Part shown: positions 1-64,000 of the stretch, in pieces
Layout: every line of letters begins with the position of its first letter
How positions within the stretch are numbered: the stretch's first letter is position 1
From: Varroa destructor
Lineage: Eukaryota; Arthropoda; Arachnida; Mesostigmata; Varroidae
DNA: 64,000 nt
Direction of reading: 5' to 3'
Assembly: GCF_002443255.2 (NCBI RefSeq)
Contig: NW_019211459.1
Location: 25,935,388 to 25,999,387, forward strand
Translations under genes and position numbers: made by a program
The notes under the pieces: model-generated
Told to the model about the DNA's origin: nothing
Database searches by the model: none
Seen by the model: only the letters and a program-made list of their open reading frames with translations

Positions 1-1670
1 AATTACCTATATCGAAGGCCAGGCCAACGTCTGCTGTGCGCGTTATTGTTAAGTTCATAAATCAAATGAGCCCTTGCCTCTACTCGCTCATTTTTATTCC
101 ATTCGCTGTTTCCAACGTGCGTCAATTTCATGTTAACTAATTTTAACGACAGCGGCGACAGCAGTCACAACAAAGGCCACCGAACGATTAACAATGCCAA
201 CGTTTTTAGGACCAATAGTAAAAGAATCGTCTAACGGTAAACCGGCGCATTGACACCGTCCTACGGTTCGTAATCACACAAACGTCAGCCAAGGACAAAC
301 ACAGATTGACGGAGACACCCACGCACAGATTGGGGTAAAATCGTTTTGTTTAAAAGCTTACAGCTGGTAGAGAGAATGAAAGAACGGATTGTAACAGCAA
401 CAGAGTTCGCTGTGCGTATATCTCTCAAAAGTCCTGCTCAACGTCAAATCCTTTACGTACATATAGATGTCTTCCCTTTCGCAGCAGCTTCGTAACGCGT
501 CACTATTGTTTCATGTTTTTTCATGTCCTACCGCCACGCAAAGCACCGCGATCTTCGGGTCCATATGCACGTTAAATACGACTGTACGTTATAATTATTA
601 TACACATTTAAAAAGAAGCTCACAATATACAGATGTCTAGAGCCGTTGCGCCCTATTGAGTGGTCTTGAAAGAACTACCATCGGCTTAGTGTCGTATCTG
701 CGCGTGTATGATCCCCCACTAGGAAAACGATATCAGGTAACACATTAGTACAAGTAACGTAATAGCTGACAATGCAGATGTACTTAGCGATAATTCCTAT
801 AGAATATTGACGGCGATATATGGACGGATACAATTTTTGTGCCCAATCAATGGTGTTCTGAAAATCTTGTGAGATGGGGTGAACTGAGAGGGAGGCTGGT
901 CCAGCTGTGCAGGTAACCACGTTGTTAATATAATATTAAGTAATAACAGTGCTAGGAGAAACCTTAGTAAGCGTAGAGTACCCATGGGAAATAAGATAAA
1001 AAGACAGCTAATAAAGCAATTAAGTTTAGCGCTTTTGCCGATATTCTTAGACGACCTGCAACCAGGGCGATTAAAAATAGCTCACAGCCAGCAATAGTAT
1101 AGATTGGTAGTGAAGTAGACGACAAAGAAACAAGTCAGCTTCGTCTCTTCCTGTTTGTGATTCATAATAATGAATAAGTGAGATAATGAAGTCGTGTGCT
1201 TGTGTTAATCTGATATCAGGGAAGGCGACAAAGGAAGTCTAATCAACAATCAGACAAAGAAAAACTATCATTATCTCGATCTAACCATATAGATAACAAG
1301 GAAAAAAACAGAACTTTGATAGAATATTGTAAATTCGATCGAACAAAGCAATATAGGGTAAAACGACCAGCGAATCGTACTTTTCGTATGGCAAACTTGC
1401 AAAGCACAATGATGAAGTACATAATTCAAACCAACTTGAATTAAGTGTGCAAAAAAACACTTGCAGATAAACTCGCGTCACAAGGGCTACGTATCGTTTT
1501 TCCCACGACAGTTCACGAGAATGAGCACTGGATGAACCTGATGACCTAAATGCATGTTATTTCTACTCGTTCATGTCCACGTTGAAGTCGCGCTTGTTTA
1601 TATATGTATATATATCTATATAATATGCTCAGAAGGCACTCATACCTCACTCATATTGCCATTATTCCAG
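1..1670. other. No gene seen
   Basis: AT-rich DNA. Short open frames occur on both strands (for example 675-985 and 1281-1481 on the minus strand), but none has a recognisable motif or convincing splice context. Likely intron or intergenic DNA. Confidence 0.5.
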
Positions 1671-1784
1671 GTACCAATGCGCGGATCGGCGGATGCGGGG
1701 CATAGGCTTTCAAAGCCCCTCGTACCCCTAGGGACCCATAAATGCCCATCGCTGGCTGCGGCGTTTGTCCCGACAAACATATAG
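1671..1784 (+). CDS. Candidate 3'-terminal coding exon, unknown protein
   Basis: A local GC-rich block in AT-rich surroundings, directly preceded by a good splice acceptor (a pyrimidine tract ending ATTATTCCAG). Read from the first base it gives 37 codons and TAG, starting VPMRGSADAGHR and ending LAAAFVPTNI. The other two plus frames close early. No domain is recognised, and no upstream exon of the same gene is in the window, so it would be the tail of a gene entering from the left. Chance is a real alternative for so short a frame. Confidence 0.25.
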   Translation, partial: VPMRGSADAGHRLSKPLVPLGTHKCPSLAAAFVPTNI

Positions 1785-4700
1785 AGCAAGGACAAAGCTT
1801 TTAAATGCATTATTATGTCACTACAGCAGTTGACAATACCGACTCAGCTCAATTTAGAGCTGATTCCTTCTTCGCCGTGTTTGCTCACCAATCTAAGCTA
1901 GATGAGTCGGATGTTTTCAAAGAAACATTATTAACACTCAAAAAAATGTTTTCTTTGCACTTTTACATTGACTAGTTAAACACAAGCACAAAATATTTTC
2001 ATTACTTTGCATTAACGATTACAGGAGACATCTGTGCTATAGTGGGGCACAAAGCATTGAATTAGAACTCGCAAATGTACGTGAGTAAGAACCAACACGA
2101 CGCGTTACGTGCGCAACTTGTATAACCACACAGCGCCAACGTAGCACGTCAGATTAATTAAGTGGCGTCCAATTTTGCCTTGCTGTACAAGCAGATAAAC
2201 ACTGGGGAGTATTAGTATTTACGATAGTCTTATTGTGCTATAGAAAAACCGCTCCGTTTTCCTTATTTACGTTTTCTATCAAGGCAAATTGTCAATATTC
2301 GTTTTATTGATATTATGACAACATTTATTTCTCGATTTCTATCTTTTTTTTTTCATTTAATTTAATTTAATTCTAGTAGCTAGGGCCCATTTCCTAAACT
2401 GTGAGATCATCGCATATACTGCTAAACAGGTAGACGTGTCCTCGGTTGAGTTAAATATTATGGCTTTTTCCATACCGTGTTGAATGTTGTTTTTAGAATC
2501 GGTGAAATTTATCCCTAGAAATGTTTGATTTTATTCTGGAAATAGATTATCAGTCATTATTTAGTGTATATTGTCATTATTAGTTCCAGTGTATACTCTA
2601 GAAAAGTATTATCTATGTAACTTTCGTAAACTCGATAAGACAGCAAAAGAAGGTTCGCTCAACGTTGATTTCGACGTATTTACCTAAATTGAAATACTTA
2701 CCCATAAACCGTCTCACGTCCTATTGCGCCTTGGCCAATGCTTCGACTAGCTCAGACTCCCAGATTGAAGCAATTCAATGGTTCTTCTAATAATTAAGTG
2801 CTATGAGTTTGTCGAAAAATGAAAACTACAAGATCAACAAAATGACAAAACAACAAATCGACCACCGATTAGAAACCCCATTATCCGTCTATGGTTACCC
2901 TCCTGCTAAATCGAGCTGATTTTTTAAGTGGTTAATTTAAAATTGAACTATTGTATTTTATACTTTGGCTAATTCACGAGTATCACTTCAAAATGCTTAC
3001 TTAAGTTGAGCCACTCAAATGCGCTACTCATATATACGTTATGGGCTTTAATTAGCCTCCTTTAGGTATAAGAAAAAGTTGTAATTTATCCGATCGTAAC
3101 TCTAATCGATCTAATCTATCCGTTTGCTTAATCTGTATGCTCCAAGGTAAGTCTTGCTCTATATTTGTAATCAACAATTAAATTGAACTGATAACAGCAA
3201 ATAATCCAAAATGGGCAACATATAGGGCCTATGTAGCCCTCCGGAACAAGCGAGTTCAATTTCCAAAGACGAAATGGCGCCCGTCCTTTTTGCCACATGG
3301 GATAACAGGGTTCCCGTAATATGAATAGGTAGCAAGCATTGCGTAAAACAATCGAAGTGTAGCTGGCCTCAATATAGACTTGAAGTGCATTCACCCTGAA
3401 GCTCTAGACACAATTAACAATCATAGACAATCATTCGAGTGTGAAGGCTAATACTGAGCTCGTCCTCCTTGGGGCAGATTCCTTTGTATTGTTGCCACCA
3501 TTAATGTCTGGAAATAGAGGCGTTTTTCGCTGTCTACGTGCACGTTACCTAGCGCTTTTATACCACTAGGTAAGTACCTCTATCGTAGCATTAATTGGAC
3601 GTCTGTCTTATTCAGTAATTCTATCGGCTTCGACGTTAACCCTAAGCTTCAAAGGCCATCATATTAATTAGCTGGCGCTCAGAGCTGATGGTGAACGCCC
3701 CATAGCTAGGTCAGTTCACTTTTACAGTATATATTGTATTAGTAACGAGTGACAAATATTGATAATTACTTACTCATTTGTTACAATGAAGACCTTAGCA
3801 ACACTACTCCATTGGTAGAGAACAATCTATTTCATAATTCGTCCCATGCTTCTGACTACTATGGTTATTTCTGGTAGACATCCTTAAGCAACCCTACTGG
3901 CAGCAGCCTTCCTTAAAGAATATCTAGATTATGGCAATCCTGTGAAGGTTGGCGACACCTTGAGTTAAACCCATTTTCTTTACACAAACCTCAAAAAATA
4001 AAAATACTCTATGAGGGTCTAGCGGTGTCCTGTTTTGCACATTTTGAATGGCGAGCGTGCTTCCTCGAAGAGTTGGACAGCTGGGCATCAGTATTTAAAT
4101 TTGGGTCAGATCTTCCAGTGGGGTTCGCCCCGTCTATATGAGAGCTACAGGAAACCCCGAAGCAACGAATATGTGCAGCCTTATTTGGCCTGTTTTGGCC
4201 ACGAGGTCGTCGCCAGAACAGCTGCCAGTATACCGGCTGCGACTATGCCTAGAAACGCCTATGCGTTACAATTATTCAACGCCAAGTTAAGCAATCAAAA
4301 AAATAAGTTTTGTCAATCGTTAATAGACGTTAGGTGCTCTTGGGCAGTATAAAGCCGGCTTTTGAATGTTTAACCACAAGTTCCATTTAGTTCGGCAACT
4401 GAAGAAAAGCACCCAACTATTTTCTAAGGTCAACCGCAATAAAATTCATTTCACCATTGTGGTTACGTATGATGCATCCACATGAATTCTAATTTATGAT
4501 CATGAATATTCATAATGTAGAGCATATATGGATAACATTGTGGTGCAGGAATGACGCGTTTTATCAAAAAACTGGTTAGCGTTTCTATCAACTGTGGTGA
4601 AATGTCTCACTTTGTTGACATTTGTGGTACGTTACACGGTTGAAAATACGACGATTTAGCTTGACATTTGGCCAAAGATCAGAATCGTACCACATTTCTA

Positions 4701-5720
4701 ACCTGTTCACATCTAAAAAAGTTCGATAATATTAAAGTCTTAAATCAATATTTCCTTGCTAGAATATAGAAATCGGTACTACATAACCTTATCGTTCCCT
4801 AAAAGCGCTTATGCTTATAATAAAATTTGATTCGCGGCGCCAGCAAGCATGCTAGCTTTCCCACTGTTCAACTTTGCACTCTTTTGCGGGCAGCTTCTAT
4901 GCGCGGAGCTACGAGTTTTCTAACCCTTTAAATGAGTTTCTATTTATATTCTAGTCAAGACACATCCTACACGACCTGTTTGAACAAAGAAAGTTGTTTT
5001 CTTACGTAATCGTAGTGTTCTTCCCTTTAACACATCGTCCTTGCAACAGGTCTCTGATGATTTCTCTTAAATACACAAGATCTGTTCGAAACGATCGAGA
5101 TGATTGACACCACTTTAATATCGTTGCCTGTGTAACAAGTTATGCCTTGCCATTCATCAATCTAGTTACGGGTTTACTGCACTTAAAACTTCGCTTACTC
5201 TCTATAATTGTGTAAACTACAAGCCGGTCTATTTTAGTCGCGTCATTAAGATTGTTACACGACTGATGACAGGATGGTAGATATTCTAGCTTCAGTAGTC
5301 CTATCCTTAATTGCTTCCGGTTAAGGTATTTCTATACATTTGTTGAAGTTACCTCTTAGGTTAATTAGTGTAGTAATTTAGCCGAGAAGTGACTTTTTGG
5401 TCAGCTGAACCTCGCAACAAATTTTTGCTCGAACTTAACCTTTACAGTGATATGACCGACGTGGTCAGTCGTAGCTGTGGCATCTTTCAAGCCCTTTCTT
5501 CTACGACGCACCTCATCGAGCTAAATGAACTGCTGAATACCTACCTAGCTACATAAACTCCATCGATCTACCCTGTGAGGGACTTCGGCGTGCCACAGCA
5601 GAACTGGACAGGATTTAATTGGACTTCTGTTTAAATTTACGATTTTCAAATGAATCGAATTGAAACACCTGAGCCCATTTTGTTCGCAAATTCTACAGAG
5701 GATAATATTTTGTTTGACAG
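1785..5720. other. Mostly non-coding; one GC-richer block at about 4030-4280
   Basis: Nothing convincing apart from the block near 4030-4280, which is open on both strands (105 codons on the plus strand at 4035-4352, a short hydrophobic minus-strand frame at 4181-4248). The remainder is AT-rich, with no recognisable motif. Confidence 0.4.
4181..4248 (-). CDS. Candidate terminal exon encoding a hydrophobic tail
   Basis: On the minus strand an acceptor-like GGCGTTTCTAG is followed by two bases and 21 codons to TAA. The peptide is IVAAGILAAVLATTSW followed by a short basic end, so it looks like a membrane anchor. No companion exon was found. The overlapping 105-codon plus-strand frame shows no motif. 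Weak candidate only. Confidence 0.15.
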
Positions 5721-5845
5721 CTTTCGATCTTCTGGAGACGGGCTGCGTGGGTTTGAAGGACGAAGTTGACGTTGCGATGAAAAGCGCCGCCGAAAGGACA
5801 ACTAATCAATGGTATTATTGTAAACAACCTACACAATACACTTAG
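5721..5845 (+). CDS. Candidate coding exon, unknown protein
   Basis: After an acceptor-like TTTTGTTTGACAG the plus strand has two bases and 40 codons to TAG. The first part (FDLLETGCVGLKDEVDVAMK) has a protein-like, charged composition, while the last ten residues look like read-through of intron. A splice donor inside the frame (CAATG then GTATTA) would remove that part. No family is recognised and its phase does not fit the next candidate at 6153. Confidence 0.2.
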
Positions 5846-6152
5846 TTTACAACGGAAATGAACATTCACGTTTAAAGTGTTACGCTCTACACGATTAATT
5901 CAACTGGTAGTCTTCTGTTTATACTGCTTCCTGAACGGAAATTCGAAGCGGAAGTCCTGACGCTTCAAATGGGGGAGACAGAAGATATAATTATTCGTTT
6001 TTAAGGTTTGAATATCATACGTCTTCAAAGTAGCCAGCGCGATGCATTTCTGCGCTGCGGCCTCAGATACAATGGTCGACGTACAATCTGTACACAATAT
6101 GCACAGTATTCAGCGTTCCATGGGGGAAACATTTTTAATACTTCTTTTTCAG

Positions 6153-6250
6153 TTGACGTCTCCGTCGACGGCGGCAGCCTTTGTACCAAGATAGCTGCTT
6201 CGACTGGCAAGTTGTCATTTCCTAATAAAGCTTTTCATAATAAATCGTGA
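6153..6250 (+). CDS. Candidate 3'-terminal exon with overlapping poly(A) signals
   Basis: A strong acceptor (ACTTCTTTTTCAG) precedes two bases and 31 codons to TGA. The peptide begins DVSVDGGSLCTKIAASTGK. Two AATAAA hexamers lie at 6224-6229 and 6239-6244, so the 3' end of a transcript could be here, though both overlap the last codons, which is unusual. No family is recognised. Confidence 0.2.
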
Positions 6251-6410
6251 ATCAGTACGGAATTAAGTTGAATATCTGAGTCAGTAAGTTATTATTGCTA
6301 TAGGAAAGCTTTCCCGCTTGAACATACGAGTAAAATAGACGATACTGAACGTACATCACTAGCTAGGTAACACATGTTGACGTTTCTTTTTCTATACTAT
6401 TGATCTATGC

Positions 6411-6450
<40 letters not shown>
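6411..6450. repeat. (AT)n microsatellite
   Basis: About 40 bases of alternating A and T, interrupted once by a C near position 6428. Confidence 0.9.
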
Positions 6451-6451
<1 letters not shown>

Positions 6452-9400
6452 GGCGATGAATAAAGCCGTAGTTACGATAATCGTTCTTCGTCTTCTCCAT
6501 ATAAAACTTGCTATATAGCATATCGGGACGGTAATATGTATGGCATTACGGTGAGATGAATTGTAATTGAGTAAAAAGCAACGTGCAGTTTGCTAACACA
6601 CAGACATGTTGATTAGTTTGCAAATATAGGCTTTGTGTTGTAGGTTGGGCATTTATTCCTTACGATATATGTGCCTAACCTTGCCATCCTGCAATTCCGT
6701 TTGGCGCCATTCCTTCCACCTGGGTATTTCTTCATTTGATAGTATTTATTCTTGTTTGGATAAACGCGGCACAGAAAAGAAAAATCCGGGGTGTTACTAT
6801 CGTTCGGATTAATCAATATCGTTATTGTGTTTTCTTGTCGGGTCTGTGCATCTCTCCTTTCAGGTGCAATGGTCTGGCGTACCAATGACGATGCGTGCTG
6901 CCTATTCTTATCGACTGACACAATGGCGTACTGTGGTTCTGCAGCGTTGGCGTGAGAAGATAACGGGTTCCTCAATAAAACTGAAGGAATACCAATATCT
7001 CGAATAATATTATTTGATTGCTTAATTACGAATCTCACGCAAAACTTATGTCAGAATGCCTACCGACAACAAAATATCTTCACAAGATAAGGGATTAGAA
7101 GTTTCGCAAAGAAGATTCATCTCGCAGTAGGCGTATTATAAGAAGTACCGATTATCTCCAAACAGAAATGACACATTCGTACAAAGATTAAGTGCCCAAA
7201 AGGCCGGGGCTTAGCATTTCTACTGCTGTGTCACTTCCAATATCGGCCCCGACTGCTTTAGATACGGTAAATACTGTCCACGTGTATTAACTATAGGTTT
7301 ACAATATCCTCTAAAGGGTATCTTGTTTTCCGTAATACCTAACAAGCTACGAGTAGATCTCAACAACGCAAGGCCAACGCAAGTCTGAGGGAGGTCCTTA
7401 CTTTTGCGTTCATTTCTAGAGAACCACAATCAAGACCTAGTTCTCGTCGTAAATGTCGAGGCGGCCGTGGATCTTGGAAGGTATTGTCCTCTCCAAGAAA
7501 AAGCTTACCGGATTGTTGAACATTGTGCGCCTAACCATAAATGAGCGACTTTACGCTAAAACATATTTTGGACCTTTAGCCCTAATAAATAAAAAAAACG
7601 TTGGATCTATGTTGAAACCATTCTGTTCTACTCTTTGAAGAAACCGTGTCGTTCTCATCATTTGAGCAAAGATCATCTATTATCGACCTTCTTTGCGTTG
7701 GGCGAAGCGTCAACAAGACTAAAATTTTTCTTTCGTTGCCTGAAATCGACAGTGTGCAGCTGTTCTCAGTTTTCATGCAAATTCTGACTTCTATCTAATC
7801 TAGACTTTCATAAAGCAAGCCGAAAGATCTTCAACAAAGTTTAGATTTGAGGGAAATAGAAACTCATCAAAAGGGGGCTCAGAAAAGCAGTTTGATGCAT
7901 CTGAGTTTCTCATACAGAAAACGACATTTTTAACTTCAGAGAGCGGAATATCAGTTACCATCCAGTATAAATTCGAGCTGCGTACATCTGCTTAATGAAG
8001 TAAGCGTATGAATGAAGTATGCTTGGTCCTAGTCTTAACTGGGTGGAGGGGACCTATGAAACGGCATGGTGATGACAAGGCGCCCAATCACCTTCATAGT
8101 AATACTAATTGTTCTTAATTCATTTTCCCTTTATTTGTGATATATGGCAATCTTTCTCGCTAACGCTAAGACTTGAGCCGCTGTGGCGTCATACCTGTTA
8201 GTTATAGTCAGCCAAAGTGACGCGCATTGCCCACTCAGATCACACCGCTCTTTTTGTCAGCGTTGTAACCTATTCACGGTGGGGTGTCCTTGTCTTATTT
8301 CTCTCCAGACTTTGTTTTTATGAAAGAAATTCAAAGCTGTCCACATTATGGGTTCTAAAAAATATGGCAAAAGAGCGGACAGACTACATCATCTCAGAGA
8401 ATAAATACAGATCGGCTCCAATTTAAGTCTACTCGAAGCATTGAAATATAGTTCTTGTATTTATTTTATTAAACTAGAAGCCGAGTAATATTCTTATAAT
8501 ATCACAGTAAATAATATTGTCTAGGGGATCGGGTTTACAAGACAGGTAGTAAATCGAATTTTCCTGTTTTCGATTGCCACTGGATATCCATAGTAGGACC
8601 ATAATGGGTAAATTAAACGTGTGGTCCTTCTACCAAAATAAATATTGTGGTAAACCTTAAGTAAAAGGAAAATTAATGATACTATTTCTTCCACATATCT
8701 GGTATTGCAACTTGAGCAACATAAAAGTTTAATGAACCTTAAGTTGAACAGTGAAATCTCTGCATTTCTAAAATAAAGCGGTACTTATAGATTTCTCGAA
8801 CCTAGACATCTCTTCTAGATTGCTTTTATTTCCAATGCATAAAATACTTAAAGAACCATCAAATCGCTCTCGAAACGATCATGCAGATACATATTGCTTT
8901 GGAAGCAACGCAGACGACCTCCATTCTCTACACCGATCGGTGCGGGTGATCGATAATTCCTGAAGTGTCCCGTTCCATCGCTGATCTTAACCAAATGGAT
9001 ATGGTTGGGTTTCAACTCAAGAAGCTCGTTCGGAATGCCCAGAAACCAATAGAAATACGTTTCTCCTTCAACCGCTAAAATTTTGAATGTATTAACGGCT
9101 GGCGGTTATTAATACGGAATAGTTTCTGTGTATATACGTTAACCGCAGGCTCCTGTTTCGGTTTGGAATGGAATTTGCAGTTTGGAAATAGGTCGTCTAC
9201 GTCGTCCATTAACCTTTGGAGGTATTCCTTTGCCCTAACCTTCTAAACAAGAACTTATATATGTAAGCTGTACCCTTATAAATGCTAGATTGGTTTTTAG
9301 ACGTACTGATTTAACGCTAAGGCCCAACTGTAACGGGACAAATCTTAAGCGAAGGAGTTTTCCAGAATATCAAATATGTGGAAATGTCGCTATGTACCTA

Positions 9401-9971
9401 AATGCAGCTTGAACTCACGATGTATTTAGGGTGTCCTCGCGGAAACCAACAACGTTTCATGTTACTTAACTTTGGAACTAAAATGGTTTGGTTGGTAACA
9501 TCATTTTGAACTGTTGCTTAGAAGAATGATAGATACGATAGTGTTAAATGACAAATACATCTTGGCAAACTTTAGGTTTTATATGGCCTGTTTTCAAAAA
9601 GCCTAAATGATTGAGATTTAGTGTTTTCTGAATTTATCGATAATGCGTTTAAAGCAGCATCATTATATCAGGCTTCACAGCAACAAGAATGGATCCGACT
9701 TTAATCTCAGGCATGGTATGCCCGCTGTGGCCAATCTAATATCTCTAATTCTGTCCACGCAATATCAGCTGGACTCGTTTACAGTCGGTTACGTCGGATG
9801 AAAGGATGTTCGCTGGTGAGCCATTAACCTATTAGGTCCTCGTATCATTCGATAAAAGACCAGAGCACCTATCTGATAGTGGACGTTTACGAGCAGTTTA
9901 CTGACGACGCATCATCAGCGAACAGAACGTCATTCATCCGAGTGAACTGATAATTCACTTATCGCAGTAAG

Positions 9972-10391
9972 TTACAAAGTGTCCATTATAAAGACTCTCG
10001 TAGCATGCGCGACGTATATGAAGCAGAACTTTACGGCTACAATGATAATGAAGCTGTCCACTATAAACATGACTGGATGAGCCAGAGTGGAAATTGATTG
10101 AAGTAAAGGAAAATATATCAGTAGAACTTTTTGCTCAAGATTTTCATTTAGAACTAATGTTTCCATTATAGGAATGAACTTATCTAAGTAACAGTTGAGC
10201 ATTGATCTGTATCGTAGCTTAAAGCGAACGACAAATTCAGTTTGGATTAGAGGAGATATTAAACGATCATACTGCTGCTTTCCGCGTACGTAAATATTGT
10301 ATAAATATATAGATACGCCTTGTGCTATATACCGCTTTTCGGACTGTATATCATACGTGCTGAGTAAACAAGCCTTATTCAGATGTAACAC
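9972..10391 (-). other. 139-codon hydrophobic open frame, possible decayed or partial membrane-protein exon
   Basis: Open frame beginning at GTG with no ATG at its start. Its C-terminal half has two hydrophobic stretches (around LLIYFPLLQSISTLAHPVMF and the following FIVDSFIIIVAVKFCFIYVA). An arginine/tyrosine-containing segment (KLRYRSML) precedes them, loosely recalling the end of arthropod gustatory-type receptors. The resemblance is only in hydropathy and I see no diagnostic motif. A chance frame in AT-rich DNA would also be Phe/Ile/Tyr-rich. Confidence 0.15.
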
Positions 10392-11651
10392 TTGAAATAC
10401 AGATAGATCCTAATCAGCAACTTGTATATAGCACGAAGAAATATAAATATATGAAAAATATTGTTATATATAGTTTAAGTCTGACGTCAGAACGACTGAA
10501 AATATTCCGTCTACGCCCCTATGGACATTTATGCTGTTTTACAATAAACAGTTTAAACAAAAAATCTCCTTTTTAATTCTGTCATATTGGGGGCAATCAA
10601 TGATAAACGTTATTACGTTTAACGTGTTAAATCAGGTATATTTAAATTATCTTTTCGTGTAATATTTAATATCTTCGTCAGCTCTACAACCATCATCCAT
10701 GATGATCATTTACGCGCGATACGCGAATAACTATAGGTTGGGCACAAGGCAGGAGGAAACAAATTTGTAAAGAAACGTATTTTATCATTTCATTTTTTCT
10801 AGTTAAAGGGCCATCCAAACCCCCTTCATTTGAGGAGTTTAGATGGCGACTTACAAGTGATGGAAAGTCAATATTTTGTTTCCAACTGAAGACACGTTGT
10901 GGTATCCAAGGCTACATTCGGAGTTCGTCCACAAACAAGATAAATTAGAAAACTCTTTAGCAGGAGCTCAACCGGTATATGTTACACATGTTAAGAAAGC
11001 GATATGAAGATTGGAGTTCGCATTAAACGATCGTAATTACAAGGAAATCACAGATTTGCCCCATAGTTTTCCACTATGCGTTATATAAAAACTTCCCGAG
11101 AAATAAATATCATAGGTGTGACAATTATTACTTCTTAAGGTAATTATTTTTCACTTGAGATCAACTTATTTTTGATTATTTCCGTAACGGCTAGTCAGAC
11201 ACAGTTACGCTCTATCCGAAGGTTATTTACGCTTTTGGGCGGCTCTCTTTTGGAACTAACAGTGTATACGTTACCATGACGAAAAAACTGAAGTTTTGGT
11301 TAAACCTTAGATATTGATGTTTTGGAAAAGACAACAACGAAACTCAAAGTCCCCTTTCTCTTTGAGGCCTTGCGTGATACCCTTTAAAAAGAAGCACACA
11401 GTCTATGTCTGTGTGACCCTATGTCTGGCTGTGTACTATGGTTAAGCTAGGTACCTAAATTTTCTAGGAATAACCCACGTCAAGGATCCTAGCCGTAAAT
11501 TTGGCCTCTTAAACAAACATCCATAGGTAGCACAATTGTCATGTAAAGCCCACTCATTGTTTTGAAAGCAGCCTATAACAACAAAGCCTTTGACCAGATT
11601 CCAATAACTGTGAAGCACCTTATCCCGGAATTACGACCATAGCCCTTCTAG

Positions 11652-11679
11652 AAAAACCAGCTTTCAACTGCTGGTTTTT
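11652..11679. other. Short perfect hairpin followed by a T run
   Basis: AAAAACCAGC and GCTGGTTTTT face each other across an 8-base loop, followed by more T. In a bacterium this would read as an intrinsic terminator. In this animal-type context it has no assigned function. Confidence 0.5.
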
Positions 11680-12439
11680 TTTTAGTTCATCACTTCATCG
11701 TCATAAAGTCACTTGTGATAGTCCCGCCTTGATGCATATACGTAGGTGATCTTGAGGAACATGCTACTATGATGGTCTCATGGCAGCCGATGTTCTCAAT
11801 GGACGTATTAAATCCAGTTCTTCCCATGCAGTCCCACCACCTCCTTTCGAACACTTTACATTAAAATGCGATACAATGGAAACAAACTGTTTCTTATAAA
11901 ACAGATCTTATCAACCTATCACGAAACTTTGTGTTCTCAGGTACGCCTATGATATAAGGTGTTCAGGTTAACTTCATGCGAAATGAAAGCCTGAACAACC
12001 GAGGTAGGTTAGAAAAATCTAAATAACTTTAGATCACTGAAAGTTAACCCTTAGAGTTCCCAATAGCTTCCCTAATATTTTTTTTTGCGGCGATTTTTTA
12101 ATGTGTTCGATTTTCGGTAACGTGTCTCAAAAAACACGCTATCTCAAAAGTGTACTACAGTTATAAAATTTTACTTAAACATTAAAAAGCTTATCAAACG
12201 GTCGTTTTGCCTTTTTCGATCAGTGAACATCTGTTGCCACAAATAAACTTCTATCAATTTGTAGTAAAAACGCAGAAACAAGAATTCCATTTTATATGAC
12301 ATAACATCGTTAGCACTTATTGAATGACACCTATAGCCAAGAAAGCTTACCAACAACGACGTGAAGTGGAAAGAGTCAAGATGAGAGCGATTGTGATCGC
12401 GAGAGAGGGGCATAAACGGTCTAAATAGGGAACCCAGGG

Positions 12440-13016
12440 CGACCCCATTCAAGCGGGAGGGCGGACGAAAACTGTGGCGGAGAGTTCTTTCCTGGGGGCC
12501 ACTAGCAGCCGAACGGCACATCGAGTTTTGCCTTTACCCTTATCAAGCTCGCTCGCGTCTTTCTCGACCACAGCGATGAGCACCGGCGTATACCTGTCGT
12601 GACGGCAATGTAGATCAGCGGACGACCACCGACAGACCACAATTTGCAAGAAAGCCTTTGCTTGGGTCGATGGTTATTGATGGTATAGAACCCTTGGGGT
12701 AAAGGGACGCAACAATCGACGTCAAAGAGGAGAGGGTTTACAACCAGAAAAACAAGCTAGCAATGGCCATGGCCATGGCAAAATTTAATACTACAAATGT
12801 CAGATGAAGCGGCCACAACAGGAATTCGCTACTCCAGCGGAAATAGCAATAGAATTAGAAAAAGCCTGCTGAGAAGGTAGGCGGAAGGACCAGCGAGAAA
12901 GGCGACAACGAAAACCAACAATACCAGGGTCCGCTACATTCCGCTCTACCGCTTTGTCTGTCTGTGTGTTTGTCCGAATGTATCGCTCGTCGGAGCGTTA
13001 CCCCTCACAGGACAAG
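12440..13016 (+). promoter_or_regulatory. Putative promoter and 5' untranslated region of the Na,K-ATPase beta gene
   Basis: GC content rises clearly from about 12440 and stays raised through the start codon at 13017. Open frames here on both strands (for example 12171-12649, minus) look like consequences of base composition rather than genes. No TATA box is evident. The transcription start cannot be placed from sequence alone. An in-frame upstream ATG at 12978-12980 has a weak context (C at -3), so it is a less likely start than 13017. Confidence 0.4.
12763..12779. promoter_or_regulatory. Triple GGCCAT palindromic repeat
   Basis: ATGGCCATGGCCATGGC is a set of overlapping palindromes about 240 bases upstream of the start codon. 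It carries several copies of GCCAT on both strands, which is the core of YY1/Pleiohomeotic sites. Binding is inferred only. Confidence 0.3.
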
Positions 13017-13024
13017 ATGGCGGC
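13014..13024 (+). promoter_or_regulatory. YY1/Pho-like site overlapping the start codon
   Basis: AAGATGGCGGC matches the well-known consensus for YY1 (Pho in flies), which in many animal genes sits just downstream of the transcription start and often covers the initiator ATG. Here the ATG within the motif (13017-13019) is the proposed start codon, and the context ACAAGATGG is also a good Kozak sequence. Confidence 0.45.
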
Positions 13025-13056
13025 CGGGTGTCCGGTGAACCGCTGCTGCTGCAACT
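13017..13056 (+). CDS. Na,K-ATPase beta exon 1 (start codon)
   Basis: Encodes MAAGCPVNRCCCN plus one base of a Cys codon, ending at a consensus donor (GTGAGT, phase 1). The ATG has A at -3 and G at +4. It is linked to exon 2 by phase and by completing a cysteine codon, giving NRCCCNCG. Reading through the donor would give 48 unrelated residues to the stop at 13160. The assignment to this gene rests on phase, strand and proximity, not on homology. Confidence 0.6.
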
Positions 13057-16000
13057 GTGAGTGCGAAAAAGCAGCCTGTTCCCGCAGAGCCCGAAAGAGG
13101 CTACTGGAAACGATAGCCACAACAGGAGTGGGAGCAGGCCCCAAGTGGGGCCGACAGTGAGCGGGGTTGGTGATGAACTATGAAAACTGCTGTAGGCGGC
13201 TCAGTAAAAAGAAAAAGAGTCGGCAAAAAACCAAGTTAGGAGAGTGAGTTGTGAAGAAAGAAGACCGACCACTATGAAGAATTACGGAAGTTACGAAATG
13301 GTCGAGTATGCGTGCTATGCGCGAGCATGCATTTGTGAGCCATCTGTAAACCACCTCGAGAGGGATAAACTGTAGGGGAATTAGATATTGTGGAGCCTTG
13401 TTGGACAGAAAGTTAGCTTCGACGCAGCTCAAATAAATAATTAACTCTGGAAAAAGACACGTTTCGAGCGACGAAGAGTAGGCTGGTTTTTTATACAGCA
13501 GATTTACGCGGTGTCTTTTGTCTCTTCGGTGTTCGGCATCCGGCAGTGGCGGTCACCATATCCACGTAGGTGTGGTGGTTAGAGACAACAACGCGGACGG
13601 TTGCTGTTAGGACAAAAACAAGCTTCGATGTATCACTGTTTGTGCTATCAAAAGCAAACAGGAAATAGAGCAAGGCAAAAGGACCTCGGCACGAGTGGTG
13701 AAAGTGGAGCACGTTTAAGAGAACAGGAGTGTCGGCCGTCGAAGGCAGGACCGGAGCAGTTAGAGCTCGGAGCGATATTTGGAAAAAGGACAAGCAAGAC
13801 GAATTGAGTGAACGTGGAGTATTTGATAAAAGAGGCAGTTTCGAGACGAACGAAGGTGAGTGTTAATGAACATTCACGGTATACTTAAGATAATAGCTGC
13901 AGTTAATTTATTTAGGCCCGGCGATCTGCCGGGCAGCGGTTGAGGTGCACGAATTACCGATTAAGCTCTATACGTCGTACAACGAGAAACCAATTTAAAT
14001 AAACGGCACGGAGCATATGTAGCATATAAAAAAGAAAAAGAAAAGTTGGTTTCTCGAAATACAAGTTTCTCAGATACGAGAAAAAGTTTGCGGGGATTTT
14101 GTCTCACCACGTGTTTGAATCACTATCGAGACTCATATTACAAGACTACAAATGGCAAAAGCCATACTTTGTTTAAAAAGTAGCGCAAAACGACCTGATA
14201 TTTTCAGAGTGTTGTTCGAATTGTTCGTACGCGAACAACTTAAATAACCACTCTGAACTCGGGCTTCAAGCCTTCCATACTTAAAGGCCGATAGCGCCTT
14301 TAAAGGCTCGTAGAATCACCGATATGATTCACATGGCTCTATCTTCTCCCATACAAACGAATAGGATTATCATATAAGTATGTGTGCTGTGTATGAACTT
14401 ATGGGAAAAAATCCTGATTATAATTATCTTGGAGCATGAAAATACGTTTCATATACGTTTCGTATAGGCCGCTCCTGATTGAACCGGCAAAAAGTACAAT
14501 GGAACGCGCCCCTTAGATCAAAGCTGCCACTCCTGAACTTAGCAAATTGCCCTTAAGCAGTCGCACACGCCAAACACCTACTTCGGGACTTCTGCATTCC
14601 GAACCTAAAAGAAAATCCTTTATAGTCCAAACAAAGTTATGGCCATTTGGCCTGATCAAGTAGATCAAAAGCTTTCCAATACCCTACAGCTTTATCAGCC
14701 ATTAGCAGACGAAACATGGAACGACATTTATCAGAAGCACGTTACTAATTAGTCTTCCTCACTTTGTCCTACCTGTTATCGACTCGTGCACTCATGCATT
14801 TATTTTTTTGTTTATCTATGTATCTGCTATTTAGGTGGGGCAGGTGGTTTCGAGTTCTCGTCCAGACACGACTGGGCGGCCTCTGCTGGGGCCGTCCCCT
14901 TCTGGCCTCCTGTGCCGCTGTCGGCTCGGCCGGGCGATGACTGGCGCCCCGGCGGCGTTGGCGGTAGTGCGCGAGCTGAAGCCGCTGCAGCTGATGCTGC
15001 CGCCGCCGAAGGCGCACCTCACATTGAGCTCCAGCCGCTGGGGCCGCAGCGGCCGGCCCCCCAGCCGCCGGCGGCGCCTCCAGGCGCTTTCCAACACCAC
15101 CCACACCATCAACAACATCATCATCACCATCATCATCAGCACCACCAACAGCAACAGCATAGACAACAAGGCGAACGCTACCCACGACATCACAGTGCCG
15201 CTGGAGGCGGCGGAAGCCATCACGGCGGCCATAGCGGGGTCTACCGGGGTCACGCATCACAGTCGGGCTCGTCATCGACGACACAGGCGCCCCACGCGAA
15301 TCATTCGCCCGGCCGCAATCACTCGTCCAGTCGGCTGCAATCTTCTTCCAACACCACGCACAACACAGGTGGATAAACCTGAATATGACCGGGTGAAAGT
15401 GGGGTCATATGGGACGGTTTTTGCGTCCCCGTGATGGATTAGTGGTAATGTGTTCGCTTACTAATCGAAAAAATATAGAAATAGTTTAGGCTCGAATTCG
15501 GGTTTTGGCGTAGTTGGAAGCATGAGTGAAAATCTGAGCAATAGGCGAAGCTATGATGAATATAGTCATGATTCGTTGTTGCTCAGTCCCCACCGATTTT
15601 CCGTAGTAAGCGTTACCTACGTTGACAGGTCATAGGAGCAATGGTAAGCGGCTTTATCAAGGTCTGTCCTATATGAAACCACTGAACTCTCGGCTATGGA
15701 AACTAATAGAGTTATTATAGAATCGATTTAATGACTCAGGTCGTACGTATATAGGCATACATACATACATACCGGTGATAAGCTCGTTCTAGTTGGCTTC
15801 GGCAACAATTTTCTGAATAATCCTATACGTACTTAGAAATCTCTTTGTCAAGTAACCCATATGACCGATCTGTATTTCAGCTGTATATATATCAATTACA
15901 ATAACAAAGAAAATATGTTTCTGTGTCACGCACAGAGTGGTTCTAACGCCGATGACGCTATTCTACAACAATGTCATTTTTAATTGTTATAGGCGAAAAA

Positions 16001-19000
16001 AATCTGTAGCAATAATTTATAAGTTATCGTCAATTCCTACTGAAATGCTACAAGGTTTTAAAAGCTCTGATACTAACTGTTAGTGTTTTCACTTTTCAGC
16101 TTCTTGGGATAGGTGGCAATTTTGGGACGTGGATACTGCTACAGCATGCTTCTGGCAAGCGTCCGTCGTTCAAGATTCGCTGGCTGCTTCGCTTGAAGCA
16201 GCGGAAGATATTGATGGACGCAGTATCACCGAGCACTATCATCCCAGCGATAATGACGCTTTTAAGGTATCTTTGCCAAAACCTAGGTATTGAACTATAG
16301 TAAAAGAAAAAAAAAACTGTTGTCTCAGTGCTTCGTGCTTGAAAAATGACAACTCTTGCTAAAGGAAAAACATAATGATATACTCGAGTGTACGATACAA
16401 ATTTATTTGATTTAAGGACCGGTTTCTTTATCGTCAAGATGCATCGTATCAACGGTCAACGTGAAGTACATATATTTGTACATATCTACAGTAAAACAAC
16501 CAATAACCATGTCATCTGATTACGCGGTGCACTAGCTGGACTTGTTTTATGTTAGTTTTCTAAAACAACAACTGCCACTAGGGCTAAATCTATAACATGT
16601 TTTGGCCGAAATCACAAATCAGCCCTGACACGGCGGCAATAGACGCCAGCCTTATTCAGACACTTCAGACGACTTGAAACGTCTCTGGACTGTTGTTATT
16701 ATTATCAGACTAGATAGGGCGATATTTTGCGAACCGTTTACCGCCCTCTGCTAGACATGGCATAGTGCCATTGCTACGTATCAATTACTGCCACGATTTC
16801 AGGTGATCCCGCCATGCCCGGACCTAGAGTTATTGGATGCGTGGCCTGGTCACCCAAACGATGCAGGTTATTATTCCTGCTGTTGCAGCTGCAATCGCTT
16901 GTCCACTCCGAGCGGTCGGGGATTTGTTCGTTCGCTACGCATCTGCTGTTTGGCCCTGGCGGCAGTCATCTTGATAACCGTATTGACTGGTCTGGTGGTC
17001 TTCTACCCTCTGGGAGGCGGTGAACTTTTAGAGCTCAAAAGCTATCATGGCCTGGATAGATTCCTACGACTGCATCCGACGCCGAAGGGGAAGCAGCTTC
17101 TAATACATTACAAGTGGGTCCATTTATAGGTGAAACACACAGGGAGGGCGTCATTTACAAACTGGCCTAACGAGTAGGATAAGACTTTGTGTCTCTGAAA
17201 TTATATCAACGACTAACATAATAACAATGTTATATTGCTATATGCATGAAAATCCACTGAGAATACTATATTCTTAGTGGATTTTCATAGATTTATTTCT
17301 CACCCGTCTCTACAAAACTTAGCCAACTTGTTATTTGAATAATTAAATAACTTCCAATAAGAAGATAACTGCAATTTTGCACTTCGAATACTTTCGGATG
17401 TCGCGATATGTCACGATACTGTAGTACCACATTTAGATGAAGACGATGCTAAAAAGTCGATGCTCGATCAAAATGCTACCAAAAATTGCAGAGACCATTT
17501 CGTCTAATGTTGTCAGCCAACCGGCCTTTCGTTGGCTTTCCCAGCACTAAATAGTTTGTTTGTTTGTTTGTTTGTTAGATGTTTTTTTACTCTATTTGCT
17601 GTTATTAGTAACGCTCAAAGGTGATCTATATACACCTGTTCGTGCAGCGCGCACGTCTCTACTAGGAGCATTTACCTGTTTCGTCCAAATAGTACAGAAC
17701 ACCCTCAGTAATCTTCAAAAAATACGTAAGGTCCAATGAATTAGGACGCTCTAAGCAGCCTATCATCATCTTAAGTGAATAAATAGATTTTTATATACAT
17801 AATATCAATGCCATCATTTTATTTTAACTCAGACACGGTGCCAGCGAAGGCGACGCGTTAGACTGGCGAACTTTCGTGAGGGAGTTGGATGAGTTGTTGG
17901 CTAAGTACGATTTGGATAGGGCCCTTGGAAATCCCAACCTTACAGACTGCTCCTCCGCCTGGCCGCAGATTAAGCGGCCCGATAGGCACAAACAGTGCCT
18001 CTTCGATATACGACATATTGATAGGTAAATATAGTCTATTTACACTGTGTTATAGTAGTAGCAGCAGTACCCATATAATTATGTCTAGCATAATTAAATC
18101 AATCGAAAAAAGAAATTCCAATGACTGTATAATAGATACCGGTAGATTGTCAAACGCCATCTGTCGCGTTCCGTGCGTCGTGATACGAGATATTCGGTTA
18201 TATGCGTATTCGTGCAGACTCAATTGTGGACGCACAAGGTGCCCTTGAAACAATCATACTTCCTAATAGAAATTAATAGCATTGAATAAGTACGCACAAT
18301 CAGTGGTCACATCGTGCCATTTCATTGTCCCAATAGGGAATGCAGCTCCGGAAGTAATTATGGTTACGACCGGGGCAAGCCGTGCGTGTTTCTTCAGTTC
18401 TCGTCAGCACAGGACTTCGAGCCACGTGTTGTCGAGGGATCGGACACAGTGGCTGTCGACTGCTTTGGCAATACGGTTGTTGATCAGGAGAACATGGGCA
18501 GTCTCGTTTATACACCTGATCCCGGATACAAGGTGCGCAGATGATTTTGATAAGATAATATTTTCGCATAAGATAATTCCGTCACACGTTCATAGGTACA
18601 TAGATAGGACTGAATAGGGTTGAAGTGTTTGTGTTTAGCTATTGGCCAACATAGCTATATATATATTAGTACGCAAGATCATTTACTAAAAAGGTGGCTT
18701 TGTCCGTGCACCTGGTCAGTTACTAACCGAATGACAAAACGACTCACCTCGCAGCTTGAAAAATTACTCCTTTTTTGAATTGTGAAATTCATCGTTTCGA
18801 AAGATAGTGTGAAGTATTCGAGCATCTACACTGGGTTAAAGCACTAAACCTGGCTCGCTCGTTAATTATGCTTCATATGCCCCATCTATTTCGTTGTCAG
18901 TTAATCCTTCCACAAGTTAAATGGGCTTCTATCAACGAGTAGTACACGTTCGATTTTGCAGCTGGTGTACTTTCCCGCCGGACCTAACCCACCGTACATG

Positions 19001-19189
19001 CCACCGCTTATCGCTGTACAGTTCGTGCAACCCACGGTGGGCGTCGCGATCGGCGTTACGTGTACTATTTATTCGAGTCCCAGCGAAGTCGGCGGCGGCA
19101 TAGGGATAACGACAGGTAATAATGCCTCGCGTGACCCTGTTAATTACTGGGATCGTAAACAGGTGCACTTCAACCTTCTCATCGAATGA
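13017..19189 (+). CDS. Na+/K+-transporting ATPase subunit beta (nervana-like), whole gene, seven coding exons
   Basis: This is the beta chain of the plasma-membrane sodium pump. It helps fold, deliver and stabilise the catalytic alpha chain, and beta chains also act in septate junctions. Coding exons are 13017-13056, 14835-15368, 16100-16266, 16803-17113, 17833-18024, 18337-18532 and 18962-19189 (1668 bases, 555 residues), and every junction keeps frame. Residues 1-293 are predicted cytosolic, about 294-315 form the single membrane span, and the rest is ectodomain. The ectodomain has the normal length of about 240 residues and keeps six cysteines for the three family disulfides, YGYDRGKPC, YMPPLIAVQF and a C-terminal VHFNLLIE. 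NLTD and NNAS are glycosylation sequons. The N-terminus is exceptionally long for a beta chain. The TM segment lacks the usual Phe/Tyr-rich motif, so this is a divergent paralogue. Introns (1778, 731, 536, 719, 312 and 429 bases) hold a tRNA-like sequence, a 20-pair hairpin and short tandem repeats. No clear poly(A) signal was found nearby. Confidence 0.9.
14835..15368 (+). CDS. Na,K-ATPase beta exon 2 (low-complexity cytosolic extension)
   Basis: A 534-base GC-rich exon with acceptor TGCTATTTAG and donor ACAG/GTGGAT, phase 1 at both ends. In the chosen frame it gives about 178 residues: an Ala-rich run, a Pro-rich stretch, a His/Gln block (centred on residues encoded at about 15097-15170), then Gly/His/Ser-rich sequence ending SSSNTTHNTG. 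A second acceptor at 14844 is in the same frame, so nine bases may be optional. A second plus-strand frame (14835-15434) is also open throughout. The chosen frame is the one that joins exons 1 and 3 in phase. Minus-strand frames here are composition shadows. Confidence 0.65.
15425..15510 (+). other. tRNA-like sequence in intron 2, probable pseudogene or SINE head
   Basis: A D-arm-like TGGATTAGTGGTAATG is followed by an anticodon-arm shape: TTCGC, 7-base loop TTACTAA, TCGAA (four of five pairs; loop would give anticodon ACT). After a long variable stretch comes a B-box-like GGCTCGAATTC. The T stem and acceptor stem do not pair properly, so it is not a working tRNA gene. Confidence 0.25.
15756..15771. 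repeat. (CATA)n microsatellite
   Basis: Four tandem copies of CATA in intron 2 of the beta-subunit gene. Confidence 0.85.
16100..16266 (+). CDS. Na,K-ATPase beta exon 3
   Basis: A 167-base exon with acceptor TTTCACTTTTCAG and donor AAG/GTATCT (phase 1 in, phase 0 out). Encodes 55 residues starting SWDRWQFWDVDTATACFWQA and followed by an acidic, Ser/Ala-rich part ending HYHPSDNDAFK. It is the only exon found that brings the phase-1 end of exon 2 into the phase-0 start of exon 4. The 118-codon minus-strand frame over it (16096-16452) is a shadow. No family match is recognised for this cytosolic piece. Confidence 0.7.
16803..17113 (+). CDS. Na,K-ATPase beta exon 4 (juxtamembrane and transmembrane)
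   Basis: Acceptor CGATTTCAG, donor CATTACAA/GTGGGT (phase 0 in, phase 2 out). It encodes a Cys cluster (YYSCCCSCNR), then a basic stretch (RSLR), one hydrophobic span of about 21 residues starting ICCLALAAVI, and the start of the ectodomain. That part (YHGLDRF, PTP, LLIHYK) corresponds to the region of beta subunits that normally reads like GL.P.P and IWYK. Read-through past the donor stops within 16 bases. Confidence 0.88.
17246..17288. other. 20-pair foldback in intron 4
   Basis: Arms 17246-17265 and 17269-17288 are exact reverse complements except for one G-T pair, with a 3-base loop (CTA). It is far longer than chance hairpins in the window. It could be a MITE-like foldback, a small-RNA precursor or a recent inverted duplication. 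The 3-base loop is short for an animal pre-miRNA. Confidence 0.85.
17555..17576. repeat. (TTTG)n microsatellite
   Basis: Five tandem TTTG units in intron 4 of the beta-subunit gene. Confidence 0.9.
17833..18024 (+). CDS. Na,K-ATPase beta exon 5
   Basis: Acceptor TTTAACTCAG, donor GATAG/GTAAAT (phase 2 in, phase 2 out). Encodes WRTFVRELDELLAKYD, matching the helical WxxxxxxLDxFLxxY region of the beta ectodomain, then an N-L-T sequon and the first disulfide pair (TDC ... KQC). The last residues lead into the second pair, which is completed in exon 6. Confidence 0.9.
18337..18532 (+). CDS. Na,K-ATPase beta exon 6 (signature exon)
   Basis: Acceptor TTGTCCCAATAG, donor AAG/GTGCGC (phase 2 in, phase 0 out). 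Encodes REC then SNYGYDRGKPCVFLQFS, the most conserved stretch of beta subunits and the second disulfide pair. It continues to AVDCFGN (first half of the third disulfide), DQENMGSLVYTPDPGY. The family equivalent is a C..G....D.ENLG.I.Y.P..G segment. Confidence 0.96.
18962..19189 (+). CDS. Na,K-ATPase beta exon 7 (terminal)
   Basis: Acceptor CGATTTTGCAG, phase 0. Encodes LVYFPAGPNPPYMPPLIAVQ, equal to the YFPY....Y..PLVAVQF block of the family. Next comes VTCTIYSS carrying the last disulfide cysteine, a Gly-rich insertion with an NNAS sequon, and the C-terminal WDRKQVHFNLLIE before TGA at 19187-19189. Confidence 0.96.
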   Translation: MVYFPAGPNPPYMPPLIAVQFVQPTVGVAIGVTCTIYSSPSEVGGGIGITTGNNASRDPVNYWDRKQVHFNLLIE

Positions 19190-19544
19190 GGCAAACGGAC
19201 AAAGCAAAAAACGGATGTAACAAAACAAGGAAAGGAAAAAAAATCGGAGTACAGCGTGAACGTGTATCTATTTATTATAGTCATAGAGAGATCGAGAATA
19301 TCTGTAGAAAAAGCACATCAGTCAGGACTGGCTTGTCAACCTCCATGACCAAACTATTCCTATCCAAACCGCGTACGAAGCAAGCATAGCCCAAGCCTTC
19401 CAAAGAAGGAGAATTGTGTTTGATATTACACGATGCCATAACTTATGATGATTGATAATGGTGCTGACGGTGCCATGCTCTTAGATCGGCTGCCAGTCAC
19501 CCTTATATCGAACGTGAACACTTCTGACTCGCTGGAGAACTGAC

Positions 19545-19850
19545 GGCTTGATTGATCGATCGATTGTGTAGCGATTGACTAGAGTCGATCAATGATAAGA
19601 TTGATTCAATGAGATTGATTAACCAACGGACTGACAGAACAATTAACTGATAATTAGTGATCGATTTACAGCCTAGTGACTGATTAAGACCCAATATTAA
19701 TTCAGCATCTGGTTGCAGTGGTCAGGAATGACAAATTTACGAATGATAATCAGTGTTTAATTTTTGAATGAAGGCTTGACTTCGCTTGAATTGATGATCA
19801 TTTGACGATAACTACTAACATGTGATTGATTGATTGATGGGTTTGATTTA
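19545..19850. repeat. Cryptic GATT/GATC-rich repeat region
   Basis: Many scattered and tandem copies of GATT, TTGA and GATC (for example GCTTGATTGATCGATCGATT near 19547 and GATTGATTGATTGATG near 19822). It is an imperfect, degenerated simple repeat. Confidence 0.6.
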
Positions 19851-22010
19851 GTGGTATGGCAACAACTGGCAGAAATAGCTGTGATCGGCCATCATTTCTA
19901 ATCCATACTATCCGTGACACATGGTGATGCGTCACGATGAGAGGAGGACGATGCGACGTAAACACGACCCGATCTGGAGCGTAGCTCCGTGTAGCGATGT
20001 GTAATGAGTGCGCGGCGTGGATGCATTAGTAACTCGTAGAAGTAACGATGAAAGTGCTCTTGTCACAATGGTAGTCACAACAGGGGTCACGATAAGACGC
20101 TCAAAAGACGCCCAGATGGCTGGAGACGATGTTTAAAAACCTGTTCAATGGCCTCGTTACCTCGATTCTTCGAACTGCTACAGGACTTTAGCCCGAATGC
20201 AACGAGACAATTTTATCTTAGTCATTTCATTGCTTGTTCTCATTCCGGTCGTTTGAGTTGTTTGAGCATCACATAGAAAGGTTTCTCGTTTGAGTTCTTC
20301 GTTTGGAATTCGTTGGGTTTTGTTGAGTGATCTCTCGCGGCTTAAAAGCCAATCTTGAGCAATGGCGGTGAGTTGGATGTTTCTCTCGTTGGATACTAGC
20401 CCCCTTATGCTTACTCAGTTTTTGCCTCTCAAGATACTGTTTACATATTGTAAAAAATACGTAACTAGATTTCTAGAACGCTCAGAACGGCCCATAAACT
20501 ATGTTATGCTGGACGTATCGAAATTGAGTTCTACGACCAGTATCGCTGTTATGTCCCAGAGGGATAAGAAGTTAGTCTAGTGATATTGCAACAACTGGAA
20601 ACGAAGCTCGTATTTCATTAACCTGAATTACTGCTACGACAAGGAGCCAACATTTACCCCTTGTTGCTCGTTTAAACAGCGGACAGGATAACACCTCACC
20701 GAAAACTTATTTGAAAAAACCTCGTCTTTTCCCTTTCTGTCCCACCGTATTGGTTCATTGAAGTATCTGGTTTATTATTTTATTGATTGACTTCATCTCA
20801 TGCAGTAGATTTTCGTTTGTCTCTAGATAGTCGTTCCTTATTGAATAACTGCGCACACTCTGGGCACGTCGTTGCACGATGGAATATAGACAGCATTGCA
20901 TTAGTCAGATACTCCGAACCTCTGAGTCCGAGTTCGATTCTACCAATGTATCGTATAAAGTAGGCATTGTATAATATGCACAAAAACAGAACTATTTACT
21001 AAAATTAGATAATTAATTATCAGTAATGGTGAGGGCTTGTTGTTGCAAAAGGAATTCAGATAAACGCAATGCAATGAAATGAGATGAGACGCAATGCGAT
21101 AAACATGCAGGAGCTTTGCCTAGTTGAATACAGAGGACCGATTTAACGGTGTGGACGTTCAGAAAAGAACCCTTGGGCCTGTGGCGCGAAGATCTCCTAA
21201 TGGGAATCACAAGATGTCGGTGCCATTTTTATAGACATTATTATTATTCGTTTATTGAGCTGCAGACGTTTATGTATACCCTCAGACTGGTGCACATTAC
21301 GGTGACAAAACTAATTGATAATGAGAGCATAAGGGCAACTCAAGAACCTGCAAACGATTTTCGTTAGATACTAATAATCTTGCATTATGGTTTCTACTAC
21401 AATAACTACCTAATTTACAATACGATTATATAATGGGAATGAACTTAATCAGAACCCCAAACTGCCCCAGTTAGCTCATTGGGCTACGCTAGCGAGGGCA
21501 AGAATTCGTAGAAATGTTTAGACAGGTTCGCCGCATCAGCAAACAAACGAAAATAACGATAGCGTCTCTAAAGGCTCGTTAGCCTCTGCATTCGGAAGTC
21601 CCTTGACTGATTGACTGCCTTGATAACATCACTACTACATATATATACTACTATATATATCCAGTATATTGATGAACGGCACGATCATTGCGTATTGAAG
21701 ATATACGGGTGAGGAAGATGGCCATGATATAGCAGGCGCAAAACTATCACCCACTGACTTCTGACCTTCGGAAATACTCATGGTACTCACTAATCATGCA
21801 TAAAGTATTTGCTTTGATTTTTTCATACCTCGCTCATTAAACGAAGACCAATAACTGATTCATTTAGCTCACGAGTCACGGGTCGATTGGCGCGAAAATG
21901 GACAAATACAAATTAACTTAGCCACATCTATTGGCGTTATTTACTTATCCACCCCATTGTTAACGCTGGACTTATATTCGAGAACATTCAAGCTGGAAAA
22001 GAAGGGATGC

Positions 22011-22037
22011 GGAGGGGAGGGGGGAGGGGGGGGGGGG
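22011..22037. repeat. G-rich tract, possible G-quadruplex
   Basis: Four G runs separated by single A, the last of about 12 G. The pattern is compatible with a G-quadruplex on the plus strand. Confidence 0.7.
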
Positions 22038-24199
22038 CAGTGAAATAAACATTCTCAATAGTCTTCAATATTGGTTCCTATAGTTGTTTTGGTTAGCTAT
22101 CGACGGCCTACATTTTCCTAGGCATACATATAGAGTCAGATTACGTTAGGTCTAGAGAACGTTTCATTTCAGAGGGATAAATGTGCCGTCTCATGAAGCT
22201 CGAAATAGTGACATGAAATTGTTGCCTTTGGCAAGAGAGTGGGGCCTTCCAGAAAGTCGCGCTTGCGGCTTAAATATATAGCGCGTACGGAGAACAGGGC
22301 ACACAGTCGTAAGTGACGAGATGGGCACTCGTTGACGGCAATACAGTATGGAAAACAACGAAGTCACACGGCTAGATGCATTTTTCGGAAGCGCAACCCG
22401 GCAACTGCCGGCAGCGCCTTCCTGACCTATCGCATTATTAAAATAGGCTAAAAAGACAGATATACTTTAGATTGAGCTGTTCTTCAATAGAATTAGGTTG
22501 TGAACACACTGGCATATTGGTGCTCTTTTGCGCTGCGTCTTTGATGAACGAGAAAACTGCGACAACGATAGGGCGTAATAAGCTACCGATCGGTGTTCTA
22601 TGCGGTAAGATGCAAACAAGGGAAGATTGACTGCTTAATCGGCTTATTTAAACTATGGCGAGTCGAAGAAACTCTGGGTATTTTCCGATCCTCCGATCAG
22701 ACTGACCAACTGTTATTTATGATAACAATGTTCTGTCACAGTTGTGAGAAAGGTATGCTTAAGATAGCTCTGTGTTTCTCAATTTTCATGACGTGACCAG
22801 GTTACGTCGATACTTAGTGCCAATTAGGGCGTATAAATTATCGTGTGTTTGCGGTATATTCGACGTAATATTAAGATGCAAATGTTCCTTGTCGACTAGA
22901 TACCTCTTTTTCACAGGGCCATTTTCGGGTTTAGAGCAATCAATTTATGGGTCTTTTTTCGATTACTATTCGATACTCGGATGATATGGGTTTATTTATC
23001 GGATCTCGGCAAAATGATACGATGCAATGCAGATTCGCTAACCACAACCATCACCGAATTTGTTTCTTTATTGTCCTTTTCCTCCTCAGCTCAGTAATTC
23101 TTAACCACTCCATTTTTTGCTGTGCATCGCAGCAAGTCACGCCATTTTTTTATCACTACTTTAGCAGACAAGTCGCAGTCCTTTGGATCCGCGTATGAAA
23201 CAAACATGACTGCATAAACGTTTCGTACCTACATTTGTAGGATGTACAATTCCGCAGCGCGACGAAACAGCCTTTAACAAATATAGGCCAGAAAGACAGG
23301 GGTTTTATACGTTAAAAAAGACCCATTTTTACAACTAAGCAACAAATATACCTAGTCAAGTTAGACGTGAAAAAAAAATCATAATTTCCACCATAAATCG
23401 CAATGATAATGGTGAGATAGTCATATTAGTACCAACAGTAAACTGTTAAACGAGGAAAGAAGAGGTTGTGTTTAGAAAAATAAATAAGCTAGATTAAATA
23501 TAAATAAGGTGGAATTATTATATGACCTAACCTAATGAATACTACGACCCTGTGGTAAGCTGATTTTGATCGAATTTTTAGGATCTCGATAACGCGCTTG
23601 ACGTCCAACGAAATATGTTTATCGAACGGAAATATACGTGTCCGGGCGAGGCTGAGAAAACAAAAAATCATGTATGTACATATTAGCTTCTGTTCTCAGC
23701 TAATTGCGCTAATCGTTTTGTGCGGATCAGGTCGATACAACGGCCTATCGAACCGATGACCTAGCTTCAAGTCTATGAAAATCGAGTAGAAGATTGATTT
23801 CGATTGAAACGTTCTTGTTGTACGTGTTAGTCGCCTTCATTTTGGGACAGTCCAGGTCAGGCTTTTAGACGACGAGCAGATTTATTAGAGAAAAATGTCC
23901 TCTCATGACGCGTCCCTACTCTGGAAGAAGCGAACGGGTTGAGGGGTGCGTTAGGCTGTCGCACCGAACGAGGATAGTAACGAGAAATAAACGTGCCCTA
24001 CGCGTGCAACACTAAGAGGTCCAACAAACATTGTTATATACGGTCAGCCGCTAATCAGTTTAGGCACAGCGATCAACTCGAATAGGACAACACAATTCAC
24101 AATCGTCGGCGTAATGGTAGTAGGACTGGTGCGATGTTGGACGGCACCGGAGACGCGTCCATCGGTGTTAGTGATACATGCAACGTATTATTACTATAG

Positions 24200-24367
24200 G
24201 AAGACGGTCATTGCTTCCGTCGTTGACTGCCCGAGTAAAGAAACTGCCTATGATGTGCAATTCTGCTGGCATGACCCATACCCACGTATTACGCATTCGA
24301 TGAGCGGTACCAAGCCGTGCTTAAGCGGCGGTTCCCAGCTACATCAGCGACACGACGTGCATGACGC
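24200..24367 (+). CDS. Candidate internal coding exon, unknown protein
   Basis: A 168-base block between an acceptor (TTATTACTATAG) and a donor (GC/GTAAGA), open in only one plus frame, with phase 2 at both ends. The peptide starts KTVIASVVDCPSKETAYDVQ and contains FCWHDPYPR and GTKPC. It has three Cys and a mixed, protein-like composition. No family is recognised and no neighbouring exon of the same gene was found. A symmetric exon of this kind could belong to a gene whose other exons lie beyond what I could detect. Confidence 0.25.
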
Positions 24368-25487
24368 GTAAGAATCTGCAACAGTATGTCTATGTACGTA
24401 GAGCAATTGCCTGAGCATACACGAGTCGATGTCGCTAGCTGTCTCTGAGTGGACAAATGGCACGTAAATATCATAGCAATACTATTTCCCTATTGCTCCT
24501 TCATGGCTAGCAAAGAAACTGAAACCGACGAGTTCAACAGATATACAAATGTACGACTCTTATTTGTGTGTGTATACATGCGTGTAGCTGAGAGCGCGGT
24601 GGATAGAGCAAAAGAAAAGTAGTTCTTAGGTATTAGATCGGCTATTGTAGAATGGCGGGCATCAGCACCGATGTGATTTGTTTTGAACGGCAAAACGCTG
24701 GTTCATTCGTAGGACAGTGGTTACTGGGTTCGTGCTATTGTTGCAACTGTTGCTCTTACTGCTACTATTGCTATGGTTAACGGCAGCTGTGGAACTAACT
24801 TCAGAATCCACATCGGACGCATAGAAACCGATTCACGTACCCTGACGGATTTATGCGTGCAGATAGGGAAAACCAAGCACTAGTTACGAGTCTATCGGAC
24901 TGTATGTAAGTAGAACTAGAATGAAAAGGTTGTGACTTGCCCAGCCCAGCGCTAATGTTGACCCGAAATAACGAGGAACAACGATGGTAGCGGTGTTGCC
25001 GATACCGCTGACGTTGCAAACAGCGAAATAATGATATAGTATTCAATTTACACACGTACATTAATGAAGTTTCTACGGTAACATAGATGCAATTTAACTA
25101 AAATGGGAAAAAGCTGAGTGGGCCGTAGTGAAGAAAGACCAAAAAGTGATAGAAACTGCGATACTAAATAAAATACCCAATTGAATTTTCTCTCACTTGC
25201 TACTTCACCATTACTGTAACTTCTTGTTTACTTAATGATCTTTGAATACATAGTTGAATCTACGTACGCATGCGAGTATTACATAAAACGCGTATGATAC
25301 TATAATGGATTGTTGCTGCGTCGTGCACTGGCTATCGTGCGTCCCAATCAATAGTTTCAGGTTCGTGTTGGATTAAGGAATGAAGTGACGCTTAGATGGC
25401 AAGTGAACGTGGCAGTAGATATGTTTTTCGAAGAAAAAAAGACAGAGCACGCTGGCGGCCGCCACACATATCTTGCTAGATGGATCT

Positions 25488-25504
25488 ACATACATACATA
25501 CATA
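25488..25504. repeat. (TACA)n microsatellite
   Basis: About four tandem units. Confidence 0.85.
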
Positions 25505-26971
25505 ATGCATATTTTTCCTTGTAGTGGCTCCTAGCCGTAGAGAACTCCAAGCTGACATGGCGTGCGTCTCCGTTACGAGATAACTGAATGAGGCGCACCG
25601 CGGCCACTACACGCGGCCATTTCCTCTATGTACGTTGTTCATCGTTACCATTTTATACGTACATTATTTTGAATTCGCTTTCAATTGATCAGTTACGTGG
25701 TACATTTTATAGATAGGGTGAGAAAGATTACTATGTCCCAAAAGTTCACATGGCGCCATATTGTAAATTGATCCAATCAACTAGTAGCAAAAACAGCTGT
25801 TGCATTCTATGAGAATCCCAGTGTCCGAGCTGACTCAAGCGATTGGTAAGTGTATTTCGCGAACAAAAAAAAAAGAACCTAGCCTCATCCTTCTACCATC
25901 GTACACACAATAGATAAACGAAGGTATAAGCTGAAGGTACGAACACTGGTTGCTCCCTTGATTTTGCTTCAGCGTAGTTAGTTTGTTAACGTGTTTATTC
26001 CGTCGTCACCGCTAAGAAGAAACGCTATCCTAAAGATTAAATGCAACGATAACCTGCACTTGATAAAGTTAAATAGAATACAGGAAGTTACAGAGAGACA
26101 CGAAAAGGTGCGTATCAAATAAGAGACTTCTAGAAAAGTAAACAGAGCTTCTAAATCCTTAACGAATGTAAAAAGACTAGAAGCAAAACCGTTACCGATG
26201 CGCCATTTTGTAACTTCGAAGAAAAGTCAGGTCTGGCAAATGTAACTTAGACTAAAATAGCAAATACAATCAAAACAGTTGAAGGCCTTTCCTACGCAGG
26301 CGTATAGTATAGTATCGTGAGGGGCAAAAAGAGGGGCTAGCTATGCGTTTTGCGTTCTGTGCGCTAATCTAACCTTTTTTTAAGTTCGGACATAAAACTT
26401 TAGCGAAAAAAAATTGAGCGCGAATTCGGGACGGCGATGGGAAGCTGCCGGGCAAACTGGCCGATAAAAGCGAACGTGTGAGTAATTTTAGGTCCTTCTG
26501 ATAATTACAGCTAATTAATCAGTAACTGCCTTAATAAAAAATTAATAATAAACTAATGCAATTCGGGTCTATAAAAACTAGTTACGTGACGATATCAATT
26601 CCACTTTGTAGAGATGGGTTGTTCAATTATCATGTAGTAGTTCCACATACGACAACTATTAACTAATATGGGTAGCTACCTAATCCGCTACCTGTAGAAT
26701 AGGCTCTTACGCTTAGATAAATAAATGTAATAGAAATTAGCAGCAGGCCAAACGGCTCCACTGCTACATTCGTTTTCAAAGGATTTGAATAATAATTGGG
26801 TCACGTATAACATAACAATATGCCACAGCGTTCCTCGCCCATCATACCTATGTAAAAAAGTAAATTGCAGACGACGAAGAACGTAAACAACTCACTAGAG
26901 TTCTTAGCGGGTTATTTCAACTGAATTTGTTTAAAGCAAAACCGGAACAAAAGAAACAAATAAAAGACACG

Positions 26972-26997
26972 GAGAGAGAGAGAGAGAGAGAGAGAGA
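26972..26997. repeat. (GA)13 microsatellite
   Basis: Uninterrupted GA dinucleotide run. It creates the Ser/Leu-rich minus-strand frames around 26917-27257. Confidence 0.95.
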
Positions 26998-29900
26998 CCT
27001 GACAGGAAGGAAAGGAAAAACGCGAGTGGGGGAATAAATAAATGAGAGAAAATTGTGATAGAAATAACATTTGCGCGCTGACTTGGCTGCAAGTGTTTTT
27101 TTAGGGTGTACATTTTTAGGTTTAATTTCATTCCAAGGCAACTCCGAAGCCCCAGGGGCATATTGAACAACGTTTTTATAGTTAGAGAAAATGGCAATGA
27201 TGATAACGAAAATCTAGTCGCAGTAGGTGGCAACGGACCGAAGTGGTGGAGAAGCATGGGTAGTCACTGGTTAGCTTAAGTCTATCGAATAATAAAAAGA
27301 TAGGATTCAATTTGTTAACAAAAAAAGTAGTAACGATGTATTTATTTTAGCTATAGGCTAGGTATAGAACTTTACATTTTTGACACTCGGATACGATGGA
27401 GGTAAAACGAATACGATTTGTGCAGAGTTTTTTAATCTTAAAAGGTAAGCAATTAGAAATATATTATTATTTGCTTGCTAGTAATATACCAAATATTAGA
27501 TCTGCCGACTGCTGACCGGTACCTGGTTGCAGGTTTCCTGTGGACGTAAGAGGTAATTTCGACTCTATTGAATATATTCGAAACATTTAATCTGTTTGTG
27601 GATGGTTTCCCAATACCCTGGGGCATTGTCTGCTGATGTAGGAGTAGAAATCCCAAAGGAGAAAGAAAGTCACGCTACACTAAGTGCAAAGCAGAGGTCC
27701 ATTATCACGACAGCCTGTAAGAGAACTAGTTAAAGCTCATGTTGGGCTTTGTTTTTACGATCGTCGAGGAAAGTCAATAGCAAGGGTTACGCAGGACAAC
27801 ATAAAATCATTGGTAACCAATGGCCGTTAGAGATAAACTGCCCTGATGGTCAGTAAACGATACCTGAGCCTACTAGAATCAATTTCCACTTATGTCACCT
27901 CGAAAAACTGATATCAAATAGAAGTCATAACCAAAAGACTGTCGAACTCTGTCAGGTTACGCAGGAGACAAGCGCAGGAAACGACTTGTTTGGAAGGAGA
28001 AGGCTTCGCAAAATAGAGATTTAATAAAAAGGTGCTAAAAAAGCACAGAACTGACAATGTCTTCGTTGCGTGTAGTTATAGATTCCGGCTAATTGGATGA
28101 AATCTATCCTGTCGCTAGGTGATTCAGCAAAATCCTGACCTTCGTAGTTCGCAAGTTCAAGTCTTAAGAAATTTATTATTAACTACTTGAATTTTCTGAT
28201 CATTGTTTTTTCGAGTTCGATTAGTCCACCCATTGGAATATAGAATAATTATGAAAATTTCGACTCCTTCTACTTTCTACTGATCGCATAAATTGTCCGC
28301 GAATAATTTAGAAAAGGCAATACTATTCTCGATTTGCATTGAAATGGGGTAAAGGCGTATTTCTTTTGAGGGAAAGGTATACATTGCTAGCATATTTATA
28401 CGAAAAAATTAACACCATTGAACGTCCTACCAGCCTCTAGCACTATCTGTATATTGGTAAACCAAGTTACCGAATCAATTATAACAAAAGACTATTTACA
28501 GACACGTAGTAACATTTACGCTACCCTAGATGAGCCATTTTGTAATCCCAATACTACTAAGCACGCCGCACTTTGATTCATATCTGCTACTTGTTTGTTC
28601 ACGCATAACGATCGACTTATTTATTTACCGTCTCTGCATCAAAATGCACGACTCTAAAAAAATCACTTCACTTCCATAGTAAAACGACGTTTTAGGCCGA
28701 TGATTTTTTCTATCAGGACAGCACGAACTGTGTTACGCCCAAATTCGAAACTATGTCACCATGTTCCGCAACATTGAAGAGTCGAACACGTTACTACCTC
28801 GCCATTATAGGGACGCGTGAGCCTTAAACCTAGCTTTTGCCAATTCCGAGCCTACTTTTTCTACAAACTGTCAACCCCGACTGTTGCCTTCTCCCCTGTA
28901 CGAATTGAATGTATTGATATACGGACGATTCCCTATTAACGAAGGCGCAAGATCCGATTGTGCTCGTAAAGCTTCGTGAAGTAAAGCTCGGAAAGGCTCG
29001 TGAAGTAAACACACTTACCTCATACAGACAGTCGGTTTTATTTTGCTTCTTAATGTTATACTATCCTTGATTGTTATTATTTACATTTAGATTACATGTA
29101 TATACAAATTGGGGATATTTTACGTTTCGGCAAATAGTAGGATAGTTATTGTTGGTTAGCGTTCAACAAAGCATTTGTCGTTTGGTTCATTGCGCCTTTG
29201 GGGGTTGTCGTTCGCGTATCTACCAACGTTTGTTTACATGCTTTAGTATTTGTCGGAGCAGAGCTTTCCTAACATTTTTAATAGAAATTTATTTTATCGT
29301 CATCAGTCACTATTCGCTTCTTTTGACTGTAGAGGAATACTGCTGTTTTCTGCCATTGTCAGTCCGCAGTCTGTAAATTTACATATACTCTGTAGATATA
29401 ATGGGAGCCAACAATCGAATGACCGATTCCATGTTTGTTCGACAATTATATGTAGCTTATGTATTTGATGTGATTTCACGAGGGTCCCCTGTACGTTGCT
29501 TTACTAGGAGCCAAGCCTGGTTGGAAAGGAACTTCTTTTTGTCGTATCACACTGTAGTAGCTATATATTACTATATGATACAATTCAAGAATAACAGACA
29601 TCGGTCACGACTAGAACTAGGGCTGCCATTGTATCAAGGAGCGACGTTAAGTCCTGATTCATGTAAAACTAAACCCCTTTACTACAGGACTAGGAAACAT
29701 TTAAAGGATTATCGCCTTTGAGCCTAGCGAGGGAATCTCGAATAGTCCCGCAATAGATAAAACATAACCTACTGGGCCAGTAGTCAACGCGAGAAAAATC
29801 TCCAAAAGTCTTCCAAAAAAGAAAGTCCGTCACTTTATCGAATATTTTAGTTAACTGTTATAGGTGTGTGCTTGGAAGGTATATGATGCTACTAGGCATG

Positions 29901-30046
29901 CTATTCTTTGCTAATGTATATCAGGAACTTAAGATTCGACTTGAGCAATCAGTTAAAAGAAACAAAGCAACTTGTCAATATTTTCGACTTTTCTTTGTTC
30001 GCATTCAAGTGGGCTCTGTATAATGATAAGAACAGCGGTTCCTACC

Positions 30047-30070
30047 GCTAGCTCTCGATTTAGAGCTAGC
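30047..30070. other. Short perfect hairpin
   Basis: GCTAGCTCT and AGAGCTAGC are perfect reverse complements across a 6-base loop. Function unknown. Confidence 0.6.
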
Positions 30071-30484
30071 TGAAGCGTCATCCCTACTGGTAGTAGAAGT
30101 GGAATAGTCGAAATATAATGGCATATGTAAGACTTATCATGGTAGTCTGTGGGGTACCATGGCACCCCCACCCATGCCCGTGTGTGCCGTTTCCTTTGCA
30201 CGTGATAAACTGCACCGGTTTGGCGCGACGTGGCCACGCATAAGCTTCCTTGGATTCAGCGTCACAACATTCGCGGAACCTAACTAAAGGATCGTGCTAA
30301 CCGTTATCATCGGAGGGTTCTTCTCGGGCAAAACTGACCCTATAAATATAACGCCGAATTGTTCATCATTGTATAGCAGTGATAACTAACTATGTAATTC
30401 TGATACATTTACACTTGTTATATCTCTTCTACACCTTACTATTTGGAAAATTCACAAATGTTACCAAACCATGGAGCTCTGGGT

Positions 30485-30490
30485 TTTATT
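30485..30490 (-). promoter_or_regulatory. Putative polyadenylation signal of the TSP1/CUB gene
   Basis: AATAAA on the minus strand, about 230 bases beyond the stop codon at 30722. It is the first such hexamer seen after the stop, so it would give a short 3' untranslated region. Confidence 0.4.
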
Positions 30491-30721
30491 CGCACCAATG
30501 GCTGCTATTCGATCTAAGCCCATTTCTAGGGTGTGGCAAGCAGATATCATGAATATTCGATGGGCTTGAGAAAATTGACCCTCAATAGGAAACCTTTTCA
30601 GCATTTTGACATTTCTCGCAACTTAACTTTGAGGCATTTTGCCGTCACTCCTCAGTTGCTGCTGTGAGCGTGATGCCAACTGGCTCGTTTGAATGTTCAG
30701 CATGCAGTTGCACTCGTACTA

Positions 30722-30945
30722 TTATTGTAGAACTGTTACGGGTGCTTTATTTTCAAGTGGCGCTAATGTTTCTGCCGAGTCGGTGAGGTCCTGCACCTCG
30801 ATGTGCTCCACGGTTGATGGGGGGAGCTTGAACATGCACAGATCCCTTTCGGATAGGAAGGGAGGTAGTACGACCGCCGTAGAGTTGAAAAACGAATTCG
30901 GAATATCCTCGCAACCGTAGTCGTACGCATCAAATTCGAATCCAT
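30722..30945 (-). CDS. TSP1/CUB gene, terminal cytoplasmic exon
   Basis: Acceptor CTGTGATTTTAG, phase 1. Encodes the acidic, aromatic motif DGFEFDAYDYGCEDIPNSFF and ends ENKAPVTVLQ before TAA. The tyrosine-rich acidic motif looks like a docking site. The C-terminal four residues are not a strong PDZ ligand. Confidence 0.86.
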
Positions 30946-33900
30946 CTAAAATCACAGAAGAACACATTGTTAGCGGAGGGAAATTAACGTCACATTTGTT
31001 AACGTGCCAGTACGACACGGTTTTTTGGAAGAAAGATCGGCCTCTACACCTGACTCGATTAGGAGCTTTTGTCAAACACAGGAGAACGCAAAACCCAGTG
31101 CAGGATGTCGTGTATAATAGCGCCCCTGTGTCAGTCTGTACAAAACAAGCAAAATTCTCCATAGACTTACAGCCTTACGGTATATTTCTCCAGCGCACTG
31201 AAAAAAATATCCGTATCGCGCAAGCAGCGAAGTGCGAAAACAGCAGTACGTAAATGAAACCTTACCTGTACCGCTCGTGGAACCAAACTCCGAGCTAGTG
31301 CACATCACAGAATGTCGCTGAAGTTTCGTATTACGTTTTCGTAGCTTTCTTCGAGCTAGGCCAGTCAAGTCGGCAAGGCTTTCTAACGACGCGAGGACTG
31401 AAGCCTTCTTCTTTAGTGGCGATTCCCCCGTTGATGAGGGCGGCTGAAGGCCGTTTTGTGGTTGTGAGGCTACCGGTGTCACGGTGGCTCGCGAAGGCAC
31501 CCGGTGAATCTCGACCGAGGCCGCAGTCGGAGTCGGCGTCGGTGGTGGACTAGGTGAGAGCACCGTCTCTAATGAGTCTCCGGATAGTAAAAGATCAGTA
31601 GGGCTCTGCAAATGATTTTTTAATCAGAAGAACATGATGATTTAGACGATGGCTAGGGCCATATATATATATATATGTGTATATATATATACGCGGAACT
31701 AGACTTAAATATTGAGCGCCGTATTCAATAGATGTTGATTTTCTTCTTAGATGATAATTAGATTTTTAGATGAAAATATTACACGCATGTATTAAATAAA
31801 TATCCCAAAGTCTGCGGGCGTTAGACATGTTCTGCGATGGCTGGCTCCCAACATATACGGACAATGCCCTATTTAGAATGACCATCTCACGTGTGACGAA
31901 ATTCAAGAAATAAACACGTTGCTACTGCGCCGTCATGGGGACTATATGTACGTATTAGAAAAATAGGATTTCCAATAATGTTTGTCTAGGTCTGACAGAA
32001 TTTGTTTGGGTATCCTAATGATTACAGTCATCTACTCTGCGTCTAAAAGTTAGCTGTACGACTACGGTTATTCAACTATTATCCTTTTTTTTCTCTGTAA
32101 AATCGGCCACGAAATTTATAGATTCGCTGGTTAAAGTCAGCTTGGTCTAACATTCGTTCTAGCATTGCCTGTTTGATCTTTGCCTAGGTCATGTTAGATA
32201 AGGATATCTAGTCAAATATGATATGCGTGTAGCTATCTATATTAAGGCGCCATGTTTGACGAAATAAAAGAAGCACTATATTAAACATCGAGTATCTGCG
32301 TTACGAACATAAATTTATAACAGACACATGTGCCTGGCTTAACAATGATGTGGAGGCCGTCTTATTTGTATAATGTAAGGTCTAATTAATGTAAACAACT
32401 GTAGCCCATATATTTCCTCTACTTGTTTTCAGATAAGTTGACTAGCTGTTTTTTGGAAATAGATACTAATAGATTGAAATGATCGCTTGCTTTTTAGGCT
32501 AGTTGTTCAGACGAGTCCCCGGACAAACCCAGTATTTGCCTTGTTTTTTTTTTTTTTTTTTATAGGTGGACGCTAGAGTACGACGGGATCGTCCTTTACA
32601 AGGAAATGGCAAAGTTCCAATAGTAGACCCCAAGCAGAATTTTTCGTGTCTAACTTTTAACTGCGGTTTAATCGTAGCTTATTTCTGACCACAGATAAAT
32701 CTGATAAGAAAATCACCAACCAGTTTTAAGTAGCTTAATTGATCATATCAGAAAGTTCTAACTGGATGAGTGTGCATCACCATCGAACCGCTATAGGCAT
32801 GCTTCTCTGCGATCCGTTGGCGACCTGTCACGTTGACAATGCACTATGGATCTAAGCAAATAGGTGGTCAAGATCGAATCTCTGCTGTGAGCGTGCAAAC
32901 TGATCAAACGAGAAAAACGTATTTATTCAACGTTTGGAGGCCCCTGGACAGTATTTCACAAGGAGCCTTCTGTTTTTGAGTGTAACGGACGTCAGTCATG
33001 GCAAGGCACCGTTTCATGCTGACGGTATACATAGAAGCGACTGAATCACGCTGAATATTTTCTCTTTATAATCGGAGTATAATCTCATAACAAGGTTAGT
33101 CAATAATAAAACCAGAAAAAGTTTTAACTTGCCAAAATCTGCCATTTTGATTCAGATGTTAAGCGAAACGTTCCAGTTCGAGCCGCAAAGATTACGTTAT
33201 TAAAGTACTGTTATGGTACGTCTGTCTCTACAAAGCTGTTATGCACGCACCAGGTCGAAAAAAACTGTTTTGTACGTATTTTTTTTTTTAAATGTCCAAA
33301 CCCAAACTCTAATACCCGATCCCTTGTTAAATCATTCCATTTCACGGCGGTTAAATAACTATCCCCCAAACATTTCCCGCCTAGTTTCAACAATTCTAAG
33401 CCTTTGCAGCGAGTATTGGTTAACAATGTACGCAATGTAACTACCTGTCCCTCAACGTTGCCCGGAGGTATAGAGAAAACCGATGGTCTTCGTTGTTTCG
33501 TGATGACCTTGGCCAAAGCCACCCGATGAACAAGGCAGAGCGTTCCTGAGACGATCAATAGGGAGCCGACAACGATCAACGCCACCAGATGTAGTTGTGG
33601 CAATTGGCGAATCCTGTGCAACAGTCCGATCTGTGCCAGAGCCGTAACGCCGCGTGGGATCAGCTCCTCGTAGAAGCTCATCAGGACGTCGACATCTTTG
33701 CCAGGCGCAGCTGTTCCATAGACAAACTCGATTCGTAGAGGGCCTGATGGTGAACGTAGCTCCAGCGGAAGTCGAGAACTCTCGTCGCCACCTGTCAACG
33801 TAACGAGCATATCGCCGCCAGCGTTAACCCCGTCCCGTACGACCAGGTAATTACTGTCCGGCTCGCCAAGACGCGCCGAGCTCAGCCGAACAATGATAGA

Positions 33901-36900
33901 TGACGCATTATGGAATACCGGCCGAAGAATCCACAAAGCATGGCTACCATTACGAGCGCATTCGTCAGCCTTGAAGTACACCGTTGTATTTTTAAACACG
34001 CCCAGAACACAGCCGCATGCGCAGTACCTGGCCACCTGCGTGTTTAACAGGAGAATAGAATGAAGATAAAGAACAACACCATTTCTTTTATTTACATTAA
34101 TCGTCTAATTATTGATGATATGTATATCAGCGTTGTTTGCTGTTTCGTCTAACTAGTGACACAACTAAATATTATGTTATGTTTCGAATCGTGCCTTTTC
34201 CGACAGGGCCGTGGACAACAAAAAAGCAGAGCGCGCACCTGTCCAAGGTCGACGTCAGGTGGCAGCGTGGTCGACGAAGAGGGACATTTGTCGGGAAGGT
34301 CGCACTCACGCGACTCGATACGTTCGCCCCGGCATTTCTTTTTTGAACAGCTCCTGTGTCGCATCTGGCTACCTCTGCCGCATCCGCCACTACAAAATGT
34401 CCACGGCGTCCACTCGTCCCATTCTCCGTACTGAGATGAATCTGCCTCGAATAGGATGCCAGAGAGAGGTTTCGTAAATAACCTAGGTGGCGCATAGTTT
34501 CACGAATTGCTAAGGCCTCTATGAAAGTGAATGCATTATAATTCAATGCAGATGGCGCAATCAATGCGTAGGCATGAGTCTAGTCTTCCGCTTCGACTCA
34601 CCGAACCACTGTATGTATCCTTTAGTAATATCTGCACCCATTTATCGGCTTTTCGTCAAAACGAAAACTCCTTGCTACTGCGACTATCATTATTACTGTG
34701 AGTCCTTGAACCCAGATTGACGATGATGATGATGATACGTAGGGTAAGTACGTTCGAAAAAATTATGTATCAAACGACTCTCACCATCTTTGACGGGGCG
34801 GCAATGAACCTCTACCGAGTGAACGGCCCCATTGTGCGCAGTGCTCACGTAGTGAAAGCAAAACTTGCTAAAGGGCCCATCAAAGTGGTGACAGCCGAGA
34901 TTGATTGCGTGGCGTTCCTTGTACAGCCGTTTCTCCATAATATACGTCTCTGTTCCGGTAGCTTCGCTTAATCCGTATATTCGAAGACGATCCTGACTTC
35001 CCGAACAAGGTGGGTAGTGATACGCCACATTGATACCTGCAAGGAACCAATAACTCAATTAAATTCACAATATGTACCTAGCTAAATGAGGAAGAAAAAA
35101 AGCAGTACTCATGTTGTCTCGCTGTTGCGAAGATTCAACTCAACTTTTGCTTCGCCTTGCCAAGTAACAATTTGGGGGGGGGGGGGGGTCAATTTAGGGT
35201 CAACGGTATATGTTTCGCTGTCTATGTGTAGCCATGCCAAGGCCTGATTATAAGAGCGCGCATGCGTATTCTAATTGGAACAAAATACTTAACTTCTCAT
35301 TGTCGATGCAGTATATACAGTACAACGATATGTACAACGTTTGATAAATGAAATAAGCCAGAAGACTGTCCGAGCTGCCCCTAATTTTATAGTGTGCCCA
35401 TATTCAAGGCCTCTCGATCCAAAGGGTTCACAAACAGCGTGGAATTCATTACATAGTGTGCAACTGTGTGACTATCAACCGACTGTGCATAGCCCGTCTG
35501 TCTCTGATGCGATGAACAGCTACGGCCGTAAAAATAAAAAGTATCCCAAATGTCTATAAGATATGTACATGCTGCACAAATCAGTATTGAATGCCCCCGT
35601 TCACTAATTTATTTCTGGAAGTTGTCGGCATTGTCAGTAGGGTCGCTAATAATATTATAAGGCCAACTCGGCTAAAGGGCGCATACGACCATCAACGAGT
35701 CAGTTTGAATATAGCTACACCTGCGTTTTACTATCCAAAAACGATAAGGACATCGGCTAGTTTTCAGATTGCCTACATAAACAAATTCGCTGTATAGGCC
35801 TCACTGCCGTCATTAGCTTTTGTTCTACTACTGTTATTATAATTACGAAAATACACCTGTAACTTTGTAAAGGACTGAAGATTCCTTGAACAATGTTTAC
35901 ATATAATTATTTAAAAAACCTGAAAAAAAAGAAATGAACAAATGGATTGAATTAGGAATAGCTGTGTCCTGTACTGCAAGTACCACTTTCGTTTAAGCAA
36001 AGGACAAAGTTACTTAATCAACTCAAAAATAAGGAGGACTTTTCAACCTGCCTAGTCATTTTACTGTTATCTTACCGCGGTCATGTGGACCGGAGCGGCT
36101 CATCGTATGTGATCACATGTTTATATAACCTGCTTGTGGATCCCTAAGCCCGTTTGCTTATAAAATCATCTTCACGATGAGAATTAGATAAGTAATTGCG
36201 CTAACATTGGCCGAAGGCAGTTTCACACTCTTGAAACGCCGAGGGTGAAGCGATAGGTTACATCTGAAACTTCATGCCTGGTTGTGGCGTAATTTTTCAT
36301 TGGAATTTTCTAATTGGTACGTATAGTACTAGGATCACTGAAAGAAACATTTCTCATGCACATTCTCTCACAGCTACTGGTGCTTACCATCAAGACATTG
36401 TCCGATAAATTTTTGCGCTACACTTATCGAATATTGCCCACTCCATTTTGCTTGAATAGAGAGGCTTCGGGCAACTTCCGACAACAGAGTCTCGCAGTCG
36501 TCACAGTGCAACGATACCTAGAAAGAACAGTCCCCAAAGGAGGGATTATAGTTAGGTATTAATTATTCGATATAATATAGTATCGCTTTTGTCAAGATCT
36601 CATCAAAGCTTTCCATGTTGGACNNNNNNNNNNNNNNNNNNNNNNNNNNNNNNNNNNNNNNNNNNNNNNNNNNNNNNNNNNNNNNNNNNNNNNNNNNNNN
36701 NNNNNNNNNNNNNNNNNNNNNNNTATATATACAAAATGTGACACCTTTGCTTGCCTTTAAACAGAAACATGCGTTTTAACGAATTTTGTTAATAGACGTG
36801 TCATCTTTGGCGGCCATATATATTCAATATAATTACTATTCATAAAAAGTATGACTTTAACTTGGAACTGAACCTTTCACTAGTCAAAACATCCCCTTCT

Positions 36901-37304
36901 TTAATCTGCAAGTAATTTCTTAAGCTAGCTTGTGCGAGAAAGCTCACTTTATCATCATCATCATCATCATTATTAATTCGAATGATTTACGATACGTTCT
37001 GTGCAGATGTCGATGGTAACGTACTCCAATTGATAGTATCTAGTGTAGAGATGACACGCGTTTCCTGCCCTTCCTTTAAACAGAGCTTTTTGGTTCAGTT
37101 CTACCTCAATGTGCAGTAAGATGATAGGGTTATACCTGGTAATAGCCTGGGCGGTCGAAATTACGACAGGAAAACGTAATTTCATGTTCAGTGAGATCTC
37201 TCCAAGATGACGCCTTTTGCGATTCGAGATTGATGACCTGTTGCCAGGAGCTGTTTGCACCATCTCCGACGTACTCCAGATCAACTCGGAACGAGTAGTC
37301 CTCT
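30722..37304 (-). CDS. Single-pass membrane protein with TSP type 1 repeat and CUB-like domain (5' end missing)
   Basis: Seven minus-strand exons (37304-37136, 36517-36388, 35036-34785, 34441-34239, 34035-33445, 31605-31266, 30945-30722) join in phase and give 635 residues plus stop, counted from the first complete codon. Domains in order: two related Cys-containing extracellular modules (about 1-183), a thrombospondin type 1 repeat with the W..W..W start and CSGGCGRG (about 188-232), a CUB-like domain (about 260-375), a membrane span (about 400-420), a Pro-rich, then basic, then acidic cytoplasmic tail. TSP1 repeats and CUB domains bind extracellular ligands or matrix, so a receptor or adhesion role is likely, but I do not recognise the family. 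The first exon found starts in phase 2, so at least one upstream exon with the signal peptide is missing. It was not found between 37305 and 64000. Introns are 618, 1351, 343, 203, 1839 and 320 bases. The first contains the assembly gap. Confidence 0.88.
31266..31605 (-). CDS. TSP1/CUB gene, cytoplasmic tail exon 1
   Basis: Acceptor CATTTGCAG, donor ACAG/GTAAGG (phase 0 in, phase 1 out). Encodes a Pro-rich segment (SPSPPPTPTPT), a Lys-rich patch (SPLKKKAS), a leucine-rich stretch (ASLESLADLTGLARRKLRKR) and a Ser-rich end. The proline-rich part could bind SH3 or WW domains (inference). Confidence 0.85.
31661..31691. repeat. (AT)n microsatellite
   Basis: AT run interrupted by GTGT, in the intron upstream of the 31266-31605 exon (on the minus strand). 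Confidence 0.9.
32544..32561. repeat. Poly(T) tract
   Basis: 18 consecutive T in a gene-2 intron. It is directly followed by TATAG. Confidence 0.9.
33445..34035 (-). CDS. TSP1/CUB gene, CUB-like and transmembrane exon
   Basis: Acceptor AAACACGCAG, donor CAG/GTAGTT (phase 0 at both ends, 197 codons). A CUB-like pattern is visible: HALWILRP, then SNYLVVRDG, then LRIEFVYG. Three N-glycosylation sequons (NTT, NGS, NAS) lie in it. A hydrophobic span starting LVALIVVGSLLIVSG (residues 149-169 of the exon) is followed by basic KQRRP, which fits an inside C-terminus. Confidence 0.94.
34239..34441 (-). CDS. TSP1/CUB gene, thrombospondin type 1 exon
   Basis: Acceptor CTATTCGAGGCAG, donor CAG/GTGCGC (phase 1 in, phase 0 out). 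Encodes GEWDEWTPWTFCSGGCGRGS, then RHRSC, CRGERIESREC and DKCP. It has the WxxWxxW core, CSxxCGxG and six cysteines of a TSP1 repeat, followed by a Ser/Thr/Pro linker. Neighbouring frames (34149-34564) are shadows. Confidence 0.94.
34785..35036 (-). CDS. TSP1/CUB gene, third exon found (extracellular module 2)
   Basis: Acceptor GGTTCCTTGCAG, donor GATG/GTGAGA (phase 1 in, phase 1 out). Encodes INVAYHYPPCSGSQDRLRIY, then INLGCHHFDGPFSKFCFHYV and SVEVHCRPVKD. The C..FD.P and V..HC pattern repeats that of the preceding two exons. Confidence 0.88.
35174..35188. repeat. Poly(G) tract
   Basis: 15 consecutive G in a gene-2 intron. Confidence 0.9.
36388..36517 (-). CDS. TSP1/CUB gene, second exon found (module 1, part b)
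   Basis: Acceptor TGTTCTTTCTAG, donor GATG/GTAAGC (phase 0 in, phase 1 out). Encodes VSLHCDDCETLL and then SIQAKWSGQYSISVAQKF, ending GQCLDG with the last Gly split. It bridges the phase-0 end of the previous exon and the phase-1 start of the next, which confirms the model. The plus-strand frame covering it (36314-36562) is a shadow. Confidence 0.85.
36624..36723. other. Assembly gap (100 N)
   Basis: Exactly 100 N, the usual placeholder for a gap of unknown length. It lies in the intron between the first two exons found for gene 2. Those exons join in phase 0, so no exon needs to be hidden here. Confidence 0.98.
36951..36971. repeat. (ATC)7 microsatellite
   Basis: Uninterrupted trinucleotide run in a gene-2 intron. 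Confidence 0.9.
37136..37304 (-). CDS. TSP1/CUB gene, first exon found (extracellular module 1, part a)
   Basis: Acceptor TTTTTTTAG, donor CAG/GTATAA (phase 2 in, phase 0 out). Encodes EDYSFRVDLEYVGDGANSSW, an N-S-S sequon, and then TFSCRNFDRPGYYQ. Another minus frame is open too (36973-37284), but only this frame joins the next exon in phase and gives a continuing motif. Confidence 0.82.
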
Positions 37305-37427
37305 CTAAAAAAAGAGCAAGTACATCAGACCAAAATCGATGAGAAGCAACACAAACGAAAGTAACGTTCTTTTCTGTTTTTTTTTCTAACTACAGTTTGG
37401 TATTGTCATATACTCATGATTCTCTAA

Positions 37428-37452
37428 GCTGCTGCTGCTGCTGCTGCTGCTC
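37428..37452. repeat. (GCT)8 microsatellite
   Basis: Uninterrupted GCT/CAG trinucleotide run just upstream (on the minus strand) of the first gene-2 exon found. Confidence 0.9.
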
Positions 37453-37971
37453 GTTTCGATAATTATTAGCAGGATATATATGCCAATGATAAGATGAAGG
37501 TTCGACAGCTTGCTTTCAATGTGTTCTGTTAGCGGGCAAGGCTATCGTATTTATGGATGATGCAGGTTGCTCCTGCGTGATTTTTCCGGGAATTTGAAAA
37601 TTGGGCGCACCAGTAGTTCCACTTGATTACGGTTCACTGAATAGGCTTATATATATACATTGTTTTGGTGAAGGAGGCCGCTAGACGCTGAAGTCAAATA
37701 GTCATAGCCACTTGGTGTAAACATATCGGATAAAAACAAACTCATGTGAAAAAACTAGGCCAGGTATTTGACCCAGCAGCCTGATTCACTGACCTGATTT
37801 TGCTATATTTGCCAGACTGATACCTACGGCACCTAGTTTTACAATATTTGCAAACGTATCTTATTTGGCTTGTACGTATTTGGCCTATGATAAATCAGAT
37901 GACAAAATCTATGGCTCAGTCAAACTCGACTATTCTATAGCGGGTATTTCTGTTTGTACGTTTTCAATCAG

Positions 37972-38036
37972 CATCAGTTATTGCTGCCGTCGTGTTTGGT
38001 TATTATGTACTTCGAAAGAACCTGCGAGCCCGCTGA
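37972..38036 (+). CDS. Candidate terminal exon encoding a short membrane anchor
   Basis: An acceptor (TACGTTTTCAATCAG) is followed by two bases, 20 codons and TGA. The peptide SVIAAVVFGYYVLRKNLRAR is a hydrophobic stretch followed by a basic tail, typical of tail-anchored or single-span proteins. An AATAAA lies at 38042-38047, right after the stop, which would suit a 3' end. No upstream exon was identified. If real, it would be a separate plus-strand gene next to or inside the 5' part of gene 2. Confidence 0.25.
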
Positions 38037-41000
38037 ATGATAATAAAAGTGACACAGTTGTCGTTTCTTCTAAATTTTGATAGGCTCCATTGAAACCTTT
38101 ATATATTGCTGGGAAAAACTACTTGAGGAGCGCTCTTTTAATACGGATCTTTAGACTGATACCTGCGTTGTAAAAGCGGCCTTTGCTTAGCATAGCCTAT
38201 TATAATCGCGAGTATGACTTTCCAAATTGTATCTATACTATGTTCTTCTTTGTCCTGAAGCTGACGTTTGTGCTGAGCTGTCCTGGCTGATCGGATACAC
38301 AATATGTTGCAACGAAGCCTTGAGCGAGCTTAAGAACTCCTCATCGATTCTGTCGACGAACGGCGATTGCGGTATCTTTTTAAGGAGAACTGTGGATTGC
38401 TGTAACATTTTTGGTGAGCGCATACCGTTGAAAAATACCATTAGGTTCAATTTCCGGTTGATAGACACATTAAAGCCGTCAATCCTTCCCCACTTTTTAT
38501 TGTATGAAATTACGTACAGTTCTGCAAATATTTATATATATGGATACCGTGAGCGAGTCCATAGCTTGCTAACCGTCTGTAGGTAATAGATAATCAAACG
38601 TATTTTTAATCTAGTCGGTTTGCTTCAACCGGCTTTGCTTAAGTTAACATTGTTAAGTTACTGTAACAAACTGCATATTGCACTCAGGGTAGAAGAAATC
38701 TAGATCGTATTAAGGATTCGATCGAAAAACATAGAAACGTACGGAATAAGAAGCTTCGTAAAATTTTCGGAAGCTAGCCAACGTTTGATGTTGTCGATGA
38801 CAGATTGCCGTGGAGTGCTCGTTCTTTGTATGTTCGAACCCTACTTTTTTCATAGAATGTAATAAGAGAAATTTCAATTATATAATGTTTTTTTTTTTAA
38901 TTTAAAATCATATCGCCGTTGGTAATGCACCTAAGAAAATGTGTAAAATAAGTTAGCGACTCTTTTTATTGGTAGTAATTACTGTTTCTTTGAGTAAAAG
39001 CAATATCTGCGTCTGACCGCGAAATTCTATTCGAGTGCAAAACCAGAGATTCAACAGATAGCAGGTTCAACATCTAGATCTCCCCTAATCCCTTATGCCT
39101 CTGACAAAACTAGCTGCAGAGTCCTCCATAAATTATCAGTGTGATATAATAGCGAATTTCGCTTAAAAGATGGCTACCCGAAATGCATTAACTCTGGCAT
39201 CATTTCCCACTGTGACGACGTTCGCTGGCGATGCGTCCTCTTGGTCAACTGACGATTCGGGCCTTCCGAGGCATTCTTCCGCCTCCTGACGCGCCGGCAC
39301 TTTCAACCCGCTTCCGGTCTTACGGCTTCTTAGCCACGTCTTGAGACTTCCGGGCGCCAGGCAGCCGCACAACGGTTGTGCCTAAACTAACATACGTCTC
39401 AACTTTGTTCTTGTGCGCCGCCCCAAAGCACGACAGGAGTCGACAAGACGTTTGTTCTGATTTTCGTCTAAACTAACAAAAGAGATGCGCGTTTTGGAGC
39501 GTTTTGTGCTATCTAGGAACGTACTACTGTTTTTAAGGTACGATGAATCTACCGGGATTAAAAAAGAACTATTCAGTTTTGAATTAATGTAAGGATTAGT
39601 GGAGACCTATTGAAAAGATTTTCAGGGCATGTTTGTATATTATTTATATACAGGACACCAATAGATTGTTTATATGTTGTCACCAACAGATTTATTGCAA
39701 TAACGGTAAGTTGATATTCTGATAACAACTAGAACGATGTATGTTCCTTTCTCGGATTTGACTCGGCCGCAGTTGAATGAATAGCCGACAAAAGTTGACT
39801 CGATGCATCGTCACCCGCACGGATAATCGAGCTGGCTTTTTCCGTTTCTGCTCACACTAAGTTTTTCCGTCTGGCAAACACATCGGCACCCGGCATTAAT
39901 TCTGAGTATTCTTCATCTCCCGCTGAGATATTGAACAAGCCACACTGTGGCCCATAAGGCACTGAGAAAGTGCACTGTCTTTCTAGCTACCTCATAGCTT
40001 TACCCTTTGTAGGGCTCGTGAGGCTCGATGTCAGCTTAGTAACTTGGCCTTTGTAACTCCAATCTCCACCCTATTTAAATAAAAGATGCAATTTGCCTCA
40101 CTTCTCTCTCTCCCTACAACTCCCTTGCTTGTATGACTTCAACCACTGATGTTTCTCTTAGTTTTGTTAATTTTGACACGCTGCTTTAACTTTTGCTAAT
40201 AAAGGACTCATCACTAGTAGACACACTTTTATCTAAACTTCCACAGTGGCAGTAACTGTAATATCAACACGACAAACAAGAGAAACGGTAGGAGTCCTTG
40301 TAACATCCAAGTCGACGTTTTTGCCACAATATACCCACACAGCAAGCAGTCCGCGCACAGGCCAGTAGTAGTTCAATCAGCCGACATAAAAAAACACGTT
40401 ATGATTGGCGTGTTTGGCAAGAAGCGCTTCTTGCTTTCTCTTATCGTTGTCGGTTGATGGCCTGGCGCGCGTTACTTTGGCAAAACTTCTACGTCCCCAG
40501 GATCTTTTCCCATCGCATCACCACTACTGTTCGACATCGTTGAGCTACGATGGAGCGTGATCGGATGGAAGAAATCCTGAACGAAGCCAGGCTTCAACGA
40601 CGAGTACCGAGTATGGTCTATTAGTGTACAAGAGGGAGCCGCTCGGTGAGGGAAGAGCCGATATTTAACCAAGTAAATGTCTATCTCAGCGGGAACTAGC
40701 GCGCACTCTACCCACCTCAGCAGACAGACTTCTTGAGTTGATTTATGAATAGACAAGCTCGAAAGGTCCTTAGATGGCGCTACAACCTGTTTATCTTGCT
40801 ATGGGCCTAAAAGCAACCGATGATCTAAATATTCTTTGTACAATGCTAGGGATTCGTGCGCATCGAAATCTTAGCGAGGAAGAAGGAACTTCGCCGGTAA
40901 CAGTCGATCTGCAGACAGGAAGCGTTCGCAATGTTGTTTGATGCTTGAGTGAAGGACTTCTATCAGGTCTCATTCTAGTTGCCCTGCCTTGCCTTCCTTA

Positions 41001-42544
41001 ATTCCGATTTTCGTTCCCATCTACGATTACTCAGTCTCTGCCGCTTTTCCCAGAGCTGCCCTTCAGCACCAGCTTTAAGCACGCTGCCATTGTACCTAGC
41101 GAGAGACACTCATATCAGAGCCATCCCATTGAGAATCAGAGAACGAGTGATCACTGCGTACCATATCTGATGTTATGCTTATTTCGATGAGCCCTGACAT
41201 TCACGCACAGAGCCAAATCCCCCTCCGACTCTCATTAGTGTGTCTTGTCACTCACAGGGAAGGAACAGGAGTTGAGAGCCATCGCCTGAGCTTTGAGGAT
41301 TCCGGCCAGTTTGCCTCTGCGCGATCCACACACAATCGCGTGCTGGATTTCCGCTATGAAAATAGATATTGTAAAGCGTATGTCATCGTTGCTGCCCCTT
41401 CGACGCAGGAGCATTTAGCTTATATTTCCAAGCAAAAAGCCGAAATATTTTTTTCGGATTGCGCAGTTTGGTTAGAATAATGGGCATCGCGGTTTATTCC
41501 AAATGAGTAATAGATGTTATATAGGTCAGTTCGTTCGATTATTGTGAAAATAAAAAAAAATCAATATCATCTAAGCGTTATAATGTCTTTATCGTCTCGT
41601 GATATATAATATGTTGTTCATACCGAATTTCCGATGTTTAAAGTCCCCTTTGTGCCTAGAAAGTTGAATCTAGTTAGACCTTGTGTCCTACGGATTATAC
41701 GAGTTCATCAGACTAATTTGAGGGATTTACCAGATACCTTAAGGCGGTATTAGGAGACGATGAGCGGTATGGTATCTAAAGGAATTTCTCCGCATCTAGC
41801 GCACCTACATAGACCGTCCGGCTCGTGGGGACCTGGTTTCCCGCAGAGCCAATAGTGAAGACCGTGCACGGCAAAGCGAGTGACGACATGTCTGGTTCGT
41901 CCATTTGCACTCGTTGTTCTTCGTCACATCCTAGTCTTTTTCTAATCCCCATCAATCCCCGTGAATTATTGCTGCCAGTTCCTAAGGTTCGTCTCCAAGG
42001 CTTCAGTTGTTAGGAGCTCTCAGACAGCAGTGGTGAGTCTGCTAAGAAATATGCGAGGTAATTTGAGGTCACGATTTGCTAGTGCTTTTTTGCGGAAGAA
42101 GCCTTCGATGCGATTTAATTACTCGAGGTTTTACACTATAAACTGTTCCCAAATGACGCGGATCACATATATTCCGACCAAAGCTGAGAGCGGTCGCGAA
42201 GAATGGAGCTATTTCATCAGCCTTGCGACCAACGCGGTTTCGTGTGTTTTTCGAGGACGTGCGCAATAAAACTTCGGTCATTGGAATGAAAAGCAACTCG
42301 AAACACAATAACCCATTTAAAGGCGCAAAGTATTGGTGGTCGCTGTTTCGCCTCCTCTGCTAAATTTTATCGCCTCCATTTTGGTTAGTTTTAAAGTCAC
42401 TGCAAACGTGTTATTGTCCCGTGAAGCCGGGCTAGATCTTGCTGCACTTAGAACCAGACCGACCCGTATATAACTAAGTCGCCTGAATGCAAGATAATCT
42501 CTGCCGTTTTGCTCGGCCCTTTTATTTTATCAGGGAGGCCTTTC
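38037..42544. other. No assembled gene; scattered GC-richer open frames
   Basis: Frames that drew attention but have no recognised family: 38238-38468 (minus, 76 codons), 39163-39372 (minus, GC-rich, after an acceptor-like TTTAG), 40472-40756 (minus, 94 codons), 40774-40941 (plus, 55 codons from ATG), 41175-41480 (plus, 101 codons). One or more may be missing 5' exons of gene 2 or transposon remnants, but none joins it in a testable way. Confidence 0.35.
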
Positions 42545-43010
42545 AACAAAATTTAAGTTATCTCCCTGAGCCAGATTGTCTGTGCAGAAAACGAGGGTTC
42601 AGCCACTCCGTCGTCGATATTCGTTCTGTTCTTTTTTGTGGAACCGCGGTGAAAACGTTAAGCACATTCATAAGGACACTTACCCCGACATAGCCTTCGA
42701 TGGCTGTCTTAAAATCGACAAACACCGCGTATAGCTAATTGCGCAACCTAGTCAGTGTTCTCTTGACGGCCACCATGAGGATTGTGCACGTTTCTTCTAT
42801 AGAAAGTTCTGTCCGGAAGCTATAACGCTCCGTGGGGATGACGCGTCCCATGGTTACACGTAGGCACCGCATAGCCCGATTTGGACCTTGAAAATAGCTC
42901 TGTTTAAAACAGATGCCAGGCTTGCTCACAGGCAATTTAGCGTATAACTCAAACGCCCTTTCCTTTCCTGTCTCCCTTTTTATCTCATTATTGAAGTCTG
43001 TCATCCAGGG
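42545..43010 (-). mobile_element. Decayed non-LTR retrotransposon (LINE) fragment
   Basis: On the minus strand, PWMTDFNNEIKRETGKERAF followed by ELYAKLP resembles the linker between endonuclease and reverse transcriptase in LINE ORF2 proteins. Lower down, TERYSFRTELS stands where GFR.g.st is expected. Then an in-frame TAG is followed by LYAVFVDFKTAIEGYV, clearly the reverse transcriptase motif with the first catalytic Asp (VDFK.A.D). A weak QGDNL follows near 42560. The N-terminal RT blocks between linker and TERYSFR are missing, so the copy has an internal deletion, a stop and probable frameshifts. The YADD block was not found. Confidence 0.7.
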
Positions 43011-44576
43011 CGATGTTGTCCTGACTCCCGGGGCCGCCGCGGCTGGAAGCCAAAGTAATCGCTCTGCCTACTCAGGCGCTGAAGTTGACTCAAATTGTAG
43101 GCTTTACTAAGGCACCTTCAGCAGCAAAGCTGGCAAAAACATGTTCCAATGAGACCATTACCAACTGATCCTTTCTTAGAGGACTCCCAAGCGCAGGCAG
43201 CGCAGTCCAGTGCGGAAAGTCTGTTATAAACCAGGCCGTGTTGCGCTAGCCTAAATAGGTGAAGCTATTCAGGCTCGACAACGAACGCACAAAGGAACAA
43301 GCCAATGAAAGCCTGAATACCACCAGAACCCGTAACTATTCGACGTATGAGCTTTTCGCGGAAGAACGAAGAACAGCTGGAGAGCAACGAAAAATTAGAC
43401 CTTACACGATGACTCCTACTATTACGGCTACGATTCGTTTATACCAGAAGTCACTGTTGGGCAAAAGCCCTGTTCGGGCACGGTTAGGGAAGATACCAGC
43501 GGTGGAAGCAACGGTTAAAAACTAACAGAGCTATGGAAACGCCGGAGTCGACGCTCCGCCAGTTCAACAAGATTCAGATTCTCTGATCCCTCGACAGGTA
43601 TTACATTGTTCGGATAACTGCTTCTACTTGCGCAATGAACATGTGAAACAAATCCGGCGTCCGCTAGAGCTGAACGAAAATCAGATGGATACGGGAAACG
43701 TGAAAGTACGTATCTACAAGAGTAATCTATCTGAGTATCGACGGACGAATGTGTATCGAAAGACTTTATCTAAGCTTAGAGATGCTTGGAAAGATACCAG
43801 CACTAATCAAAACAAGAGCTGTATAATTGGTTGCAGATCATCATCATCATCATGGTTTGTGTAATAATCGACATTTCTAAGAATTCCCGGGTCCTCATAA
43901 TAATTGTATTACACATAAATCAACTAGAACAAGTTAGATAAATACCGAGCAAAGTTCCTTTTGGTGTTTGGCCGTAAGTGTGCACATAGTAAAGTAGTAG
44001 CTGATGAAATTACCTAAATGTGTTACGGTTTACTCACTGTGGGGTTCTAGTACCTAAATAATAAAATCAAACTTTATGGTAGACGACATCAATCATTGAA
44101 AATAGACTGATCCGAGCTAAAACAAGTTAGCAAAGCACTCATCATGCGCGCTCAAACTACTACAGCTGCCATCATATTTTGATTGGCCAAAGGGGCATTC
44201 ACCAAGTCACATATCTATGACAACACCGCCTGCAACGAGGAATAGCTTCAAAATTGAAAGCGACAAATTCGACAGCAGCCGAAATCTATTCTTAGGTTTG
44301 TCGCAAGCAAAGTTCAACCCCACGCGGCAGACGTATGCTGCTTCCAGGGTCTTGCTCTTTTTGCAGGGGGACCGCAGGGGGCGATGTAACTCCTTCAACA
44401 ATGAAACAAAGCCTTGTGACGACTGACTAGACGTCGCCGAAGTGCACCAGCAAGCAAGCAAGCAAGCAACACTTAGCAAAGCAGTGGACAACGAAAGATG
44501 GAAAAGGAAAAGTTACTGCCAACGCAGACGAGACCCCCTGCGATGTTTGGCGAATGAGGCCATAGCTGAGGCTAGT
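43011..44576. other. No supported gene
   Basis: Open frames at 43259-43525 and 43628-43864 (plus) and 44207-44491 (minus) have no motif. The last resembles a signal peptide but starts with TTG and partly derives from the CTTG repeat. More LINE sequence may extend upward from 43010 but is not recognisable. Confidence 0.4.
44450..44469. repeat. (CAAG)n microsatellite
   Basis: Five tandem CAAG units. Confidence 0.9.
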
Positions 44577-45260
44577 TTAACGGTGTTGGCAATAACCCAT
44601 TGGTGAACGTCTGGACAAGCAAATAAGGCAAAGACCGCCAGCAAAAAGACATTGCCAGAGCATCAATCGAAAAGCGGAAAGAGCGGCATCAAATCTCATT
44701 TTAACGAAACCAAATATTGCCCTATTGCCAAAGCTCACTCCCATCGCATCCGCGAAATCGTCTCGTCGATGAGTGAGTGACGAAGGAGAAAGGACATTTG
44801 GAAGAACAGACAGATACTGTCCAAGAGACCAAGCAAAAAAGTTATACTGTGAAGAAAAAAAGGCAACAGATCGAAACTGGAAAAAAAAAATGGTTATAGG
44901 AAAATTCTCTAAACAGCACTGCCTAAAGCTTGGTTTACAGCCAGTCAATGCGATAAGACAAAATGACAGTGCGAAAAAGACGAGATTCGAGGTATTTTCC
45001 CAGAATGAGCATTCGGAACATCGATGGTCGGTCGTTACATTTGAATGTATCTTTGCCGACTCTCCAGTAATAAAAATTACAACTTCCATTCGTTCTAGTT
45101 TGGGATTGTGCCAATCTTGGTCCTTGTCAAGTGCGATGGCAAGGCCTTTTAGACGAAACTCGGCAGCGAATAAATATGTATTCACCGGTTGCTGGAGCAA
45201 CTCGGTCTGAAGCAAATCAGCGGTCAATTTTGAATCCGAAAAAAGATGAACATCTTCCAT
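44577..45260 (-). CDS. 227-codon open frame from ATG, unknown
   Basis: The longest single open frame outside the two main genes and the low-complexity exon. It starts MEDVHLFSDSKLTADLLQTE. The first 90 residues have a normal mixed composition; the rest is rich in Phe, Ser and Leu and includes hydrophobic stretches (for example LVFFALSFCLIALTGC). A 145-codon plus-strand frame lies opposite. No domain, intron or promoter evidence. It may be a small intronless gene, part of an unrecognised mobile element, or chance. Confidence 0.25.
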   Translation of the reverse strand: MEDVHLFSDSKLTADLLQTELLQQPVNTYLFAAEFRLKGLAIALDKDQDWHNPKLERMEVVIFITGESAKIHSNVTTDHRCSECSFWENTSNLVFFALSFCLIALTGCKPSFRQCCLENFPITIFFFQFRSVAFFSSQYNFFAWSLGQYLSVLPNVLSPSSLTHRRDDFADAMGVSFGNRAIFGFVKMRFDAALSAFRLMLWQCLFAGGLCLICLSRRSPMGYCQHR

Positions 45261-48200
45261 TCAGACTTAAGCCATGACGATATTCGGATGGTACCAGCTT
45301 CTAGCTCTACGAGATGCCCATAAACCTCAGAGGCTACGAAATGATCCGACGTCACTTCATTTTATAAGTGATATTAACGACATCATTTTCCAGTGGTTGG
45401 TCCTCCTTATTGTACATTTTAACTGGGCTTATTTGGATTTTAACTGCCATCCATAAACGATGGACTCACAGCTTAACTCTGAGCTATCTGCCTCTTTAAC
45501 GAAAGTACTTTCAGAATCGCAGACATCATAAATACTTCATTGACATCCACTAAAAATTCGATATGTGAGGATCAGCATGTTCTTCAGTTATACTATACGA
45601 AATGTATCTCTGCTCTACCAAACTGAGGGCCCCTCGAGTGTCTGCGGTAGTAACGTTCTGCTTATTTGATCAGCCAGCCCCCGAATCGAACTCCAACTTA
45701 TCGGATGTTCAGAACGCAGGTTGATTAGAGTACACAATTTTCCCCTAAGCGAGAGAGTGTGATCGGAGTATGGCAAAAGTGCCTGTATGTTCTGGTGATT
45801 CGTATTGTATGTACGTACGAACATTGTTTAAAGAGAGGTGGTGAGACTCAAAGTAAGTTTGAAGTAGCTCATTGAATTGGCATATCAAATAAGATCAAAA
45901 ACATTTTGAGGTGTATTCAAAACTAGCAAAAATGTAAACTGTGTTTTTTTCGAGGGACACCCATAAATATATTGTACGTGTACAAAGGCGTCTGGTCTCA
46001 AATCTGGTTGCACTGTTTTATATAGGATAGATATTTCAATTTTCTTTATCTATCTCTATATGCTGTATAGGGCTAGAAAAGGAGCCAACGACAGTTGACT
46101 TCTCCAAGCAAAGCTATAAAAAATTCCCATTTTTGGGGCTCATGGTGGCCGATTTTCTACTGATATTCAGTGGTGAATTGAATAAACCCTCATAACACCT
46201 TTCCTTGTGATTTATCATAGCGTGCGTCATGGAAGAGAACACGGTCGCTTCTTAAGTGTACCTTCCCAAGGAGTTTCCAGCTTGACCTATTGCTGGCAAA
46301 ACGATCGAGATTTTGAAAATGCGTTCGTACAAAGAGATCTATACTTCCCTGGCAAGATTTAATTTTCAATCGTGAAAAAGGCTTTGGTCAATTTAAACTA
46401 TATCCGTTTCAATGCCACATAAAATTGTGTTGTGAGTGAAAGACCGACTGCACAGCAGGTACAGTGTAGAATTAGTTCCAGCTGACCTCGTTCTGTGAAA
46501 CATGTCAGTTAAGGCGTGCCTACAACGGAAGGACCCGTACATGTAACGTAACAGTACCACGCAGGAATCGGCGCCTATTCGTAGCAAAAGCGCCACCACA
46601 CGTGTGCTCTGGCTATTGCTTTGTCGCGCCGCGTCTTGCTGCTTCGACTACCGAAAAACTATCAACTAATAACAACACCTCGCTTCTAAGTGGGGTGACC
46701 TTGCTGCTTCAACGGTGGAAGAAAAACGTCAACATATTCCTCTGGCTTGCTTTTATTCAGGTGATCTCGATCCCAACCTTCTGCGTCAGTTTCGCCTAGT
46801 GTTAGATGCGTCCAGATAACGAATAAGAGAGACGCCGATTGGCTATCGCTTTGGTGTTCGACATTGGATAATAGATAAGGTAAGAATTGAACATGAACGC
46901 CGTAAAGTTCCATAAGTTAAATCTAGCAAAATGAATTTAACAACTCTCACGTGGAGTAGTTGTTGCCAACGCAGCTTTCATAATATGTTAAGTTGGGTTT
47001 CTTACCGTTAGCGAAATGCTTGAACGGGCTAAATTATCAAGACAACTTATTGAAACGAAACGTAGCGCTTCAAACGTGAATGTACATAATATCAAACACA
47101 GGAACAAACGAAGTAAACTTCACCAACAATCAGCTTCATTGAGAAAGCCTTTTTCGACTATACGTTGAGAACTCCAAGAGAAGTATATCAACAGTCTGGA
47201 TCGGTTAAAGCATAATTTAATGGACTGAAATCCACCCGCATCTATCAACATTGATATGTAATGGAGACGTCCCCGAGTTAAAAGGGATAAGGACCGTTGT
47301 TTTCACGCCTGCCGTTTCGCAGATACAACGACGCGAGCAAACAGGAATACTATTAATTTGAATCACGTGTGCGATTATTACGAGCAAACTTTGCCCCACC
47401 ATCGAACTCGGGCGCCTCAAAACCGGACGCACTTTGCCCAAAGTTAGTGAAGGAGGACGATAGCCACACAAATCCGTCGACCGGCAGCCGTAGAACTCCC
47501 AGAGTTACTGCAAATTACGTAGGTACATCTCACAGGAATTGCACAATATGACCGTAAAGAGCTGATACACATGAACTATGACAAAACAGTCGACTATAGT
47601 ATGTTATTTGTCAGAATAATGCACCCGGATGTCAATACAATATTTTATTTACTTCTTTTCTACTTGTCATATGAGAAACAAACCTAGAACAAAAACCGAA
47701 AGTAGCTCAGATGAGAAACCTAAGCGTGGGACTAGGACCAAAAAAAGTAAGCGGGGCTCGAGAAACAACAAAATTCACCAGCTATCGGTGCAATTGTACG
47801 TTTCAGTTTTGAACAATTGCTATAAATAAGTTTTTTTTTCCGTGCTTTTATTTAGCTAACGAGGATCTCTGTATGTGATGCGTAGACAACGATGTTGCCC
47901 TCATACAAATGAGCCTATTGTGAATCCAGAGATATGCTTAAAAAGTGCCTGCTGGTATGCTGGCCTGCTGTATTATTTTTGAACTAATAACAGGACTTTT
48001 CAATATATAAAACCCGTACGTAGTACCGGTATTTTTGCTTGGAACATGAACGCCTGTCCATATAAATCATAAATTTGAAAATATCAGCATGTACATGTAG
48101 CATGCTATTATTAGAACAATCCAGGTCATAAAAAAGCAGCGTGTAGGATCCACTTGCGGCTACATGCATACGGTGAGCTGGCAGAGTCTCAACACTGTAA

Positions 48201-51200
48201 TCACGTATAAAAAATATTTGAAGAGTCAGACATATCAAAATTTGCGTTTACAGGTCCGTATTGCATCACGGAAAGAACAGCCAATCGGAGGGCATGGAGA
48301 GCTGTAAGGCTGACGGATTTCGGTCTATTAGTAGCGATATCTCGAATATTCAACGTAATCAGAACTATTGTGTTTTCCTATCTATCTAGAAGAACTCTAG
48401 ATGTGTGGACGCTTTTTTCTGTTAAAGAATGCAATTCTTTGCAACTATTTCAAGTGGGAATTAACTTTCTCAAGTTGTGAGCAGCGACGGTTCTCATCCA
48501 AGGCCCAAATGCTTAGGACGCAAGTTGGTTTAGCATTTATCTACCTAGGTCGATAAGCATCATTGGTAAAATACAACAAATAGCTTAACTGACTTATCTC
48601 TAGACCGTATACTGTTCCACGACCTCTGACGTTCGTATACGATCTCTTGGCGGTAAGAAGTAGTTTGGACATTTTGCGATGGACATCACATGGCTTGCTG
48701 TAAAAGTTCGTAACGAAGCTCCATAGGTCGATTAATAGACAGCTCAAATTTTTTATTACCCATATACCTATCGGACCAGTCAGCAAAGGTCGGTTGGTTG
48801 TTGACTCTGGCCAAATCGGATGTACTTCTCTAAGTACATTATGGCCGAGACCCTACGCAGATATTACCCGACGTAATAGAAAGAAGAGGTACTGCATATT
48901 CTCATGTGCCCCTTAGCCTTAATACGTAGCCTTAACTGTCAGTAGCCATCTATCCAATGTGTAACTGTTAAACAACCTGGCCAATACACCAGGGTAAACA
49001 TAAAAACCTATATGTCTTTATTCGTTTATATTTGTTTTCTCACTTGTGAAAAGGAGGACATTTCATTTCTGGCAACTCGAAGTACACCGATGCGTCCGAT
49101 GAGTGAGTCTCGATTAGGTATGGCACATGAATCTTCACCGAAGGCCATTCGACCACAGTGTCTCGACGAGATCGTGCCATTACCTGCAGGACAAGCAAAG
49201 GTCGATGGCTAGAAAAACGTTTGGATCGGTCAACATAACTGAAGTACAGCTGTGCTATTAAAGCGTATATGCAAAGTAACCGGGAATTCGGCCTGATTTA
49301 TTATTTTTCTTATCGTTATGAGAAGTGCTATCGATCATACCGTTTCGTTCGAACGTAGTATAAGTTCAAAAGTATAATTCCCAGCCCGATGAACCATCCC
49401 ACAGGGGATGATTACACGTCCCGAGGGTGTGAAGGGAGGAATTGCTGTTGATGAAGCTTTGCCTAGAAAAAGCATAACAATATCGATAAGATGAGGTTAG
49501 TTGACTCGACATATCAGTCTCTCTGAAGACTTTCAACTTAGTTACAGTAACCGTTAATGTGGGATTGTGTTAATCGGAACACACTGAAGAAGATTTGTTG
49601 TGTCTATATTATTGTAAGAATAGCCCTAACCTAGCCTCTAATAGTCCCTTTCTTTCGAAAAGCTGACCAGCAAATAGATTTATTTTTATCCAGGGTATTT
49701 GTTCGAAGATCGGAAAGTCTGTCGGAAATTCTTCCTATCTACAATCCTTATAACTGATTCAACGGGTAACTTCTGTATTATAATCGAATATATTACTATT
49801 GTCAAATAACATGATGTTTCGATTGTTTTTTTTTTATATGTGAAAAAAACAATAAAAATAACTGATGTTGAGAGAGTTTGAATCTTGTTAAGCATAAGAT
49901 CGAATGTCAACATTTATGAAAGTAAACCCAGACGCTTTAGCGTAAGGCTAAATAATAATAATAAGAATATCGCTGGTCCAAAAATTTAAATTGTAGTAGA
50001 TTCACGGCATGATAAAAACGAAAGACTACTGTTTAAAGAAAATGGGTTTATTAACAACAAAAAAATTGTGAGCTTAAGTTAAAACAAGCATATGCTTTTA
50101 CGGTGAGCTAACATTTTACCCTAATTTAAACTTCTTTCGCTTCTAAGCTGACGGCCCGCTAATTTGAGCCTTTTTTTTTTAAAGGATTTGCAGTTCCAAA
50201 AAGTCCTCCTTATTCCCCTTTCTTTGTAATTGATTGTTCCATCTTTCACAGGACCTTGTGTATTCGGCTTATCTGTTAATCTGAGAGCAGATATAGACCG
50301 CGTACCCGATACTCCTATTCGTGTTTACTGTATCTATATGAACACCACATTGAAACCCCAGTTAACCGACAAAAAAGAGAAGAACGAGAAGAAATCGACT
50401 GCTCAACTTACAAATCGGAAAAAGCAGCATCTAATCTACTGCTTATCGATGTCTCCCTAATAAGGTTTGTTCAAGGTTCCCGTACAAGGAGACTGCGAGA
50501 GCATCTTTATTTGCGTGTCCACCGGTAACAATGCTAATACAAATGCAGGCATTAACCGAAACCAGTGTCTACCCGCCATCATCTGGTAGCAAACCTCCCT
50601 TGGAGGTTCTTTACCACTAGGGACGCAACGTCCAGGAATCTGTCTCCTCCCATTTAAACCGGCCCGCTGACCAGTTTCACGCCAACGGTCGCTACAGTGT
50701 CGAACGGGGCGCGCTGGGGCCAGGTCCCTTGCGGGTAAAAGCCTTCTCTTAGTTCCAACTCGAGTAACCGCTGTAGTCTGTCTACTGTTTCTGCCTACTA
50801 GTCCTCCATGTTCGTTCTATTCCACGAATTATAACAGCGTCTGTTGTTCAGCGACGATGCTCTCCTCTTGTCCCTCTAGTCGACTCCCCCGGCAACCCTG
50901 AACGAAACAATTCATTAACCGCCACCGTTACACACGCCCGCCAGCGTACTTCAGTAATCCTCACTATCTATGGATGTTTGGTATATCTACCCAGCTCTCT
51001 GCACAATCCGAAATTTGACCTTTGCATCGAGAGTGAAGCTAATGGAGATCTGCTGAATTCGTAGTGGTTAGCGGGGACACGTAAAACTACAGTGTCGAAA
51101 AATGAGACCGCAACGAATTCAGAGCCTCTATCCGTTCTTCTACGTGGCTCAACTAGGAAACGCAAGGTGCCGGTGCAATGATTACTACTATAACTGGCCA

Positions 51201-51696
51201 TAATTACGAAGTACAAGAAAAACGCGATGTAATGGAAAGAAAGACTGGAAGCTTGTTAAAGAGACACTTATACGACGCTATCTATGTACGGTATTAGACT
51301 CATAGGAACTTACGTATAGACGGTATGATTGCAAAGGTAACAGGCGATGATCGCCGACGACTCATGTTCCACAACGGACCGAGCTGGATATCTTTGTGTG
51401 CTGCCCATGATGATATGAGCGGCCCATGCGAGCGTTCCGATGGGCAACTCGTCCGTGAAAATGCTCAATTAAATTCCATAAGCGTGGAGGTATGCTTACA
51501 CGCATGCTAGCCAGTGGCAACGATGGGATCACTGAATAGTGCAATTCAAGTATGGCGTTATAGCCCAGAATTGATGGGAATGGTATGGATAGCGAGTGCT
51601 AACCATAGACAGAAGCGATAGTAGCATAAGGTTATGTATCAGTATGCAATAGGAGTAGTTTTAAATTCTGCTTGCAAATCCAGTGCTTACGCTGAA
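45261..51696. other. No supported gene
   Basis: Only short frames without motifs, such as 49012-49212 (plus, from ATG, Pro/Ser/Met-rich) and 47629-47829 (plus, Lys/Arg-rich). A C-rich stretch at about 50560-50960 has a different composition from its surroundings and may be a repeat, but I cannot identify it. Confidence 0.45.
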
Positions 51697-51741
51697 GTTC
51701 TGGGTAACGGCCAACAACGCCTGTTGGCCGTTATTCAGAAC
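51697..51741. other. 20-pair hairpin with 5-base loop
   Basis: TAACGGCCAACA (51705-51716) and TGTTGGCCGTTA (51722-51733) are perfect reverse complements. Two pairs that would be G-U in plus-strand RNA and a further six-pair block (GTTCTG with CAGAAC) extend the stem. The loop is ACGCC. The context has no gene. Confidence 0.85.
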
Positions 51742-53372
51742 CGAAGCCAATATGCGTTTTCTGACTATTTTCGTCATGACATATAAGTCATAATGTATGC
51801 AGATGTCTGGGTCATTTCTAAATTAGATGCACTTATCATCGCCATGCAATAGATGCTCGCTGGTATGAAAATTAATTAAAAAGAGCAGATATATTTGCAG
51901 CTGCAGGGAGCGGCTTGACGACTAATGAAAAGGTGTTCACGTTGAAAGCGGTTCGTCTATAGGGATCCCCAGAATTTTTCGTTTGATGCCTAGCTAGCTC
52001 TTTCCCGATGTTCGACGATGGCGTAGTCTTCCTGGCTAAAAGTCTAAGTTCATTCCACCTCTTCTGACTTTAGCTTACAATGCCCAATGTTCCCGGTTAG
52101 CACATTCTGACTTCACTTTGTTCTCAGACTGACTAAATACTAGGAGGCCCACTAAATAGGGTAGAGCTGTACGGAAACGATCGGTAACCCCGATGACCCA
52201 GTGGATGCGTCACAGCTCAGTCAATTGGATTCTATGTTACCCACCACTCTAGTAGATATGAGCAGTTTGTGGTTCTGAATGTTTAGATGCTTAGGCGAAA
52301 TGATGTTGATAGTCGAGTTGCTATTGGGTTAGAGGATGCGTTACACTATAACAACAGGACATGTGCTCAAATAACTAGCGTATTATAAACAGCTAGTACG
52401 TTGGGATACTGTTTCTTTTTAAGATCGTTCCCTCTTGCTAATTTTACTGCCATTGAGAGTCCTAATACATTATTAGAACAATATCTATAATTTACACTGT
52501 CAACGAAACGAGTTAACCCCATGCGATTTTACCATACTTGGTAAATGCCTGGCCTCAACGTGAGGAAAAGATGCAAATACTCATGCCTTGCTGAGTCCTA
52601 GCGTACCGTTCAACAGGTAGTGATCGAACAGGGAACTTTTGCAATGTTTGTTGGTACGCTGCGTGAAGGATCTAAGTAAGGCCAAAGCTAAATGTGCTGT
52701 CACAGACAAGTACACAAGATACAATAGCAGTTTCCTAGCTCACGCTGTCGTGCGTCAATGAAATGGCTTTGGTGTACACATATTCGCCTGCAGGTGCCTC
52801 TTTTCTGCAAGGCCAAAGGCATGCTCGCTCAAGCGAAACTCCTGCCACGTGCTTCTGTCCGGCTTTCTATACTGGTTTTTATAGCGATAGGACTTTAAGC
52901 TGAAGTAGGTACAAAGCGCAGACACGCAGAGTTTAAGAGTAAGATAATACATGATATGAGAACCATTTATTATTAAGAATAATGCAATACATTTATTCGT
53001 TGTTAAAATTAGTTACGCATCAGGTAATTTTCGAGTTTTCTCACCATAACCGATGCTCTCAGTCGTTCCTTCTACGGCAGGTTACGGTACTGCTATCTAG
53101 GACTCAAAAATTTGTCAAGGACAGCGAACTCGATAAGGGCAAGTTGGAAAAGGCAATCAGAAAAAAAGTTTGACTAAATTTACTTCTCATTCTATTGCAT
53201 GGTTTTTTCCCCTAAAGGATTAAAACGTAATTTTACTCAGATTTGCGCCTAGGTTACCTATCGTGTCCTTAAATTTAGCAATCAAACACCATCACGAGGA
53301 CAATTATTTTAGGCTAGTTTTTCATATTGATTCAAGAATCGCCGTACGTTTTCCAGCGTATGACCATTTGCG

Positions 53373-53395
53373 CATTTGGGCGTCGAGCCCAAATG
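53373..53395. other. Short perfect hairpin
   Basis: CATTTGGGC and GCCCAAATG pair perfectly across a 5-base loop (GTCGA). Function unknown. Confidence 0.6.
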
Positions 53396-53458
53396 TAAGT
53401 TGACGTAGAGCACTAGTCGATATTTCGCCAATATTATTGCTGGGTCTCTAATGAACGT

Positions 53459-53477
53459 TTATTATTATTATTATTAT
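53459..53477. repeat. (TTA)6 microsatellite
   Basis: Uninterrupted trinucleotide run. Confidence 0.85.
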
Positions 53478-56400
53478 GATTAGTTGCCAGCTGTTATTCC
53501 TATTCTCATGGCTGTTTCTGTTACGGTGAAGAATGACTCTTTGCACTACTTCTAAACAATCAGGTTTCTGTGGCATATATTATGTACGCTTGAAAATGAC
53601 GCGTCCTTGTTTCATCCGAGCGGTTCTTAATGCTTTCATCTCAGAGTCTCAGAAATATGACTTGGATTCCGCAGTAACTTCTAGTGGCGGCTTCCAGCAC
53701 GCGTCTGGCACGTCTGGTTGTGGCTTCTGCTTTCCGTGAGCTGAGGTTCACCGTTTCAGGAAAAACTAAAATCAAAAAGTAAGCAACGGAGAATTTGTTC
53801 AACAATTTTCGTACAACTCTTATATTCATGACTCCATCGTCTGATGTGTAAGCATTACCCCATTCGTGAGGGATCCCTGGAAAATGTAACAGTCAGGGGT
53901 GACGGGATTCATCTGTCGATGAACACACGCAGGGGGGAATTTGGTCAGCATCGTCGCTCATTCAACCTTGTCTCCACACGTGGACGTAAAAATGAGCTTA
54001 AGAAAGGACACCAGCCAGCATTTCCAACCATACCTTTGATGTGCTTCATCTCTTGAAAAGAGCTTTTCTCCCGAGGAGTGTATGCTAGCTACGTTGGACC
54101 TAACTAAGCTGTTCGTTTTAAGCAAACAGAGAAAAACGTTCGACTTTGGGTGCAAGTTTTGCCATATCCATGCGTGCATATACCACATACAATGAGAAGA
54201 GTCGGAGCAGAATAGGAAGTAGGCGATAGACAACTCTATGTACATTATGTATTGGTGTCCATATTGATATCATCTTGAACCCAATTGTTTTAGATGTTTG
54301 GACAGCAATAGAAGCTGATCAGTTAAGAAGGATAGACTATTGCTGCAGATTGTCCGTGGACGCGTAAAACTACAAAAATGAAAGCATATACTGTGTATAT
54401 ACCAGTAGATTAATAACGACATGTCGGTCTTCATCTGTTAGCCAAAGTAGGTAGTATTATATATGAATTCAAATGTATAAAGGAACGCGCGTGTCAGCCA
54501 GTGCGCAAAGAACTATTAACTTATATTATTATTATGTTACGAGCTAAGGTCACATAGGCTCCTGGAATATATGTAGGATACCTTCTATATCAGGTTCCAT
54601 GTTGACCTGTATCAAGTCTCGCGGTCAGGGCTAGCGAATTATAAAACTAGATTAATAGACAGATCCCGTTAGCTGCGAGGCCTTATTATTTGTTACACGA
54701 AGTTTCTGACTCACGAACAGAAACATACGGTAGAAACTATCGCACAGTTCTAGCTGAAAGAGATACACCTCACTCTAAAATGAAATTGACATAGAAGCAA
54801 AACGATCAATGCTTTGCTAGAGAAGAAAAAACATCCCGTACGTACAACCTCTTAGCTACTGCGAAAATTGCGAGCTTTACCTGCAAAAATACCTGCTTGA
54901 TAGGGTGGACCAGCCGGTCCTCTTAATGCCGGAATAATCGAAACGCGCCTATTGCCGTAACCGGAAAGTTGTTTTGCTCAAATCCAACTGCTCGACTTCC
55001 CTAACGGGCCGATGAGAGCGATCTTATATAATCTTTCACATCGGTGAATGCTGCAGTCAGCTAGTTTGAGTATTTTCCGTTTCCACTATAAAGCAACGTT
55101 CGAGTCAAGTTAGGGTTGCAAGCAGCAATTACGCAGTGATAGGAAAAACCCATTTCAAGGAAGAGCGTTTTGAAGGCGGCACCTCATTGAAGGGCGGGCG
55201 CATCCTCTTATAAATAGTGTGACAGTGTAACATAACGAATACGACTTTTCTCGTGTATTCTTAAATATTATCAGTTTGACAACGAACAACGAGATATAAT
55301 AATAATATCCAGAGATAGTTGAACCGGAAGTACCTGTTTAGGTAGACTTTAATAACCAAAGTAAAATATATATTCAAAGAACATCACATAACATTAAAGG
55401 GTAAATCAACACGTATAGCGAGAACAAAAGACAGTCTTGAGAATACGGTTGTTCCACATATTTTCCATAGGATGTCTCATATTCCAACAAGATCGGAAGC
55501 CGATACTTCCCAGAGTAATCGCAAAAAGCTTGACCTCAGATATTAATTATAGACGGTTCATTACGATTATTGGCTTTAGACCTTCACCGGCTATAAACAT
55601 TGTAACCATCGCCACCTTAGCGTACCAGTGCCACCGCTCCACCCAATAACTTCAATAGAAGTCGGCCTAATGTTATGAATTACATGCTGACGCGAACTGG
55701 TCAGGCCCTGGTGCCATTGCTTCCATATACGGGAAAAAATTCGGCCTGATTCTAGTTTCGATTTAAATGCTCATAATCGCCGGACAGTTGCCTAATGTGC
55801 CTAATCCTAATAGGTGTCTGGTGTAGCCCTTATAATTATTTCGAGTTATCGATAGACATTTTGTCTCTTGCTATTATATCAACGTAATAAAAGAAAAGGC
55901 GATGCATAAAACATTTCGCACGTACCTAAGCGTTTTTACTATTCGTTTCTTGGAAATGGCAAGCGAGATAGCCCGTATAAATGCAACTTTTTCATAGTAT
56001 AATAAAAGGGAAAATTATATTCCGCCAATTCAATACATAAATAAATATTAATACAAGATCGTTATTGCTATACGTATAATATAAATAAAATCCCTTCCTA
56101 GGTTCATCCTTTCTCATGTCCTCACAAAGAACTATAAAGTGTCTCATTATCACCATTTTTTCAGGTAAAGCACTCCGTCCAATGTAAGTAAAAGCTCTTC
56201 TTAAACGCGATCTACCGCTGAGTGGGGGTATACCTTGGCGTTGTTGATACGTTCGAGTGGGACCAAAGAGCTTTCCACAGTCAGTCTACGAGCTGATTTT
56301 CTGTTTTTCCCTACGTCGCCTGAACCTCAAGCAAAAAAAGACAGTCAAGAAGCTTTTCAACTCTCAATCTGAGACTGATAGCCAAGAAAACTAGTTTATT

Positions 56401-59400
56401 TTGGTTCACGCTGCTATTGGCGACAGCTTGGCCACTCCGCCGGTCCAAACTCCTCCCCGAACTCGATCCTAAAACAGGTCACTTGTTCTCTTTCTTTCAA
56501 TAAAAGCTTCACAACCCCTTTTCGCACCCTGTATCATGTACATGCACCTTACGGTCAGCAATACTTATGATGGCCCGTCCCTTTTCCCATAAAACATCTC
56601 TCGTCCCCTTCAGAAATGCCTGTCTCTGAAATCTTCGTCTGTCGTTTGGCCTCATCTATTGAGATTGGTCGCTGTACGTCCAGCAGCTGCAACAGCAGAG
56701 ATTGAACGCCATTTTTAGCAAGAGTGAGTAGGAGAAGCTATACGAGAAAAGCATACTAGTACAACCCTCGTGGGCGAGGCCGATACCGGAACGGTTGAAG
56801 CGCAGGTTCAATTGCCCTGATTGCAACGGAGCGTTCCGACTACGAGTGGTGCTGCTGCCGCAATTACCACATAATGTTTCCTGCATGGCCACGCTAAATC
56901 AAAGGACTTTGGCCGCCAATGACGCGTAGCCAAGCCTCTTTTATGGCTCAGCTACTAGCGCTCGCAAGGGAGAATACTCGGCTGAGCCTAACCGAGGTCG
57001 AGCTCGAGGCCGGCTTTAAAGGTTCGTCCTCGAGCACGAAAACTGGTAGAGCTTATAACACGTCAGGCGTGATAGACACACATACACACAGATATAGGGA
57101 ATAAAAGGGAAAGCTTTAACTGATCTACGCTGACGGCCCAGACCCATCAAAGAAGATAATAAGTTAGAAATTTTGTTGAGCGGGGGGATTTCACGCAAAC
57201 CAGAAGAGTGGATGCATTTTTTTGCCTTACTTAGTCAGAATGATATACAGAGGGAGCGATATAAACAGAACGAGTACACTTTTTCGGTTTGTTTTCATTA
57301 TCAAACAATTAGCAAAGGAACTAATTCAGTTCTTTGGCTGCGTTACACGTCAAAAACGCGACGTTTCAACTCCTATCTCTTCTTAATAATAGGCAGAACC
57401 TAATTAGCTTGCGTCGTAAGAAGTATGGAATTTCACATTATGACAGCTTACCTAGTCAGATGATTAGCAAATCTGTTCTTTGTAATTTGTTCATAGCATT
57501 GCTAGCTCTAGTTGGCTTTATTCAAACTAAAAGTTCAGCTGAAAACAATATTATATACTTCAACCTAACGAACAATAAAAGTTTGCTTAAGATGATGAAT
57601 TTGATGAAGCTCTAATATCAATTTATTAACATAACGTGTACCAGCACAGCAAATCCTTTGGGGACAGTTCAATTTCGAGCAGGGGAAAGTCGATCAGAGA
57701 AATTGCGGTTGTATGCAAACGGAAAGCAAAAACAAGATCAAACCATCGTGTACATCTACAGCATATTTATCTAGACGTCACATTAATAAAAACGCGTTTT
57801 TAATATCATTTTACAATCAATTTGCAAATTTAGCTTCGTAATTACCGAAATATTTAAAAACCACATAGGCGTGCCTGTAAGTACTCTCGAACCCTCAAGG
57901 TAGCTCCCATAATGAAAAGTTCGGCATAGTTCTTTGTTTTAGCTTGGTATCCTGTCAAGAGCCAAAAAACGGCTGTTGTTAAATATGTATATATAACTTG
58001 TACTTACCATTACCAGGATCGTTATCGATGTGCTTATCATTAATAATCGTGATGGGAAGTAGCTCCTTGAGCGTAGCGCAGTCATAAAACAATCTCTATC
58101 TCAATGAACGATCTGAAGAATACGGCTTTTACCAATTGATCGACCAGCTCCCAGTTGTAAGTACAATGTATCTTGTAGGCTTTTCACGAACGTGTTGCCT
58201 TCTTGCTAGTACACACTATAGTGCTATGAAGCCCATGGGATCTATGCTTTTCGCTGGTTCATTGCTTTCAGTTATCGGTAGCGAAGAAAGTGCAATGCTA
58301 CAATGCTTTCGCTTCATATACTCGTACCGATCCAATGACGCTCTGCAGAGCTCTCTTTCTCGAAACAGAAAAATAATTATCATGTTAGCCTACCCAGTTG
58401 TTTTCCTTGATTCGTTATACGGTGCAGACGCCCGCAGGCGAGGCGGGTTCGTGGCCATGGCAATGGTTAGGTTGAATATATACACGTTTCAATGAGTGGG
58501 CTATTTTGATTTTCCAGATGTTTAGTCAGCTCTAGGGACGCAGTGAAAAGCCATCATTACTGCTGCTGTTCCCGCTGCTTTGTTATGCAAAACAGCTCGC
58601 AAAGCTGCCGCTCTGATTCACGTTGCCATTTGCTTTACTTTCATCCCTCGTTGGTACTATAGACCTTTGCCTGGCGCCGCTGGCTATCCGTATACACCAG
58701 CCTGTCAACCTAGTAGCCGGAGTGCCTCTTGGTAATCGCTGAAACGCCACTAACATTTCAGGATCCTCCCCCAGTTTCAGGGAAAACTGGTCAATAATTC
58801 AATAGAGTAGCTTGCCATTGTTTTCTGTCAGCCGCTCGCTTGAGAACTCCAGTTGCGGAACTTCTGCCTAGTTGAACTGGCAACAAGGTTCAGCTGCCTA
58901 TGCTTAGTCCGTATACTCGAGGTGAGACAGAACAACCGACTGGATGCACCGGTGCATGATGAATATATGTGAGGCAGCCTCGTGCCCTCATGAGACCCAC
59001 CCAGGATTTTTCAGACCCAAGTCAACCTGATCACTTCTAACCGTCCGAAGGGCGAAAACGGCTAGCTTGCATAGAACACGATGGTATATATTAGATTGAT
59101 ATCTATGAGAAAAACTGGCTCCGGAAATTTGACTTTGTAGCAGTGCTAGTTAGGTTAATAGTTCTGTCATACAATACTGATAGCGACAAAGAAGACGGTT
59201 GGGGTTTTGGCTGCGACTAACGATGCATTTTCACTTCCAAATCGTTCGAGATCAGCTCTGATTAAATACTGTTTGCTATTGTACTAATCTGCATCGCTGC
59301 TTTACAAATGTAGTTCACAAAGGTATCGTATGTTAAAATTGGATTGTGGGTTATCCAGCTTGCGCGTGTAGCTTTCGATATGCATGATTATGCTACACGC

Positions 59401-62400
59401 ACTATACGACGCGATCGAGCTAACAATTCCAGTAACAAGTCCTTTGTGAAGCGTTTTTTTTTCTTATATGCTTTACCAACATAAAGCACATTAGAGCTTT
59501 ATATGTTCAAAAACAAATGGTCTCAATTTTTCTGCACGACTCTTTAAATTCCTTTACAGCTTATTTTTCCTGGGGTCGCAGGCGGTAAGTTCTCTATTAA
59601 GCACAGGACGTTTGTCATTTTCCAAAGCCCGATTACAAATGAGATACGGGTAGGACTCTGGATCTTCGAAATCCCCGATATGAGGTCTGTTTGAAAGCAT
59701 CTTATTAGTCTTTGGCGTCTAATTTTAATTGCGACGATTGCTTGTAGCCGATACCCAGAGGATATTCATTTTTATACGAGTTTCGGCGCTCCATAGAACA
59801 TGTAGCTGTATACTAACCAAAAAAGCTGCAGGGTAAACATATCAATACCTTAATACCCATAAAACATAGCGAAGAAGAAATTGAAGCTCCTTATGGCTAC
59901 TGAAAGGGACTTGCGTTTGAAACAGTAGAATTGTAAATATTTAATTAGGGCAGCCCAAGTTGTTTATACTCAACCGTTACACCCTAACATGACTCCTTAG
60001 CGGCATTGTCCTGGCCTAAAAACTTTGAAACTAATTAGAGGCAGCAGAAGAGAATATGCAATTAAATCTTAGTTGGTTTTCTTTCTCGTTAATAGTGCAA
60101 CACATCTTTTAATACTCTAGAAAGTTCACTTAATATACAGTCTATTTGTATATCGTTCTGAGAAAAAAAACCTTGAGCAATAGACTGAAAATTCGGGAAA
60201 TTGGCGTCGACGCTCCTATTCGCTAGCGGTGTGTAACATGTATTCTAGTTTTCGTCTTTGCAATGGTGTCATGGAATAGCAGAGGGATCTCTAAAGAACA
60301 CATTGAGCGGCATTATTTCGAAAAGCAGATTTCCTACATGCGCTTTAACATTGGCCTGAATTAGTTAATTGTTAATAATAAAGGAGCAAGTGGAGAAGCA
60401 GCAAATATACAAAGTGCTACAATTTTTTTTTGTTTTATAGCCATAGCACCGATGCACTTTTCAACGTAACGTGCATTGCTTTTTCTAGTGAAAAACTTGC
60501 TAAGCCAAATCATCGTAGATAATTACACGACAAGCAAAACATTATACGGAAGATTTTTGTACTATAATTTCACGAGTTTTGAAATTACCTCACTTTACAT
60601 ACGTGTTCTCCCGGACGAGCTTATCGCATTATAAGATACACGCAAAGTTCCCCTGGTAAAACAGTCCTACCTTCCTTCATATAATGCATAAGGCCTTCAC
60701 TGAAGCAACGTTTAAGGCAGCTTAGCTGATAAAGTGTATACTGCTTGCCCCGCATAAAATCCAGTACAAAATATAATTGTAAGTTCCATTTCAAGTTCAA
60801 GTAGGCTGGCAGGCTCAACTTCCAACGCCTTTATGGAAAGTGTACAAAAAATAATTCCCTTCCATCTTTCGCCTTTAAGAAACATTTCATCAACATGAAT
60901 CGCCATACTGAAAGAGATTCTCTATTATAGATCAAAACTATAACTATGCACGCTTTGGACCACGCAAAAAAAGGGAGGAACAACAATCCGTGTAGGAAGG
61001 CACGATAATCTATTCTGATCTCGTTATTTAGTACGTTGTAGCGGTCCTGAAAAGTCTGTTTTTTGAACGCCGTTCTGTGAATGGACCAGTGCGAGGGAGA
61101 AACATATGAGGATAATACCTCATCGCGCTATATGAACAGAACCTTGTCGACTGGTCCTTCCGGTAGAGGAGATGCATTGCTGTTAACGCTCGATAAAGCG
61201 TTTATGGGTGAACCAAACTCCTTTGTCGCAAAGGGGAAATCCTACACCAGAGAAAGCAGTCTGACGGTATGAACAAAGCGGTTTAGCAGACGACGTTGGT
61301 TTCCAAACGACTTTCAAACATCGGAACCTAAGTTAGATCTAGTGCGAGAGACGACCTCGGGGAAAAGCTGTGACCTCAGGTTATATTATCGCGCGTGTAA
61401 TAAATGACCACAGCGTCTACCTTTGTGTCGGTGTATATACTACTCTTCTCATGGAAGCACTACGAAAAGTCGTGTTTATATTCATGATAGTAAGAGGAGA
61501 ACAAGCGATGTGGACTCCTGTGTGATACACAAGTTTAGATAGAGCAGGGATACATGCTTTCTGCAAAATACATGGTTCCAAAACGATAATTAAGTTCAGT
61601 CAAAAGTGGAGTTTCTGAAGCAACATAGTGCAAACAAGTATACAAATGTTCTACCAGGTATCTGTGTTATTTTTGTCTTTATGATAGGGCATTGGGGAAC
61701 GTGTTAGGGAAAAGTTAGGAACACCTGATTAGTAGGTTTGAGCACAAACATACTTCGTCTCGGGTAGCGAGCCAGTCGTCTGAAGTAATGCGTAACGGTT
61801 CCAGCGCCGGACGTAGAAACGTTCCATAAGTATACGATCCAATTTGACGATGTTGTGTAATTTTTGGTACATCATGAACAGTGGTTCCGAAATGGGCGAA
61901 GTAGTGATTCCAGGCAATTATCATGGATTCCTATCAAAATTTTAACATTAAATAGAAAAGTTACGTACAGAAACGAGGAAAACCGAAATTTTAACGAACG
62001 GTTTGGTTTCTTCGTTAAAACCCAACAGGCTTTCATCCGCCGCTAGCAACAGACTGTGAGCCACTGCAGGTCCAGCGTTGCTCACCCAAAACATTGTGGC
62101 GCGAATTTTATATCAGCGACATGCTTGCGATTCATTCTATTCACACGGTTTTCCCTGTCTCCCTCTTTGGACTCTGCCACGTTTTCCATCAAAAGCAAGT
62201 TTCGAGAGAGAGAGTCAATTTTGATATCAATATAGACACGACATGGCTCATCTAGGAGGCATGGGAAACAGGCCTGCTTCAGAAGCTGCCTCGAGTCAAA
62301 ATATTCACTTTCTCATACACGAACACATACGACGGTGCGGTCAGCCGCCACCGGCGACTGGCGAATTGAAAGATCCGTTGTAACCCAATGGATCCCTCTT

Positions 62401-64000
62401 TTTACTCACTAGCATCTCGCTCTTCGCTATATCTAAGCTCTATTTAAGATTTATTGCCGTGTCATGCGATTCGTTTTGCGGCAGCCAGCGCGCGCCGCTT
62501 GCTCTCAGCGTATTGATCCCTGGCTGTCAGGGGACCTTGGCGCCCACTTACCAAAGCCCAAACCATTTATACCACCTAAGCCTGCCTCATATCTATAGGG
62601 CAGCGTCAAAGCACCAACCAAATGATTTGATTGTATGAAGGGAAAAGCGACGTATCAGTCAAAGCTTGCTTTATTAGCTTTCGCGAAAAGACGTTGACAC
62701 CGAAATGGTGCTCAGCTCCAAAGAGAAACTGCCAAGCGATGCCGAAAAAAACTAAGCAATAGTGTTGTCAACGCGCAAATGTAAATACATTAAATAGGCG
62801 TGTAAAAGTATGCAAAGATGGAAAACTCAACGGTCCTAGATGGGCGTAACGGCTAGGACTCAGATCAACCTAAGGCAAACGTTAATAAACAAAGTAAACT
62901 ATAACGACAATCGTTTGGGGCGTTTAGGCAAAGCGCACTTGAGTTTACTACCCTATTAGAGACCACTTATTTACATCTCATAATGGAGAAAGACAAATTA
63001 CTTGTTTGGAAGACTGGCAATTTTAATGGCAAACTGTGTATTACTCAGATAAAGGCCTTTTGAGCAAGCCCTAGCATATCGATTTAAATATTGTCAGATA
63101 CCCAGAAGGCGCAATTCAAGTACTGCTGAATGTATTCTATTCTAATGGAGACCTTCCTGAGCAGTTTACGTATTGAAACGGTAACTTTCCGGCAATTCCC
63201 TACAATATCTGACTGAACGGTAAAACGTATAATCGTATAATCTGTTCGATCAGGCGACATCTCCACCAATATACAATCCTAGGGGAAACGCTCGCTTTGC
63301 AGCCTTGGCCCGTAGATAATATCCTTAATGCTTTAATCTCTACTGCTCGCAAGTATATCGCGATAGGTTGGTTGAAGCCTAGCTGCTTCACAGAACATTT
63401 TTAAGGACACTTAGACGCACTTATAGGGACCGATGTTCGACAGTTCGGAGAATCAAAGCCTGTAAAGAGAAAGCTCGCTTTCTCGAAAGCGGCAACGTCT
63501 ACGGGAGGCAAATCACGCTCATCACGTTTACTTTCGAGGAAACGGTGCATGGAAATTTTCTCGCGCAGTCTTTTATATGACAAAGAACTATTGCCAGTAG
63601 CGGGTAATACGTAAGCATAGTGAATCACAGTGGATCGGAGTTCTGTTTCTCTAGACTAACGTATAGGGATTACAGAAGGTTTGTATAGTTCACATAAATA
63701 TATGGAAGAAGGAGAAAAAGACTTGAAGATCTTTCAAATCAGATTAAAACATTTAGCATCAGGGTAGCCATAGCTCACGTGCTGTGTCCACATAAACATT
63801 TGTCATTTTTATGAAATCGGTGTTCTTTCGTTTCACAAACCCCGTCACAAACCCCCGAAATGATTCGTGAAACATCTACTCGCTGGTATAAGAAAAAATA
63901 CATTTAAGAGGTACCTTATGGCACGTCGTTTTAGTTGCCTCTAGTGCCCGATGGTTAAATATTATACAGTTACACAAAGTAGGAGTTATCGAGAAACTAG

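Follow-up and report, generated by a model that had tools for sequence, protein, structure and literature searches.

Varroa destructor is a parasite of honey bees, and one gene in its genome raises the question of whether a beta chain of the Na,K-ATPase can carry a long cytosolic arm, and from which exons such an arm would be read. Beta chains are usually viewed as partners of the alpha subunit with a short cytosolic tail. The window analysed here, a stretch of 64,000 nucleotides from contig NW_019211459.1 of this mite, had been given a preliminary description in which three extra exons supply a sodium-pump beta subunit with a cytosolic N-terminus of about 290 residues. Our analysis upholds a long cytosolic arm on a beta-family chain; exons upstream of the transmembrane (TM) exon code for it, in a reading frame that two relatives back. 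Exons 2 and 3 are joined to the beta exons by comparison, whereas exon 1 as it was drawn is not. Judged on sequence comparison, an arm of well over 200 residues is real, and the first exon as proposed is probably wrong.

The seven-exon gene model was reproduced exactly (555 aa in a single frame of 1668 bases), with all six introns of the GT-AG type (Table 1). Its seven exons form six junctions, not the seven phase-consistent junctions previously counted, and the coding exons continue to 19189, beyond the end at 17000 formerly given. Phase agreement had been offered as strong support for the model, but taken alone it is weak here because the GC-rich exon 2 is open in two forward frames and one reverse frame (207 and 199 aa forward and 211 aa reverse, stop to stop); the frame is backed instead by the relatives described below. 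Rfam and tRNA scans of the whole window gave no match.

Table 1. Positions of the exons and of arm features of the beta-family gene in the window
Feature	Positions	Strand	Remarks
Exon 1, preliminary model (MAAGCPVNRCCCN)	13017..13056	+	reproduced in frame; without comparative support
Exon 1, preferred 3' part (leader exon)	13702..13855	+	strongest donor; frame open from 13702, ends ...ELSERGVFDKRGSFETNE
Exon 2	14835..15368	+	low-complexity arm: Ala/Pro, His/Gln and Gly/Ser tracts
Run of seven His codons	15116..15136	+	within exon 2; from sequence and translation
Exon 3	16100..16266	+	cytosolic, conserved
Trp-rich block SWDRWQFWDVDTATACFWQA	16102..16161	+	residues 193-212 of the preliminary model
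Exon 4	16803..17113	+	last cytosolic stretch, TM helix (about 16935-17009), start of ectodomain
Exon 5	17833..18024	+	ectodomain
Exon 6	18337..18532	+	ectodomain
Exon 7, including stop codon	18962..19189	+	end of ectodomain

Exons 4-7 matched the Pfam Na_K-ATPase beta family (PF00287) with an E-value of 8.5e-24 and 84.6 bits against a curated cut-off of 23.3, and the closest solved relative of the ectodomain was beta2 in PDB entry 8k1l (E 4.3e-20; 336-residue chain), which we take to be the Na,K-ATPase beta2 of Artemia. The match covers positions 78-267 of the 284 in the profile, leaving approximately positions 1-77 unmatched in the window protein; this N-terminal part of the profile is often missed, as the matches of three proteins handled here as P0002, P0003 and P0004 likewise begin late, at positions 78, 76 and 68. 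The six cysteines of Na,K-ATPase beta ectodomains form three disulfides, and the ectodomain of the window protein contains six (390, 406, 417, 431, 457 and 514). There is one strong hydrophobic stretch, within residues 286-320, and sequons are found at 386 and 534, from which a type II orientation and glycosylation of the ectodomain would be predicted. Aromatic residues in the TM helix of beta chains face the alpha subunit; the helix of the window protein (LRICCLALAAVILITVLTGLVVF) is without Tyr, as compared with the aromatic-rich helix (FYIIFFICLAAFW) of a more canonical beta gene in the same genome.

In the reproduced model the TM helix begins at residue 292, so that 291 residues precede it, in agreement with the proposed length. 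The composition had also been described correctly in the main, the arm being rich in Ala, Ser, Gly, His, Pro and Gln, but that description lacked the Trp-rich block, which is the best-conserved part of the arm.

Relatives were sought by protein searches that returned 3 matches among 7996 scored, 2 among 3001 and 5 among 7998, five different proteins altogether; no further arm-bearing relative was present among these five, and a pattern scan of genome contigs for the DNA of relatives yielded 50 matches, none of them a relative. P0002 (source 'lgn', 454 aa) is encoded without interruption by 454 codons of a 2389-base contig, which run across the intron positions of the window gene, and it joins a His-rich stretch and SWDKWQFWD...CFWQA to a TM helix and a beta ectodomain in one chain. 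The contig could be an intronless copy instead of cDNA. P0002 resembles the window protein in having an arm with a His run, the Trp block, the TM helix and the ectodomain in the same order, and differs from it in its shorter arm and in its first Met, which aligns with a TTG in the window. The two proteins share 14 of 20 residues in the Trp-rich block and 5 of 25 in the TM helix. Exon 3 in the proposed frame scored 136 against P0002, a value reached by none of 500 shuffles, whereas exon 2 is much gapped (92 of 177 positions) and its likeness is partly a matter of composition (11 of 500 shuffles reach the score). The run of seven His corresponds to a run of six in P0002, while its flanks and the length of the arm vary; metal binding by this run, as previously suggested, is no more than a possibility, and the tethering and assembly roles suggested with it are hypothetical. 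An AlphaFold prediction on P0002 with five sequences gave a mean pLDDT of 38 and is useless as a structure.

The second relative, P0001 (Tropilaelaps mercedesae BIW11_09554), has 83% identity to the window protein across the beta part common to both, its 57-residue insert left out, and exons 2 and 3 of the window gene are recognisable in it. In its deposited model exons 2-3 are translated in the +1 frame, unlike in the window gene, although the annotation drew on RNA-seq (PMC5467014), which speaks against the frame favoured here. The model also reads into the acceptor of exon 4 (FQV) and carries the insert at the exon 5/6 junction, and all three features are probably annotation errors. When exons 2 and 3 were compared with P0001, forced changes numbered 24 at the second position of the frame proposed for the window and 67 at the third; a control on exons 4-7, where the frame is certain, gave 31 changes at the first codon position and 24 at the second. 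No stop was forced in the proposed frame, and 112 of 131 codons in exon 2 and 48 of 55 in exon 3 were compatible with an identical residue. The comparison indicates that the frame of exons 2-3-4, which is also that of P0002, has been preserved by selection between Varroa and Tropilaelaps. The switch of frame in P0001 falls at residues 43-48, which points to a length difference of 1 base near 14874-14885; approximately 16 codons at the start of exon 2 would then be read in different frames in the two genes.

Since no Met occurs in the translated model from exon 2 as far as the TM helix, a start further upstream is required. The donor at 13855 ranks 1st among the 3648 GT sites of the window, and the frame before it was the best of 374 open phase-1 sites when compared with residues 1-14 of P0002 (score 24; best unrelated place 21), its tblastn likeness to the P0002 N-terminus being modest (E 0.41). 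It is the TTG at 13804 that aligns with the first Met of P0002. There is no ATG in the frame of the exon ending at 13855, and no acceptor was found through which an upstream exon could join the frame of 13804, as none of the 17 AGs in 13690-13803 exceeds a pyrimidine share of 0.5; the share at the six exon acceptors is 0.64-0.79. The preliminary model might be right as drawn, with ATG 13017 as start and splicing to 14835 from the donor at 13056, perhaps an alternative donor within the leader exon: its ATG has a good context by the start-context rule (ACAAGATGG), the donor is GTGAGT, the 555-codon frame is complete, and only 7 pairings of an ATG with a donor in the 14.75 kb upstream, this one included, satisfy its donor score and phase, while the preferred exon lacks an in-frame ATG. 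A further in-frame ATG lies at 12978, upstream of 13017. We consider this model unlikely, as its donor ranks 93rd of 3648 and its exon 372nd of 374 in likeness to the first 14 residues of P0002, with 13855 first on both counts. The main product probably does not begin in the segment 13017-13056, which possibly represents an alternative splice site or an upstream ORF. Compared with 13017, a likelier place for the start codon is the exon that ends at 13855 or the sequence upstream of it; the codon may be a non-AUG one in Varroa, or the start may lie further upstream. Begun at TTG 13804, the arm would count about 295 residues.

That exons 1-3 are not translated with the beta chain at all, forming a leader or another product while the beta chain starts elsewhere, would accord with the other open frames of exon 2 and with the different frame of the deposited Tropilaelaps model, but the lack of a Met from exon 2 onwards, the single frame of arm and beta chain in P0002 and the codon-position test leave it very improbable. 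A less remote alternative, which we regard as somewhat doubtful, is that the arm is translated yet mostly passive, a repeat-rich filler on an ordinary pump beta chain with no partner of its own. The Ala, His, Gln and Gly tracts and the many gaps in exon 2 would suit such a filler, as would the ectodomain, which is far better preserved (56-77% identity) than the arm; against it, the TM helix is less conserved than exon 3 and the Trp block, and changes concentrate at the wobble positions of the proposed frame in both exons 2 and 3.

We favour, as the probable reading, a single-pass paralog of the Na,K-ATPase beta family that is distinct from the more canonical beta gene of the genome and bears an arm of approximately 290 residues. 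Over most of its length the arm would be disordered and form a spacer whose size varies, and a partner in the cytosol may dock on the Trp-rich block, which lies about 80-100 residues ahead of the membrane. The ectodomain, with its six Cys and two sequons, would fold like those of other beta chains and either pair with an alpha subunit or act at cell contacts, and the arm could connect it to a trafficking adaptor or to a scaffold in the cytosol.

Three further beta loci were found in the genome, namely the more canonical gene, which matches PF00287 over profile positions 32-107 and for which N-terminal exons were searched for and none identified, and a pair of paralogs, L008 and L009. In the pair, as in the window protein, a translated arm of more than 190 residues precedes a hydrophobic segment and a beta-like ectodomain; the arms of the pair are dissimilar to the window arm (best E 3.6) and carry PPPY, which is absent in the window protein, and in L008 a single open frame covers both the TM segment and the ectodomain, unlike in the window gene. 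A bolder proposal, which we hold to be improbable, is that the mite lineage evolved a set of long-armed beta-like chains (the window gene and this pair, apparently independently) that are not plain pump subunits, each with an adhesion- or receptor-like ectodomain as head and a cytosolic interaction arm (the Trp block here, PPPY in the pair), the window gene starting at the non-AUG codon TTG 13804, which overlaps an upstream ORF at its stop codon. The genome holds two dissimilar kinds of beta-like chain with translated arms of over 190 residues beside a more canonical beta gene, which makes a scaffold or signalling role of such chains testable.

The TM helix is preceded by about 83 and 90 residues in two other beta chains, one of which belongs to the mite Oppia nitens. 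Literature searches combining ATPase beta subunit, N-terminal extension and mite, or Varroa destructor, sodium potassium ATPase and beta subunit, returned no paper, and among the papers listed by looser searches none, judged by its title and the beginning of its abstract, concerned long-armed arthropod beta chains, which does not prove that such work is absent. Beta3 and beta-x of Oncopeltus are insect beta paralogs reported apart from the alpha subunit and discussed with septate-junction proteins (PMC9110512, PMC12125057); beta-x is N-terminally truncated, in contrast to the extended window protein. Vertebrate ATP1B4 had been named as the only beta-type chain with a notable extension, which is too narrow given the two long-armed paralogs in this same genome and the two chains with about 83 and 90 residues. 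Eutherian BetaM/ATP1B4 acquired an N-terminal domain of more than 100 residues with Glu-rich clusters and an Arg-rich nonapeptide (PMC4778017). The window arm shows neither feature, with 9 Glu among the 291 residues that precede its TM helix. BetaM/ATP1B4 and the window protein are alike as beta-family chains with a long N-terminal domain, and differ in that the mite arm is rich in Ala, Ser, His, Gly, Pro and Gln and carries a Trp block.

On joining, the seven exons of the preliminary description (see table) again gave a single frame of 555 codons, and all six introns were GT-AG. The product matched the Pfam family PF00287 at residues 337-519 (E 8.5e-24) and had the beta2 chain of 8k1l as its best solved relative. 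A single strong hydrophobic stretch was found at about residues 292-316, preceded by 291 residues, and beyond it lie six cysteines and, on the outer side, two sequons.

Coordinates of the exons in the window and of the beta gene on contig C1
Feature	Position	Strand	Remark
Exon 1 of the preliminary model	13017-13056		in the 555-codon frame
Exon 2	14835-15368		in the 555-codon frame
Exon 3	16100-16266		in the 555-codon frame
Exon 4	16803-17113		in the 555-codon frame
Exon 5	17833-18024		in the 555-codon frame
Exon 6	18337-18532		in the 555-codon frame
Exon 7 with stop	18962-19189		in the 555-codon frame
C1 beta gene (L007, L010, L011, L015)	C1:20917613-20924919	minus	transmembrane, middle and last exons seen

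Two forward frames and one reverse frame are open across the GC-rich exon 2; the agreement in phase could thus be due to chance, and relatives were therefore sought. Three protein searches matched 3 of 7996, 2 of 3001 and 5 of 7998 candidates scored, five different proteins overall. One of these, P0002 (454 residues, source contig of 2389 bases), combines a His-rich arm, the block SWDKWQFWDLETGLPCFWQA, a transmembrane helix and a beta ectodomain in a single frame, which runs uninterrupted across the places where the window has introns. On that unbroken frame, P0002, compared here as a protein sequence, is most simply a spliced transcript, while its contig may be an intronless copy. Aligned to exon 3 in each of its three frames, P0002 scored 136 in the frame of the preliminary model and 22 and 18 in the others, and none of 500 shuffles reached 136. 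The corresponding scores for exon 2, which has a biased composition, were 90, 31 and 29, with 90 reached by 11 of 500 shuffles.

The gene model P0001 of Tropilaelaps mercedesae (BIW11_09554, 617 residues) instead places exons 2 and 3 in the +1 frame. If that frame were coding, the fewest changes would be predicted at its second codon position, which corresponds to the third (wobble) position in the frame of the preliminary model. In the +1 frame of P0001, forced changes at first and second positions numbered 19 and 46 for exon 2 and 5 and 21 for exon 3; in the true-frame control (exons 4-7) they were 31 and 24. Under neutral simulations at four mutation rates, the observed fraction was reached in 0 to 7 of 500 runs for exon 2 and in 2 to 18 of 500 for exon 3. 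Read in the frame of the preliminary model, P0001 could encode the same residue at 112 of 131 codons in exon 2 and 48 of 55 in exon 3, with no forced stop in either exon. The codon-position changes, the compatible codons and the lack of forced stops together argue that selection has maintained the frame of the preliminary model, and P0001 as deposited is probably wrong in exons 2-3. The Tropilaelaps annotation drew on MAKER, ab initio predictors and RNA-seq transcripts (PMC5467014), so the model was not built without RNA evidence. At residues 43-48 P0001 changes frame relative to the window, so the two should differ in length by 1 base near 14874-14885, and the first 16 or so codons of exon 2 would then be out of frame between them. 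The public model also reads through the exon 4 acceptor and has 57 extra residues inserted where exons 5 and 6 join, and seems to be a misreading at all these places. The original observation, that a chain of the beta family bears a long cytosolic arm, stands and is strengthened: at the level of sequence, the window gene combines a beta-type ectodomain, a transmembrane helix and a cytosolic arm that selection has preserved.

The proposed first exon, 13017-13056, has no comparative support and is not retained as written. By a simple donor matrix, the donor at 13855 (AAG/GTGAGTGT) ranked 1st among 3648 GT sites on the plus strand, and the donor at 13056 ranked 93rd. The frame before 13855, ELSERGVFDKRGSFETNE, is also the likest to the first 14 residues of P0002 among 374 open phase-1 sites (score 24, against 21 at the next unrelated place), with 13056 ranking 372nd of the 374. 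A tblastn search of the window's first 15 kb with the first 30 residues of P0002 returned this frame as its top match at a modest E of 0.41. No in-frame ATG occurs ahead of 13855 back to the stop at 13699, the residue aligned with the first Met of P0002 is a TTG at 13804, and no plausible acceptor lies between 13699 and 13804; the start codon is consequently left among several options, which may be a non-AUG start, an unseen exon, a sequence difference or the splice of the preliminary model. An upstream ORF, whose product starts MYHCLCYQKQTG, runs from an ATG at 13628 to a stop at 13805-13807 that overlaps this TTG, making re-initiation or a non-AUG start possible.

Conservation within the arm is uneven. 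Identity to P0002 over aligned positions was 41% in exon 2, where 92 of 177 positions were gapped, and 41% in exon 3. The Trp-rich block of exon 3 (16102-16161) reached 70% (14/20) compared to 20% (5/25) for the transmembrane helix, and is therefore the more conserved of the two; the pieces after the helix are 56-77% identical. The His run has seven residues in the window and six in P0002, a difference that, as far as two sequences can show, would suit a spacer more than a fixed metal site. In two further beta chains, P0003 and P0004 (from Oppia nitens), the helix is preceded by about 83 and 90 residues, so arms beyond a few dozen residues are not rare among these beta chains.

When the window's assembly (366.2 Mb, 112 contigs) was searched for PF00287, 6 matches were obtained and grouped as four loci: the window gene, one on contig C1 and two on contig C2. 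Because the search detects one exon at a time, there are at least four loci. In the C1 gene, an exon that aligns to profile positions 32-107 encodes an aromatic-rich transmembrane segment, TIFYIIFFICLAAFW; the gene looks like an ordinary pump beta, the most canonical of the genome, and its N-terminal exons were looked for and not found. The C2 pair (L008, minus strand; L009:3286-4836) lies about 175 kb apart, with measured arms of 202 and 194 residues that are rich in Pro, Ser, Gln and Thr and each contain a PPPY motif. The two arms differ from each other at 43, 27 and 113 first, second and third codon positions over 184 codons, a pattern that makes translation of the C2 arm very probable. In one copy a 100-N gap follows the arm, and comparison of the C2 arms with the window arm revealed no similarity.

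Elsewhere in the window, an open frame at 34696-35058 on the minus strand matched the Pfam THSD1 third Ig-like domain (31 bits, cut-off 27), and was the only one of 20 long ORFs scanned to pass a curated Pfam cut-off.

Order-promoting residues make up 18% of the window arm, and structure prediction gave a model too poor to use; the arm would be mostly disordered, and the Trp block would act as a putative partner-binding patch held off the membrane. The roles first suggested for the arm, namely tethering the pump, binding metal through the His block or regulating assembly, are not carried forward in that form. The protein belongs to a known family, and what is new is the variant within it. The N-terminal domain of eutherian BetaM suffices for several reported interactions (PMC4778017), and insect beta paralogs are reported apart from alpha and discussed alongside septate junctions (PMC9110512, PMC12125057); both are precedents for beta chains with work beyond serving alpha.
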